Origin: a virus
IMG/VR virus record: IMGVR_UViG_3300022200_000074
Span: 1-48,115 of that record
Direction: 5' to 3' (one strand)
DNA length: 48,115 nt
Below the pieces are notes generated by a model. That model worked only from the letters and a program-made list of their open reading frames with translations. It did not search any database and was not told where the DNA came from. Shown piece after piece: positions 1 to 48,115 of this stretch; position 1 is the stretch's first letter; each line of letters opens with the position of its first letter. A program made the position numbers and the translations under genes.

Positions 1-207
1 TCCGCTACCCAATAGACTAATTAAACATATCTACGAAAGGAAACACAATGGCACACGCAGCACGTATAGAAGACAATATTGTCCGTGAAGTAATCGTTGT
101 CCCTGACAATCTGGATGCTACCGAATCGGATGCAGCGATTGAGGCATACATTCACAGTATCGGACTACAAGGCACTTGGAAGCGTACTTCCTATAATGGC
201 AATATTC
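1..207. repeat. Terminal direct repeat, left copy
   Basis: Bases 1-121 are identical to 47909-48029. The next 86 bases align with 48030-48115 at roughly 75% identity, with mostly synonymous changes. The repeat includes the last codons and stop of the upstream glycine-rich gene (first 20 bases) and the 5' part of the small gene starting at 48. This is seen directly. The likeliest meaning is a circular or permuted genome whose ends carry two alleles; a real tandem duplication is the alternative. Confidence 0.9.
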
Positions 208-296
208 GTGGGACGTATGCTGGTATCGGGTTCACTTATGACAGCGAGAATGATGTTTTCGTTGCACCTGTAGTGGAAGAACCGATTGTCCCATGA
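48..296 (+). CDS. Small tail-associated protein (MAHAARIEDN family)
   Basis: This is an 82-residue protein with no membrane segment. The N-terminus (MAHAARIEDNIVREVIVV) and the central tryptophan-containing TSYNGN segment resemble a short protein common in marine T4-like and other aquatic phages, where it lies next to tail-fibre genes; its function is not established. The ATG is preceded by CGAAAGGAAA, a good ribosome site. The next gene starts inside its stop (ATGA), so the two are translationally coupled. A second, diverged 5' copy lies at 47956. I infer a virion surface or tail-tip accessory role from position after the glycine-rich adhesins. Confidence 0.75.
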   Translation: MAHAARIEDNIVREVIVVPDNLDATESDAAIEAYIHSIGLQGTWKRTSYNGNIRGTYAGIGFTYDSENDVFVAPVVEEPIVP

Positions 297-520
297 GCAC
301 CAGCGAGATTGTCGCACTCGTCAGTGTTGCGACAGCGGTCATAACCGCCGTGATTGGTGGTTTGTTGTGGATAGTAAAAGCGCAAGTCACTTCGATGCAG
401 CGAGAGTTTAAGCCTAACGGCGGGAACAGTGTGCGGGATACTTTGAATGAGATCCGGGCGGATGTGCGCGAGGTTCGGGGAAAAGTTGATGACCATATTG
501 AATGGCATCTTGGGGAGTAG
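293..520 (+). CDS. Small single-TM protein with coiled tail, holin-like
   Basis: This 75-residue protein has one N-terminal hydrophobic segment (about residues 5-28, ending WIVKA) followed by a charged, probably helical tail rich in Arg, Glu and Asp. That layout, one TM plus a cytoplasmic coil, is typical of phage holin or holin-partner proteins next to lysis genes. Its ATG overlaps the upstream stop as ATGA. A second membrane protein lies at 1597 beside the endolysin, so this may be one of a holin pair. There is no diagnostic motif, and the holin call rests on size, topology and position. Confidence 0.55.
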   Translation: MSTSEIVALVSVATAVITAVIGGLLWIVKAQVTSMQREFKPNGGNSVRDTLNEIRADVREVRGKVDDHIEWHLGE

Positions 521-820
521 TTCGGGGCAAACGCAAAAATCGCAACCAAGCCCCTACAAAAGTCGCACAGACAGGGCATAAACCCTGTTAATGCGCAGTA
601 CAAGACGCATACGGATGGTTATGTGCCAAAGCATCCGTACGTGAAAGCGTACATATGTGTTCGCATAAGCGACCTATTATGTAAGACCACGCAATACACA
701 CATTTTTGAACAGGCAATAAACACGTTTAAGTAACCATGCAATCCGCATTTCACACTTGACATTTGCATGGTGTCCCTGAACGTGCCCGGTGGGGGATTG
801 TCCTTGAACGAGGCAGGTTA
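521..820. other. Gene-free convergent region with hairpins
   Basis: I see no convincing gene here. Three perfect inverted repeats are visible: 571-576 with 583-588, 610-617 with 632-639 (8 bp), and 735-742 with 764-771 (8 bp). The plus-strand tail genes end at 520 and the minus-strand WhiB gene ends at 821, so the hairpins sit where convergent transcripts should stop. None has a clear T-run. They could be weak bidirectional terminators or part of a small RNA. Confidence 0.5.
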
Positions 821-1102
821 CTAAAGGTGCGGGTGGGCCGTCAAGGTTTCCAGCCTGATATTCATTTTCTTCCTAACCGACCATCTTTCACGCTCCGGCA
901 TACCAGCCCAGAAGCCGTATTCTTCGTGCGCGACCGACCACGCGAAACATTCGTTGAGGATCGGGCAGTCTTGACAGATTTTACGCAGGTCACGGTAAAC
1001 TTTCGGGGCTTGGCTTGGCGCCAGGTCGTAGTATTCTTTTGTTGAAGCGTTCTTGCAGAGGGCCTCGCCCCATTCAACGTCACGGTATTCTACACGCTTC
1101 AC
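821..1102 (-). CDS. WhiB-like transcriptional regulator (1 of 3)
   Basis: This 93-residue protein has the WhiB signature: C16, then C43-x2-C46-x5-C52 (CQDCPILNEC), which in this family ligate a [4Fe-4S] cluster. It is followed by the GFWAGMPERER turn, equivalent to the G(V/I)WGG motif, and a basic segment. WhiB proteins bind the primary sigma factor and control actinobacterial promoters; phage copies such as WhiB of phage TM4 interfere with host regulation. The gene starts with GTG and is transcribed opposite to its flanks. A strong hairpin lies 37 bases upstream (1139-1171). Which promoters it acts on is unknown, but the phage carries a recurrent promoter-like element it might recognise. Confidence 0.9.
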   Translation of the reverse strand: MKRVEYRDVEWGEALCKNASTKEYYDLAPSQAPKVYRDLRKICQDCPILNECFAWSVAHEEYGFWAGMPERERWSVRKKMNIRLETLTAHPHL

Positions 1103-1138
1103 TGTCCAATAATCCTGTCTGATAGTTTTATTGCGAGC

Positions 1139-1171
1139 GCGGGCTTAATGAAACGGGAAGCATTAGCCCGC
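1139..1171. terminator. Strong hairpin between the two minus-strand genes
   Basis: An 11-bp stem (1139-1150 with 1161-1171, one bulged T) with a 10-base loop is followed on the plus strand by a mixed T tract (GTTCCTCTTTT). It could terminate plus-strand read-through or act as an operator or attenuator just upstream of the WhiB start on the minus strand. Confidence 0.55.
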
Positions 1172-1183
1172 GTTCCTCTTTTG

Positions 1184-1219
1184 CCCAAAAACAAAACCCC
1201 CACCGGTGTAGTGAGGGTT
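1184..1219 (-). terminator. Rho-independent terminator (minus strand)
   Basis: On the minus strand a 9-bp stem (1211-1219 with 1195-1203, one G-T wobble) with a 7-base loop is followed by TTTTGTTTTT. It lies 63 bases downstream of the peptidoglycan-binding gene and would end its transcript before the WhiB gene. Confidence 0.8.
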
Positions 1220-1281
1220 CTGCTGTGTGAGTTCAAAAGGGGATAAGAACCAACAAGCGAAAGCATATCACACCAAGCAGG

Positions 1282-1563
1282 CTAATCCTTCTCACGGGCA
1301 ACAAACGCGGCCCATGTTTTCCGATCCACGACACCAGTAATCATCAGGCCAGCGTTGGACTGGAACTGCCTGACTGCCTTAGTCACCTCGTAGTCGAACC
1401 TTCCGTCTAGGTCTCCCTCGTAGCAGCCTGCCTTCATCAGTTTAGATTGAACCCACATAACCTCTAGGCCACGGTCATCTCGGTCTAAAGGATGCCGGAA
1501 GGGGTACTCCTGTTCTGATTCCGGCTCGCTGGTGCTTACAGTTGTTTTCTTTGGGGTGCTCAT
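1282..1563 (-). CDS. Peptidoglycan-binding domain protein
   Basis: The protein has 93 residues. The first 30 or so are polar and low-complexity. The C-terminal 60 form a PG_binding_1 repeat: helix VMWVQSKLMKAG, the acidic turn GDLDGRFDYEVTKAVRQFQ, then GVVDRKTWAAF. This fold binds peptidoglycan and is usually fused to lysins. Here it stands alone on the minus strand, 33 bases from the divergent holin gene, with its own ribosome site (AGGA) and terminator. I infer a cell-wall targeting subunit for the endolysin at 1836 or a virion wall-binding protein. There is no signal peptide. Confidence 0.85.
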   Translation of the reverse strand: MSTPKKTTVSTSEPESEQEYPFRHPLDRDDRGLEVMWVQSKLMKAGCYEGDLDGRFDYEVTKAVRQFQSNAGLMITGVVDRKTWAAFVAREKD

Positions 1564-1596
1564 GCTGGTATCCTAGACCATAACGAAAGGAAAACT

Positions 1597-1833
1597 GTGA
1601 CTGTCAAGGATCTTGAAGAAAACTTTCTTAAATGGATGGCCGGAACCCGAACTGGGTCAATGTTCAAAATCGCTATCGGTACCACACTCGCATACGTGGC
1701 CGAGGTAGTGACTGACTGGGACATTCCTGTTGTTGTTTCACTGGTGATCATTTCTTTGATCCCTGTAATCATTAACGAGATCAACCCGAAAGATCCACGC
1801 TACGGTCGCGTGACTAATTTTGAGGGAGAGTAA
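1597..1833 (+). CDS. Putative holin
   Basis: This 78-residue protein starts with GTG after AAAGGA. A central hydrophobic region (about residues 24-60, containing VVVSLVIISLIPVII) could form one long or two short membrane segments. The ends are charged, with an acidic C-terminus. Position directly before the endolysin (2 bases apart) and size match actinophage holins, which permeabilise the membrane so that the lysin reaches the wall. No family signature is evident, and the call rests on topology and context. Confidence 0.7.
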   Translation: MTVKDLEENFLKWMAGTRTGSMFKIAIGTTLAYVAEVVTDWDIPVVVSLVIISLIPVIINEINPKDPRYGRVTNFEGE

Positions 1834-1835
1834 TC

Positions 1836-2327
1836 ATGGCCAAGTTGTGTGACGGTGGCGTCAGGCTACGCAGTATGATAGATGAAAAGTTTCCGGGGAG
1901 AGACCGCCGCTCTGACGGTTGGATTGGCGATTCCGATCACCAAAAAAGAAGGTCGGATCATAATCCGAATTCTAAGGGCGTTGTTCGAGCGATTGACATC
2001 GACGAAAATATGGGCAAGCGTGGAGTGTGGAGGAATGGTAGGCAGGCGAAAGTTCTTGCTGACGAGTTGATTGCTTATGCTGCTACGGATCTACCGGGAA
2101 GCAAGAGGCTGAAGTATGTTGTTTACGAAGGAAGAATCTCCAGCGGAACCTACCGTTCAACGTGGTGGCGTTGGCGCGGAAGCGGCTTTGGTCATTTTCA
2201 GCATATTCACGTTTCTTTCACTGCTGTGGCTGATCGAGACGGTCAGGTCTTTCCTTTGCCTTGTCTCGCAAAGTCGCTCGGGCAGAAGCGCCGTTGGGCA
2301 AAGCAACTCAAAGCGGCGAAGAAGTAA
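1836..2327 (+). CDS. Endolysin, M15-like zinc peptidase
   Basis: The 163-residue protein carries the zinc-ligand pattern of VanY/M15-type peptidases: RRSDHNPNSKGVVRAIDID (about residues 38-56), giving the His and Asp ligands, and FQHIHVSF near residue 125, giving the second histidine. Enzymes of this class cut peptide bonds in the peptidoglycan stem or cross-bridge. There is no wall-binding domain in this chain; a separate peptidoglycan-binding protein lies at 1282-1563. The basic C-terminus (about 20 residues, rich in Lys and Arg) may assist wall or membrane contact. It is preceded by the holin and lacks a signal peptide, as expected for a holin-dependent lysin. Confidence 0.85.
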   Translation: MAKLCDGGVRLRSMIDEKFPGRDRRSDGWIGDSDHQKRRSDHNPNSKGVVRAIDIDENMGKRGVWRNGRQAKVLADELIAYAATDLPGSKRLKYVVYEGRISSGTYRSTWWRWRGSGFGHFQHIHVSFTAVADRDGQVFPLPCLAKSLGQKRRWAKQLKAAKK

Positions 2328-2329
2328 CC

Positions 2330-2560
2330 GTGGGTAGTTTGCAAGACGCATTGCTGTCTGAAGATCCTTTGCGTAGTGGCCCGCGTTGCGCTACCTGTAT
2401 CGCGTTAAAAACACTAAGCGATGAGGATGCTGCTGAACTTGTTTTGTGGTTGGCTGATGAGTCGAATACTTCCATGCTCATTAGCCGTGCGTTAATAAAG
2501 TATGGGCATTCTGTTTCTGGTTCTAGCGTTGCTCGCCATCGCAGGGGTCACAACGGATAG
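2330..2560 (+). CDS. Small DNA-binding-like protein
   Basis: I chose the GTG at 2330, two bases after the endolysin stop, giving 76 residues. Features are CATC (C20, C23), an acidic central helix, and a C-terminal segment SVSGSSVARHRRGH that looks like a helix-turn-helix recognition helix. Similar short proteins are widespread in actinophages and are of unknown function; some resemble terminase small-subunit DNA-binding heads. It closes the lysis operon, before the terminator at 2578. A regulatory role is inference. Confidence 0.6.
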   Translation: MGSLQDALLSEDPLRSGPRCATCIALKTLSDEDAAELVLWLADESNTSMLISRALIKYGHSVSGSSVARHRRGHNG

Positions 2561-2577
2561 TCTTATTCGCCACTCGC

Positions 2578-2616
2578 CCCCCGTCAGGATTTGCTTATTC
2601 TGGCGGGGGTTCTTTT
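2578..2616 (+). terminator. Rho-independent terminator of the lysis operon
   Basis: A 10-bp G/C stem (2578-2587 with 2600-2609, one G-T wobble), loop ATTTGCTTATT-like, is followed by TTCTTTT. It sits just after the stop at 2560. Confidence 0.9.
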
Positions 2617-2630
2617 ATGCTCCAAAATAA

Positions 2631-2690
2631 GGGGTTTTTTCTTAACCCCCCCCGCTTGTAGGGGGTCTAGGGGGTCGCGCTACGATTATC
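2631..2690 (+). promoter_or_regulatory. Recurrent promoter/operator element, copy 1
   Basis: The order is GGGGTTTTTTCTTAA, an 8-C tract, a G-rich block with a duplicated TAGGGGGTC, then GCTACGAT with the TACGAT box at 2681-2686. The start codon of the next gene follows 40 bases later. Here the left arm of the inverted repeat seen in other copies is replaced by the second TAGGGGGTC. A promoter is inferred from the -10-like box and its constant distance to start codons. Confidence 0.65.
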
Positions 2691-2726
2691 CCAAGAAGAT
2701 CGACCAACTAGAAAAAGGGGTACGAA

Positions 2727-3143
2727 ATGTTAACAGAACCAAAGCACATTACAACTCGCTACACGCACCAATACGGTAAGGTTTTGGGCTATGACGTAGA
2801 AGTCATTGAGTGGACAGACGATAGTTACAGCCTGCTGGTTTTCACTTCCGGCGCACGATACATCGACCGCGAGTACTTAATCAGAGACATTGGCGGAGAT
2901 GACTGCTTTCCTTTAGAAGAGGAAATCGAATTAAGAATCCGCGAGACTCTTTCGGAAGAATTTGACGGGGTGAACTACACATACACCGTTAGTTTCAAGA
3001 ACGGAAAAACTCAAGAGGTTGTCCTAATAGTCACTGCAAGAGATGACATCGCAGCAATCGCTGAGGCCATGACAATGCTTCGGGCGAACGGCGACACCAC
3101 GACAATGAGCGGCGCAATCGTTCACGCAGAGAGGGTGGTGTAA
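2727..3143 (+). CDS. Hypothetical protein
   Basis: The 138-residue acidic protein starts at an ATG after AAAAAGGGG and follows recurrent element copy 1. I recognise no family. It has no cysteine cluster and no membrane segment. Alternating beta-like stretches (KVLGYDVEVIEWTDDSYSLL, YTYTVSFKNGKTQEVVLIV) suggest a small beta-rich fold. First gene of the small-gene operon 2727-4423. Confidence 0.65.
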   Translation: MLTEPKHITTRYTHQYGKVLGYDVEVIEWTDDSYSLLVFTSGARYIDREYLIRDIGGDDCFPLEEEIELRIRETLSEEFDGVNYTYTVSFKNGKTQEVVLIVTARDDIAAIAEAMTMLRANGDTTTMSGAIVHAERVV

Positions 3144-3145
3144 CA

Positions 3146-3352
3146 ATGGACCCCAAATACGCAAGCGTCACCGCTGACGATCTTCTGCGTTACATAGATC
3201 GCACTCACCCGGTTGGGGGCAAGGGCAACTGCCTCTGCTCCACTTGTGAGGCTTACGGAATTATCTGCCACGCGGTAGGAGTTATCACTAACCGCCGTGC
3301 AGAAGTTCAGCGAGAACTAGCCGAAGCCAAGAAGAAGGAGGCGAGGGCATGA
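3146..3352 (+). CDS. Small cysteine-rich protein
   Basis: The 68-residue protein has C29-x-C31-x2-C34 and C41 with nearby histidines, a plausible zinc site, then a charged C-terminal helix ending KKKEARA. It lies two bases after the previous stop and its end overlaps the next start. Function unknown. Confidence 0.6.
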   Translation: MDPKYASVTADDLLRYIDRTHPVGGKGNCLCSTCEAYGIICHAVGVITNRRAEVQRELAEAKKKEARA

Positions 3353-3738
3353 TCCTCTACCACTTCACAAGTGCTATCCACCTTCCGATAATTGAAGAGG
3401 CTGGGTTCTTGAAACTCACCGAATCAAATCTGCACCTGACAATTCCGCACTACGGTCCAGATGTTGTTTGGTTCACCACCGAACCAACCGCCACTCTGGG
3501 GCATGGGCTTCTGGGAGTCCTCGACAAAAAAGAAGTGCGATTCACTGTGGACGTTCCAGATCATTGGGTGAAGCCTTGGTTGTCTTGGGCTGAAGGTCAG
3601 GGTATGGATCGCGAATGGATGGGTTACCTTATCGAGGCAGGCGGAGGAATAGAAGCCGCCGAAACTTGGAGGGTGACTTTCCGTTCGGTAAAGAAAGATC
3701 GTTGGGTATCGGTTGACAGAGAGGAAGTTCGGATATGA
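3349..3738 (+). CDS. Putative ADP-ribosyltransferase-fold protein
   Basis: This 129-residue protein begins ILYHFTSAIHLPIIEEAGFL and continues with TESNL and VVWFTTEP. The YHfTs-x-HLp-xI-xxxGfL opening recurs in DarT-like and other ADP-ribosyltransferase-fold families, where this part shapes the NAD pocket. A glutamate-rich C-terminal half (IEAGGGIEAAETWRV) could provide a catalytic Glu. It lacks an adjacent macrodomain antitoxin, so it is not a DarTG pair. Related phage proteins exist but are uncharacterised. I infer a possible modifier of host nucleic acid or protein. It overlaps its neighbours by four bases each side, within one operon. Confidence 0.45.
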   Translation: MILYHFTSAIHLPIIEEAGFLKLTESNLHLTIPHYGPDVVWFTTEPTATLGHGLLGVLDKKEVRFTVDVPDHWVKPWLSWAEGQGMDREWMGYLIEAGGGIEAAETWRVTFRSVKKDRWVSVDREEVRI

Positions 3739-3869
3739 GCAAGATCATTTTAACAGAGAAGGGTGAGCGTTGGATGTTGAACACTTACCGAGTATTTGTT
3801 ACGACACTTGTGATGGGCGGGCTTTTGGTCCTCATCGGTTTCGCGGGCTGGATCGAAGGAGGCGTGTGA
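3735..3869 (+). CDS. Small single-TM protein
   Basis: The 44-residue ORF starts inside the upstream stop (ATGA). It has a charged N-terminus (SKIILTEKGER) followed by one hydrophobic segment, about residues 20-40, ending in a short acidic tail. The next gene overlaps its stop as TGATG. Function unknown; the coupling on both sides argues that it is expressed. Confidence 0.6.
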   Translation: MSKIILTEKGERWMLNTYRVFVTTLVMGGLLVLIGFAGWIEGGV

Positions 3870-4003
3870 TGGCGTGGAATGGAGCGCAAGATTACGTTCG
3901 ACTCACGAACTGTGCCGAGTGTGACACGGAGGCGCAACTAACAGACAGCCTTTGTCATGGCTGCCGCGTTTCAATGGGTTACGAAAATGAGGAGGAATCA
4001 TGA
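3869..4003 (+). CDS. Zinc-ribbon miniprotein
   Basis: This is a 44-residue protein with C15-x2-C18 and C29-x2-C32, a classic zinc-ribbon or zinc-finger knuckle pair. It ends NEEES, and the codons for that tail (GAGGAGGAATC) also provide the ribosome site of the next gene, whose ATG overlaps its stop. The same overlapping arrangement is repeated one gene later. Nucleic-acid or protein binding is inferred only from the ribbon. Confidence 0.65.
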   Translation: MAWNGAQDYVRLTNCAECDTEAQLTDSLCHGCRVSMGYENEEES

Positions 4004-4095
4004 AATGTCCTAAGTGTGGATTCGATAGCGCACCGACACAATTATCCCGACATGGAATGTGCCGACCTTGCCAACGAAATGAGGAGGAATCATGA
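4000..4095 (+). CDS. Zinc-ribbon miniprotein
   Basis: The 31-residue protein is almost entirely a zinc ribbon: C3-x2-C6 and C21-x2-C24. It ends with the same NEEES tail and the same 3' DNA as the preceding gene, so an 18-base direct repeat (AATGAGGAGGAATCATGA) marks both junctions. This suggests duplication of a ribosome-site/stop cassette. Start and stop overlap neighbours by four bases. Confidence 0.6.
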   Translation: MKCPKCGFDSAPTQLSRHGMCRPCQRNEEES

Positions 4096-4229
4096 ATGTT
4101 AATCAACCAACATATGCGAACTCGCTACACTGGGTTAAGTGTGCTGCTTGTGGCGCAAATGTGGGCGAGGAGTGCAGGCCAATGTGTATCGCATTGGATA
4201 CTGACAACGAAGGGGACGATGCGTTATGA
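4092..4229 (+). CDS. Zinc-ribbon miniprotein
   Basis: This 45-residue protein has C17-x2-C20 and C28-x3-C32 (CAACGANVGEECRPMC), a ribbon common in small phage proteins, followed by an acidic tail. It is third in a tandem series of tiny cysteine proteins. Its stop overlaps the next ATG (ATGA). Function unknown. Confidence 0.6.
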   Translation: MNVNQPTYANSLHWVKCAACGANVGEECRPMCIALDTDNEGDDAL

Positions 4230-4423
4230 GTGCAGTAATTAGAAGCAACGGTTCCATGATGAGAGCGTCTATCTACGGGAAGCAGATTCTTTGGTGGGAG
4301 CGGCGCAGTGGACGAATCATTAACCCAAGCAGCAACCAAACAATTAAGGTAGGGAACATGCTGGATTTCACTAGAATGGTTCAAAGTTTCCAAGATGACT
4401 TTTCATTGGATAGAATAGTGTAA
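4226..4423 (+). CDS. Hypothetical protein
   Basis: The 65-residue protein has no recognisable motif. The N-terminal half is basic (SAVIRSNGSMMRASIYGKQ) and contains WWERRSGR; the C-terminal half is helical and acidic. It is last in the small-gene operon and is followed by a strong terminator at 4440. Confidence 0.55.
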   Translation: MSAVIRSNGSMMRASIYGKQILWWERRSGRIINPSSNQTIKVGNMLDFTRMVQSFQDDFSLDRIV

Positions 4424-4439
4424 CCTTCACCCATAGACC

Positions 4440-4489
4440 CCCCCGTCGGTTGAGCCTTAACCCCTTTTGGTTCCCGGCGGGGGTTTTTT
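4440..4489 (+). terminator. Rho-independent terminator
   Basis: A 10-bp stem (4440-4449 with 4474-4483, one G-T wobble) with a 24-base loop is followed by TTTTTT. It separates the small-gene operon from the capsid operon. Confidence 0.9.
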
Positions 4490-4504
4490 CCTACGCACCT
4501 CTTT

Positions 4505-4519
4505 TCGGTGTACGATAAT
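4505..4519 (+). promoter_or_regulatory. Possible promoter of the capsid operon
   Basis: TACGAT (4511-4516) is the same hexamer as in the recurrent elements. It is preceded by TG and followed 26 bases later by the scaffold start. The C-tract and inverted repeat are absent. The sequence also contains GATAAT. No convincing -35 box is seen. Confidence 0.35.
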
Positions 4520-4542
4520 GGCACTACGGACTTAAGGAGTTT

Positions 4543-5397
4543 GTGTTGCCTAGAAAAGCACCCAAGATGACCGATCTTGTTATCGAAGAAACATCTGGCG
4601 TAGATCACCCCGCGCACCTGCACGAGGGTTGGCTCGTGATGAAAACCGCTAGCCCTGAAACCGTGGCAGACGTTTCAAGAAACCTGCCTGAACCGATGGA
4701 GGAAAATATGGAGAAGCAAGCCACGGACGTCGTGGAAGAACTAAAAGCCGAAGAATCTGTTGAGGCTATGTACGACGATGAGATGAAAGATGCTGAAGAT
4801 GACCTCGCGGTTGCTCAGGCTCGCATTTCAGAACTCGAAGCCCGCATTGCGGAACTAGAGTCAAACATGGATGACGCACCAGAGATGGCCCCGGAAGAGG
4901 AAGAAGTTATCGAAGGCGCGGAAGACCTAGACAAGGAAGCCCTTGAACTGGCGAAGTCTGCTCCTGAGAATATGCGCGGAGCCATTGTCAAGATGTTCCG
5001 TGAGAAGGCTGTTGCTGAGAAGGCACTTCACGACGAGCGGGAACTACACGCTGACGCTGAAGCCACTTTGAAAGCAAAGTCCACGTTCGGTCACCTTAAC
5101 ATTGAGGCAGACAAAATTGGGCCAGCACTCCGCCGTCTCGAAGGCATGGACAGCGACCTCGCAAAGAGCGTCACTGATGCCCTGCTCGCAGCAGACGCAC
5201 AGAACGAATCGGCAGACATCTTTAGTGAGGTCGGTAAAGGCTTCACTGTTAAGGGCGACGCTATTGACAAAATGACTTCACTCGCCAAAGCAGCGGTGGC
5301 GGATGGAACAGCAGCAACGATTGAGCAGGGCTACGCCTTGGTCGCAACCACTAACCCTGCACTCTACAACGATTACCTCACAGAGAAAGGTGCCTGA
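4543..5397 (+). CDS. Capsid scaffolding protein
   Basis: The protein has 284 residues. An N-terminal segment with VDHPAHLHEGWLVMK resembles the start of actinophage scaffold proteins. It is followed by a long acidic coiled coil (about residues 75-105, VAQARISELEARIAELESN), an acidic linker and a helical C-terminus. Scaffolds guide capsid assembly and then leave. The gene directly precedes decoration and major capsid genes, as expected. I used GTG at 4543 after AAGGAG; TTG at 4546 is equally well spaced. The capsid protease is not adjacent here but far away at 31641. Confidence 0.8.
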   Translation: MLPRKAPKMTDLVIEETSGVDHPAHLHEGWLVMKTASPETVADVSRNLPEPMEENMEKQATDVVEELKAEESVEAMYDDEMKDAEDDLAVAQARISELEARIAELESNMDDAPEMAPEEEEVIEGAEDLDKEALELAKSAPENMRGAIVKMFREKAVAEKALHDERELHADAEATLKAKSTFGHLNIEADKIGPALRRLEGMDSDLAKSVTDALLAADAQNESADIFSEVGKGFTVKGDAIDKMTSLAKAAVADGTAATIEQGYALVATTNPALYNDYLTEKGA

Positions 5398-5399
5398 AA

Positions 5400-5798
5400 A
5401 TGGCTTTTGATTTCAGTAACTCAGCAGTTGCTACAACATTCAACGCAGGAGAAGACCTCACCGGCGCACAGTACAAGTTCGTCAAGGTAGAAGCGGTCAC
5501 GGGAGATGTAATTCTTTGCGACGGTGCAACTGACCGTCCGATTGGTGTTCTTCAAAACGCCCCAGCCGAGAATCAAGCCGCTCAGGTTTGCATTGTTGGT
5601 GGGACGAAAGTTCAAGCAGGTGGCACAGCCGCTGCTGGTACTTCACTCTACTCGAACGCCAGTGCATTAGCAGTGACTCTCGCTGAAGGTAGCACGGGTG
5701 CTACCGCATATGTTGTTGGAACTTTCCTAGAAACAGCCGCAACCTCAACAATCACATCAGCAGTCATCAACTGCGCTTCCGCCGCTCGCGGTCAATAA
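5400..5798 (+). CDS. Head decoration protein (DUF2190-like)
   Basis: This 132-residue protein is rich in small residues. The pattern ALTGAQYKFVKV-like, ATDRPIGVLQNAPAENQAAQV and VGGTKVQAGGTAAAG is that of DUF2190 capsid decoration proteins, which bind the outside of the mature capsid. It lies between scaffold and major capsid genes, the usual place. The start is two bases after the previous stop. Confidence 0.85.
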   Translation: MAFDFSNSAVATTFNAGEDLTGAQYKFVKVEAVTGDVILCDGATDRPIGVLQNAPAENQAAQVCIVGGTKVQAGGTAAAGTSLYSNASALAVTLAEGSTGATAYVVGTFLETAATSTITSAVINCASAARGQ

Positions 5799-5815
5799 GA
5801 AAGGTAATATAGAAA

Positions 5816-6793
5816 ATGCCACAGCCAACTTCAGCATCAGTGCATGTAGACGCAATCCTGACGAACATGTCAGTTGCGTACATGCAAAAAGCAGAAAACT
5901 TTATCGCCGACAAGGTCTTCCCTGTCGTGCCGGTAGACAAGCAGAGCGACAAGTACTTCTCATACGACAAGAACGACTGGTTGCGTGACGAAGCACAGGT
6001 TCGCACAGATGGAACAGAGTCCGTGGGTTCCGGTTACAACATCAGCACCGCGTCTTACTACGCCGATGTGTTCGCGATTCACAAGGACATTGGTGACCAG
6101 ACTCGGGCCAACGCGGATGCACCTATCAACGTTGATCGTGAAGCGGCAGAGTTTGTTACTCACCGTTTGCTGACCCGTCGTGAGATTCAATGGGCCGCTG
6201 ACTTCATGGTCACTGGTGTCTGGGGAACCTCAGTCGCTGGTGTTGCGGGAGCACCCGGTGGTGGACAGTTCCGTCAATGGGACAATTACACCTCGTCTGA
6301 CCCAATCGAAGATGTTGAGACTGGCAAGTCTGCCATTCTTAGCGTCACTGGCCTTGAAGCCAACACGTTGGTTCTTGGATACGAAGCGTTCCGTCAACTG
6401 AAGAATCACCCTGATCTGGTTGACCGGATCAAGTACACCTCTTCACAGACCATCACTGAAGACATGCTTGCTCGCATGTTTGACGTTGACAAGGTTTATG
6501 TATCCAAGGCAATCAAGGCAACGAACGCTGAAGGTGCTACTGGCGCTTACGCGTTCACCACTGGCAAGACTGCAATGCTTTGCCACGTTGCTCCTGCTCC
6601 CGGTCTCTTGACTCCTTCCGCTGGCTACACTTTCCAGTGGACTGGTGTTTCGGGTGGCCTTGGTGCAACGATTGGTACTTCTTCCTTCCGTCTGGAGTCC
6701 TTGCGGGCAACTCGTATCGAAGCGGAACTTGCTTTCGATAACAAGATTGTTGGCGCTGACTTGGGATACTTCTTCAACACTTGTGTTGCTTAG
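5816..6793 (+). CDS. Major capsid protein
   Basis: The 325-residue protein has the typical opening of one HK97-fold capsid group: AENFIADKVFPVVPVDKQSD, then DKNDWLRDEAQVR, an ARRIEIQWA-like long helix region (LLTRREIQWAADFMVTGVWG), and a beta-rich C-terminus. This protein forms the icosahedral shell. It follows the scaffold and decoration genes and has a ribosome site AGAAAGG. Length is usual for this group. Confidence 0.92.
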   Translation: MPQPTSASVHVDAILTNMSVAYMQKAENFIADKVFPVVPVDKQSDKYFSYDKNDWLRDEAQVRTDGTESVGSGYNISTASYYADVFAIHKDIGDQTRANADAPINVDREAAEFVTHRLLTRREIQWAADFMVTGVWGTSVAGVAGAPGGGQFRQWDNYTSSDPIEDVETGKSAILSVTGLEANTLVLGYEAFRQLKNHPDLVDRIKYTSSQTITEDMLARMFDVDKVYVSKAIKATNAEGATGAYAFTTGKTAMLCHVAPAPGLLTPSAGYTFQWTGVSGGLGATIGTSSFRLESLRATRIEAELAFDNKIVGADLGYFFNTCVA

Positions 6794-6808
6794 TCTAAGG
6801 AGATAAAT

Positions 6809-7063
6809 ATGCCGAACCGACTAACCACAGGAGAGGCACTCGTTGGTCAACTGACCACAGAGGTGCTCTCCGTATCTGGCGCAACAACCTTGGACGATAT
6901 TACCGTTGTTGATGTAACCGCATCGGGAACAATCGACCTTGGTGATCCTGTCAGTGTTATTGCTGCTCCGACAGGTGGCGCAACGCAGGATGCTGAATCC
7001 CGAACTGCGATTGTGGCGATCCTTGCCGCACTTGACGCGGTAGGAATTATGGCAGCCTCGTAA
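6809..7063 (+). CDS. Head-fibre-like small structural protein
   Basis: The 84-residue protein has a low-complexity, beta-like first half (repeated VSGATTLDDITVVDVTASG) and a C-terminal signature PTGGATQDAESRTAIVAILA like that found at the end of phage head-fibre proteins and short virion-attached proteins. It follows the major capsid gene and precedes a terminator. I infer a minor capsid surface protein. Confidence 0.6.
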   Translation: MPNRLTTGEALVGQLTTEVLSVSGATTLDDITVVDVTASGTIDLGDPVSVIAAPTGGATQDAESRTAIVAILAALDAVGIMAAS

Positions 7064-7078
7064 TCGCTAAACCCTAAG

Positions 7079-7124
7079 CGAGGGGGGTCGGTAGGTGATC
7101 CCTACCACCCCTCTCGTTTTTTTT
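7079..7124 (+). terminator. Rho-independent terminator after capsid genes
   Basis: A stem of about 16 bp (7079-7095 with 7101-7116, one bulge) with a short loop is followed by eight T residues. It should lower transcription from the abundant capsid genes into the connector genes, which then start with their own strong ribosome site (GGAGG). Confidence 0.93.
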
Positions 7125-7145
7125 AACAAACTTTGGAGGCAAGTA

Positions 7146-7559
7146 ATGGCGTTTAACTATTCTGGTGATCCCGGTGATTCCGTACGGGATCTCGTACGGT
7201 TCCTTATTCACGACACGGTGTCGGCGGATGCCTTGTTCCAGGACGAGGAGATCGACTACCTGATAACGATTCACGAGGACGGATACACGAGCGCGATTGC
7301 GGCGGTTCAAATTTTAATCTCTCGAACAGCGGATGATGCTTCAGAAACTCGTAAGGTGGGCGAGTTAAGTTTCACGACTGGTGCTGGTTCCGCGATGTCT
7401 TCTTACCTTGCTTTGATTAAAGTTCTCAAGCAGGCAAAGTGGGATCTTGACCCGGCCGCGCCTATTGTTAATTCCAACGCCATTATTAAGACTACCCAGA
7501 AGATTAACGAAAATGCTGGATCTGACTTCGTGTTAGGACAGATGGACAATAAGACATGA
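7146..7559 (+). CDS. Head-tail connector (adaptor) protein
   Basis: The ATG at 7146 follows TTGGAGG and gives 137 residues. The N-terminus (YSGDPGDSVRDLVRFLIHDT, then LFQDEEIDYLI) is characteristic of actinophage head-tail adaptors that bind the portal ring. A conserved helical middle with ISRTADDASETRKVGELSF follows. The stop overlaps the next start by four bases. Confidence 0.8.
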   Translation: MAFNYSGDPGDSVRDLVRFLIHDTVSADALFQDEEIDYLITIHEDGYTSAIAAVQILISRTADDASETRKVGELSFTTGAGSAMSSYLALIKVLKQAKWDLDPAAPIVNSNAIIKTTQKINENAGSDFVLGQMDNKT

Positions 7560-7891
7560 GCCTAAACGCCCGGATGGAACTTTTATTTATTGACAGTTTC
7601 ACAATGTTTGTGTCGGCGGGTGTAGATGAGTACGGACAAATCTCTCATTCGGGGACTGGCACGAGTTATGTTTGTTCGATTCAATACGCGAAAGATGTTA
7701 CAACAGATGCTGCGGGGCGTGAAGTTGTCTCTGCGGGAAAGATTTACACAACGATGCTTCCTAGTGTAAACACGGATTCAAAGATCACTATCGCTGGCGA
7801 TTACGTTCCTATTCTTGATGTTAAAGTTCTGAAAGACGACACAGGTTCGCATCACCAAGTGATTACCTTCGGCGACGCTTTGAAAGGATAG
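7556..7891 (+). CDS. Head-tail joining (stopper-like) protein
   Basis: This 111-residue beta-rich protein lies directly after the adaptor gene, in the place of the head completion or stopper protein of siphoviruses. Repeated strands such as TSYVCSIQYAKDVTT and KIYTTMLPSVN suit the small barrel of that family. No catalytic motif is present. The call rests on size and gene order. Confidence 0.65.
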   Translation: MSLNARMELLFIDSFTMFVSAGVDEYGQISHSGTGTSYVCSIQYAKDVTTDAAGREVVSAGKIYTTMLPSVNTDSKITIAGDYVPILDVKVLKDDTGSHHQVITFGDALKG

Positions 7892-7893
7892 TC

Positions 7894-8322
7894 GTGGCTT
7901 CCTCTCTGTACAAACTTGAAGCGTTAGCCAAGAGGCTCGCAGACCAGTCTTTGGGAACGATTGGCACGAACATTTTTATTAACAACATGCCCGCGTCTCC
8001 GGCTGCTTGCGTGGCTCTTTATTCTGACAGTGGCTCTGCGGGGCTAGAGGTCTTTGGCAGTACTTACGCTGACACGATTGACCAACCCACTTTCAGGGTT
8101 ACTGTCCGTGCGGCAAGGGGAACTTACACCACGGGTCTTGTTAAGGCGAGGGCTGTTGAGACGGCATTGACTTTCAGTAATTTGACGCTGACTGCAACAA
8201 ACGGCGAGTCAACTTATTTCCTTAGTTGTAAGCCTGCTGGAAGTATGCAGTATTCGGGAGTCGATGCAAAAGAGAACCCAGTGTTTACTGTTACTTTTGT
8301 TGCGATGCTGGGTCACGGCTAA
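7894..8322 (+). CDS. Minor capsid / tail-terminator-like protein, paralogue A
   Basis: The 142-residue protein starts with GTG after GAAAGGATA. The pattern ALAKRLADQSLGTIGTNIFI, PASPAACVALYSDSG, FRVTVRAARG and YFLSCKPAGSMQYSGVDAK matches the small phage minor capsid or tail-terminator group. The gene at 8720 encodes a clear paralogue with the same elements in the same order, separated only by the gp10-like gene. The ATG of the next gene overlaps its stop. Confidence 0.7.
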   Translation: MASSLYKLEALAKRLADQSLGTIGTNIFINNMPASPAACVALYSDSGSAGLEVFGSTYADTIDQPTFRVTVRAARGTYTTGLVKARAVETALTFSNLTLTATNGESTYFLSCKPAGSMQYSGVDAKENPVFTVTFVAMLGHG

Positions 8323-8717
8323 TGGCTTGGGAAGTTAAGTTCGACGGTGAAGAAAAGTTGCAGGCGATCTTCAAAAAAATGGAAGCGAAAGGTTTGCAGC
8401 CAGTAGCGGAGAAGGCACTTTCCGCTGTTGCTAATCAAGTCCTCAACGAGTCCCTTTTGATTGTTCCTGTGGATACCGCCACTCTGAAGAACAGCGGCAA
8501 GGTTCACCCGCCAAAGTCAAGTGCTGAAGGTTTAACTGTCGAGGTTTCATATGGCGGCGCTGCGAGCGGATACGCCGAGATTGTTCACGAGAATCCTAAC
8601 GCTCGGCACGGGGCAGGCAAGTCTTATCACTACCTGAAGATTCCGTTTGATAAAGCCAAATCAACTTTTGTGACAGACATTAAAAAACGGATCGTGTATT
8701 ACATGCGTGGTGGTTGA
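8322..8717 (+). CDS. HK97 gp10-like head-tail protein
   Basis: This 131-residue protein has the recurrent gp10-like layout: an amphipathic N-terminal helix with KLQAIFKKMEAKGLQPV, VPVDTATLKNSGKVH (the PvdTG-LrnS motif), a beta segment ending AEIVHENPNARH, and a Tyr/Lys-rich end. Members act in joining heads and tails. It is embedded between two paralogous genes. Confidence 0.8.
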   Translation: MAWEVKFDGEEKLQAIFKKMEAKGLQPVAEKALSAVANQVLNESLLIVPVDTATLKNSGKVHPPKSSAEGLTVEVSYGGAASGYAEIVHENPNARHGAGKSYHYLKIPFDKAKSTFVTDIKKRIVYYMRGG

Positions 8718-8719
8718 TC

Positions 8720-9136
8720 GTGTTGGAGCAGATAGCGAAGAGGATCGCTGATGAAACATCTTTGACGATTGGTTCGGATCTTTACATAAACACTTTACCT
8801 TCGACCCCTTCGGAATGTTTTGCTATTTACCAGAACGTGGGTTCTCCAAGGGTTGAGGTTTTCGATCCGAGTGGCGACTCAGACTTGCGGCGGCCTAGCC
8901 TTCAGGTTCTGGGGCGTGGTGTTCTGGGTGGTTACGCTGCGCTACTAATCAACATGAGCACCGTAGTTAATTCTGTAACCATTTCTAATCTTTTATTGAC
9001 TTCCACTTCGGGTGAGAAAGTTTTCTTTTACTCCGCAGTGCCCACGGGGTCGCCCACCTACCTTGGTGTTGATGAACAGAACCGTCCACAGTTTGTCCAG
9101 AACCTTGATTGTGTCGTTGGGAAGGAGTACACCTGA
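8720..9136 (+). CDS. Minor capsid / tail-terminator-like protein, paralogue B
   Basis: I used GTG at 8720 (a TTG at 8714 overlapping the upstream stop is possible); this gives 138 residues. It parallels the protein at 7894: QIAKRIADETSLTIGSDLYI, PSTPSECFAIYQNVGS, SLQVLGRGV, VFFYSAVPTGSPTYLGVDE. One copy probably caps the tail tube; the other may occupy a related ring. The next small gene starts in its stop. Confidence 0.7.
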   Translation: MLEQIAKRIADETSLTIGSDLYINTLPSTPSECFAIYQNVGSPRVEVFDPSGDSDLRRPSLQVLGRGVLGGYAALLINMSTVVNSVTISNLLLTSTSGEKVFFYSAVPTGSPTYLGVDEQNRPQFVQNLDCVVGKEYT

Positions 9137-9273
9137 TGGACGAGTACGGTTTCGGGTCTAAAGTTGTTGAGAGGCCTCGCTGCTGGCGGTGCAACAAGTT
9201 GCTGGCTGAATTACTTTCATCCCCTTGGCGTGTCGTTTGCCCTAGATGTCACGCGGTTAATCAAGAATCTTAG
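9136..9273 (+). CDS. Com-like zinc-finger miniprotein
   Basis: This is a 45-residue protein with C16-x2-C19 and C35-x2-C38 and the spacing and flanks RPRCWRCNKLLAELL and VVCPRCHAVN. This matches the Com family named after phage Mu Com, an RNA-binding zinc protein that activates translation of the mom DNA-modification gene. Com-like proteins are common in phages without mom, and no Mom homologue is seen here. The ATG overlaps the upstream stop. A post-transcriptional role is inferred from the family. Confidence 0.7.
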   Translation: MDEYGFGSKVVERPRCWRCNKLLAELLSSPWRVVCPRCHAVNQES

Positions 9274-9318
9274 CATTACCGTGTACTGTTGGGGCTGAAG
9301 TGAAAGGAGTTCTTTGTT

Positions 9319-10485
9319 GTGGCTTTGAAAGATGAGTTTCTAAAAGCACTTGAAGAACAACCAGAACCTCCCCGTCGTACTAGATGGTCGCCGGGTCTCG
9401 AATGGGTTGGGGATCAGGGAACGATAACGACGGAAGCCTTGCCAGAGGAACGCTCTGTGGAGTGGGATCACGTTCTTAGGCATTGGGGTCTTGACCCTGA
9501 ACACTTTCAAGTTGTTGAGCCTGTGTTGTTTAACTCTTGGGGCGGGGAAGACGGCGGGAACAATAGGCAATATAAAGCCAAGGTAATTCGTCGCTTAAAT
9601 GAGTCGGTGGACTTAGATCCACTCATCAAAGAGGCACTAAAAAAGAAACCAGTAAAAAAGATTTATGACGGTGATGGGGTTCTTGTTGTTGCGCTTGCTG
9701 ACTGGCAGATCGGGAAGTCTGACGGTGACGGGCTTGAGGGAACTATTGGGAGGGTCTTAGAGGCGCGTGAAGGGGTTATACAGCGCGTTAAAGAGTTAAG
9801 GCGTATAGGTAGACCCATCGCAAAGTTAATCGTTCTATGGACGGGAGATTCTATTGAGGGTTGCATGGGTCATTACGCCACCCAAACTTTTAGTGTAGAA
9901 CTTGATCGACGGGATCAAGTCAAAGTCACGCGACGATTATTGTTGGATTCTTTAATGGAGTGGTCGAAGCATTTCACTGAAGTTCATGTTGCTTCGGTAG
10001 CAGGTAACCATGGGGAGAATCGGTTGAACGGGAAAGCCTTCACATCACTAAGTGACAACGACGACCTCGCCATAGTAGAAATGGTGCAAGAAATCCTTGC
10101 CGCCAACCCGGAAACTTTCGGGCATGTCAAGTTCTTTTGGCCTTCGGATTCGATAACGCTGACACTGGAGTCGGCGGGGTGGATTCTTGGCATGACTCAC
10201 GGGCACATGAGTCGTGGTGGTGCAACGGCTGAAGCAAAGATTAGAACGTGGTGGCAGAAGCAAGCGGCAGGGAAACAACCCATTGGGGATGCCGACGTTT
10301 TGGTGACGGGGCACTACCACCACTTGAGGGTGGCTGATTGGGGTGGGTGTGTGTGGATTCAGTCGCCCGCGATGGATGGAGGCTCTGATTGGTGGAAACT
10401 TTCTTCAGGTGAAGTGTCGGAACCGGGGACGGTTACGTTTGCAATGTATCCTGACCAACGTGTCGCAGACTTCCAAATCGTTTAA
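9319..10485 (+). CDS. Calcineurin-like metallophosphoesterase
   Basis: The protein has 388 residues and starts with GTG after AAAGGAG. All metallophosphoesterase blocks are present: LADWQIGK (about residue 129, variant of DxH), GDSIEG, the AGNHGENR block (GNHD/E), MTHGHM and GHYHH. The two-metal centre hydrolyses phosphomono- or diesters; phage relatives are usually annotated as nucleases or DNA-repair-like phosphoesterases. An N-terminal region of about 100 residues, with RRTRWSPGLEWVGD and QYKAKVIRRL, is outside the catalytic fold and may be DNA-binding. The first motif has Gln in place of the usual His, so metal use may differ. Confidence 0.88.
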   Translation: MALKDEFLKALEEQPEPPRRTRWSPGLEWVGDQGTITTEALPEERSVEWDHVLRHWGLDPEHFQVVEPVLFNSWGGEDGGNNRQYKAKVIRRLNESVDLDPLIKEALKKKPVKKIYDGDGVLVVALADWQIGKSDGDGLEGTIGRVLEAREGVIQRVKELRRIGRPIAKLIVLWTGDSIEGCMGHYATQTFSVELDRRDQVKVTRRLLLDSLMEWSKHFTEVHVASVAGNHGENRLNGKAFTSLSDNDDLAIVEMVQEILAANPETFGHVKFFWPSDSITLTLESAGWILGMTHGHMSRGGATAEAKIRTWWQKQAAGKQPIGDADVLVTGHYHHLRVADWGGCVWIQSPAMDGGSDWWKLSSGEVSEPGTVTFAMYPDQRVADFQIV

Positions 10486-10486
10486 T

Positions 10487-10771
10487 ATGGAGCCAGAAGA
10501 CATTGCTGCGTACGCTGCCGAGTTGGTTAATGGTGATCGGCAAAATGAATACGGTCACCCTCTAGACAATCTGGATCGGGCAGCCCGCATATGGTCGGTA
10601 ATCCTTGACACGGACGTAACTGCTGAGCAGGTTTCGCTTTGTATGGTGGGCATGAAGATCGCCCGACAAGTTCACAAGCCGAAAGCAGACACGGTTGTGG
10701 ACATTATTGGGTACGCGTTGACGTTGCACATGGTCGAGACTGAGAGGGCTATTCGTAATCGGATGGCTTAA
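10487..10771 (+). CDS. DUF6378-like phage protein
   Basis: The 94-residue protein starts two bases after the phosphoesterase stop. It has the widespread phage pattern NGDRQNEYGHPLDNLDRAAR, IWSVIL, QVSLCMVGMKIARQVHKPK and DTVVDIIGYALTLHMVE. This family (DUF6378) has no established activity; the His, Asp and Glu positions recall small all-helical hydrolases of the MazG/HisE type, but I cannot confirm that. Confidence 0.75.
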   Translation: MEPEDIAAYAAELVNGDRQNEYGHPLDNLDRAARIWSVILDTDVTAEQVSLCMVGMKIARQVHKPKADTVVDIIGYALTLHMVETERAIRNRMA

Positions 10772-10841
10772 TAGGGGACGCGCCTCACAATAGCGATATC
10801 GGTGGGGTCTAAATGAGGCTAATTTTTACTGTTGTTTAATC
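10772..10841. other. Short gap before recurrent element 2
   Basis: No gene. It contains an imperfect inverted repeat (GCGCCTCA near 10790 with TGAGGC near 10813), possibly terminating the 9319-10771 pair. Confidence 0.35.
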
Positions 10842-10905
10842 CCAACGGGTTTTTTCTTAACCACCCCCCCCCTTTTTAGCACGATTAGGGGGTCATGCTA
10901 CGATT
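10842..10905 (+). promoter_or_regulatory. Recurrent promoter/operator element, copy 2
   Basis: The order is CGGGTTTTTTCTTAACCA, a 9-C tract, TAGCACGAT (10877-10885), AGGGG, and the right arm GTCATGCTA, then TGCTACGAT with the box TACGAT at 10899-10904. TGnTANNNT is an extended -10 pattern. The next start codon is 38 bases downstream, and the leader contains AGATCAACTAG, shared with other copies. Confidence 0.7.
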
Positions 10906-10942
10906 CTACCAATAGATCAACTAGCGAAAAGGGGTGAAAGTC

Positions 10943-12100
10943 ATGGACACAAAACGCGAGATTCTTTTAGATCCCGCCCTCGACCTTGCGACAACAGTAA
11001 GCAAAGCCAAAAGAGTCGGGGAACGTGCCACGAAAAAAGGGTTATCTGGTGGGTACCAAATCTCTACCGAAACCCGAATGGAAACAAATCCAGTAAACAA
11101 CGTCGTGTATGAACAAACGTACTTAATCGTTGAAGGAAGTCCTGCCAAGTACAACGGCTGGACATTCCTAGCCAGAGTCGAATGGATAAACAACCAACCA
11201 ATCGTATCCAGAAGCCCTTACAACCTCAGCGAGCAAGTAGACGGGCAGCAACTTACCGAAGGTAATTGCGACCACTGCGGAATCAAACGCCAACGCAACT
11301 CCGTAATCATTGTCGAAAATGAGGCTGGAGACCGCAAGCAAGTTGGTAAGTCCTGCGCCAAAGATTACTTAGGGCATGAAAGTCCCGTGGCATGGTTCGC
11401 AGAGAATACAGACGAGTTCTCAGACTTTGGTGGATACGATGGATTCGGTAAAGCCTTTCATCCACTATACGGCGCAATGCTTGCCGCAGCCACGATAGTT
11501 CGCCAGCGCGGGTACGTCTACGCTGGTGATCCTGAACAAACCTCAACCAAAGACTTAGTGCGAATGTATCTTGGTGACATGCCGTCAGGGGCGGCGGGCA
11601 CTTTGTGGAAGCAACTACACAGAGACTTCGACGAGGAAAAAGACCCCGCCGCAGCCAAGGCCGCTTTTCAGTTCGCAGAGAATATGCAGGGCACAACCGA
11701 ATACGTGCAAAGCGTTAAGGCGGTACTCAGCGTCGGGATAGATGGACACTTCGACCCGAAGCATATGGGCTTAGTGGTTTCTCTGGCTTGGGTTTACGAA
11801 AAAGACCTCATCAAGAAAGCGACAACAAGTATAGACATTAAGAACGAGGAGTTTGGGAAGGTTGGAGACAAGATTACTTTAACCATACAAACTCTGGACT
11901 CTCACGCCTTCGAGACAATCTATGGAATCTCCTACATAAATACTTTCACCGCAGACGGCTACCGCTTCAAGTGGTTCACTGGTAGCCAGTCTTGGGAGAG
12001 TGGAGAAACCTTCGAGATAAAAGGGACGATCAAATCACACGAAGAATACAACGGCCAGATATCGACAGTTCTTACCCGGTGTAAGAGATTAGAGAAATAG
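10943..12100 (+). CDS. Zinc-motif protein with C-terminal OB-like region
   Basis: I used ATG 10943 (GTG 10934 is possible), giving 385 residues. It has C109-x2-C112 and C138 with the surroundings NCDHCGIKRQRN and RKQVGKSCAKDYLG, a motif found in a family of phage and plasmid proteins of unknown function. The last 90 residues (KITLTIQTLDSHA, FKWFTGSQSWESGETFEIKG) look like an OB-fold strand pattern, which often binds nucleic acid. It is a single-gene unit between recurrent elements 2 and 3. Nucleic-acid binding is inference. Confidence 0.65.
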   Translation: MDTKREILLDPALDLATTVSKAKRVGERATKKGLSGGYQISTETRMETNPVNNVVYEQTYLIVEGSPAKYNGWTFLARVEWINNQPIVSRSPYNLSEQVDGQQLTEGNCDHCGIKRQRNSVIIVENEAGDRKQVGKSCAKDYLGHESPVAWFAENTDEFSDFGGYDGFGKAFHPLYGAMLAAATIVRQRGYVYAGDPEQTSTKDLVRMYLGDMPSGAAGTLWKQLHRDFDEEKDPAAAKAAFQFAENMQGTTEYVQSVKAVLSVGIDGHFDPKHMGLVVSLAWVYEKDLIKKATTSIDIKNEEFGKVGDKITLTIQTLDSHAFETIYGISYINTFTADGYRFKWFTGSQSWESGETFEIKGTIKSHEEYNGQISTVLTRCKRLEK

Positions 12101-12160
12101 GGGGTTTGACGCTTAACCCCCCCCCCGCTGATAGCATGACTAGGGGGTCATGCTACGCTT
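12101..12160 (+). promoter_or_regulatory. Recurrent promoter/operator element, copy 3
   Basis: This is the cleanest copy. A C10 tract is followed by a perfect 9-bp inverted repeat TAGCATGAC (12132-12140) / GTCATGCTA (12147-12155) with loop TAGGGG, and TGCTACGCT as extended -10. The start codon at 12198 is 39 bases on, after AAGAGATCAACCAAC and AAAGGGAG. Confidence 0.72.
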
Positions 12161-12197
12161 AACCCAAGAGATCAACCAACGATAAAGGGAGAACGCC

Positions 12198-12533
12198 ATG
12201 AATACAATCGAAAACAATCGGATCGTAATGGACGCAGTCACTAAGCAGCGTCGAAGCGACTGGGACGCCTCGCCAGTAGGTTATCTCGCGAGGCGCAGGA
12301 GCAACATGGAAACATACGATCTAATCGCTATTGACTGGGACAACAACTCCGACGAAATGGATCTTGCCGATTGCTTAGGCGACGCTATGGAGACATGGAG
12401 TTATGAAGGTGCGAACGAGGAAGGTAAGCACACCTACCGATACACAATTAACAATTCGTTAATGCAAAACACGGTCGCGCACGGCATCGGCTGTGACCTT
12501 GGGTTTGTCTGCCATATCGAATTCGGAAAGTAG
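12198..12533 (+). CDS. Hypothetical protein
   Basis: The 111-residue protein has no recognised family. It has a short basic region (KQRRSDWDASPVGYLARRR) and an acidic middle (DWDNNSDEMDLADCLGDAME). It starts after AAAGGGAG and is the first gene under recurrent element 3. Twelve bases separate it from the next gene, so the two form one transcript that runs into the first ribozyme. Confidence 0.6.
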   Translation: MNTIENNRIVMDAVTKQRRSDWDASPVGYLARRRSNMETYDLIAIDWDNNSDEMDLADCLGDAMETWSYEGANEEGKHTYRYTINNSLMQNTVAHGIGCDLGFVCHIEFGK

Positions 12534-12545
12534 GAGGAAAACAAA

Positions 12546-12980
12546 ATGGAAAGAATGACAAAGTCCGAAGCGCGAACAATTATTGCCGATCTAGAATTGG
12601 CCGCCGCACATGTCCTCGAAAAGCACGGCATGGTGGTTGGCAAAGTTTCTGGCAAGTATGGAGATGGTTTCACATTCACCGTCACCGCCAATAAGCCAGA
12701 GATGAACGACAACGGCATAGACGGCAACACCACCGAAGCCCGAACCTTCCTAGACTTTGCTTGGGAATATGGCATCACAGATCCGCAAGCCGCACTTGGC
12801 GCAACGTTCAACCAAAACGGTAAGACAATGCAAATGGTCGGGCTAAACCTGCGAGCCAGAAAGTTTCCTTTCGTGGTGCGTGAAGTGGCAACTGGCAAGA
12901 CATTCAAAACACAGTCTGGGGTCGCCTCGAAACTTCCTTCATATTCTAGAGACAGCGACATGAGTCTTCAGTACCGCTAA
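12546..12980 (+). CDS. Hypothetical protein
   Basis: This is a 144-residue protein of unrecognised family. It has an N-terminal amphipathic helix (SEARTIIADLELAAAHVLEK), a beta hairpin (GDGFTFTVTANKPE), and a region with ATFNQNGKTMQMVGLNLRAR. The last strand segment resembles proteins that phages keep in multiple small-gene operons. Its stop codon (12978-12980) lies inside the 5' strand of the first hammerhead ribozyme, so ribosomes finishing this gene would unfold the ribozyme. Confidence 0.6.
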   Translation: MERMTKSEARTIIADLELAAAHVLEKHGMVVGKVSGKYGDGFTFTVTANKPEMNDNGIDGNTTEARTFLDFAWEYGITDPQAALGATFNQNGKTMQMVGLNLRARKFPFVVREVATGKTFKTQSGVASKLPSYSRDSDMSLQYR

Positions 12981-13034
12981 AGACCGAAACACCGCGAGGT
13001 GTCTGGGCGTTAATCGCTCACTGACGAGGTCAGC
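12976..13034 (+). ncRNA. Type II hammerhead ribozyme 1
   Basis: The complete catalytic core is present in circularly permuted (type II) order: stem II strand GACC 12982-12985, GAAA 12986-12989, stem III CACC/GGTG (12990-12993 with 12998-13001) closed by GNRA loop GCGA, cleavage dinucleotide TC 13002-13003, stem I of 6 bp (13004-13009 with 13015-13020, loop TTAAT), CTGACGA 13021-13027, and GGTC 13028-13031 closing stem II. Stem II can extend by GCT/AGC past an AAA bulge. Predicted cut is after 13003. The stop codon of the upstream gene overlaps stem II. Confidence 0.93.
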
Positions 13035-13056
13035 CAAACAAAAAAGGGAGAGAACC

Positions 13057-13341
13057 ATGAATACGTTAGAAAGAAAAGATTTCCTCCAAGAGGACATAGT
13101 GGCCACTTACACCACTGTATCTCTAAGCCCAGAGCAAACAGTAGAACTTATCCACATGCTAACTAACTATCTGATGCACAAGGGTTTAGACAAAGACTTA
13201 GTTCTGCACATAGACCATCAGCCGCACTACGGCCCTATTGGTTCTAATGAACCCCTGCTCTTGATTACCGATGGTTTCTTTCGACAGGTAATGGTGCCAA
13301 TTACACACAAGGGTGTGGTAGTCAAAGTGGATAGTGAGTAA
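13057..13341 (+). CDS. Small protein encoded between two ribozymes
   Basis: The 94-residue protein has no recognised family. It contains VSLSPEQTVELIHMLTNYLM (helical), a histidine-rich stretch HIDHQPHYGPIG and a beta-like C-terminus. It starts at an ATG after AAAAAGGGAG (13042-13049). Both flanking ribozymes are predicted to cut, at 13003/13004 and 13366/13367. This coding sequence would then be released with its ribosome site on a separate RNA of 363 bases with a 5' hydroxyl and a 2',3'-cyclic phosphate. Its function is unknown. Confidence 0.65.
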   Translation: MNTLERKDFLQEDIVATYTTVSLSPEQTVELIHMLTNYLMHKGLDKDLVLHIDHQPHYGPIGSNEPLLLITDGFFRQVMVPITHKGVVVKVDSE

Positions 13342-13344
13342 ACA

Positions 13345-13394
13345 GACCGAAACGGCGGGAGCCGTCCAGCGATTGCTTCGCTGCTGACGAGGTC
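13345..13394 (+). ncRNA. Type II hammerhead ribozyme 2
   Basis: This has the same permuted core as ribozyme 1: GACC 13345-13348, GAAA 13349-13352, stem III CGGC/GCCG (13353-13356 with 13361-13364) with GNRA loop GGGA, cleavage TC 13365-13366, stem I of 6 perfect pairs (13367-13372 with 13378-13383, loop TTGCT), CTGACGA 13384-13390, and GGTC 13391-13394. Stems I and III differ in sequence from ribozyme 1 yet remain fully paired, which is compensatory evidence for the fold. It begins four bases after the stop of the gene at 13057. Confidence 0.93.
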
Positions 13395-13420
13395 AGACAA
13401 CAGAAAGGGGAAAATAAACA

Positions 13421-13460
13421 ACCCCCCCCATGTAGCGTTACGACAGGGTATCGCTACAAT
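13421..13460 (+). promoter_or_regulatory. Recurrent promoter/operator element, copy 4 (divergent)
   Basis: An 8-C tract is followed by inverted repeat TGTAGCG (13431-13437) / CGCTACA (13452-13458). The right arm runs into TACAAT (13455-13460), 34 bases before the ATG at 13495. The arm sequence differs from copies 2, 3 and 5 but the symmetry is kept. Confidence 0.6.
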
Positions 13461-13494
13461 TCACAAGTAAGGTAAACCAACGAAGGGAAATACA

Positions 13495-13791
13495 ATGGCA
13501 GTTTACAAGTTACCAATGGCGTTCTGGAACGACTACAACCTCAGACACCGCGAGGACGAGTCCTTTGCTTGCGCCGACGAGGTAGTAAAAGTTGGCAGAA
13601 AAAAGATCTGGATTCGATTAGATCAAGACCAAGCCACCCAACTTGCGCTAGATGCAAAGAAGTACCACGACCCTAAGAAAAAGTTAGATACGCAAAGCAA
13701 CGGCTTGTATCTTTCGGCTAGAGCGACCACTAGGGCACTAACGCAACAGAACGAGGCGAACCACAAAGCCCAGAACATATCGGCTAGTTAA
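13495..13791 (+). CDS. Hypothetical protein
   Basis: This 98-residue protein has no known family. The start (AVYKLPMAFWNDYNLR) is followed by a basic strand VVKVGRKKIWIRLDQDQ and a Gln/Lys-rich helical end. It starts after CGAAGGGAAA. It is first in the operon 13495-15402 under recurrent element 4. Confidence 0.6.
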   Translation: MAVYKLPMAFWNDYNLRHREDESFACADEVVKVGRKKIWIRLDQDQATQLALDAKKYHDPKKKLDTQSNGLYLSARATTRALTQQNEANHKAQNISAS

Positions 13792-13822
13792 TCCCATACA
13801 TAAACAAAGAAAGGGGCATCAA

Positions 13823-14212
13823 ATGAATAAAGAGAAAACACACCACGGTAGCGAGGTTACTGTTTCGATTCCGATCGACACAGACGAACTCTGGTACGCC
13901 GTCTTCGGTTCAGGCTGGGAGAATCACGAGTGGTGGTCGAAGATTGTTTACAAGGGTGACACCGCATGGGATAAGGCTGGCAAGGTGATTCTTAGCATTG
14001 CTAATCCTGAAGGTGACAGCAACGGTAAGTCTCGGGTTGTTACCCGAACGCTTGACGTTCAAGACCTGAAGCGCGCACTCAGCATCACCATGGCGAAGGG
14101 TTACCGCGACGCGTGTACTGGTCGCTCAGAGTGGTTGTCTTTTGAGTACGACTCTTGTGAGGGTGACGCTATTTTGCAGGTCGCTATTTTCGGCGAAGTT
14201 ATTTACGGTTAG
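13823..14212 (+). CDS. Hypothetical protein of a widespread phage family
   Basis: The protein has 129 residues. The central region FGSGWENHEWWSKIVYKGDT, then LDVQDLKRALSITMAKGYRDACTG and a C-terminal acidic strand with DSCEGDAILQVAIFGEVIYG, recurs in many phages, usually near recombination genes. I recognise the pattern but no established function. It starts after AAAGGGG and precedes the Gam-like gene by ten bases. Confidence 0.65.
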   Translation: MNKEKTHHGSEVTVSIPIDTDELWYAVFGSGWENHEWWSKIVYKGDTAWDKAGKVILSIANPEGDSNGKSRVVTRTLDVQDLKRALSITMAKGYRDACTGRSEWLSFEYDSCEGDAILQVAIFGEVIYG

Positions 14213-14222
14213 AGGAGGAAGA

Positions 14223-14756
14223 ATGAGCATCGAAGAGGGTTACCGAATCGACTCGGCAGAGAAGGCAGATGTTGCCTTACGCAAGTACTCATCGTTGATT
14301 CAGAAAAAACAACGACACGACGAAATGGCGAACAAAGAAATAACCCGAATAAAGACATGGCAAGAAGAAATGAATGCGAAGGTAGATAGCAGTCTGGATT
14401 TTATTCGCGGTCATCTAGAAGTATTCGCCATGAAGCAGCGGTTGGCAGGTGAGAAAACTTTCGACTCGCCTTCGGGCAGCATAAAGTCTAGACAGACTCC
14501 GCCTTCGGTAGATATTGACAATGCAACTTTTGTCGAATGGGCGCAAGAAAACAACCGTGACGATTGCCTTAACTACACGGTTCGTCCTGATGTTAAAAGA
14601 GTTAAACAATCATTTGTACCAAGTGACGGTTCGATGGTTGACCCAGCGACAGGGGAAGTAGTACCGGGGTTAATTCCTGTCGCGGAAAGAATCAGTTTCA
14701 TATTAGAACCCGATCTCAGCATGGCTAACTTAGGAGAAGATGATGACGGTGAATGA
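14223..14756 (+). CDS. Gam-like host-nuclease inhibitor
   Basis: The ATG at 14223 follows AGAGGAGGA and gives 177 residues. A long helical N-terminal half (about residues 10-70, KYSSLIQKKQRHDEMANKE and TRIKTWQEEMNAKVD) is followed by KTFDSPSGSIKSRQTPPSVD and a small alpha/beta region. This is the layout of Gam-family proteins, which bind DNA ends and block RecBCD/AddAB-type nucleases. The adjacent Rad52-like annealase supports a recombination module. The identification rests on pattern and context; the full-length family match was not computed. Confidence 0.7.
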   Translation: MSIEEGYRIDSAEKADVALRKYSSLIQKKQRHDEMANKEITRIKTWQEEMNAKVDSSLDFIRGHLEVFAMKQRLAGEKTFDSPSGSIKSRQTPPSVDIDNATFVEWAQENNRDDCLNYTVRPDVKRVKQSFVPSDGSMVDPATGEVVPGLIPVAERISFILEPDLSMANLGEDDDGE

Positions 14757-15402
14757 GAACCATAGCAATTTCACAGACGAACAAGTAGCAGAGTTACAGA
14801 AGGCGATCCAGCCGGGTCGGGTATCGAAAGATGGTAAGGGCTTCTCCCATGTAGAGGCTTGGGACGTACGCCGAACCATGAATAAGATATTTGGCTTCGG
14901 CGAATGGTCACTACACAGCGAAGAAATGCAACTCGTGTTCGAGGAAGAAGTAGATAATCCCAAGCAGCCCAGCAAGAAGAGATGGTCTGTTGGCTACCGT
15001 TGTAGGGCAACTCTTACTGTCGGCAGTAGTAGTTACAGCGAGTGGGCTGCGGGTGATGCCCTTAACCCTGTTAGGGGTGACGCGCACGACATGGCTATTA
15101 AGACCGCAGAGTCCCAAGCCTTCAAGCGTTGCGCGGTTAATCTAGGTGACCAGTTTGGTTTATCTCTATACAACAATGGTTCGTTAAAACCCACTGTTGG
15201 TGATGTTGTTGGTCAGGTGCACGAGGACGACGACAAGAAAGAGTCTTTCATAAAGGCTTTTCAAGCAGCACTTACGCAAGAAGATCTGAACGATTTAGGT
15301 GCAGAAATATCTGACTGCGATCTGGGCACAATTACACGCGAGAGCCTGCGATTGGCTTACCACGCCGCTGCGGAGCGAATCAGGTCGAATAACGAAAAAT
15401 AA
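14743..15402 (+). CDS. Rad52-like single-strand annealing protein
   Basis: The protein has about 219 residues (ATG 14740 or 14743, after TAGGAG). It has the Rad52/22 core: KGFSHVEAWDVRRTMNKIFG, GEWSLHSEEMQLVFEEE, YRCRATLTVGS, and the conserved AHDMAIKTAESQAFKRCAVNLG helix near residues 115-136. These proteins form rings that anneal complementary single strands during phage recombination and replication. The acidic C-terminal third is a typical SSB-interaction or regulatory tail. The start overlaps the Gam-like gene. The long hairpin at 15404 follows at once. Confidence 0.9.
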   Translation: MTVNENHSNFTDEQVAELQKAIQPGRVSKDGKGFSHVEAWDVRRTMNKIFGFGEWSLHSEEMQLVFEEEVDNPKQPSKKRWSVGYRCRATLTVGSSSYSEWAAGDALNPVRGDAHDMAIKTAESQAFKRCAVNLGDQFGLSLYNNGSLKPTVGDVVGQVHEDDDKKESFIKAFQAALTQEDLNDLGAEISDCDLGTITRESLRLAYHAAAERIRSNNEK

Positions 15403-15403
15403 A

Positions 15404-15486
15404 GGCGATTTGAGCGAGTCTCTTGGGTTCTAAGCGTAATTACTAGAGAAAACCCCTAGAGACTCTCTCAAGGCCTGCAAATCGCC
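15404..15486 (+). ncRNA. Long intergenic hairpin RNA or origin-like inverted repeat
   Basis: Perfect 9-bp arms GGCGATTTG (15404-15412) / CAAATCGCC (15478-15486) enclose an 8-bp helix GAGTCTCT (15416-15423) / AGAGACTC (15458-15465), GGG/CCC, and TTCT (15428-15431) / AGAA (15447-15450). It fills the whole gap between the Rad52-like and initiator-like genes. With no T-run it is not a normal terminator. It may be a regulatory leader, or an origin structure beside the initiator gene. Confidence 0.7.
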
Positions 15487-15503
15487 ATATAGAAGGGGTA
15501 CCA

Positions 15504-16274
15504 GTGAAGCAGTTACTATTCGACGAACCATTTGTGGCAGTATTTCCCAGTCTGGTAAAAGAACTAGGGGGTGACGTATCTGCTGCCGCAGTTTTACAGC
15601 ATATTCATTTCCGTTCGGGATCGAAAGACTCTGTGTATACAGAAGGGTATTACTGGTATTCAGTAAACCTCGAAGAACTTTCCGAAGAGATAGGTATCAG
15701 TCGCAAGCAAGCGAGACGGCTGGTAAACAAACTAAAGGAAAGAGGCTACCTAGAGATAAACCAATTTGGTAGTTACGACCGAACGAATTATTACAGAGTC
15801 ATTATGGACGCAAGCATAGATACCAAACGGGCTTATGTAGAGAACCCGAAAGAGGACGATGGAACAGCGCATAACGGGACGTTGTACAACTTACTTCAAG
15901 AAGAAGTACAAGAAGTAGTGCAAGAAGGTGAAGCCGACTTGTTCGAACAGTTCTGGTCTATCTACCCAAGAAAAAGCGATAAAGCATCAGCAAAGAAATC
16001 CTTCAGTAAAGCAATTAAAAAAGTTAGTTGGCTAGTCTTACAGAAATCGGTGACAGATTACCGTGACGACCCTAACCGAATACCTCAGTACACGTTACAT
16101 GCAAAAACTTGGTTAAACAACGGCCGATGGGATGACGAACCCCTACCCGCAAGATCCTCTAACACTTCTGGTGATAGGCGAATGGCTAAGACACAAACAA
16201 TGATTGACTGGGCGAGACAGCAAGAAGATATTAAACGACTAGAAACAATCGAACAGAAAGAGATAGACAGATGA
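15504..16274 (+). CDS. Winged-helix replication-initiator-like protein
   Basis: This 256-residue protein starts with GTG after AGAAGGGG. The N-terminal 120 residues are a winged helix typical of phage replication proteins: YYWYSVNLEELSEEIGISR, KQARRLVNKLKERGYLEI. A C-terminal domain begins FEQFWSIYPRKSDKASAKKS, the common DnaD/initiator-type tail that includes KTWLNNGRWDDEP. Such proteins bind the origin and recruit helicase. No phage helicase is present, so recruitment of host helicase is inferred. The hairpin at 15404 lies directly upstream. Confidence 0.82.
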   Translation: MKQLLFDEPFVAVFPSLVKELGGDVSAAAVLQHIHFRSGSKDSVYTEGYYWYSVNLEELSEEIGISRKQARRLVNKLKERGYLEINQFGSYDRTNYYRVIMDASIDTKRAYVENPKEDDGTAHNGTLYNLLQEEVQEVVQEGEADLFEQFWSIYPRKSDKASAKKSFSKAIKKVSWLVLQKSVTDYRDDPNRIPQYTLHAKTWLNNGRWDDEPLPARSSNTSGDRRMAKTQTMIDWARQQEDIKRLETIEQKEIDR

Positions 16275-16579
16275 ACCTAGTAGAGGTAACAGCAATGCTG
16301 GAATGGGTTTCTCGTCACGACAATTACCTAGTAGTAGACGAATTAACCGTAATGGCTTGGAACGATGTTCTGTACACAGACATAGACTCCAACTGGGCTA
16401 GAGATTACCTAGTTGATTACTTCCGCAAGGCAGAACCCAAACGATTAAGTGCAGGTTTCATCAACGAGGCTTGGTTGCGAAACAAAGAAAGAAACACAAC
16501 GACACAGATAGATCCCGCATCAGCGACCCCTATGCCAGAGTGGTTTCGGGAGAATATGAAAAATATAGGTCGCTTGTAA
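16271..16579 (+). CDS. Small replication-associated protein
   Basis: The protein has 102 residues. The pattern MLEWVSRHDNYLVVDELTVMAWNDVL and ARDYLVDYFRK..RLSAGFINEAW is found in short proteins directly after initiators in actinophages. It overlaps the initiator gene by four bases, and the next start is in its stop (TAATG). A helicase-loader or initiator partner is suggested by position only. Confidence 0.55.
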   Translation: MNLVEVTAMLEWVSRHDNYLVVDELTVMAWNDVLYTDIDSNWARDYLVDYFRKAEPKRLSAGFINEAWLRNKERNTTTQIDPASATPMPEWFRENMKNIGRL

Positions 16580-16929
16580 TGGTTAAACAAAAAATGAGTG
16601 AAGAAGCCGTTAGCCTTGTAAAGAATAGGGCTGGCTGGGCTTGCGAGCATTGCGGAACACAATCTTCCCTTAGATGGTCTATTCACCACAGAAAGCCTCG
16701 TGGAATGGGTGGGTCGAAGGATCTGTTAGCAAACAAGGCAGCGAACCTCCTGCTACTTTGTGGCTCTGGTACTGATGGCTGCCACGGATGGGTCGAGTCG
16801 AACCGCACCAAGTCCTATGAAGTTGGGTTGCTTGTGCACACTTGGGAAATATCTTCCGAAGTGCCTGTCCAGATATTTGGCTTTGGTTTGTGCATGTTGG
16901 ATAACGAGGGCGGCAAGCAACCATGCTAA
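16579..16929 (+). CDS. HNH endonuclease
   Basis: The 116-residue protein has the HNH core: C22-x2-C25, WSIHHRKPRGMGGS (H36, H37), the Asn in AANLLLLCGS and the final histidine in GCHGWVE (C68, H69). The paired cysteines form the structural zinc site. Stand-alone phage HNH nucleases act in packaging, recombination or homing. Here it is inside the replication operon beside a RusA-like resolvase rather than beside terminase. The start was chosen at ATG 16579, overlapping the upstream stop. Confidence 0.88.
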   Translation: MVKQKMSEEAVSLVKNRAGWACEHCGTQSSLRWSIHHRKPRGMGGSKDLLANKAANLLLLCGSGTDGCHGWVESNRTKSYEVGLLVHTWEISSEVPVQIFGFGLCMLDNEGGKQPC

Positions 16930-17297
16930 GATATTTCACTATGAAGTACGTTCTCACGTTCCTAGAACAACCAATAACCACGAACAAAGAACGGGCGGGT
17001 AACAGGTGGGTGAGGGCTGAGAACACAAAAAAGTGGAGGAGCATGGCAAAAGAATCAGTCACCGGAGTTATCCCCCCACTAAAATCTATGAACGTCACTG
17101 TTCAGCCATATCAGCAACGTGGAAAACTACAAGACACCGCCGCGTGTAATCCCTCTGTTAAGGCAGCCATTGACGGGATCGTTGATGCTGGAGTAATACC
17201 TGACGATTCGGGAGATTACCTACCAAAAATAATTTTCTTGCCATGCAAACGTGGAAAGAACTCATTAGAACTAATCATCGAAGGGGAAGAAAAGTAA
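16923..17297 (+). CDS. RusA-like Holliday-junction resolvase
   Basis: This 124-residue protein (or 118 from ATG 16941) has the RusA layout: an N-terminal strand with TFLEQPITTNKERAG and NRWVRAENTKKWRSM, a middle region with QPYQQRGKLQDTAA, and the conserved acidic block VDAGVIPDDSGDYLPKI containing the metal-binding Asp pair. RusA dimers resolve branched DNA. It follows the HNH gene and fits the recombination module. Confidence 0.82.
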   Translation: MLRYFTMKYVLTFLEQPITTNKERAGNRWVRAENTKKWRSMAKESVTGVIPPLKSMNVTVQPYQQRGKLQDTAACNPSVKAAIDGIVDAGVIPDDSGDYLPKIIFLPCKRGKNSLELIIEGEEK

Positions 17298-17539
17298 TGC
17301 CTAGACCATACCGTCAAGCAGATATGACAGAACGCGCCGAGTTAGACATCCTAAAAGACATCAACCAAACAATCGCGAAAAACTTGCAACGCAATAATGC
17401 TCTCGCAGCCGACAGGAAACGAAGGGTTCAGGACATGATGAGTCGCGGCTGGAGCATGTACGCGATTGGTAAAGAAACTGGGGTAACGCCCAATACTGTT
17501 AAAAGGATTACAGAATCAGGAGAAAAGAATGAGCACTGA
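17297..17539 (+). CDS. Small helix-turn-helix protein
   Basis: The protein has 80 residues. The N-terminal half is a polar helix; the C-terminal half has a clear HTH: RVQDMMSRGWSMYAIGKETG, VTPNTVKRITESG. Its ATG overlaps the upstream stop (TAATG). It could regulate the following modification cassette, whose first gene overlaps it by 11 bases. The target is unknown. Confidence 0.7.
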   Translation: MPRPYRQADMTERAELDILKDINQTIAKNLQRNNALAADRKRRVQDMMSRGWSMYAIGKETGVTPNTVKRITESGEKNEH

Positions 17540-18014
17540 AAAAGTAAAGATAGAGTCAATAAAAAGTGATCCAGAGAACGCACGGATACATTCAGAAAAA
17601 AATATTGAGGCTATCGCTGGAAGCCTGAAGTCTTTTGGGCAAAGGAGACCCCTAGTTGTTTGGAGTGACATTGTTATCGCTGGTAATGGAACTTTAGAGG
17701 CAGCGAAAAGGTTGGGTTGGAAAACAATAGAAATTGCAAGAGCGCCTGAAGATTGGACGCACGATCAAGCAAGAGCGTATGCGTTAGCAGATAACCAAAC
17801 ATCTGAGTTGTCTGAATGGGACGCTAGTGTCTTAGCAGAACAACTACTGGAACTGGACTCTGTTGGTTTTAACATTGCTGACTGGGGATTCGTAGGTCTT
17901 ACCCCACCGATAGATTCTCCACCACCAGAAGATTTTCCTTCTTTCGATGAAGAAACCAAAACGCAATACATCTGCCCTAAGTGCAGTTATGAATGGAATG
18001 GTTCTGCAAACTAA
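17529..18014 (+). CDS. ParB-like nuclease-domain protein
   Basis: This 161-residue protein has the ParB/Srx fold: SDPENARIHSEKNIEAIAGS, SFGQRRPLVVW, IVIAGNGTLEAAKRLGW (the G-N/H-x-R-like loop, here GNGTLEA) and ALADNQTSELSEWD. Such domains bind or cut nucleic acid, or bind nucleotides, and often lie beside phage DNA methyltransferases. The C-terminus adds a zinc knuckle (YICPKCSYEW). There is no ParA, so plasmid-type partition is unlikely. I infer a role linked to the modification cassette that follows, whose first gene starts in its stop. Confidence 0.85.
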   Translation: MSTEKVKIESIKSDPENARIHSEKNIEAIAGSLKSFGQRRPLVVWSDIVIAGNGTLEAAKRLGWKTIEIARAPEDWTHDQARAYALADNQTSELSEWDASVLAEQLLELDSVGFNIADWGFVGLTPPIDSPPPEDFPSFDEETKTQYICPKCSYEWNGSAN

Positions 18015-18844
18015 TGCACCCTACCGGCAAACCTATTCGTGACTTAATGATGGAGTTATGTACGACTCCAAAAAAAGTCACGGTGTTTTTGTCTTCCGGT
18101 GTTGATAGCAACTCCATTTTACACGCGTTAATACTAAATGGTCATACACCAACTGTTACCTCTTTCTGTATGGACGGCAAAGTTTCATCAGACTTTCGGG
18201 CTGCTCAACGCATAGCCATGAAACTTGGATTGGACTTTTACCCGGTATTCCTGCCCACAGACTTAGATGTTCTAGTTGATGACATCAAAACAATGATGAG
18301 AGATTTTTTAGTACGCAAAAAAACAGAGATTGAATCTTTCTGGCCTTGCTGGTATGCCATTAAAGCATCACACGAAAATGGCCAACGGGTAATCGCCAAT
18401 GGTTTAACCGCTGGTGGCTTGTTTGGTGACGACCGTGAATGTTCCATTAGAGGTCATGGTCCAGAAGGTGACGATCCTTCTTGGCTCGATCAAATCCGAG
18501 CAGAAAAGTTTTCTAAACCAAACTACGGACAGAAACTTGCTTGGGCTTTGGCTTGCGGTGAAAGACAAATACAAATAATAAGCCCTTTTCGTGATGAAAG
18601 ATTTAGGGAAATCTTGCATGGGGTTTCATACAAATCATGTAACACACCTAAACAAAAGCAACCTTTACGCAGTGCGTTTCCAGAGATGTTTGGAATTAAA
18701 GACCACACCAACTTGCAACTTGGTGATTCAGGCATATCGGAACATTTTAAGAAACTCTTGAAACACCCAGTGAATGTTAACAACAACCTTAGCGTTGTTG
18801 GTATCTACAACCGTCTAGGTAAGGAGATCGAAAATGAAGGATGA
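18014..18844 (+). CDS. Asparagine-synthetase-like PP-loop ATPase
   Basis: Using ATG 18014 gives 276 residues. The ATP-pyrophosphatase loop VTVFLSSGVDSNSIL is near residues 22-36, followed by a Rossmann-like domain (CMDGKVSSDF, GLDFYPVFLPTD) and VIANGLTAGGLFGDDRE. The fold is that of the synthetase half of asparagine synthetase B. The glutaminase half is absent. Family enzymes adenylate a carboxylate and let an amine or ammonia attack. Given the CmoA-like and methyltransferase genes next door, amidation of a carboxymethyl group on DNA is a plausible role. This is inference; other substrates are possible. Confidence 0.75.
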   Translation: MHPTGKPIRDLMMELCTTPKKVTVFLSSGVDSNSILHALILNGHTPTVTSFCMDGKVSSDFRAAQRIAMKLGLDFYPVFLPTDLDVLVDDIKTMMRDFLVRKKTEIESFWPCWYAIKASHENGQRVIANGLTAGGLFGDDRECSIRGHGPEGDDPSWLDQIRAEKFSKPNYGQKLAWALACGERQIQIISPFRDERFREILHGVSYKSCNTPKQKQPLRSAFPEMFGIKDHTNLQLGDSGISEHFKKLLKHPVNVNNNLSVVGIYNRLGKEIENEG

Positions 18845-19526
18845 AGTGATAGCGGAAGGTGCGTGGAAGTTCAACACAAATGTAACCCATGTATTTGAAG
18901 ATATGTTGTCCCGTTCGATACCAGACTATTTAGGTATGCGGAGGTCAACAACAGAATTGGCTTTACGGTTCGCTCAGCCGAATACAACTATCTTGGATCT
19001 TGGTTGTTCACGAGGCTCTGCACTAAAACCCATCATCAAATCACTGGGTAGCACTTGTGCTTACCTTGGGGTAGAAGTATCTGAGTCTATGAGGGCGGCA
19101 GCAAGAAAAGAGATACCAGACGCTGAAATTATAGACATGGACCTACGGGAAGCCTACCCACAGATTCAAACTTCGGTCACACTCGCCGTACTTACCTTAC
19201 AGTTCGTTCCCATTGAGTACCGCCAGAAGATCATCTCGGAAGCGTACAAGAACACAAAGAGCGGAGGGGTACTTCTCCTAGTCGAAAAAGTTCTAGGCTC
19301 TGACGCTTTCTCAGATAAGGTTCTTGTGGAAACTTACCTAAACCGAAAAGGTGAAAACGGTTACACGCCAGAACAAATAAAAACAAAACGTAAGTCACTA
19401 GAGGGAGTTCTTGTCCCTGTAACTGCTAACTGGAATATGGACTTGTTACGAGATGCTGGTTGGCGGCACATGGATTGTTACTGGAGGCAGTTAAACTTTG
19501 CTGCTTGGATTGCAGTTAAACCATGA
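18834..19526 (+). CDS. CmoA-like carboxy-SAM synthase
   Basis: The protein has 230 residues. Along its whole length it parallels CmoA, which turns SAM plus prephenate into carboxy-SAM: WKFNTNVTHVFEDMLSRSIP, LDLGCSRGSAL (SAM loop), LTLQFVPIEYRQ, GVLLLVEKV, NGYTPEQIKTKRKSLEGV and LNFAAWIAVK each have a counterpart. R186 aligns with the arginine (R199 of E. coli CmoA, from memory) that binds the cofactor carboxylate. There is no CmoB, the usual tRNA-acting partner. It overlaps the PP-loop gene by 11 bases and the DNA methyltransferase gene by four, so product transfer to that enzyme is likely. Confidence 0.85.
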   Translation: MKDEVIAEGAWKFNTNVTHVFEDMLSRSIPDYLGMRRSTTELALRFAQPNTTILDLGCSRGSALKPIIKSLGSTCAYLGVEVSESMRAAARKEIPDAEIIDMDLREAYPQIQTSVTLAVLTLQFVPIEYRQKIISEAYKNTKSGGVLLLVEKVLGSDAFSDKVLVETYLNRKGENGYTPEQIKTKRKSLEGVLVPVTANWNMDLLRDAGWRHMDCYWRQLNFAAWIAVKP

Positions 19527-20734
19527 AGCCTCCCTACAAAGTTCCAAACATGTCGGAAGTTGCTAAGGCTAAAGGCACAAATGGGTACACGATGGTGTCA
19601 ACATTCTCTGGTGCTGGAGGTTCATGCCTTGGTTTTGAGATGGCAGGATTCGACATTAAGTATGCCAATGAGTTTGTGCCAGAAGCGCAACACACATATG
19701 CAGCAAACCACCCCAGCGTAATACTTGACACGAGAGATATAAGGTCGGTAACAGGCAAAGACATACTTTCACAAATAAAATTGAAAGTAGGGGAACTTGA
19801 CTTGCTCGAAGGATCACCCCCGTGCGCCTCTTTCTCTACTGCGGGTAACAGAGAAAAAGACTGGGGCAAAGTCAAAGGCTATTCAGACACAACACAAAGA
19901 GCAGATGACTTGTTCTTCGAGTACTCACGCCTAGTGAAAGAGATGCAGCCCAAAGTATTCGTGGCAGAGAATGTCAGTGGTCTTGTAAGAGGCAAGGCAC
20001 TCGGCTACTTCAAGTTGATTCTTGCTGAGTTCAAGTCACACGGATACGAGGTCGAGGCCAGACTACTTGACGCCTCGTGGCTTGGTGTTCCGCAAGCCCG
20101 CAAACGTTTGATATTTATTGGGGTTCGCAACGATATTGCCGCAGACTATGGAGTGAAACCAACATACCCTAAACCTTTGGCGTACAGATACACAGTTAGA
20201 GATGTTTTACCTAATGTGAGCAGAATGAAACTGGGTGGTAAACCAGATAACTGGAAGAAACCAGATGCACCTTCACCAACCATAATGGCAAGTGACGCAG
20301 TAACCAGCCCAACCGCATATTTTAGTAGTGGTGGTTACATCGAAACAACAGATGGCATATTTCAAGATCCAGAAACAGGTGCACCGATAAGCCTTGAAAA
20401 ATATGCGATAGGACCCGAGTGGGATAAACTACCCCCCGGTGGTCACAGTAAAAAGTATTTCACTCTAGTGAAGTCTCATCTAGACGAACCCGCACAAACA
20501 ATTACGGCGCAAGGGGGCAACGTAGGGGCAGCGGCCATAACTCACCCGACACAAAAACGCAAGTTCACGTTAGACGAATTACGGTTGCTATCGTCATTCC
20601 CTAAAGATTTCAAACTGACGGGTACTTTTGAACAAAGGTGGGAGCGTGTCGGTAGAAGTGTTCCGCCCATCATGGCTAGGGCGATAGGTGAAACAATTAG
20701 AGATGAGATACTCAACAAGATTAAGGAAAAGTAA
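19523..20734 (+). CDS. Cytosine-C5 DNA methyltransferase with altered cofactor pocket
   Basis: The protein has 403 residues and all C5-methyltransferase motifs: I FSGAGGSCLGFEMAGF, IV GSPPCASFS (catalytic C101), VI ENV (149-151), VIII QARKRLIFIG (191-200), IX KFTLDELRLLSSFP, X RVGRSVPP. Two pocket residues deviate. The usual Gln after the catalytic Cys (PCQ) is A102, and the near-invariant Asn of GNSVPP is R378 (codon 20654-20656). The equivalent Asn in M.MpeI, changed to Lys, allows carboxy-SAM use (from memory), and M.HhaI Q82 and N304 are positions engineered for bulky cofactors. With the CmoA-like neighbour I infer a DNA carboxymethyltransferase. Confidence 0.88.
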   Translation: MKPPYKVPNMSEVAKAKGTNGYTMVSTFSGAGGSCLGFEMAGFDIKYANEFVPEAQHTYAANHPSVILDTRDIRSVTGKDILSQIKLKVGELDLLEGSPPCASFSTAGNREKDWGKVKGYSDTTQRADDLFFEYSRLVKEMQPKVFVAENVSGLVRGKALGYFKLILAEFKSHGYEVEARLLDASWLGVPQARKRLIFIGVRNDIAADYGVKPTYPKPLAYRYTVRDVLPNVSRMKLGGKPDNWKKPDAPSPTIMASDAVTSPTAYFSSGGYIETTDGIFQDPETGAPISLEKYAIGPEWDKLPPGGHSKKYFTLVKSHLDEPAQTITAQGGNVGAAAITHPTQKRKFTLDELRLLSSFPKDFKLTGTFEQRWERVGRSVPPIMARAIGETIRDEILNKIKEK

Positions 20735-21223
20735 ATGTCTACCACTCCAAGCGTTACTGACCCAAAAGTAAAAAATGTTATCAGCGCATTGTCGGCGGGG
20801 CATTACATGGAAAGAGCGGCGCGCCTGTCAGGTGTGAACCCTTCTACTGTTTACATCTGGAAGGCTAAAGGTGAAGAGGAAAGAAAACGTGTAGACAAAG
20901 GTGAACCAGAAACTGAGTCTGGTCAAAAATACTTGAAGATCCTCGAAGAAATTGACAAAGCACAAGAACAAGCAGCCCACCGAGCCATGGTAACAATACA
21001 AAAAGCAGCACAAGATGGTTCTTGGCAGGCTGCCGCTTGGTACTTAGAACGCACAGACGCGAAACACTATGGGCGTAAGACTATTGTTGTAGGGCAAGAC
21101 GAAGGCCCAGTACAAGTACAAGCAGTATCGACTGAACAAGTAGACGCAAAATTAAGGCAACTGATCGACGCAGCGGAAGCGAGTGAACTTGAGCGAACTA
21201 GAGAGATTGGCACAGTTACCTGA
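20735..21223 (+). CDS. Terminase small subunit
   Basis: The protein has 162 residues. The N-terminal HTH (ALSAGHYMERAARLSGVNPSTVYIWKAKG) is the DNA-recognition head, followed by a long charged helix with LEEIDKAQEQAAHRAMVTIQ and WQAAAWYLERTDAKHYGRK, the usual sequence end of small terminases of this type. It recognises the packaging site and recruits the large subunit. It starts directly at the methyltransferase stop and overlaps the large-subunit gene by 41 bases. Confidence 0.85.
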   Translation: MSTTPSVTDPKVKNVISALSAGHYMERAARLSGVNPSTVYIWKAKGEEERKRVDKGEPETESGQKYLKILEEIDKAQEQAAHRAMVTIQKAAQDGSWQAAAWYLERTDAKHYGRKTIVVGQDEGPVQVQAVSTEQVDAKLRQLIDAAEASELERTREIGTVT

Positions 21224-22730
21224 ATCCACTCGCATAAGTATTCTTGACAAGTTCTCGGAGGAAGAGCGCGGGAATATCTACATGCGGATCGACAGTTCTC
21301 CTTGGTATCGTTACCGAGAAGATCCTGTCGGTTTTGTTACTGAGGGTATACGGGAGTATGCGTGGTCTAAACAAGTCGAAATCCTTGAGTCGCTGAGAGA
21401 CAATAAAAGAACAGCGGTTCCAGCGTGTCACGCACCGGGTAAATCACATATTGCTGCGCGGGCAATAGCATGGTGGGTTGCCGTACATCCCTCCGAATCG
21501 GTTCGAGTTGTAACAACAGCAAACACTTTCAGGCAAGTCCGTAACATTTTGTGGCCGCACATACGAAAAGTGGTAGCAGCGAACAATCTACCCGGTGAAG
21601 TTCTTACCACGAAATGGAAGATAGGTAAAGATATTGTTGCCGATGGTTTCTCTCCAGCGGATCACAACGAAACCGCTGTGCAAGGTATCCACGCAGAGAA
21701 CCTACTAATCGTTGTAGATGAGGCTGGTGGCATATCGAATACCATCGGTCAAGCATTAGAGTCGCTGATGACTGGTGGAAACACAAGACTGCTCCTACTG
21801 GGCAACCCGCCCACTGATAGTCCCGGATCTTGGTTCGAGAGGGCTTGCAACAACTCTTTGTTTAATGTAATTCCAATCAGCGCATACGACACACCTAACT
21901 TTACGGGAGAGTCAGTCGGCCAATGGAAAAAGAACTTAGTTGATAAAACTTGGGTTGATGATGTCATTAGTTCTTTCGGTGAGGATTCAGCATTTGTGCA
22001 GGCTCGTGTTCACGCAAGATTCCCTCGCAATGTCACCTCGACTGTTATTCCTGTTGACTGGGCTGAGTCGGCGACAAAGATTGAGAAAGTTATGGGTCGC
22101 ATTAGATTAGGTGTAGACATTGCGGCTGACGGTGGTGATGAGTTTGTAATTGCTGAGTCGTGCGGCAATTCTGTAAAAATTGTACACGGCTCAACTGGCA
22201 ACAAATCACCTGTCGAGGTTGCTGGTCGGATACTAGATGCGATACACGCCGCAGAAAAGTTTCACGTGAAACATTCTATTGAAGATGAAGTGCGAGTGAA
22301 GATTGACGCGATTGGTGTCGGTTGGGGAGTCGCTGGTCTTTTGGAAGAATGGGGCAAAGAGGGTAGGCACGTTTCAAGAATAGTTGCGGTAAACGTGGCG
22401 CAGGCTGCATACCAACGTGAAAAGTTTGCTAACCAGCGAGCGGAGATGTGGTGGACTGCTCGGGAGTTGTTACAGCCTGACGAAGAAGGTGAGCAGCATG
22501 TCTGTATAGACGTTGACTCCAAAACTGTCGCGCAACTTTCTGCCCCTACCTATCGCGCTAACTCTGCGGGCAAGATCCAGATTGAATCTAAGGACGATAT
22601 GAAACGTCGCGGTATAAGTTCACCCGATAGGGCTGAGGCTGTTTTGCTTGCTTTGTTCGAGCCACCAAATTCGGAACCTCAAGATCTCGTTGCACCGCTG
22701 TCGTTGACTAGCGATAGCGCGTGGTTCTAG
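21183..22730 (+). CDS. Terminase large subunit
   Basis: The 515-residue protein starts with GTG. Its ATPase domain has an atypical Walker A, VPACHAPGKSHIAAR (about residues 78-92), and Walker B LLIVVDEAGG, followed by LLLLGNPPTD (coupling motif). The C-terminal RNase H-type nuclease has aspartates in LGVDIAADGGDEFVI, VKIDAIGVGWG and SPDRAEAVLLAL. It powers DNA packaging into the head. The portal gene is unusually distant (28446), with an accessory block in between. Confidence 0.93.
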   Translation: MNLSELERLAQLPESTRISILDKFSEEERGNIYMRIDSSPWYRYREDPVGFVTEGIREYAWSKQVEILESLRDNKRTAVPACHAPGKSHIAARAIAWWVAVHPSESVRVVTTANTFRQVRNILWPHIRKVVAANNLPGEVLTTKWKIGKDIVADGFSPADHNETAVQGIHAENLLIVVDEAGGISNTIGQALESLMTGGNTRLLLLGNPPTDSPGSWFERACNNSLFNVIPISAYDTPNFTGESVGQWKKNLVDKTWVDDVISSFGEDSAFVQARVHARFPRNVTSTVIPVDWAESATKIEKVMGRIRLGVDIAADGGDEFVIAESCGNSVKIVHGSTGNKSPVEVAGRILDAIHAAEKFHVKHSIEDEVRVKIDAIGVGWGVAGLLEEWGKEGRHVSRIVAVNVAQAAYQREKFANQRAEMWWTARELLQPDEEGEQHVCIDVDSKTVAQLSAPTYRANSAGKIQIESKDDMKRRGISSPDRAEAVLLALFEPPNSEPQDLVAPLSLTSDSAWF

Positions 22731-22731
22731 C

Positions 22732-22769
22732 ATGGGCGATTTGGGAGATTTTAGATTATGGGCGATTTG
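22732..22769. repeat. Tandem ATGGGCGATTTG repeat
   Basis: ATGGGCGATTTG occurs at 22732-22743 and 22758-22769, each followed by a similar AT-rich stretch (GGAGATTTTA and TGAGGGTTTTA). The core GGCGATTTG also forms both arms of the hairpin at 15404-15486. A protein-binding site is possible. Confidence 0.55.
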
Positions 22770-22783
22770 TGAGGGTTTTATAG

Positions 22784-22840
22784 AGGGGATTTTTTAACCA
22801 CCCCCCCCGATGTAGCATGACTAGGGGGTCATGTTATGCT
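22784..22840 (+). promoter_or_regulatory. Recurrent promoter/operator element, copy 5
   Basis: GGGGATTTTTTAACCA, an 8-C tract, then TAGCATGAC (22813-22821) / GTCATGTTA (22828-22836, one G-T pair) around TAGGGG. TGTTATGCT is the extended -10 (box 22835-22840). The ATG at 22890 is 49 bases on; the leader keeps AGAGATCAGCACC. Confidence 0.7.
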
Positions 22841-22889
22841 GACTATTAGAGATCAGCACCGACGCTGGTTTCGACCGAAAAGGGGAATC

Positions 22890-23750
22890 ATGAAAAAAGA
22901 TATAGCAGCCGCAGTCACAGACCGCATAGTAGAAGCCATGGAAAAGGGCATCGTTCCTTGGCGCAAGCCTTGGTGCGCTAGTCAAAACGCACCCACGAGC
23001 CTATCGACAGGTAAGACCTACCGTGGCATCAACTACCTTATCCTTGACATGGTTTCTGGCATCGAAGGTTACGAGACTGGACTCTGGGGCACATACCGCC
23101 AATTCCAAAAAATGGGTGGGCAGGTTCAGAAAGGCGAAAAGGGAACCACGATTATTCTTTGGAAGAAGATCGAAAAAGTTGACGAACAAGGCGAGGAAAA
23201 GTCATTCGCCATCATGTCAACCTTCACGGTTTTCAATATCGCCCAGACCGACGTAGAAGTTCCTGCCAAGTACATCAGCACAGATCGAACCCCCGTACCA
23301 GTCCTAGAGGGCATAGAGCAAGCCACTAATTACCCAAACGGACCCACGGTTCGGCACCTAGAGCAAGACCAAGCATATTACAACTGTTCAACCGACACGA
23401 TCACCCTTCCCAAACTAGATCAGTTCAACAGCGCCAACGATTACGCTCAGACAGTACTCCATGAAATATCACATTCGACTGGTCACAAGTCGCGCCTTAA
23501 TCGCAACCTCGAAAACAAATTCGGGTGCGAGCAGTACGCAGAGGAAGAACTGGTAGCGGAGATCGGTTCCGCAATGCTAGCCACCGCGCTTAACATCGAA
23601 GTTGACTGGAACCAGTCAGCAGCGTACCTCGGTTCGTGGTTGAAAGTACTTAAGTCCGACCGCAGCCTAATCATCACCGCCGCTAAGGAGGCACAGAAAA
23701 TCATCGACCACGTTCTTCCACAAGAAGCCGACATGGAAGCAGCAGCGTAG
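22890..23750 (+). CDS. ArdC-like antirestriction protein
   Basis: This 286-residue protein has the two-domain ArdC layout. The N-terminal ssDNA-binding region contains VPWRKPWCASQNAP, GKTYRGINYLIL and GGQVQKGEKGTTIILWKK. The C-terminal zincin-like peptidase has LHEISHSTGHKSRLNR (HExxH) and EEELVAEIGSAML. ArdC proteins coat incoming DNA and protect it from restriction. It starts with ATG after AAAAGGGG under recurrent element 5, alone in its unit, which suits early expression. With the modified DNA it forms an anti-restriction set. Confidence 0.9.
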   Translation: MKKDIAAAVTDRIVEAMEKGIVPWRKPWCASQNAPTSLSTGKTYRGINYLILDMVSGIEGYETGLWGTYRQFQKMGGQVQKGEKGTTIILWKKIEKVDEQGEEKSFAIMSTFTVFNIAQTDVEVPAKYISTDRTPVPVLEGIEQATNYPNGPTVRHLEQDQAYYNCSTDTITLPKLDQFNSANDYAQTVLHEISHSTGHKSRLNRNLENKFGCEQYAEEELVAEIGSAMLATALNIEVDWNQSAAYLGSWLKVLKSDRSLIITAAKEAQKIIDHVLPQEADMEAAA

Positions 23751-23761
23751 TTGCGTCTGGT

Positions 23762-23790
23762 GGGGGCGAGGGGTAACCCCTCTCGCTCCC
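23762..23790 (+). terminator. Stable hairpin after the ArdC-like gene
   Basis: A 12-bp stem (23762-23773 with 23777-23790, small bulge) has a three-base TAA loop. No T-run follows, so it is either a weak terminator or a transcript-protecting hairpin between the ArdC-like gene and 23830. Confidence 0.6.
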
Positions 23791-23829
23791 TACATGCACA
23801 ACTAGGTGCTACCAAAAAAGGAGATAGAA

Positions 23830-24051
23830 ATGGCTGGTGAAGGGTTAAGAAAAAAAGACGAATTGTACAACTGGTACAACGTGACGTTTGTGTTTAATGA
23901 CTGCACCATAGCGACAACTGTGTATGTGAAAGACGCGCACAAAGTTGAAAGACTTGCCATGGAAAGAATTATTACCGCAACAGGTATATCCGAAGACTTC
24001 CTCATAGCAGCGGCGCAAGACGTTGAAGTTAAACTGCTAGGGGGTCTCTGA
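23830..24051 (+). CDS. Hypothetical protein
   Basis: This 73-residue protein starts after AAAAGGAG. Its beta-rich middle (NWYNVTFVFNDCTIATTVYV) and C-terminal helix resemble small phage proteins of unknown role. It has one cysteine and no motif. The stop overlaps the next start as TGATG, so the two are coupled. Confidence 0.6.
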   Translation: MAGEGLRKKDELYNWYNVTFVFNDCTIATTVYVKDAHKVERLAMERIITATGISEDFLIAAAQDVEVKLLGGL

Positions 24052-24803
24052 TGCAGGAAGAAATGTTTAGTGACGAAGAAGTTATTATTCATTGCGGTGT
24101 TGATGTTAACTGGGAAAACTGTGAAGAAGGTCACGCCGAGTGTTACACGACGGTCTGCGACATGTGTGGGGTACGCTCGCCTGACTGCAAAGAAGAGCCT
24201 GTTGTTTGGGAAGTGGTTCTGCCATACGCAGGGACTTCGGGCTGGTCAGGGTCTGACACGAGTAAAGAGCGCGCCGAGAGAGATGACAAGAGTGGTAAGA
24301 CTGGTAAGAACCAGAAACGGGTTCTGGAGTTTCTGTCAGGTCGAGGCGAACTAGGCGCAACGGTTCGAGAGGTTGACGAGGCGCTGGGTTGGAATCACCA
24401 CGGCAAGACTTCTGGTTGCTTGTCGGTACTGCATAAGGGGTATGAGATTAACCGACTCGCGGAGCGTAGGGGCAGGTGCAAGATTTATGTGACACCAGAT
24501 AATGTTGCTTTTCGCACCGTCGAGGAACATCGTGGTAACATTGTGACACCTGATGGTAACGCTACGGAAGGATTGAAAATGATTTCTTTAGAGCAAGCGG
24601 ATATAATGATGGCAGGCCAACCTGTCCTCCTGCACCAGATCGACAAAATCCTCGACGCGGGTGGCGGCGGGGCGGAAGTAATTTCGACGGTTGCTAGTTG
24701 GCTGGAGACTTACCGCCCTGCGGAATTAGAAGACACCGTTTGTAGCCCTCTCGATCTGACGGCATTCATTTTACGGGCTGGCGTGGTTGTAGAAAAGCCA
24801 TGA
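24051..24803 (+). CDS. Protein with cysteine-rich head and winged-helix domain
   Basis: The protein has 250 residues. The N-terminal 50 hold six cysteines (HCGVDVNWENC, CYTTVCDMCGVRSPDC), probably a zinc site. Residues about 85-150 form a winged helix: NQKRVLEFLSGRGELGATVR, EVDEALGWNHHGKTSGCLSV, INRLAERRGRCKIYV. The C-terminal third is helical. The winged helix suggests DNA binding and perhaps transcription control; targets are unknown. Confidence 0.65.
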   Translation: MQEEMFSDEEVIIHCGVDVNWENCEEGHAECYTTVCDMCGVRSPDCKEEPVVWEVVLPYAGTSGWSGSDTSKERAERDDKSGKTGKNQKRVLEFLSGRGELGATVREVDEALGWNHHGKTSGCLSVLHKGYEINRLAERRGRCKIYVTPDNVAFRTVEEHRGNIVTPDGNATEGLKMISLEQADIMMAGQPVLLHQIDKILDAGGGGAEVISTVASWLETYRPAELEDTVCSPLDLTAFILRAGVVVEKP

Positions 24804-24898
24804 CCAACGACAAAGATGTTAGCCGTTGCGATTGTGGGGGGTGGATCTACAAAGACAACTCTTGCATGGTGTGCATAGTTTTGAATAAGTCACGCTAG
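24800..24898 (+). CDS. Zinc-knuckle miniprotein
   Basis: This 32-residue ORF starts in the upstream stop (ATGA). Cysteines C10, C12, C22 and C25 in RCDCGGWIYKDNSCMVC form a possible zinc knuckle. It is small, but the coupling and cysteine spacing argue for a real gene. Function unknown. Confidence 0.5.
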   Translation: MTNDKDVSRCDCGGWIYKDNSCMVCIVLNKSR

Positions 24899-24914
24899 CC
24901 GATACGTTAAGGGG

Positions 24915-25133
24915 ATGACGGTGAGAGAGAACCACTACAAGCAATGCTGGTACGAGCAGACAGGCGAGTGTGTCTGCCGCGCGATACAAGAAGCGATGGA
25001 AGCATGGGACGAATACACGGAGAGAGAATTAGACGCTCAGAGAGTTCGTGGACGCCGAGAGGGGTGTTATACCACTACGATTCTGTTTGCGGCTCTTAGC
25101 GCGGTTCTAATCGCCGTTTGGATCGTACTGTGA
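24915..25133 (+). CDS. Small C-terminal-anchored membrane protein
   Basis: The protein has 72 residues. The N-terminal half contains CWYEQTGECVC and an acidic helix; the last 22 residues (LFAALSAVLIAVWIVL region) form one membrane segment. TACGTT ends six bases before the ATG, so it may be transcribed without a leader, although AAGGGG also lies there. The stop overlaps the WhiB start (GTGA). Confidence 0.6.
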   Translation: MTVRENHYKQCWYEQTGECVCRAIQEAMEAWDEYTERELDAQRVRGRREGCYTTTILFAALSAVLIAVWIVL

Positions 25134-25354
25134 GACGGGATATGGAGTGGGTTGACAGAGGCTCATGCTCACAGACAGACCCCGAAGCGTTTTTCCCCGA
25201 AGTCGGCCAGTCCTCTGCTGCCGCGAAAAAAGTTTGTTCGAGGTGTGAAGTATTTACAGAGTGCTTGTCACACGCAGTAGCAGACGCAGCCCTAACTGGG
25301 ATATGGGGCGGAACCACCGCACGGGAACGCCGATTATTGCGGGAAGCAGCATGA
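25130..25354 (+). CDS. WhiB-like transcriptional regulator (2 of 3)
   Basis: I chose GTG 25130, overlapping the upstream stop; ATG 25142 and TTG 25118 are alternatives. The 74-residue protein has C13, C36-x2-C39-x5-C45 (CSRCEVFTEC) and GIWGGTTARERR, the canonical WhiB turn and basic end. It is the shortest and most canonical of the three copies. It overlaps the proteasome-like gene by four bases, an unusual partnership. Confidence 0.92.
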   Translation: MRRDMEWVDRGSCSQTDPEAFFPEVGQSSAAAKKVCSRCEVFTECLSHAVADAALTGIWGGTTARERRLLREAA

Positions 25355-25896
25355 CCACAGTTATCGGTTTTGAAAACAGCGAAGGTTGCATAATTGCTGC
25401 TGACTCCCAAACAACCACAAGCGACGGGATGCCATGGCAGCACCCGGATCTCACAAAAATAGTGAACCGCAACTCTTACCTAATCGCTGGCTCAGGAACA
25501 AACCAGTCTTGTGACATAGTTTTGAACATTTGGGAACCGCCGCCCCGCCCACCTAAGCAATCTTGGTATTTGTTTGGTATTACCCAACTTGTTCCCTCTC
25601 TCAGAGCCTGCCACGCAGCCAACGGGTTCGAGCCAACAGCAGATGAAGAATGGTCTCTAATGATTGCAAGCAGGGGTGAGTTGCTAACTATCGAATTTGA
25701 CTACTCCGTACTCAGATCCAAGTCAGGTATCTACGGGCTGGGTTCAGGCTCGCCGTATGCGATGGGTGCGCTAGCAGTCTTGCTCGCATCTAGCGTGGGT
25801 AAAAGTTCCGTGAAGCGGTCAGTGGAGATCGCGTCCCTGTTTGATGTTTTCACTTCCAGCCAAGTCTCAATAATGACCCAAACCAAGGGAGGTTAA
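25351..25896 (+). CDS. Proteasome/HslV-like Ntn-hydrolase
   Basis: The protein has 181 residues and begins MTTVIGFENSEGCIIAADSQ. After Met removal the N-terminal Thr would be the nucleophile, with D17 in AADSQ and K35 in LTKIV, matching Thr1, Asp17 and Lys33 of HslV and proteasome beta subunits. Later it has GIYGLGSGSPYAMGAL, the conserved GSG-x-yA-GA helix start. Length is close to HslV. Actinobacterial hosts use a Pup-proteasome, so it may mimic or interfere with it, or form its own ring. Its ATG lies in the WhiB stop. Confidence 0.78.
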   Translation: MTTVIGFENSEGCIIAADSQTTTSDGMPWQHPDLTKIVNRNSYLIAGSGTNQSCDIVLNIWEPPPRPPKQSWYLFGITQLVPSLRACHAANGFEPTADEEWSLMIASRGELLTIEFDYSVLRSKSGIYGLGSGSPYAMGALAVLLASSVGKSSVKRSVEIASLFDVFTSSQVSIMTQTKGG

Positions 25897-25938
25897 TGCT
25901 ACCTACGAAATGACCTATTCCTCGAAAATTGGAGTTCA

Positions 25939-26418
25939 ATGATTACGGAAATCTTACTGACAGCAGCACTAACGCTATCGCCAGCCGCGAGCAACATTGA
26001 CGATGGTAAGGACGGTTGGATGGATTACCCATCCGTCGTAGAAAAAGGGGAGAAACACTTCCCCACAACAGTATCGTTTTACCAAGGCCCGGAATACAAA
26101 AAGAAGTGGAACAAGTGCCGCCTACAAATAAGGCAGTCTGAATCCAGAAACCGCTACGGTGCTTTGAGCAGTAGCGAAAAATATAAAGGCGCATATCAAA
26201 TGGATCAAGCCTTCAGCATCGGATCTGGCTGGCGCATCCAAAAGTCCATGCGTGAACAAGGCGTACCCAAGGCTCAAGCGTTAAAGATCGGGAAGAAACT
26301 AAGATCCACCCCGGCGCACCGTTGGCACCCGTTCTATCAAGACTGGGCGTTCTGGTCTATCTTCGATAACGGTAACGGGAAAAAGCACTGGCCGAACACG
26401 AGAGGTTCCGTCTGCTAG
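25939..26418 (+). CDS. Secreted transglycosylase-like protein
   Basis: This 159-residue protein has a short N-terminal hydrophobic segment (TEILLTAALTLSPAASN) that looks like a signal peptide. The catalytic part has RQSESRNRYGALSSSEKYKG with the catalytic Glu of the Rpf/lysozyme-like fold, AYQMDQAFS, and HPFYQDWAFWSIFDNG. Such enzymes cut glycan strands. In a phage it could aid infection, superinfection control or lysis. The ribosome site is TTGGAG. Confidence 0.75.
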   Translation: MITEILLTAALTLSPAASNIDDGKDGWMDYPSVVEKGEKHFPTTVSFYQGPEYKKKWNKCRLQIRQSESRNRYGALSSSEKYKGAYQMDQAFSIGSGWRIQKSMREQGVPKAQALKIGKKLRSTPAHRWHPFYQDWAFWSIFDNGNGKKHWPNTRGSVC

Positions 26419-26425
26419 ACAGATA

Positions 26426-26443
26426 GAGTGTTAGGGTTTCCAC
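26426..26443 (+). promoter_or_regulatory. Leaderless promoter candidate
   Basis: TAGGGT (26432-26437) is preceded by TGT, forming TGTTAGGGT, an extended -10. It ends exactly six bases before ATG 26444, so transcription should start at the ATG. No ribosome site is present, as expected for leaderless genes in Actinobacteria. Confidence 0.6.
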
Positions 26444-26680
26444 ATGGGAGACCTTTATGACACGGAACAGGAACTGGAAGCAGCAATCATTAAACACGAT
26501 GCTGAATACGATGGAGGCAACGCACTCCTCGTCGGATGGGTTCTAGTGTCAGAGTGGATAGACAAAGACGGAAACCCTAACCTCGTGTCATACGCCAAAG
26601 AAGGATCACCCTTCTGGAGGATAGAAGGACTTTTACAGATGGGGAACCTTGGCTTCAACTATGCCACAGAAGAAGACTAA
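26444..26680 (+). CDS. Hypothetical acidic protein
   Basis: This is a 78-residue acidic protein (LYDTEQELEAAIIKHDAEYD start) with VSEWIDKDGNPNLVSYAKEG in the middle. No family is recognised; similar short acidic proteins occur in actinophages. It is probably leaderless. The next gene starts in its stop. Confidence 0.6.
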   Translation: MGDLYDTEQELEAAIIKHDAEYDGGNALLVGWVLVSEWIDKDGNPNLVSYAKEGSPFWRIEGLLQMGNLGFNYATEED

Positions 26681-26853
26681 TGCCACCCACCCGCTTGCAA
26701 CAGATTCAAGACCTACAAAAAAGCCTAGACCAAATCTTCCCCATACTCACAGAACTTAACGACTACGAACTAGGTGTGCTTCTGGAAGCCATGAACAGGT
26801 CTTTCACTCACGTTTTGATCGAGACTGGGTGCAGACACCCCGACGCCAACTAA
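26680..26853 (+). CDS. Small helical protein
   Basis: The 57-residue protein is predicted to be helical throughout (RLQQIQDLQKSLDQIFPILT, LNDYELGVLLEAMNR). Its ATG overlaps the upstream stop (TAATG). No motif; function unknown. Confidence 0.5.
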   Translation: MPPTRLQQIQDLQKSLDQIFPILTELNDYELGVLLEAMNRSFTHVLIETGCRHPDAN

Positions 26854-26871
26854 CCGCTTAAAATCGCCTCG

Positions 26872-26889
26872 CCAGTGTAGGCTCCTAGA
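26872..26889 (+). promoter_or_regulatory. Leaderless promoter candidate
   Basis: GTG precedes TAGGCT (26878-26883), which ends six bases before ATG 26890. The spacing and lack of a ribosome site match the site before 26444. Confidence 0.6.
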
Positions 26890-27645
26890 ATGTACCTGAC
26901 ACAGAACAAGGAAATGAAAGCAGACAGAGTCTGGAACTTCACTCTGCCCGCTTGGGTTATCGAACTCCCTGACGGGTCACACTTCAACGTTTGCCGGAAC
27001 GCGGGGGTGTGTGCAAAGTTCTGTTACGCACGAAACGGAACGTATCTTTTCCCCAAGGTTAAGGGGAAGCATTTAAGTAACTTGACCCTTGTTCGTGATG
27101 ACCCTAACTGGGTAGAGGAGATCGCGGCGGAACTGGACCACAAGCGGTTCAAGCCTTCAGGTGAACCTAGAATTGTTCCGGGGCTTGCTTCCACTAGCCA
27201 CCTTTCCCAGCCCGTGAGGGACTGGCTAGAGGTCGGCGGGCAGGCCGTCAGGATTCACGACTCAGGGGATTTCTTCAGTGAAGAATATCTGGGTGGTTGG
27301 ATAACTTTGGCTGAAAGGTTCCCGCAGATCCTTTTCTACGCCTACACGAAAGAAGTCAAACTGTTCGAGAGCAGCGTCCTGCCCAACAATTTCTTGTATG
27401 TTTACTCGCTAGGTGGCAAGCAAGACAATCTGGTCAATAAGGACACTATGCGACACGCCGACGTTTTCCCCGAGATTGAGGATATTATTGAGGCTGGGTA
27501 CGACAGCCAACACGAGTCGGATTTGCTTTGCGTCCTACTTCCATCATTGAAGATAGGTGTTCCTCAGAACAACATTAAACATTTCAAGAAGCGCCTAGCG
27601 GGTAGGACATTCTCTGAAGCGGAATCTGAAAGAAAAAGACATTAG
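26890..27645 (+). CDS. Gp88-family protein
   Basis: The protein has 251 residues. The block CRNAGVCAKFCYARNGTYLF, then HLSNLTLVRDD, LRIHDSGDFFSEEYLGGW-like and FYAYTKEV, matches the Gene-product-88 family of mycobacteriophage L5 and many actinophages. Three clustered cysteines (C-x5-C-x3-C) suggest a metal or Fe-S site, reminiscent of radical SAM enzymes, but the activity is not established. It lies just before the third WhiB and SSB. Confidence 0.85.
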   Translation: MYLTQNKEMKADRVWNFTLPAWVIELPDGSHFNVCRNAGVCAKFCYARNGTYLFPKVKGKHLSNLTLVRDDPNWVEEIAAELDHKRFKPSGEPRIVPGLASTSHLSQPVRDWLEVGGQAVRIHDSGDFFSEEYLGGWITLAERFPQILFYAYTKEVKLFESSVLPNNFLYVYSLGGKQDNLVNKDTMRHADVFPEIEDIIEAGYDSQHESDLLCVLLPSLKIGVPQNNIKHFKKRLAGRTFSEAESERKRH

Positions 27646-27648
27646 GTC

Positions 27649-27924
27649 ATGGACCGCTGGTTCATTGACCTTTTACTCTCAGAGGCTGCATGTGTTGGGG
27701 CAGACCCTAAACTGTTTGACGCTTTTACTGGGGAGAAGGCTCTTGACGCTTTGTCTTACTGTGGCCGCTGCACTGTGGTTGCTGAATGTGACAGGGTAGT
27801 TGCGCCGCGTCGCTCCTACTTTGACGGGGTTGCTGCTGATAGGGTATGGAATAACGGACGAATTGTTCGTAAAGATAGATTGTTAAAGGGAGATTCAGAT
27901 GACACAAGTAACACTGGTGGGTAA
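27649..27924 (+). CDS. WhiB-like regulator (3 of 3), divergent
   Basis: This 91-residue protein keeps C15 and C38-x2-C41-x5-C47 (CGRCTVVAEC), so the cluster site is intact. The downstream turn is FDGVAADRVW instead of G-W-G-G, and a basic segment follows. It is the most divergent of the three. Its end overlaps the ssb gene by 26 bases. Confidence 0.82.
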   Translation: MDRWFIDLLLSEAACVGADPKLFDAFTGEKALDALSYCGRCTVVAECDRVVAPRRSYFDGVAADRVWNNGRIVRKDRLLKGDSDDTSNTGG

Positions 27925-28315
27925 CGTAACAAACGAACCGAAACTGTCTTTCACTGCGAAAGGTGACGCGGTCGCCTCTTTCACCGTGGCAGTTAATGAG
28001 CGGGTAAAGAAAGATGACGAATGGGTGGACGGCGAAGCAACCTTTTACCGCGTGACTGCTTGGAGAAAGATTGGCGAGCAAGCCGCAGAACATATTGTTA
28101 AAGGCGAACGTGTAGTTGTTCTAGGCAAGTTGAAGCAAACTTCATACGTGAACAAAGAAGGCGAGCAACGTAACTCACTAGATGTGAGCGCCGACGAGGT
28201 AGCAAAGTCTGTGAAGTTTCTGAAGTTATCCTCTCCGCTTAAGGACAACCAGACGGCCCGTGAAGCCGTTGCCGAGTTCTCTCCACCTAAGCATTTCGAG
28301 GACGCACCATTCTAG
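27899..28315 (+). CDS. ssb: Single-stranded DNA-binding protein
   Basis: The protein has 138 residues. The OB-fold shows TLVGNVTNEPKLSFTAKGDA, VASFTVAVNERV, FYRVTAWRKIGEQAAEHI and RVVVLGKLKQTSY. The C-terminus is the acidic tip FEDAPF, resembling the DDIPF tail that recruits partner proteins. It coats single strands in replication and probably works with the Rad52-like annealase. The ribosome site AAAGGGAG lies within the overlapping WhiB gene. Confidence 0.95.
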   Translation: MTQVTLVGNVTNEPKLSFTAKGDAVASFTVAVNERVKKDDEWVDGEATFYRVTAWRKIGEQAAEHIVKGERVVVLGKLKQTSYVNKEGEQRNSLDVSADEVAKSVKFLKLSSPLKDNQTAREAVAEFSPPKHFEDAPF

Positions 28316-28456
28316 ATGTACACTGAGGTCATGACCCCGCTCCAAGTGTTCGCAGTGACCGCACACGAGATATATTCATCATTTGTTGAAGCGGGGTTCA
28401 CAGAGGTTCAAGCAACATACTTGACAGGACAAAGGATTAACGCCGATGCCAGATAA
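28316..28456 (+). CDS. Small protein before portal
   Basis: This 46-residue protein (MTPLQVFAVTAHEIYSSFVE, AGFTEVQATYLTGQ) belongs to a type of short helical protein often found just before actinophage structural genes. It starts directly after the ssb stop and overlaps the portal start by 11 bases. Function unknown. Confidence 0.55.
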   Translation: MYTEVMTPLQVFAVTAHEIYSSFVEAGFTEVQATYLTGQRINADAR

Positions 28457-29708
28457 CATTCAGTACGACTTTGCCGAGATAGGTTCGTCTGGCCTGAAGC
28501 GTTCTGGTGGGTATATTGACGAGGAGTTTCTTCCCCAACTTCAAGGGGTTAAGGGTTTCAAGGTTTACCGCGAGATGCGGGACAACGATCCCGTAATTGG
28601 GGCGATGCTGTACGCAATCGACAAAGTTATTTCACGACTGGACTGGCACGTCGAGGGTGAAGATGAACGCACTAAGATATTTGTGCAAGAGTGCTTGGAA
28701 GATATGAGCGACCCGTTCGATTCTACTTTGCAGAACATTCTTTCGATGCTCGTGTACGGTTGGTCTTATCACGAAGTTGTTTACAAGATCCGTGGCGGCC
28801 AGACAGGGGAGGCAAGAACAAACTCCCGCTTTTCCGATAACCGAATTGGTTGGCGCAAGTGGGGTGTTCGGGCGCAAGAAACTTTGCAGGAATGGATGAT
28901 CGACCATGACGGTGGCATACAAGGTATGGTGCAGATGGACCCGTCTGGTGGTGGGTTGCACCGTATCCCGATTGAGAAGGCTTTACTGTTCCGCACAACC
29001 ACGAACCGTAACAACCCAGAAGGCTACTCGCTGCTCCGTAACGCTTACCGACCTTGGCATTACAAACGCCGTATTGAAGAGATAGAGGCGATAGGAATCG
29101 AGCGGGACTTAGCGGGTCTCCCTATGGCTTACGTGCCTCCTGAGTACCTTAGTTCGACAGCAACGAGCAAGCAGAAGGCTGTTCTCCAAAGCGTGACGCA
29201 GATCGTTCAAAACATTAAGAGGAACGAGCAAGAAGGTGTCGTATTTCCTGCCGCCTACGATGATAATGGAAACCGTATCTTTGACCTGACCCTTTTGTCA
29301 GCGAGCGGCGCACGACAGTTCGATACGGGTGCGGTTATTCAACGGTACGACCAGCGAATGGCGATGTCGTTGCTCTCCGACTTCCTTCTACTCGGATCTG
29401 ACCGTGTCGGTTCCTTCGCCCTTGGCACAACCAAAGTAGACTTGTGGACTCTGGCTGTTGATTCTATTGCTAAAACAATCGCTGAGACCATTAACCAGTT
29501 CGCTATCCCACGGCTCCTTAAACTGAACGCGATGCGTCTGGATAAGTTGCCGGTTCTTACTTACGGTCAAGTGTCTAGTGTGGAACTTCCAGAGGTCGCA
29601 GACTTCGTGTCGAAACTTACACAAGCAGGTGTACTCACACCTGATCATGGTTTGGAAGATTACTTGCGTGGGCTTGCTGACCTTCCGACTTCTGACCCTG
29701 TTCTGTAA
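28446..29708 (+). CDS. Portal protein
   Basis: The 420-residue protein is of the DUF935/SPP1-like portal type: YREMRDNDPVIGAMLYAIDK, WHVEGEDERTKIFVQECLED, then ILSMLVYGWSYHEVVYK, RRIEEIEAIGIERDLAGLPM and FLLLGSDRVGSFALGTTK, with a helical C-terminus. Twelve copies form the vertex through which DNA passes. It is followed with a one-base overlap by the MuF fusion, as in SPP1 and Mu-type head modules. Confidence 0.9.
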   Translation: MPDNIQYDFAEIGSSGLKRSGGYIDEEFLPQLQGVKGFKVYREMRDNDPVIGAMLYAIDKVISRLDWHVEGEDERTKIFVQECLEDMSDPFDSTLQNILSMLVYGWSYHEVVYKIRGGQTGEARTNSRFSDNRIGWRKWGVRAQETLQEWMIDHDGGIQGMVQMDPSGGGLHRIPIEKALLFRTTTNRNNPEGYSLLRNAYRPWHYKRRIEEIEAIGIERDLAGLPMAYVPPEYLSSTATSKQKAVLQSVTQIVQNIKRNEQEGVVFPAAYDDNGNRIFDLTLLSASGARQFDTGAVIQRYDQRMAMSLLSDFLLLGSDRVGSFALGTTKVDLWTLAVDSIAKTIAETINQFAIPRLLKLNAMRLDKLPVLTYGQVSSVELPEVADFVSKLTQAGVLTPDHGLEDYLRGLADLPTSDPVL

Positions 29709-31450
29709 TGCTCGTCTTCAAGGCGCGCCCTCGAAGGGACCCCGCGCAGCGTGAGGACTTAACCGAGTCACAGAAACGCATCATGCGCCTTATGGGTAAA
29801 GCCATGAGGGAAGTCCGTGACCAGATCGAGGACAATGAAGGTCTCTTAATGGACGCGTTGCAACATTCTTCGATTGACAAAGTCGTGGCTCTAGTGACCG
29901 TTGAGCCTTGGCTTGCAATGCAGGAAGAGTTGCAGGATGAACTACAAGAGGAACTGGTCGCGGCTGGTAACAGGGTTAAACTTCCACGCATACAGAAAGC
30001 CTTAGCAACTTTCCGTTTCGACGCGCCCAACAAGAACGCATCAAACTTCGCGGTTCAGCAAGGGGCAGGTCTTGTTACAGAGGTAATCACAAGCCAACGC
30101 GAAACAATCAGGAACCTAGTAGCCGCTGCACAAATCGGGGAAGGGCTACCACCAAAAGCAATGGCTAGGCAGTTGAAGAATACTGTGGGCCTCACGACGC
30201 AGCAGGCAGGCTGGGTTAGGAACTTTGAGGAAAGAGCGATCTCGCAAAGCATGGCGGCGGGGAAAACTTTTGATCAAGCCTTAGAGGGTAGCGCGAAAGC
30301 CACGCAGCGTTACCACGACAAGATCCACCGTTACCGAACTGAGACTATTGCACGAACGGAAACTTTGAAAGCATCTAACGCGGGTCGGAACGAGGCGTGG
30401 AAGCAAGGGGTTGATGGAGGCTACATTAGCCCAAATGCGGTTAAGGAGTGGCAGGCTGAAGGTGACGCTTGCCAGATCTGTGCCCCTCTTAATGGCGAAC
30501 AAGTTTCTTTGAGTGAGAGTTTCCCTGAAGGTGATCCACCGCGCCACCCGAATTGTCGTTGTAATGTGAAACTGGTTGACGAGATCCCCACAGACATCGC
30601 CTCTATGACTGACGAACAATTAGATACAGAGATCGAATCCCTAATCTCCCCGAGTGAACCAAAACTTCCAACGAGTGCCCCTAATGTTACTGGCCCGCCG
30701 CCAGCAAGAAACCTTCTACCGGGTAGCAAGCCAGCGGGCACAAGGTCAATCGCTGACAGGATGCCTAAAGTAGAAAAGATTTCGGTAGATGAGTTCGACG
30801 AAAAAATAGCAGACATGGCTACCGCCCAATTTCAATACTTTGGGCCGGGACGCAAAGAAGGTTATGTCATTCAGAAGGCAACTGGATACGATGCTTTGCC
30901 TGCTGTCGGGTCTGCGGCAGAAATAGATGAATTGGTTGCTCAAGGGTGGAAGCAGATTTACAGAGGTGTAGAAGCAAAAAGCGACACTCCTAGTGCTGAT
31001 TCCATGTTTGAATTCTTTAAGACAGGCGACCTGTTTCCCGGAAGAGGTGTATTCGGAAGCGGAACTTATGCTGCTGAATTGAAAGAACGAGCAGTTGCAT
31101 ATGCAGGGGGTAATGAAAGTGTGGACGCGGGCAGTGGCGCAGTGTGGCGAATGGCTTTATCACCGGATGCGAAAATACTAAAGAACACCGATGTTGAAGA
31201 TTATTATAGAAATGGTTCTGGCCCATACAAGCCAACTTCGTTAAATGAAAAGTACACAAGCGACACCGAAAGTGTTGAGTTTGAATTCTATTTTAACAAT
31301 TTGGTATATGACGAGGGGTATGCGGCAATGCGGATGGGATACGATGCCATCGAGGTGTATAATGACTTTAATGAAGAAACCTATTGGGTAATCCTAAATC
31401 GCGGAAAGGTTGCGGTTCAAGAGTCCAAAGAAACAGGGGAAGCGTTATGA
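29708..31450 (+). CDS. MuF minor head protein fused to an ADP-ribosyltransferase domain
   Basis: The protein has 580 residues. The N-terminal 300 or so are a MuF/SPP1 gp7-type minor head protein, with RTETIARTETLKASNAGRNE, WQAEGDACQICAPLNG and PPRHPNCRCNVKLVDE. After a proline-rich linker, the C-terminal 200 form an ADP-ribosyltransferase-like domain: WKQIYRGVE (first Arg), GRGVFGSGTYAAELKERAV, and YDAIEVYNDFNEETYWVILN with candidate catalytic Glu residues. MuF-toxin fusions are known in other phages; the domain may be injected with the DNA to modify host targets. The next small gene starts in its stop. Confidence 0.85.
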   Translation: MLVFKARPRRDPAQREDLTESQKRIMRLMGKAMREVRDQIEDNEGLLMDALQHSSIDKVVALVTVEPWLAMQEELQDELQEELVAAGNRVKLPRIQKALATFRFDAPNKNASNFAVQQGAGLVTEVITSQRETIRNLVAAAQIGEGLPPKAMARQLKNTVGLTTQQAGWVRNFEERAISQSMAAGKTFDQALEGSAKATQRYHDKIHRYRTETIARTETLKASNAGRNEAWKQGVDGGYISPNAVKEWQAEGDACQICAPLNGEQVSLSESFPEGDPPRHPNCRCNVKLVDEIPTDIASMTDEQLDTEIESLISPSEPKLPTSAPNVTGPPPARNLLPGSKPAGTRSIADRMPKVEKISVDEFDEKIADMATAQFQYFGPGRKEGYVIQKATGYDALPAVGSAAEIDELVAQGWKQIYRGVEAKSDTPSADSMFEFFKTGDLFPGRGVFGSGTYAAELKERAVAYAGGNESVDAGSGAVWRMALSPDAKILKNTDVEDYYRNGSGPYKPTSLNEKYTSDTESVEFEFYFNNLVYDEGYAAMRMGYDAIEVYNDFNEETYWVILNRGKVAVQESKETGEAL

Positions 31451-31626
31451 AAGACCCACAAGAGGAAGTCAAGTGGTCAAGGTCATTGGCGCTGGCCTTC
31501 AGTGAATACAACCCCGACCATGAAATAAGAATGAGAATGATCGCGGCCTTACAAGCAGCAAAGAGCGCAAAAGACTTACCAGTCTGGTTCCTTAATTTTA
31601 TTAAATCTGGGGTAACAAAGAACTAG
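31447..31626 (+). CDS. Small protein coupled to the MuF fusion
   Basis: The protein has 59 residues (EVKWSRSLALAFSEYNPDHE, RMRMIAALQAAKSAKDLP). It starts at ATGA in the MuF-fusion stop, so its translation is coupled. It could be a partner, chaperone or antidote of the ADP-ribosyltransferase domain, but no family is recognised and the role is inference from coupling. Confidence 0.55.
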   Translation: MKDPQEEVKWSRSLALAFSEYNPDHEIRMRMIAALQAAKSAKDLPVWFLNFIKSGVTKN

Positions 31627-31640
31627 GCTAGACTGAACTC
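31622..31640 (+). promoter_or_regulatory. Leaderless promoter candidate
   Basis: TAGACT (31629-31634), in the context TAGGCTAGACT, ends six bases before ATG 31641. No ribosome site is present. The same hexamer occurs at 44793 before a tail gene. Confidence 0.55.
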
Positions 31641-33569
31641 ATGGACTTAATCGCACAAATAGATTCCCTCACGGAGAAGCAACTCGTTGAGTTAGCAACC
31701 CGTGAAGACGCGGCAGGGATTCTCGCTGAATACCAACTCGTGAAACTTCGCGGTGGTGAAATGCCTAAGAGGGAGACAGTCGTAATAGGGGACGGCTACG
31801 CAATCGTTGCGGCGCAGGGTGCAGTGAACCGCGTGGAACTTGACGGCTTGGCAAAAATGATTCGGCAAGAGGGCGACCAGTTTTGTGTGTACTCAACTGA
31901 CGGCACAGACTTGTTCGGCTGCTACGGGACAATGGCTGAAGCGGAAGAGCGTCTGGAACAAATGCACTACTTTGGTGTTGATGGTTTAGATAAAGCCCGC
32001 GAGGGTAGTTTTGTTTCTTGGGATTCAAGCGGTGGCAGGGCAAGGGGAAAGATCCAGTCGGTTCATTCCGAAGGAAGCATTAAAGTGCCCGGAACCGATT
32101 ACAAGATTAACGCCGAAGAGGATGATCCTGCTGTTCTAATTCGAGTCTGGCGTAAAGGATCAGACGGTTGGGCAGAAACTGAAACCGTGGTTGGTCACAA
32201 GATGTCCACACTCACTCCGATAGATCCTTTGTCAAAAAAATCCTTCAAGCCACCAAAGGGTGTGCAAGAGGCTGGGCAGCGGGCGTTAGATTGGATTGCG
32301 GAAGGCCACGCAGGTTCAGGCTTCACTGATGTCGGTCGCGCTCGTGCAGCACAACTGGCTAGGGGTCAGAATGTTTCCCGTGAAACAATCGGGCGTATGG
32401 CTTCCTACTTAGCAAGACACCAAACCGATTCTAATGCTGAAGGTTTTAACTTTGGTGAAGATGGTTTCCCAAGTCCGGGTCGCGTGGCGTATGACGCTTG
32501 GGGCGGAGATGCTGGGAAGTCATGGGCTGACAAGATCATGCGGCAAGAAGAAAACAAAGAATCTTGCCCTATCAGTACCAGTGACGTTTCGGTTAATATC
32601 AAGAACCGCGCCACAGCGATTGAAGTTGCCGGCTACGGTCCGTTGAATCCTGACGAGCCAAACGTGGAGTACTGGGAGCATATGTCGGAATACTTCGATG
32701 TTACTCCTGAAGAGGCACAGACAACTGTTTGCGGTAACTGTGCGGCGTTCGACCAAACCACCCACATGCTGGATTGTATTTCTGAAGGCATGTCAGGGGA
32801 GTCAGACCCTTACGATGTTATTGACGCTGGCGACATTGGTTACTGCCGGATATTCAAGTTCAAATGTGCATCAGCGAGGACTTGTTCCGCGTGGATTCAT
32901 GGTGGCCCGATCACAGATGAGGAGCCTGTTGACCAATTGGAGAAAGCCCGATTTGTTCGCAAGGCTGATGACCGTCAGTTTACTCTTGGCCCTTTGTACG
33001 TTCCCGATTTTATGGATGCTCACGGGGAATGGACAGACCCCGATACTTTACAACTCGCTGTCTGGGGTTGGGTTAATTCTGGAGACCGCAGGATCTTTCT
33101 TCAGCATGACCGCGACGTAGAGGCTGGCGAGTGGGTCGAGGTTATGACTATGCCGCAGCCGTGGACTGTTGAGATGATGGACTCTGAAGGTAACGTGGCA
33201 GGGGAAGTTACTTACCCAACTGGGACTGTGTTCCTTGGCGTGATCTGGAATGACAAGACTTGGAAAAAGATTAAGAACGGGGAGTTGCGCGGCTACTCAA
33301 TCGGTGGCATGTCAGGCAGCGTGTATGCGGAGATGCCAGATGACGCTATTCGTGAGGGTCTGGAAGTCGCAGAGAAAACCTCGAAAGAACTTCACCCGTC
33401 GAATCAACCAAGCACAATAGACATGATTACTGCTGGGGTAGTAGCAGCGATGAAGCAATCACAGAACACGGTGAACGTGGTCATGCCAGAAGCAAGATCA
33501 AAGAAACGTAGGATTGAACGTGACGCTGACGGTAACATTAGCGCGATCATAGAAGAGGACTCAGAGTAA
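31641..33569 (+). CDS. Multi-domain prohead protease (XkdF-like) polyprotein
   Basis: The protein has 642 residues with four visible parts. One is an N-terminal region. The second, about residues 118-195, is a Tudor-like DUF2945 domain (GSFVSWDSSGGRARGKIQSV). The third, about 205-300, is the common block SGFTDVGRARAAQLARGQNV and FPSPGRVAYDAWGGDAGKSW. The fourth is a cysteine domain (CGNCAAFD, C.., C.., CSAW) resembling small Fe-S or zinc domains, then an XkdF-type protease: FTLGPLYVPDFMDAHGEWTD, GRRIFLQHDRD-like and ELRGYSIGGMSG. The protease matures the head. The tail region is basic and acidic, possibly scaffold-like. Confidence 0.8.
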   Translation: MDLIAQIDSLTEKQLVELATREDAAGILAEYQLVKLRGGEMPKRETVVIGDGYAIVAAQGAVNRVELDGLAKMIRQEGDQFCVYSTDGTDLFGCYGTMAEAEERLEQMHYFGVDGLDKAREGSFVSWDSSGGRARGKIQSVHSEGSIKVPGTDYKINAEEDDPAVLIRVWRKGSDGWAETETVVGHKMSTLTPIDPLSKKSFKPPKGVQEAGQRALDWIAEGHAGSGFTDVGRARAAQLARGQNVSRETIGRMASYLARHQTDSNAEGFNFGEDGFPSPGRVAYDAWGGDAGKSWADKIMRQEENKESCPISTSDVSVNIKNRATAIEVAGYGPLNPDEPNVEYWEHMSEYFDVTPEEAQTTVCGNCAAFDQTTHMLDCISEGMSGESDPYDVIDAGDIGYCRIFKFKCASARTCSAWIHGGPITDEEPVDQLEKARFVRKADDRQFTLGPLYVPDFMDAHGEWTDPDTLQLAVWGWVNSGDRRIFLQHDRDVEAGEWVEVMTMPQPWTVEMMDSEGNVAGEVTYPTGTVFLGVIWNDKTWKKIKNGELRGYSIGGMSGSVYAEMPDDAIREGLEVAEKTSKELHPSNQPSTIDMITAGVVAAMKQSQNTVNVVMPEARSKKRRIERDADGNISAIIEEDSE

Positions 33570-33925
33570 TGGCCGGATTAACTAACGACACCAAAGGAAC
33601 AATGCTTGCCGCTTTCGGAGGGATAGCCGATCATGTGAGTTTGCACTCTGCTGATCCGGGCACTAACGGGGCGAATGAAATATCGGGTGGGTCTTACGCA
33701 CGGAAGAGTGTTTCGTGGGATACACCTAGTTCAGGCAGCATGGTCAGTAGTGGGCAAACAGTTTTCGATGTTGCTAGTGGCGTGACGATTACGCATCTTG
33801 GTTACTGGAGCGAGGCGACTAGCGGGACGTTTTACGGTTCGAGGGCTTTGAACGCTTCCCAGACTTTTGGTTCCGCTGGCACTTACACGATTGCTGCTGG
33901 AAGTATCTCTGAAGCAATCAGTTAA
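33569..33925 (+). CDS. Small virion surface protein
   Basis: The protein has 118 residues. The pattern KGTMLAAFGGIADHVSLHSA, GSYARKSVSWDTPSSG and GVTITHLGYWSEATSGTFYG is a beta-rich module frequent in phage tail-fibre or capsid-surface genes. Its ATG overlaps the protease stop by one base. An exact role is unknown. Confidence 0.65.
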   Translation: MAGLTNDTKGTMLAAFGGIADHVSLHSADPGTNGANEISGGSYARKSVSWDTPSSGSMVSSGQTVFDVASGVTITHLGYWSEATSGTFYGSRALNASQTFGSAGTYTIAAGSISEAIS

Positions 33926-33927
33926 AC

Positions 33928-34737
33928 ATGGCTGGCTTCTTCACCCTTGACGATTATGTTCTTGGGGTTTTAGGTACTGGTCGGCTTGACGGGGCGGGTG
34001 TCGGTTTTGTAGTCGGTTCGAACACAAGTTCCGGCACGGTGACTGGTGTTTCTGGTACAGCAGGTTCGGTTGCTGGTTCTGTTTCTTCTAGCGGTTCGGC
34101 TGTTGGGGTTCCTTCTATTGCCGGAACTGCTTCTGGTTCTTTGAGTAGTTCTGGAACCGTTGCAGGGGTTGTGCAACTTACAGGAAGCGTCAGTGGGTCT
34201 GTTTCCTCTGGCGGCAGCGTGGCGGCGGCGGCAGTTGCTTTGTCGGGGAGTTCTAGCGGGTCTGTTAATTCGACTGGTTCAGCAACTGGAGTTCCTGCAT
34301 CTAATGGTTCTGTTTCTGGATCTTTAAGCAGTTCAGGTGCGGCGGGTGGTTCACCACAGATAGCCGCAGCGATTTCAAGCACGACACAAGCGACAGGATC
34401 TGTCGTAGGGTTACCAGACTTAACTGGGTCTGTTGTCGGCTCTAGCGGCTCTACGGGCGCAGTAACGGGTACTGGAAGCGCGCCCTCTCCAACACCGACA
34501 CCCGTCAGACCAACGCCTTCTCCGAACTCTGGGGTGTCTGGCCCATCTGTGGAAGTGTTCGATCTTTTCGGCTCTGTCACTAACCAGATCTCTACAAAGG
34601 GTTTCGTTTTCGGTGTCTGCGGGTTCGATGGTTCGATAGCAGGCCGCACTCTCACACGAAACACAAACGTTGTAGGTCAAGTAAAGATCCGCGAGGACGA
34701 GGAAATAGAGTTATTCCAAGCACTAGGATTATTGTAA
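33928..34737 (+). CDS. Ser/Gly/Val repeat surface protein
   Basis: The protein has 269 residues. About residues 30-190 are a degenerate tandem repeat of roughly 21 residues built on SGSVSSSGSVxGVP, with proline-rich linker (PSPTPTPVRPTPSPNSG) after it and a non-repetitive C-terminus (VFDLFGSVTNQIS, FVFGVCGFDGSIAG). The repeats suggest an extended beta fibre. It probably decorates the head, as it lies in the head module. Codons vary between repeats, so it is not a recent expansion. Confidence 0.65.
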   Translation: MAGFFTLDDYVLGVLGTGRLDGAGVGFVVGSNTSSGTVTGVSGTAGSVAGSVSSSGSAVGVPSIAGTASGSLSSSGTVAGVVQLTGSVSGSVSSGGSVAAAAVALSGSSSGSVNSTGSATGVPASNGSVSGSLSSSGAAGGSPQIAAAISSTTQATGSVVGLPDLTGSVVGSSGSTGAVTGTGSAPSPTPTPVRPTPSPNSGVSGPSVEVFDLFGSVTNQISTKGFVFGVCGFDGSIAGRTLTRNTNVVGQVKIREDEEIELFQALGLL

Positions 34738-34739
34738 TA

Positions 34740-34862
34740 ATGATGGGATCACCGGGGCAGTGCCCTGCTTGTGACACGGCAGACCTAGAGCGTCGTGGTG
34801 GGAAAGATTTTTGTACTAGGTGTTTCTATATCCAGCCGTGTTGTGACGGTGGAAAGTGCTGA
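34740..34862 (+). CDS. Cysteine-rich miniprotein
   Basis: This 40-residue protein has seven cysteines: C8-x2-C11, C25-x2-C28, C34, C35 and C40. The first four form a zinc ribbon (CPACDTADLERRG, CTRCFY). It starts three bases after the repeat protein stop. Function unknown. Confidence 0.6.
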   Translation: MMGSPGQCPACDTADLERRGGKDFCTRCFYIQPCCDGGKC

Positions 34863-34930
34863 AGGTTTCTCTTTAATCTCGCTACCCCTCTCTCTCGCTA
34901 CCCCTTTTTTAGAGATTTGCGATTTCTGAG
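34863..34930. other. Short gap before recurrent element 6
   Basis: No gene. CTCGCTACCCCT occurs twice in tandem (about 34878 and 34896), followed by a T6 run, which could act as a weak terminator. Confidence 0.4.
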
Positions 34931-34996
34931 CAATCCCAGTGGGTTTTTTTCTTAACCCCCCCCGAATATAGAGCGACTAGGGGGTCGTGCTACGAT
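34931..34996 (+). promoter_or_regulatory. Recurrent promoter/operator element, copy 6
   Basis: CCCAGTGGGTTTTTTTCTTAA, an 8-C tract, TAGAGCGAC and AGGGG, GTCGTGCTA, and TGCTACGAT as extended -10 (box 34991-34996). Base changes in the arms (GCGAC with GTCGT) partly match each other. The ATG at 35037 is 40 bases on, after AAAGGGAG. Confidence 0.7.
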
Positions 34997-35036
34997 TGAG
35001 CCAAGAGATAAGTACCACCTACAAAGGGAGAGCAAG

Positions 35037-35207
35037 ATGGATATCAAGAAGTTACAGAAGATACTCAACAACGCAATAGAGAGTTACGGTGCTGGTTTAA
35101 TGTCGGCAACCGCGTTGCGGATTACATACGCAGCAATCTTAGAAACTGCGAAGTCTGGCGGATTCACAAAACAAGAATTGTTCGAGGGGTTGCGCGATGG
35201 ACAATAA
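35037..35207 (+). CDS. Small helical protein
   Basis: The 56-residue protein (KKLQKILNNAIESYGAGLMS, ALRITYAAILETAKSGG, FTKQELFEGL) is predicted to be helical. First gene under recurrent element 6. It overlaps the next gene by 11 bases. Function unknown. Confidence 0.55.
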   Translation: MDIKKLQKILNNAIESYGAGLMSATALRITYAAILETAKSGGFTKQELFEGLRDGQ

Positions 35208-35535
35208 ACTTTACAGAGTGGCGATCCCCGCAACTTTTATAGAGGACGCCAGAGACGGCATAGAAGATCAAGCCCGCGAGGGAGACCAGAGGTTCGCCAC
35301 GCTGCTCGCCAAGATCGAAGCAGCACCCGTCAATAAACGGGGTAATGGTTTCTCGGTGACCGTTCACTTAACCGAAGATGAGTTAGGTGCATTGCAGAGT
35401 GAGGCTGAATACAAAAACGAGTACTGGAACACAGACTCCTTTGGAATCAAAGAATCAAAGGGAACCATCCCACAATATGCAAAGTCAGCCAAACGAATGG
35501 CAAACAGAATAGCCAAGATTAGGGAGAGTGCGTAA
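35197..35535 (+). CDS. Hypothetical protein
   Basis: This 112-residue protein has a mixed alpha/beta pattern (VAIPATFIEDARDGIEDQAR, FSVTVHLTEDELGALQSEAE, KYAKSAKRMANRIAKIRES-like end). No known family. The basic C-terminal helix could bind nucleic acid. The stop overlaps the next ATG (TAATG). Confidence 0.6.
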   Translation: MDNKLYRVAIPATFIEDARDGIEDQAREGDQRFATLLAKIEAAPVNKRGNGFSVTVHLTEDELGALQSEAEYKNEYWNTDSFGIKESKGTIPQYAKSAKRMANRIAKIRESA

Positions 35536-35768
35536 TGAAACATCATCCTTGGGTGCGAGTTGGTAAGGCTTGGAAAATGCAAGATAGTTACTCCACGATC
35601 TATTGCAAAAGAATCAGGAGCATGTACGAGTTAATTACAAAAAACAATAATCCGCTGCCAGAGCAAAGCCCGTGGATGTCGCTAGGGCGATACAAGACAT
35701 TAACGGAAGCGAAACAGCAAGGGCTGCTGCTCATGTCGTTCCCGACCGATTACGAAAGGGGTGAGTAA
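35535..35768 (+). CDS. Hypothetical protein
   Basis: The protein has 77 residues, is basic at its N-terminus (KHHPWVRVGKAWKM) and contains SPWMSLGRYKTLTEAKQQGL. No motif is recognised. It overlaps or abuts its neighbours within a compact operon. Confidence 0.55.
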   Translation: MKHHPWVRVGKAWKMQDSYSTIYCKRIRSMYELITKNNNPLPEQSPWMSLGRYKTLTEAKQQGLLLMSFPTDYERGE

Positions 35769-35769
35769 G

Positions 35770-35961
35770 ATGCAAGAACTTGAAGATGCAGCATTTGAAC
35801 CAATGCTTTGGGTGTGTACTTATTGCGGTAGCAACTCTGAGTATCCCCGCGCACTATGCGAGCCATGCTTGCAGGCACATAAGGCTAAGGCTTGCGAGGC
35901 TAGGGCGGGTTCCTGTCACGCTTGTAACATGATCGAACTGGAAGGGGAACTCGATGAGTAA
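35770..35961 (+). CDS. Double zinc-motif protein
   Basis: I chose ATG 35770 (8 bases after AGGGG; GTG 35761 is possible). The 63-residue protein has seven cysteines: C16-x2-C19, C30-x2-C33, C42, C49-x2-C52, enough for a zinc ribbon and a partial second site. It ends in an acidic tail. Function unknown; it overlaps the next gene. Confidence 0.6.
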   Translation: MQELEDAAFEPMLWVCTYCGSNSEYPRALCEPCLQAHKAKACEARAGSCHACNMIELEGELDE

Positions 35962-36244
35962 AAAACAGCAAGTGATGAAACTAGCCGAAGAACTTCATGT
36001 GGAGGTCTATCGGGACGACCGCAAGGCGGTCTGCTTGGAAGCACCCGACGGCTACTGGTTCTATGCCAGCGGTTGTCACGGTTGCGTCGCCAGTATTTTT
36101 GAGGAGGACGCTATGACCTTGGCGTGGAGCATGGCTTTGAAAGACTTACGAGATGGGCTTGTACCTTGCACGGCGCACGACCCATCAGATTGGGACTGCT
36201 TACCAGCAACCGAAGTGGTGCGAACCAGAACGGAACCGTGGTGA
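35954..36244 (+). CDS. Hypothetical protein
   Basis: The 96-residue protein has an alpha/beta start (KLAEELHVEVYRDDRKAVCL), GYWFYASGCHGCVASIF with two cysteines and a histidine, and an acidic end with four further scattered cysteines or histidines. A metal site is possible. No family recognised. Confidence 0.55.
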   Translation: MSKKQQVMKLAEELHVEVYRDDRKAVCLEAPDGYWFYASGCHGCVASIFEEDAMTLAWSMALKDLRDGLVPCTAHDPSDWDCLPATEVVRTRTEPW

Positions 36245-36245
36245 C

Positions 36246-36425
36246 ATGAAACCATTGCTGAACATTTTTATTACTGCGACTGAAGCGCAAGCGTGGGAGG
36301 TGTACACGTTACTGGATACCTTTGAGACTAAAGACCTGCAAAGGTATATCGAACTGGCGTTGAACTTTTATGAAGAGGTTCGGGTTAGTCGTACCCCCCA
36401 CCCCCTTAAGTACACTCGGGGGTAG
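36246..36425 (+). CDS. Small helical protein
   Basis: The 59-residue protein (LNIFITATEAQAWEVYTLLD, KDLQRYIELALNFYEEV) looks helical. Its 3' end overlaps the C-rich part of recurrent element 7 (codons for TPHPLKYTRG), so the last residues may be dictated by the element. Confidence 0.5.
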   Translation: MKPLLNIFITATEAQAWEVYTLLDTFETKDLQRYIELALNFYEEVRVSRTPHPLKYTRG

Positions 36426-36434
36426 CGTTATACT
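36393..36434 (+). promoter_or_regulatory. Recurrent promoter/operator element, copy 7 (degenerate)
   Basis: CCCCCCACCCCC, AAGTACAC, CGGGGGTAGCG and TATACT (36429-36434), 40 bases before ATG 36475. Arms AAGTA/TACTT are short. It overlaps the end of the previous gene. The order and distance match the other copies, but the sequence is the most divergent. Confidence 0.5.
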
Positions 36435-36474
36435 TGATCTAGCAGCAACACACCAACTAACAAAGGGGCAACAA

Positions 36475-36636
36475 ATGAACAACACCGCAAGTACCAACCA
36501 AGAGAACTACGACTACGCGATGAACGCGATGATCGAAGGCCTCCGTGACGGCAAAGTCACCGATCAGGAGTTCTACCTAGTCTCCCGCTCGCTTAAGGTG
36601 ATGCTGAACGAGGTGGTTCCAAATGACTACCTATGA
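36475..36636 (+). CDS. Small acidic helical protein
   Basis: This is a 53-residue protein (ENYDYAMNAMIEGLRDGKVT, DQEFYLVSRSLKVML) with no motif. It starts after AAAGGGG and overlaps the next gene by 14 bases. Function unknown. Confidence 0.5.
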   Translation: MNNTASTNQENYDYAMNAMIEGLRDGKVTDQEFYLVSRSLKVMLNEVVPNDYL

Positions 36637-36850
36637 TGCGTGGTGCGCAACACTGCCAAGCCGTGACTCTATCAAAATTAAATGGTGGGTTGTTCAAGAC
36701 GGTCGGCGTTATCCTCACGAAAGCACGATGCGAGGCCAATGGGCTTTCGAGGCCACTTGCGCTTGCGGGTGGGACTCTAAGACTGGCGGCGCGGTTAGAA
36801 GTGCAATAAGGCGAGATGTTGCAAACCACAAACTTTACGATCACCAATAA
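36623..36850 (+). CDS. Hypothetical protein
   Basis: The 75-residue protein has FEATCACGWDSKTGGAVRSAIR, where CxC with later H (VANHKLYDHQ) resembles a small zinc finger seen in phage proteins that share the TxxxGxxxxxI-x3-V-x2-H layout. Nucleic-acid binding is possible. Confidence 0.55.
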   Translation: MTTYDAWCATLPSRDSIKIKWWVVQDGRRYPHESTMRGQWAFEATCACGWDSKTGGAVRSAIRRDVANHKLYDHQ

Positions 36851-36860
36851 GGGAGGAATT

Positions 36861-37106
36861 ATGGAGTGGCGAAGTGCGACCGAAGGAATTAAAAGCCCGA
36901 TTCGGCTCCGTAATGGAACGTATGACGGAAGGATGGGTACTTACTGGGCGTGGCCGATAGATGGATATTTCGATCTGCACCACACTGACTTAGGTGTCAG
37001 CCCAGACGGCTCCGAAGTTGTGGGGGAGTTCTACTCCACTCTGAAGGAAGCAAGAACAGAGGCAAGAGAACTAACAAACCTAGAGGGGTGGAAAAAATGG
37101 ATTTGA
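36861..37106 (+). CDS. Hypothetical protein
   Basis: The protein has 81 residues and starts after GGGAGGA. It has a beta-rich middle (YDGRMGTYWAWPIDGYFDLH) and a C-terminal helix (STLKEARTEARELTN). No recognised family. It overlaps the next gene by 10 bases. Confidence 0.55.
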   Translation: MEWRSATEGIKSPIRLRNGTYDGRMGTYWAWPIDGYFDLHHTDLGVSPDGSEVVGEFYSTLKEARTEARELTNLEGWKKWI

Positions 37107-37231
37107 AAAACATGTTAGGCCTAGTGGTACCGCACGAAGTTACTTGTGTGGAATGTAATCGGAAGTTCGACATGACTAAAGAGGGCGACGTAACTGAATG
37201 GGCGTTTGGACATGATTGTGAAGGATCGTGA
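37097..37231 (+). CDS. Zinc-finger-like miniprotein
   Basis: This 44-residue protein has C17-x2-C20 and H39-x-C41 (VTCVECNRKFD, FGHDCEG), a likely zinc site. Start after GAGGGG. Function unknown. Confidence 0.55.
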   Translation: MDLKNMLGLVVPHEVTCVECNRKFDMTKEGDVTEWAFGHDCEGS

Positions 37232-37259
37232 GCGGGCAGGCGGGGAGGGGTAGGAAGCG

Positions 37260-37889
37260 ATGAACGCTGATGAGGTTCGATCACTGCTGTTAGGTAAAAA
37301 GACAGCACGAAGCAAACAGAGAGCCATTGGCCCATCAGAGATAGGCGGCTGCAAGCGGAAGGCTTGGCACAAGATAGAAGGCACACGAGCAACTAATCCT
37401 TCTACTCACTCTTTGGCTGCCACGCTGGGAACCGCTATACATTCTTGGATCGAAGAATCGTTGAGAGGTAACCCACGCTTTTTGTTAGAGACCGAGGTTG
37501 AACGGGACGGGATTCTTGGGCATGTGGATTGTTTCGATCTGGAGAATGGTGAAGTGATCGACTGGAAGACTACAACGAAAAGAAACATTCCCTACTTTCC
37601 TTCAGAGTCACAGCGTTGGCAGGTGCAGGTGTACGGCTGGCTGATGTCTCAGACCCACGATGTTAAGTCGGTGTCTCTGGTTGCTATTCCTCGTGAGGGT
37701 GGGGACATGGATATAGTTACGCACACGGAACCTTACGATGAGTCTGTTGTTGAAGAGGCTCTTGCTTGGCTTCGTGAGGTGAAAGTTTCATGGGAACCAC
37801 CAAAGCCTGAAAAGAAAAAACCTTTCTGTAAAAAGTATTGCAAGTTCTACGATCCCACGGGGATAACTGGATGCCCGAGTATCGGCTAA
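37260..37889 (+). CDS. PD-(D/E)XK nuclease with Fe-S-type cysteines (Cas4/RecB-like)
   Basis: The protein has 209 residues. The nuclease core has G57..H61 (LGTAIHSWIEE), GHVDCFD (D90), VIDWKTTTK (D101, K103) and a QVYGW helix. Cysteine C31 near the start and C190, C194 and C205 near the end have the spacing of Cas4/AddB-type enzymes that hold a 4Fe-4S cluster. These cut or resect DNA ends from 5' or 3'. No CRISPR array or other cas gene is present. In phages such nucleases act in recombination; the Rad52-like annealase would need this resection. Confidence 0.87.
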   Translation: MNADEVRSLLLGKKTARSKQRAIGPSEIGGCKRKAWHKIEGTRATNPSTHSLAATLGTAIHSWIEESLRGNPRFLLETEVERDGILGHVDCFDLENGEVIDWKTTTKRNIPYFPSESQRWQVQVYGWLMSQTHDVKSVSLVAIPREGGDMDIVTHTEPYDESVVEEALAWLREVKVSWEPPKPEKKKPFCKKYCKFYDPTGITGCPSIG

Positions 37890-37904
37890 TTGACGGCCTT
37901 CTAA

Positions 37905-38511
37905 GCGTCTTGGATATCTTTCTAGTGGGATTACGCTAGAGAATAGGGGTTAATCGCTCTATCCACCCGCAAATCGCTTTCAAATACAACAGATATACCC
38001 AGTTGGGAAGCGAGATTCTTGATTAGATATATTCCCAAAACAAAACCGAATACAACTTTTCATATACAAGCATCGGGTTAGTCACCCATGCCAACCGGCC
38101 GTTAGAGGGTGTCGGGTTTCCTTGTAAAGAACACGACGCAAGGCGCAGCCAAGCAACAATTAGTTGAAGCGAAACTTGGCGAGATTGTTCGGGTGCATCT
38201 AACACGAGTTGCCTAGATGCCACGCCTTCGGGACCCGGCAATTATTTGGGCGCAACTGATTAACCTCCCCAGAAATCTACACTGCTGAAGGTGACGGTTA
38301 GATCGAGGGTTTGGAGAAAACAACTTCAAGCCCTCATCTGTCTACTTTCAGGTTCTGGTTAGTTCAAAGAAAAATAGGTACTTTGTTTCTGTGCGCAAGT
38401 TTTCGGGTGTAGACTTCGGTTAGCAACGTGTCCAAGTGACCCAGCCTGTGGTCGTGACCCTAGTGGTTCTCTCAGGGTCTGGGTTGCTATGCCCTGACCT
38501 GAGAGGTGCTC
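37905..38511 (+). ncRNA. Candidate large structured RNA region
   Basis: No gene is convincing over some 600 bases. Helices seen by eye: 38003-38009/38032-38038, 38120-38124/38139-38143, 38148-38153/38175-38180, 38184-38194/38233-38242 enclosing 38195-38201/38214-38220, closing pair 38142-38146/38250-38253, 38305-38313/38327-38335 (9 bp), 38340-38345/38409-38414, 38365-38369/38381-38385, and 38469-38476/38498-38505. Several nest as multibranch loops. The last helix buries the GAGAG ribosome site of the gene at 38512. Candidates are a GOLLD/ROOL-like large RNA or an unknown class. Confidence 0.6.
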
Positions 38512-38688
38512 GTGAAGTACACCGTTCTTTCTAATTTATCTTATTCCGGTAAGACCGCTTCCGTTGGTGATGTTGTTGAAGACATTCCCGGTAAGTCGGT
38601 TTCGTGGCTTCTTGAGCAGGGCCATATTGTTCTTGTTGATTCCCCTAAAAAAAGTGAGCGTAAGTCTCCCATCGAAGGAGATAAGTAA
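38512..38688 (+). CDS. Small protein opening the tail module
   Basis: I chose GTG 38512, five bases after GAGAGG; GTG 38506 is an alternative. The 58-residue protein (YTVLSNLSYSGKTASVGDVV, SVSWLLEQGHIVLV) ends with basic residues. Similar short proteins precede tail-tube genes in other actinophages. Its ribosome site lies in an 8-bp stem, suggesting controlled translation. Its stop overlaps the next start. Confidence 0.65.
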   Translation: MKYTVLSNLSYSGKTASVGDVVEDIPGKSVSWLLEQGHIVLVDSPKKSERKSPIEGDK

Positions 38689-39407
38689 TGCCAACTTTTC
38701 GTCACGGTAAGTCCACTGCAGTTTTCATTAACGGAACAAACATGTCAGCGTTCTTGAACTCGGCTTCTTCGACGATGGCTATTGAAACCGCTGAGACCAC
38801 AACTTTCGGTGATCAGGACAAAACGTACATTACTGGCTTGTCTGACGGCACGGTTTTGATGAGTGGTTTCTTTGACTCTTCCGCTGGTGCTTCCGACGCT
38901 GTATTAAGCGGAATGATCGCGGTTGAAGACAACGCCGTTTCGATCTTTCCAATGGGTAACATTATTGCTAGACCCGCCACTGTCGCTAACGGGCAAATGA
39001 CTGCCTACGATATTTCATCGCCAGTCGGTGACGTTGTTGCTTTGACCGCAGAGGTTCAGGCTGATGGTGGATTGTTCTACGGGTTCGATCTTGTCGGGGC
39101 GGAAGTAACCACAACGACAGGCACTACCGCTTCGCAAGATAACGCCGCTTCAACAGCCGGTGGCTTATCGGTTAACCTTCACGTTCACGCAAACACCCAC
39201 GATGGAACAACGATAGTCAAGATCCAACACTCAGCAGATGATTCAGTGTTCGTTGATTTAGTTACTTTCACCACCATTGGTGCGGGAGCAACTACTGGAG
39301 AAAACATAGCAATAAGCGGAACCGTGAACCGTTATTTACGGGCAAGTTATACGCTGGCCGGATCGACCGGTTCAGTGTCGTCAGCAATCGCACTAGCAAG
39401 GAGATAA
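38688..39407 (+). CDS. Major tail protein, paralogue 1 (with extra domain)
   Basis: This 239-residue protein has a tail-tube core: PTFRHGKSTAVFINGTNMSA, AETTTFGDQDKTYITGLSDG, and AYDISSPVGDVVALTAEVQA. The last 100 residues form an additional beta domain (GGLSVNLHVHANTHDGTTIV, KIQHSADDSVFVDLVTFTT) that the next gene lacks. The core is clearly paralogous to 39412-39843. Tube proteins stack as hexamers. The added domain may project from the tail. Confidence 0.85.
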   Translation: MPTFRHGKSTAVFINGTNMSAFLNSASSTMAIETAETTTFGDQDKTYITGLSDGTVLMSGFFDSSAGASDAVLSGMIAVEDNAVSIFPMGNIIARPATVANGQMTAYDISSPVGDVVALTAEVQADGGLFYGFDLVGAEVTTTTGTTASQDNAASTAGGLSVNLHVHANTHDGTTIVKIQHSADDSVFVDLVTFTTIGAGATTGENIAISGTVNRYLRASYTLAGSTGSVSSAIALARR

Positions 39408-39411
39408 GTAA

Positions 39412-39843
39412 ATGCCAACTTTCAAGCATGGAAAAAATGCAACATTCAGCATCGACGGTGCAGCCGGAACACTGGTTGACATATCCGCCACCCTCAACAC
39501 GATCAGTATGCCCCGCGCCGTTGAGACAGCCGAGACAACCGCTTTCGGTACCCAAGACAAAACCTACATTGTTGGTCTTTCTGACGCAACGATTTCCATT
39601 TCGGGAATGTTCGATCAGGCAACAGATGTAGACCTGAAGACCATGATCGCGAACCTCAAATCAGGAACTCTTGCAAGCGCAAGTTTCGAATACGGCCCAA
39701 TGGGTTCAACATCCACCTACCCGAAGTTCACTGGTGAAGCAATCGTAACCGCGTACGACATTTCTAGCCCCGTCGGTGACGTTCTCACCTACTCGCTGGA
39801 ACTTCAGGTCACCGGAGCAATCACTCAAGGTGTCTACGCATAA
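39412..39843 (+). CDS. Major tail protein, paralogue 2
   Basis: The 143-residue protein begins PTFKHGKNATFSIDGAAG and shares AETTAFGTQDKTYIVGLSDA and AYDISSPVGDVLTYSLELQV with paralogue 1. It lacks the C-terminal extra domain. It follows four bases after the upstream stop. Either both form a mixed tube or each has its own place. Confidence 0.88.
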   Translation: MPTFKHGKNATFSIDGAAGTLVDISATLNTISMPRAVETAETTAFGTQDKTYIVGLSDATISISGMFDQATDVDLKTMIANLKSGTLASASFEYGPMGSTSTYPKFTGEAIVTAYDISSPVGDVLTYSLELQVTGAITQGVYA

Positions 39844-39895
39844 CCATTCAGCACAATTATTCACGTTCCCTTGTGGACCAACTAAAGGATAAGAA

Positions 39896-40273
39896 ATGAA
39901 CTTACGCGACAAGATTCTTGCAACCGAAGACATTGAAAGCGAAACAATCAACGTCCCGTCATGGGGCGTGGATCTTCTCATCAAAGGAATGTCTGCTGGT
40001 GAAAGAGTCCTACTAATGCAGAACGCTTACGACGCAAAAACTGAACAAGTAAACATGTCGAAGGTTTACCCCGACGTTGTGGTGTCGTGCGCTCACGATC
40101 CCGAAACAGGGGAACCAGTGTTTACTAAGAATGACAAGGAAGCGATTCTTGGTAAGTCAAGTGCAGCGATTGAAATAATCGCTAACGCTGGACTGCGACT
40201 ATCCGGTATCGGTGCAGAAGCACAGGACGCGGCGGGAAAAGATTCCTCGTCCACCCTGAACGAAGATATGTAA
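39896..40273 (+). CDS. Tail assembly chaperone G
   Basis: The protein has 125 residues, located between the tail-tube genes and the tape measure, as G chaperones are. It starts after TAAAGGATAAG. The pattern ETINVPSWGVDLLIKGMSAG, ERVLLMQNAYDA and PVFTKNDKEAILGKSSAAIE is typical of actinophage tail chaperones. Near its end it carries the slippery site at 40234, from which the longer product is made. Confidence 0.85.
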   Translation: MNLRDKILATEDIESETINVPSWGVDLLIKGMSAGERVLLMQNAYDAKTEQVNMSKVYPDVVVSCAHDPETGEPVFTKNDKEAILGKSSAAIEIIANAGLRLSGIGAEAQDAAGKDSSSTLNEDM

Positions 40274-40425
40274 TTGAACTAGCGGAACGCCTCAGTAGGA
40301 CGGTGGGTGAACTTCTTTACGGAAGCCCCGCCCATCGTCCACTGAGTTCCGCAGAGATGACAGAGTTCATCGCGCTTGACAATTTACGGGCGTGGGAACA
40401 AGAGCAAGCAAACCGTCGGAGGTAA
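39896..40425 (+). CDS. Tail assembly chaperone G-T frameshift fusion
   Basis: At 40234-40240 the heptamer GGGAAAA lies in the X-XXY-YYZ frame (GCG GGA AAA). A -1 slip opens a frame through the stop at 40273 to TAA 40423-40425. The added residues include RYVIELAERLSRTVGELLYG, AHRPLSSAEMTEFIALDNLR and AWEQEQANRRR, a typical T extension. The tape-measure gene follows after six bases. The fusion helps load the tape measure protein during tail assembly. Confidence 0.9.
40234..40240 (+). promoter_or_regulatory. Slippery site for -1 frameshifting
   Basis: GGGAAAA is in the correct frame for simultaneous slippage. It lies 34 bases before the zero-frame stop. Such heptamers drive the G-T fusion in many siphoviruses. 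Confidence 0.88.
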
Positions 40426-40430
40426 TTGAA

Positions 40431-43400
40431 GTGGCGCAAGAAATGGACGTTACCGCTAAGTTCCGTGCCGACATCACCGACATGTCTGCGAAGATGAAAT
40501 CACTTGACTCGCAACTTAAAGGAATCGAAACTCAGGCCGACAAAACTTCCAAGACAATGAGCGAGAAGTTCAAGTCTGCGGGTGAGGGGATGAGTAAGGC
40601 CGGCAAAAAAATGACTCTCGGTATCACGTTGCCACTTGTGGGTATTGGTATCGCGGCAGGTAAAAGCGCGATGGACTTTGAAGCGTCCATGAGTAAGATT
40701 GTTGGCCTCGTTGGTTTATCAACGGATGAAGTTGACGGCATGAAAGACGCGGTTCTTGAACTTTCAGGAACAACAGCAAAAGCACCAGCAGAACTAGCAG
40801 ATGCTTTGTTTGTTGTTACTTCGGCTGGTCTTAAAGGGCAAGCAGCCATAGACGCACTTACCGTTTCAGCAAAAGCATCTACCGCTGGCCTTGGTGAAAC
40901 CGCAGACATCGCTCGCGCCGTTGCTGGATCTGTAAACGCATATGGTTCAGCGAACCTTTCGGCTGCAAAAGCCACCGACGTTATTGTTGCTACCGCTCGT
41001 GCAGGTAACTTCGAGACTTCACAATTTGCTGGTGCTATTGGTCGGGTTCTCCCAATGGCGAAACAGGCAGGGGCAAGCCTTGAAGACATGGGTGGCGCAG
41101 TCGCTCTTTTAACAAGAACAAACGGAGACGCTGCACAATCAGTCACGCAGGTGCAAGCATTGTTCAAAGCGTTTGTTGTTCCCACGACAGAGGCAAAGAA
41201 TGTTCTTGCAGATCTGGGAATGACCGCTGGTGACATGAGAGACAAAATCTCTAAAGATGGTTTGGTTAGTGCCATGAGAGAACTTGATGGTGCGCTAGGT
41301 GGAAACAGAGAAGTTCTAGGTAAACTCGTTGGTTCATCTGAAGCCGCCTCCGCAGCCTTCCAGATTCTTGACGCTGACGCTGACTCTATCGCGGGAACAT
41401 TCGGCGTGACTGCGGATTCGGTAGGCATGACAGGTGAAGCGTTTGAAAACGCCACAGAAACTTCAGCGTTCAAGTTTCAACAAGCACTAACAGAGTTAAA
41501 GGTCTCCCTGATTGAGGTAGGCAACACTCTGCTACCAGTGTTCAACCAAATGGTCGGTTTCATTTCCAACTTGACAAATTCATTCATGGCACTATCACCC
41601 GAAACCAAAAAAATGGCAGTAGTGGCTGGCGGGTTAGCCGCCGCAGCAGGCCCACTTCTTTTAATCATGGGTAAAATAGCCACCATCATTGGGGCGTTGA
41701 AACCACTGTTCATGGCAATAACCCTAGCAGGGTCTGTTCTCGCCATTAAAATTATTGTTGTTGTTGCAGCGGTAGCGGCACTCGTCGCAATCTTCAAATG
41801 GGCTTACGACAACTCTGAGTCTTTACGAACAGCAGTCTCTGGCTTGATGGCAGTTTTCAAAGACATTTGGACGCTACTAAAAGACAGTGTTCTTGGCGTA
41901 TTTGAATCTCTCACTGGAAGCACATCAGAAGTAGATGACAAGTTTAGAGACTTCGGCGGAAGGGTGAAAGACACAACCTCGGTGCTTCAGAAGATCGGGG
42001 ACTTCATCAAGAAAGCATTGACCGTGTACGTACAAACCTTAACAAAATACATAAAGTTCTTGGCTGCCGCTTTTCAAGTCTTGGTAAAGTATGTACAAGT
42101 CTTCATCACGATAGCGAAAATGGTCGGTAATGTTATTAAAGGCGTTCTGATTCTATACATAGACATTCTGATGAATAAACTGGGACCGTTTAGTACAGCA
42201 CTAAGGGCAGTCGCGTCAGGAGTAGGAAATGCTTTTGTTTCGATTGCTAATTTCGTTAAATCTGCTTTCAGCAAAGTCGGTTCTTTTGTAGAAACATTTA
42301 TCAACACAGGTATTGACGCGGTCAACGCCTTAATTAAGGCTTACAACATGCTTGCCGGAATACTCCCCGGCATGTCTAAAGTCACCGAAATCACTGCCTT
42401 CAAGTTTAAGTCCCTTGGTAGCAACGCCGAACAAGCGGCCAAAGGCAGCCATCACCTTTCTGAATCATTGGTTCGCGGCGCTGATTTAGCGGCGGGTGCC
42501 CGTGACTCATTTTCACAGACTGCAAAAGTTGTTAAAGACTTGGCGACAGAAGGCGATGCTGGCACTGTTATTATTGACGAATTGGGAGATGGTGTTGCTG
42601 GTGCTGGAAACGCAGCGAAAACTGCGGCAGAGAAACTCGCTGAAGCAAAAGAAAAGTTCAAAGAATCCTTTAAACAAATACGCGGAACGATAGTCGCAGA
42701 AGTAGACAACATAAAAGCAAAAATGGAAGAGATGAAAGTGTCGGTATCAGACTCACTGATGCAAGGGTTCTCTTTTGATCGCATATCGAAGCCACAGTTA
42801 GACGCGCAAGGTGAAGAAATTGGGCTGTCCATCACCCAACGAATCACAGAACAAGCGGAACAGATCATCGGGTTTAGCCAAAGAATAAACGAACTGATGC
42901 GGCTTGGTTTGTCAATGGACGACCCACTAATGCAAATGGTTCTAGCGGAAGGTGCTACTTCAGGTTTAGGAATCGCTGACGAGTTGATCGCTGCTGGTGC
43001 AGAAGGTATAGCGGCAAACAGCAAGATGCTGGAGTCGGCGCAAGAAGCAGCAAACGGTATTGGCGTACATGCTGCCGATGCTTTCTACAAGGCTGGGCTT
43101 GATAGCGCGGAAGCAACAGTAAAGGCTTTCGATGACAACTTTTCCGCAGGTGGTAAAGGTTACAAGAGACTTAACAATCAGATGACTAGGCTGGCTCGCT
43201 CTCTTGACCGGAAGTCAACTATTACTGTTACCACAATTAACAGGGTTATTAACCAACGGGTAGATGGGGCTCGTGCAGCAGGTGGCCCCGTGAGCGCGGC
43301 AAAGACTTACCTCGTTGGTGAAAAAGGCCCAGAACTTTTCATACCAAACGTTGGCGGAAACATTCTTCCTAACAACGAACTACCAATGCCCTCTCCACCG

Positions 43401-43580
43401 TCTTTTGGGGCATCTGGGGGCGGTCGTATGGGCGGCGGGGGTGGAAACACCAACAACGTAAACAGTTACGCTATCACCGTTAATACTGGGGTGGGAGATC
43501 CACGACGAATCGGTGAAGAAATTATCAACAACCTGACAAAGTTTGAGCAGGCCAACGGCGCTGTGTTTGTTAGGACGTAA
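40431..43580 (+). CDS. Tape measure protein
   Basis: I chose GTG 40431 after CGGAGG, giving 1049 residues. An N-terminal coiled coil (KMKSLDSQLKGIETQADKTS) is followed by the conserved block AMDFEASMSKIVGLVGLSTD of TP901-type tape measures, a hydrophobic stretch around VVAGGLAAAAGPLLLIMGKI, coiled segments, and near the end YLVGEKGPELFIPNVGG. Its length sets tail length; at about 0.15 nm per residue the tail would be near 155 nm. It is translated from its own start after the G-T gene. Confidence 0.95.
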   Translation: MAQEMDVTAKFRADITDMSAKMKSLDSQLKGIETQADKTSKTMSEKFKSAGEGMSKAGKKMTLGITLPLVGIGIAAGKSAMDFEASMSKIVGLVGLSTDEVDGMKDAVLELSGTTAKAPAELADALFVVTSAGLKGQAAIDALTVSAKASTAGLGETADIARAVAGSVNAYGSANLSAAKATDVIVATARAGNFETSQFAGAIGRVLPMAKQAGASLEDMGGAVALLTRTNGDAAQSVTQVQALFKAFVVPTTEAKNVLADLGMTAGDMRDKISKDGLVSAMRELDGALGGNREVLGKLVGSSEAASAAFQILDADADSIAGTFGVTADSVGMTGEAFENATETSAFKFQQALTELKVSLIEVGNTLLPVFNQMVGFISNLTNSFMALSPETKKMAVVAGGLAAAAGPLLLIMGKIATIIGALKPLFMAITLAGSVLAIKIIVVVAAVAALVAIFKWAYDNSESLRTAVSGLMAVFKDIWTLLKDSVLGVFESLTGSTSEVDDKFRDFGGRVKDTTSVLQKIGDFIKKALTVYVQTLTKYIKFLAAAFQVLVKYVQVFITIAKMVGNVIKGVLILYIDILMNKLGPFSTALRAVASGVGNAFVSIANFVKSAFSKVGSFVETFINTGIDAVNALIKAYNMLAGILPGMSKVTEITAFKFKSLGSNAEQAAKGSHHLSESLVRGADLAAGARDSFSQTAKVVKDLATEGDAGTVIIDELGDGVAGAGNAAKTAAEKLAEAKEKFKESFKQIRGTIVAEVDNIKAKMEEMKVSVSDSLMQGFSFDRISKPQLDAQGEEIGLSITQRITEQAEQIIGFSQRINELMRLGLSMDDPLMQMVLAEGATSGLGIADELIAAGAEGIAANSKMLESAQEAANGIGVHAADAFYKAGLDSAEATVKAFDDNFSAGGKGYKRLNNQMTRLARSLDRKSTITVTTINRVINQRVDGARAAGGPVSAAKTYLVGEKGPELFIPNVGGNILPNNELPMPSPPSFGASGGGRMGGGGGNTNNVNSYAITVNTGVGDPRRIGEEIINNLTKFEQANGAVFVRT

Positions 43581-44782
43581 TGAGTACCCTTCAAGTAGAG
43601 ATTGTTTTCGACCTTAATGCTAACGGCGCGGGCGACTTCTTTACGTTAGATGACGCGGCAAAAGGCAAACTGGATAACACGGATTACAAACTCGCTGGCC
43701 CACTCTTTACCGACGTTTCAGATACAGTCCGTAGCGCAACAGTTAACAGGGGCAGGAACCGGGCTTTAGAAAGATTCACGGCAGGCACAGCGAGTGTGAC
43801 GCTCGATAACCGAAACAGGTATTACGACCCGACCAACGTGGCTAGCCCTTACTACGGGCAGATCCTTCCACAAAAAGAAATCGTTATCAAAGATCAGGGC
43901 GTGACAATTTACACTGGCCTGATTAGTGACTGGAACTTCGGTTACGCGGTAGGGGGCGACAGTACCGCTGAGGTTGTTTGCGTTGACGGAACATCTTTAC
44001 TCGTTGACCCTTTCCTCACAGCCGCCACTCAGGTCGCTGAAACGACAGGCGAAAGAATTGTAAAAGTTCTTGACGACATTGAATGGTCAGGCGTTAAAAG
44101 AGTTATCAGTACAGGGAAGCAATCACTCGGAACAGACGTTATTGCTGCCGACACGAAGGGGCTTGAATACTTAAACAAAATTGCTATATCGGAACCGGGC
44201 GCTTTCTTTGTGAGCAAAACCGGGTCTCTTGTTTTCAGGGATCGTGACGACCTTCAAACAGCGACCAGCACTGTTTTCTCTTCTTCACAGATTCCTTTCT
44301 CTGCTATCGCGGTTGAGTACGGGATCGAAGAAATGATGAACTCGGTTCTCGTGAAGTGGACTGGTGGCGAGGTTGCACTCACCGACGCTGATTCGATAGC
44401 GGCATACGGGCCGTTCGAGACAACCTATAACACGCTTCTTCCGTCAGCCGAGAACGCAACATCTTTCGGGCAGTTCCAACTCGGCTTGTACGCGCAACCG
44501 ACATATCGCGTTGACCAAATCACCACACTTTTACATGCACTCCCCGTCCTGAAACAGCAGGAAGTCTTGAACCTAGAACTTGGTGACGTTGTTTTAGTGA
44601 AGTGGACTCCCAACAACATTGGTGCGGAAATCACGCAGGCTGTCTCTATCGACAAAATAGAGTTCGCTGGAGTCACCAAGGAAGAACGCGCGGTCACTTT
44701 CAGCATGTCCGAAACGGCAGCCTCATTTATTCTTGACAACGCAACGTTCGGCATACTCGGCACGGGAATCTTGGGATACTAA
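43580..44782 (+). CDS. Distal tail / minor tail protein
   Basis: The protein has 400 residues. It starts in the tape-measure stop (TAATG). Its beta-rich sequence with VRSATVNRGRNRALERFTAG, TASVTLDNRNRYYDPTNVAS, PYYGQILPQKEIVIK and YTGLISDW is characteristic of actinophage minor tail proteins that form the distal tail or hub. This part connects tape measure, tube and adhesins. No enzymatic motif is present. Confidence 0.88.
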   Translation: MSTLQVEIVFDLNANGAGDFFTLDDAAKGKLDNTDYKLAGPLFTDVSDTVRSATVNRGRNRALERFTAGTASVTLDNRNRYYDPTNVASPYYGQILPQKEIVIKDQGVTIYTGLISDWNFGYAVGGDSTAEVVCVDGTSLLVDPFLTAATQVAETTGERIVKVLDDIEWSGVKRVISTGKQSLGTDVIAADTKGLEYLNKIAISEPGAFFVSKTGSLVFRDRDDLQTATSTVFSSSQIPFSAIAVEYGIEEMMNSVLVKWTGGEVALTDADSIAAYGPFETTYNTLLPSAENATSFGQFQLGLYAQPTYRVDQITTLLHALPVLKQQEVLNLELGDVVLVKWTPNNIGAEITQAVSIDKIEFAGVTKEERAVTFSMSETAASFILDNATFGILGTGILGY

Positions 44783-44785
44783 AGA

Positions 44786-44800
44786 AACAGGTTAGACTAC
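44786..44800 (+). promoter_or_regulatory. Possible promoter for tail-tip genes
   Basis: TAGACT (44793-44798) in AGGTTAGACT matches AGGCTAGACT at 31625-31634. Here the start codon is 31 bases on, with AAAGG in the leader TCTACGAAAGG, which also precedes the gene at 47956. Confidence 0.45.
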
Positions 44801-44829
44801 TCACAGCACATCTACGAAAGGTTTAGAAA

Positions 44830-45096
44830 ATGGCAGGTCTAGGGCGCAAGGCGTTTAGCGCAGGTGAGGTTCTCACAGCCGTGAATGTTCAGGGCTACCT
44901 CATGGATCAAACCGTCATGGTGTTTGCTGACGCTTCTGCGCGGGACACTGCCATCACTTCTCCGACTGAGGGCATGTTTGTGTTCCTTACAGTGACAGAC
45001 GCATTACAGTTTTATGATGGTTCCGCTTGGACTGCTTTCACTTCCGGTGGCGGCGGCACTGGTTTGCAAGACGTATTTCTACTGATGGGAGCATGA
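44830..45096 (+). CDS. Small minor tail protein
   Basis: The protein has 88 residues. The pattern LGRKAFSAGEVLTAVNVQGY, LMDQTVMVFADASARDTAI, and PTEGMFVFLTVTDALQFYDG is found in many actinophage tail-tip genes, often fused to larger adhesins. It ends GLQDVFLLMGA. Position before the adhesin genes fits a linking part. Confidence 0.78.
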   Translation: MAGLGRKAFSAGEVLTAVNVQGYLMDQTVMVFADASARDTAITSPTEGMFVFLTVTDALQFYDGSAWTAFTSGGGGTGLQDVFLLMGA

Positions 45097-45097
45097 C

Positions 45098-45430
45098 ATG
45101 GCAACAGCATACAAATATTCACAGGTACAAGGCACAGCATCAACGGGTACATACGCCACCCTGTACACGACACCCGCTGCTACTGAGGCAGTGATTTCTT
45201 CCCTCGTTATCACTAACCAATCTTCAAGCGCTATCACGGTGCGGATTGGTTTGGATGCGACTGCTGGTACTCCGGGTGCGAGCGAGTGGCTTGTTTATGA
45301 TGCTGCTATTGCGGGTAATGACACGGTGGCCTTGACGTTGGGTGTGACGTTGGATGCGGAGAAGTTTGTTCGGGTGTCTTCGTCTGCTGATACTTGTAAC
45401 TTTAGTGCGTTTCTGTCGGAGATTTCGTAA
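45098..45430 (+). CDS. Small beta-rich tail protein
   Basis: The protein has 110 residues, a beta sandwich-like pattern (YATLYTTPAATEAVISSLVI, AITVRIGLDATAG, TVALTLGVTLDAEKFVRVSS). Such short domains accompany phage tail fibres and are of unknown exact role. It follows one base after the preceding stop. Confidence 0.7.
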   Translation: MATAYKYSQVQGTASTGTYATLYTTPAATEAVISSLVITNQSSSAITVRIGLDATAGTPGASEWLVYDAAIAGNDTVALTLGVTLDAEKFVRVSSSADTCNFSAFLSEIS

Positions 45431-45432
45431 CT

Positions 45433-46248
45433 ATGGCGATCAATAGTTTTAAGTTTGCTGGATTGTATTCGCCAACTAGCCCTACTCAAGCGAACTTCAG
45501 TGATACTGCTACGGGTACTTACTCTGTGGGTGACATTGATTACAAATACATAACCTTCACGGCATCCGGGACATTAACGCTGACAACTGCTGGTGTTGCA
45601 GATGTGCTTGTGATAGCAGGTGGCGGTGGCGGTGGAAACAACGTTGCCGGTGGTGGCGGGGCTGGTGGATATTTGTATTCCGCTGGTGTCATTCTGCCTG
45701 CCGAATCACTCACGGTTGTTGTGGGTGGTGGTGGTGCTGGTGGCGCGTCTATAAATGCGCTTGGTGCAAACGGAAGTAATTCTGGTGTTGGCTACTACAT
45801 GTCGCTGGGTGGTGGCGGGTCGAAAACTTTTGGTGGTTCTGGTGGCGGGGCACATTCTTATGACGCTACCCGTGGATTGGGTTTTATTAAACAAGGCAAT
45901 GAAGGCGGTGGCGCTTCTGCTGGACTTACTTCAGGTTCTGGTGGTGGCGGTGCCGGTACCGCAGGATCAAGCGCCACTAACTCCCCTGTATCTGCCGGTG
46001 CCGGAGGGTCAGGCATATCTAACGCAATTACCGGCACATCCGTTGGTCGAGCCGGTGGTGGATCTGGTGGAATAAATAGCAGCCCTCTAACTGTTGGCAC
46101 AGACGGCGGTGGAAACGGTGGACAATCCGGCACAAACCCGACCGCGGGTGCTGCCAACAAGGGCGGTGGCGGTGGTGGCGGTCAAGGAAGCGCAAACGGT
46201 GCTGCTGGTGGCAGCGGTGTGGTAATCGTTCGAGTGAGGACAAACTAA
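45433..46248 (+). CDS. Glycine-rich tail adhesin A
   Basis: This 271-residue protein has a short N-terminal anchor, then YITFTASGTLTLTTAGVADV and LVIAGGGGGGNNVAGGGGAG, the start of a glycine-rich domain family that probably forms a sandwich of polyglycine II helices, as in phage S16 adhesin tips. It ends SGVVIVRVR. The loops between glycine runs probably define receptor specificity. It has one copy of the domain, and the next gene has two. Confidence 0.8.
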   Translation: MAINSFKFAGLYSPTSPTQANFSDTATGTYSVGDIDYKYITFTASGTLTLTTAGVADVLVIAGGGGGGNNVAGGGGAGGYLYSAGVILPAESLTVVVGGGGAGGASINALGANGSNSGVGYYMSLGGGGSKTFGGSGGGAHSYDATRGLGFIKQGNEGGGASAGLTSGSGGGGAGTAGSSATNSPVSAGAGGSGISNAITGTSVGRAGGGSGGINSSPLTVGTDGGGNGGQSGTNPTAGAANKGGGGGGGQGSANGAAGGSGVVIVRVRTN

Positions 46249-47928
46249 ATGACTATCTCTAAACTTTCAACAGCACAAGGCGCAGGATCAGCGATCCCGA
46301 CAGCGGGTCGTTTCGCACAGATCAGTAGCGGTGGTACTCGTACTACTTATACTGATGGTGGGTTGACGTATGAGGTGAGGACGTTTACGTCTTCAGGTTC
46401 GCTCGTTGTTGCTAATAGTGGTGTTGTTGATGTTCTCGTTGTTGGTGGCGGTGGTGCTGGTGGACAATCCGGCGGCGGAGCCGGTGGTGCTGGCGGAATG
46501 TTGGTTAAGCAAAGCGGTTTTTTATCAGCAGGAACTCACGCAGTAACTGTTGGCGCTGGTGGTCTAGCAACTCCATTACAAGGGAACAACGGAGAATCAT
46601 CATCTATCGCTGGTTACGTTGGCGTGGGCGGTGGTGGTGGCGGTGCTGGTGGAGAGTTCACCGGACAAAATGGTGGTTCAGGTGGAAGTCAGGCTGGTAA
46701 TACGGCAGGGCGTGTTCCCGGAACTGGATTAGACGGTCAAGGTTTTGCTGGTGGTGTTGGCTACTCAAACTTGTCATCAACTTATGTTGCTGGCGGTGGA
46801 GGTGGAGCAAGCGCAGTTGGAGGTACGGGAACAGTATCAATCGGTGGCGCAGGCGCTAATGGTTTAGCGAATAGTTTTACTGGTACGAGTGTTGTTTATG
46901 CTGGTGGCGGTGGAGGTGCTGGTCGCAACATTTCTGGTGGCGCAGGTGGAACCGGAGGTGGTGGCGCTGGTGGCTCGGTTGGGTCAATTAATGGCGTATC
47001 AGGAACAGCAAATACTGGTGGCGGTGCTGGTGGTGGATATTATTTAGGTGCTGGTGGCACTGGTGGTTCCGGCATTGTCATTGTCCGTACCATTATTGGT
47101 GGTTCAGCAGCGGGTGTAGCAGCGAGTGGTGGTACTGAAACTACTTATGTCGCTGATGGCACTAATGGTGTGAATGGTAAGACGTATAAGGTGCATTCGT
47201 TTACTTCGAGTGGTTCGTTGACGGTGAATGCTCAAGGGTTTGTGGACGTTCTTGTTGTTGGCGGCGGTGCCGGTGGTGGCAGCCGATCCGGCGGCGGCGG
47301 CGGTGCAGGTGGATATCTATCGTTAAATAACGCTTACTTTATTACGGGTACGCATACAGTAGTCGTCGGAGCCGGTGGTCTTGGCAGCGTTGGAGTTAAC
47401 GAAAACGGTTATACAGGCGTTGCCTCTCGCGTTTACCAATTTTATGGCGATGGTGGCGGTGCTGGTGGTGGCTATAACACTACGAAAGGATTCGATGGAG
47501 GCTCCGGCGGTGGCGGTGCAGGTATAAGCAGCGCAGGGCCGTTCCTCGGAGGAACTGCTACGTCGGGACAAGGCAACAACGGTGGGCAAAGTGCAAGCGC
47601 GGCAGCAAATTTCCCAGCCGGTGGCGGTGGCGGTGCTAACGCAGCAGGTGGAAACGCAACGGCAACCGTGGGCGGTGTCGGTGGTGCCGGTGAATCATCT
47701 TCAATAACTGGCAGTTCAGTAACAAGGGCGGGGGGCGGCGGTGGCGGTGCTTTTGGTGGCACAGGCGGTGCCGGTGGCTCCGGTGGTGGTGGTGCGGGTG
47801 TTAGCACTAACACGACAGCAACAAGCGGAACAGCAAACACTGGTGGCGGTGGTGGTGGCGGGGGCACCCCCGGTCTAGGCGGCGCAGGCGGCTCCGGCAT
47901 CGTAATCATCCGCTACCCAATAGACTAA
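46249..47928 (+). CDS. Glycine-rich tail adhesin B, two-module
   Basis: The protein has 559 residues and two tandem copies of the glycine-rich domain. Each begins with TYxDGG/VNGKTYKVHSFTSSGS, continues VDVLVVGGGGAGG, and closes GGSGIVIVRT (about residue 282) or GGSGIVIIRYPID (end). The modules share a framework but not their loops, as expected for receptor-binding surfaces under selection. Its last 20 bases are repeated at window position 1. Confidence 0.83.
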   Translation: MTISKLSTAQGAGSAIPTAGRFAQISSGGTRTTYTDGGLTYEVRTFTSSGSLVVANSGVVDVLVVGGGGAGGQSGGGAGGAGGMLVKQSGFLSAGTHAVTVGAGGLATPLQGNNGESSSIAGYVGVGGGGGGAGGEFTGQNGGSGGSQAGNTAGRVPGTGLDGQGFAGGVGYSNLSSTYVAGGGGGASAVGGTGTVSIGGAGANGLANSFTGTSVVYAGGGGGAGRNISGGAGGTGGGGAGGSVGSINGVSGTANTGGGAGGGYYLGAGGTGGSGIVIVRTIIGGSAAGVAASGGTETTYVADGTNGVNGKTYKVHSFTSSGSLTVNAQGFVDVLVVGGGAGGGSRSGGGGGAGGYLSLNNAYFITGTHTVVVGAGGLGSVGVNENGYTGVASRVYQFYGDGGGAGGGYNTTKGFDGGSGGGGAGISSAGPFLGGTATSGQGNNGGQSASAAANFPAGGGGGANAAGGNATATVGGVGGAGESSSITGSSVTRAGGGGGGAFGGTGGAGGSGGGGAGVSTNTTATSGTANTGGGGGGGGTPGLGGAGGSGIVIIRYPID

Positions 47929-48115
47929 TTAAACATATCTACGAAAGGAAACACAATGGCACACGCAGCACGTATAGAAGACAATATTGTCCGTGAAGTA
48001 ATCGTTGTCCCTGACAATCTGGATGCTACTGAATCGGATGCAGCGATTGAAGCGTACATTCACGGTATCGGTTTGAGCGGTACTTGGATTCGCACGAGTT
48101 ACAACGGGAATATTC
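47909..48115. repeat. Terminal direct repeat, right copy
   Basis: It matches 1-207: 121 bases exactly, then about 75% identity to the window end. See the left copy. Confidence 0.9.
47956..48115 (+). CDS. Small tail-associated protein, second copy (partial)
   Basis: The first 53 codons of a protein like that at 48-296 are present and run off the window. The first 36 residues are identical; later residues differ (HGIGLSGTWIRTSYNG here, HSIGLQGTWKRTSYNG at the left). Most nucleotide differences are silent. Confidence 0.75.
   Translation, partial: MAHAARIEDNIVREVIVVPDNLDATESDAAIEAYIHGIGLSGTWIRTSYNGNI

Follow-up and report, generated by a model that had tools for sequence, protein, structure and literature searches.

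A tailed phage genome very probably carries a DNA hypermodification cassette, constituted of the genes ParB-CmoY-CmoA-CmoX in this order and located directly upstream of the terminase genes. The window, i.e. the whole stretch of DNA analyzed, is a viral record of 48,115 bases (IMGVR_UViG_3300022200_000074), which shares 17.2 kb with another IMG/VR contig at 99.99% identity. An earlier note on this DNA had described a two-gene unit, a CmoA gene coupled to that of a cytosine-C5 methyltransferase. Both reading frames lie where it placed them (18834–19526 and 19523–20734) and the CmoA stop overlaps the methyltransferase start in the 4 bases ATGA. The pair therefore stands, but not the extent of the unit, since the CmoY-like and ParB-like genes upstream had been overlooked. 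All four genes overlap head to tail (22 nt for ParB/CmoY and 11 nt for CmoY/CmoA), and the terminase genes follow directly 3′ of CmoX, with a small subunit that is a weak match.

17529–18014, + strand: ParB-like protein, 161 aa (phrog_620 ParB-like partition protein, E 4e-33), first gene of the cassette
17993–18844, + strand: CmoY-like ATP-dependent amide ligase, 283 aa (PF00733, E 8e-6; TIGR01536, E 1e-7)
18834–19526, + strand: CmoA, homolog of carboxy-SAM synthase, 230 aa (TIGR00740, E 3e-41; 4gek, E 2e-28)
19523–20734, + strand: CmoX, homolog of DNA cytosine-C5 carboxymethyltransferase, 403 aa (PF00145, E 1e-57; 8YF3 as best PDB match)

The relevant chemistry is known from Synechococcus phage S-B43 (Yang et al. 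2025, Nat Commun, 7 December 2025; PMC12783734; MN018232; PDB 8YF3). In this phage, CmoA makes carboxy-SAM (Cx-SAM), CmoX (8YF3) makes 5-carboxymethylcytosine (5cxmC) at GC sites and a ligase resembling asparagine synthetase, CmoY, couples glycine to 5cxmC; the glycine amide is detected in native S-B43 DNA and free 5cxmC is not (PMC12783734). The carboxylate is held by Arg350 of SpCmoX, at the position of HhaI Asn304, and the wild-type enzyme accepts Cx-SAM only (PMC12783734). In the same study, 5,615 candidate CmoX sequences are reported, many with CmoA, ligase and ParBc neighbors. The window is a further example of this system. Thus, the carboxymethylation proposed in the earlier note was essentially right, but its newness is lost to the publication of December 2025. 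The published chemistry is independently reproduced here from sequence alone and is extended to a phage whose packaging genes resemble those of actinobacteriophages.

By analogy with the S-B43 biochemistry, CmoA of the window would convert SAM and prephenate into carboxy-SAM. CmoX would then flip a cytosine, Cys101 would attack its C6, and the carboxymethyl group held by Arg378 would be transferred, leaving 5-carboxymethylcytosine. The new carboxylate would be activated with ATP by CmoY and coupled to an amine, and the finished base would probably shield the phage DNA from restriction.

All the motifs formerly read in the methyltransferase are present in the alignment, namely C101, A102, ENV149–151, QARKR191–195 and R378. 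The catalytic cysteine lies in an SPPC motif (S98-P99-P100-C101). R378 occupies the position of SpCmoX Arg350, where arginine is invariant in 15 aligned CmoX. Moreover, F28, E50, F51, D72 and R378 form the conserved Cx-SAM pocket and C101 is also kept, so that every SpCmoX residue named as a Cx-SAM contact or as catalytic is conserved in the window enzyme, which is 37% identical to SpCmoX. The closest solved structure is 8YF3, both by sequence (E 6e-66) and by fold (E 2e-32, from an AlphaFold2 model of pLDDT 88 compared with the PDB). Given this homology to the proven S-B43 pair, the conserved pocket and the linkage of Arg to CmoA described below, the window CmoX almost certainly uses Cx-SAM and would yield 5-carboxymethylcytosine in DNA. 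No compositional footprint of a GC target was found in the window (GpC odds ratio 1.0; G+C 49%).

The linkage was surveyed with C5-methyltransferases from GTDB genomes and from IMG/VR, the latter queried with sequences of both the Arg and the Asn type. The residue aligned to R378 was scored and neighbors were counted on distinct enzymes, those fetched through CmoA being excluded. In this sample, shaped by the search seeds and with ∼5 independent Arg/Asn changes behind it, CmoA lies nearby in 125 of 132 Arg enzymes, against 1 of 135 with Asn and none of the 3 with Met. The sole Asn enzyme with a nearby CmoA resides on a contig that also carries an Arg enzyme. Within a single genome_contigs search that returned both kinds, the counts are 36/40 for Arg versus 0/35 for Asn. 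Arg enzymes lacking a nearby CmoA are rare (7/132) and several lie on fragments; for two exceptions a CmoA occurs elsewhere in the genome, one at 52% identity (L252) and one as a weak match (L275). Arginine at this position is thus not common away from CmoA, and the motif X alignment proposed in the earlier note bears out the predicted linkage. In the tree of enzymes, Arg and Asn switch 5 times. Four independent pairs are supported, of which an average of 3.7 show CmoA changing in step and none the reverse, but four pairs are too few for significance. A single clade therefore does not account for the association by itself. Four enzymes from Acidobacteria (L242, L243, L245 and L246), with WERLGNSVPP and PCQ, are 43–47% identical to the window CmoX and have no CmoA nearby.

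The survey contributes a second diagnostic residue, the absence of glutamine after PPC. This glutamine is found in 131/135 Asn enzymes versus 0/144 Arg enzymes, and its loss is therefore as good a sign as the arginine. The earlier view that PCQ varies naturally, leaving R378 as the stronger sign, has to be abandoned since loss of the glutamine tracks Arg almost perfectly. A small group of related enzymes combines Met at motif X with Ser or Thr after PPC and has no CmoA (L126:3926-4993, L022:5881-6981 and L294:5923-6993); L126 is a complete Flavobacterium phage record. In Verrucomicrobia contigs (L217–L238), several different CmoX occur per genome, most with an adjoining CmoA, in prophage-like surroundings; one metagenome-assembled genome has six CmoX contigs, and no recognizable CmoY is found in L217–L238. 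A non-phage bacterial system was considered for these multi-copy loci and rejected, because the neighbors are terminase subunits, DNA polymerase and primase/helicase, which makes the loci prophages.

The CmoA claimed at 18834 is indeed a full-length family member. TIGR00740 matches residues 5–229 and the E. coli CmoA structure 4gek residues 8–229; the TIGR00740 score is 141.5 bits, i.e. below the equivalog cut-off of 193.3. It is 27% identical to the active SpCmoA. R186 aligns with E. coli Arg199, which makes a salt bridge with the Cx-SAM carboxylate (PMC3663124), in agreement with the earlier reading. Among 134 distinct phage and prophage CmoA, this position is occupied by Glu in 73, Arg in 38 and Ala in 15, and the preceding Lys is invariant. 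The proven SpCmoA itself aligns with Glu there and is by measurement ∼10 times faster than E. coli CmoA (PMC12783734). Thus, phage CmoA can do without this arginine, which is not diagnostic.

Because the best-known role of CmoA is in tRNA modification and C5-methyltransferases are common in phages, one could imagine an ordinary 5mC methyltransferase beside a CmoA that either serves synthesis of the wobble nucleotide cmo5U or is a passenger. This reading is very improbable. The 48-kb record contains no match to TIGR00452, i.e. no CmoB, as the earlier note had recognized, and the tRNA pathway is rejected on this ground. Furthermore, Arg378, A102 and CmoA co-occur across hundreds of enzymes, the homologous S-B43 enzyme accepts Cx-SAM only (PMC12783734) and a CmoY belongs to the same overlapping operon.

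This CmoY is an asparagine-synthetase-type PP-loop synthetase domain without a glutaminase domain, with the PP-loop SSGVDS at residues 34–39. Over 233 aa, it shares 29% identity with SpCmoY. Asparagine synthetase and beta-lactam synthetase are the best PDB folds for its AlphaFold2 model (pLDDT 94). CmoYs come in two sizes, either ∼270 aa, the short kind to which the window protein belongs, or ∼470 aa with an N-terminal half and the PP-loop near residue 230. A recognizable CmoY lies beside 57/144 Arg enzymes versus 0/135 Asn enzymes. Natural fusions exist in both orders and tie the two activities together: a SAR116 genome contig encodes a CmoY-CmoX of 714 aa (L278:4990-7131), and a viral contig a CmoX followed by a long CmoY, of 862 aa in total (L019:5821-8406). 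No mention of such fusions was found in the main text of PMC12783734 under ‘fusion’ or ‘fused’.

The presence of the ligase in the operon bears on what the phage finally writes. The 5cxmC step proposed in the earlier note is strongly supported by S-B43 homology, pocket and linkage, whereas 5cxmC as the end product is disfavored by the CmoY-like ligase, which probably turns it into an amide. The alternative, free 5cxmC as final base with a window CmoY that is inactive or acts elsewhere, is unlikely, although two observations favor it. CmoA relatives 61–70% identical to that of the window (L027–L038) have ParB-CmoA-CmoX with no CmoY in the examined loci, and the window CmoY has a loop without the usual Asp. 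For CmoY-less cassettes, no dedicated substitute ligase was found, the recurrent neighbors being ParB and packaging genes. Against free 5cxmC, the window-type CmoY is intact and is kept at 59–71% identity in other phages, always within the cassette. In addition, the PP-loop, K110, R169, NxPxQK and Q242 are conserved, the predicted asparagine-synthetase fold is confident and S-B43 DNA shows no free 5cxmdC.

If the amide reading is retained, the loop raises the question of which amine is coupled. Most CmoYs have G..ADGxFGxSKKAxIH (GxxADGxFGxSKKAxIH) at this place, aligned with the GEGSDE loop of asparagine synthetase. In the window CmoY, loop 137–152 reads GLTAGGLFGDDRECSIRG, clearly unlike that of SpCmoY and nearly the same in the closest relatives L297, L007 and L009. 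The small branch formed by the window with L297, L007 and L009/L010/L015 has GLTAGGLFGDDR(E/N)CSIRG or DDKNCSIRG, and the Asp of the ADG loop, kept in 23/28 relatives, is missing from the window protein. The altered loop presumably sits near the active site, so that activity or amine substrate may differ. It is conceivable, though somewhat doubtful on these sequence grounds, that this branch couples an amine other than glycine. Should this be the case, these phages would carry an undescribed 5-carboxymethylcytosine amide. The survey thus singles out a group of CmoYs as candidates for writing a new amide into DNA. PMC12783734 likewise mentions clusters of ligases that differ in their active-site residues and whose amines are unknown.

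Compared with S-B43, the window shares contiguous and overlapping CmoA, CmoY and CmoX genes, Arg at the HhaI Asn304 position with identical Cx-SAM pocket residues, a short CmoY without glutaminase and the lack of CmoB. Apart from the identities (CmoX 37%, CmoA 27%, CmoY 29%), the systems differ in gene order, which is CmoA-CmoY-CmoX with no ParB annotated beside it in S-B43 versus ParB-CmoY-CmoA-CmoX here. They also differ at the CmoA position where S-B43 has Glu and the window keeps the Arg199 equivalent, in the altered CmoY loop and in a terminase that is closest to those of Arthrobacter phages. A cassette with a 53% identical CmoX, two ParB-like genes, CmoY and CmoA is also found in Streptomyces phage TurkishDelight (NC_073473), but its CmoY lies downstream and bears at its N terminus a glutamine amidotransferase domain (ammonia type). 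In M.MpeI N374K, a basic residue at the motif X Asn position likewise permits Cx-SAM use (cited in PMC12783734); this enzyme is, however, engineered, with Lys rather than Arg, a CG target and no partner genes. As to E. coli CmoA (4gek), of which the window protein is a full-length homolog with Arg199 conserved, it acts with CmoB in tRNA cmo5U synthesis.

The ParB-like protein of the window ends in a CPKCSYEWNG knuckle, and a CxxC tail is present in 83/86 ParB-like neighbors of CmoX. ParB was considered as a marker of carboxymethylation and rejected, since ParB-like genes also adjoin Asn-type enzymes without CmoA and therefore lack specificity for Cx-SAM chemistry. ParB is probably a general accessory of the DNA methyltransferase and not one of the carboxymethyl chemistry.

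The large terminase shares ∼50% identity with its counterparts in Arthrobacter phages, a likeness that suggests, but does not prove, an actinobacterial host. Just downstream of it, a gene at 22836–23750 encodes an ArdC-like antirestriction protein (ArdcN and zincin-like metallopeptidase domain), which may give the phage a second means of countering restriction. A single-strand annealing protein of the Rad52/22 family is encoded at 14740–15402 (PF04098, E 3e-19). Finally, in Moraxella catarrhalis phage Mcat8 (L005:2499-4699), a ParB-like protein, a CmoX of the Arg type and a short CmoA of the Glu type, all annotated as hypothetical proteins, are encoded upstream of the terminase.
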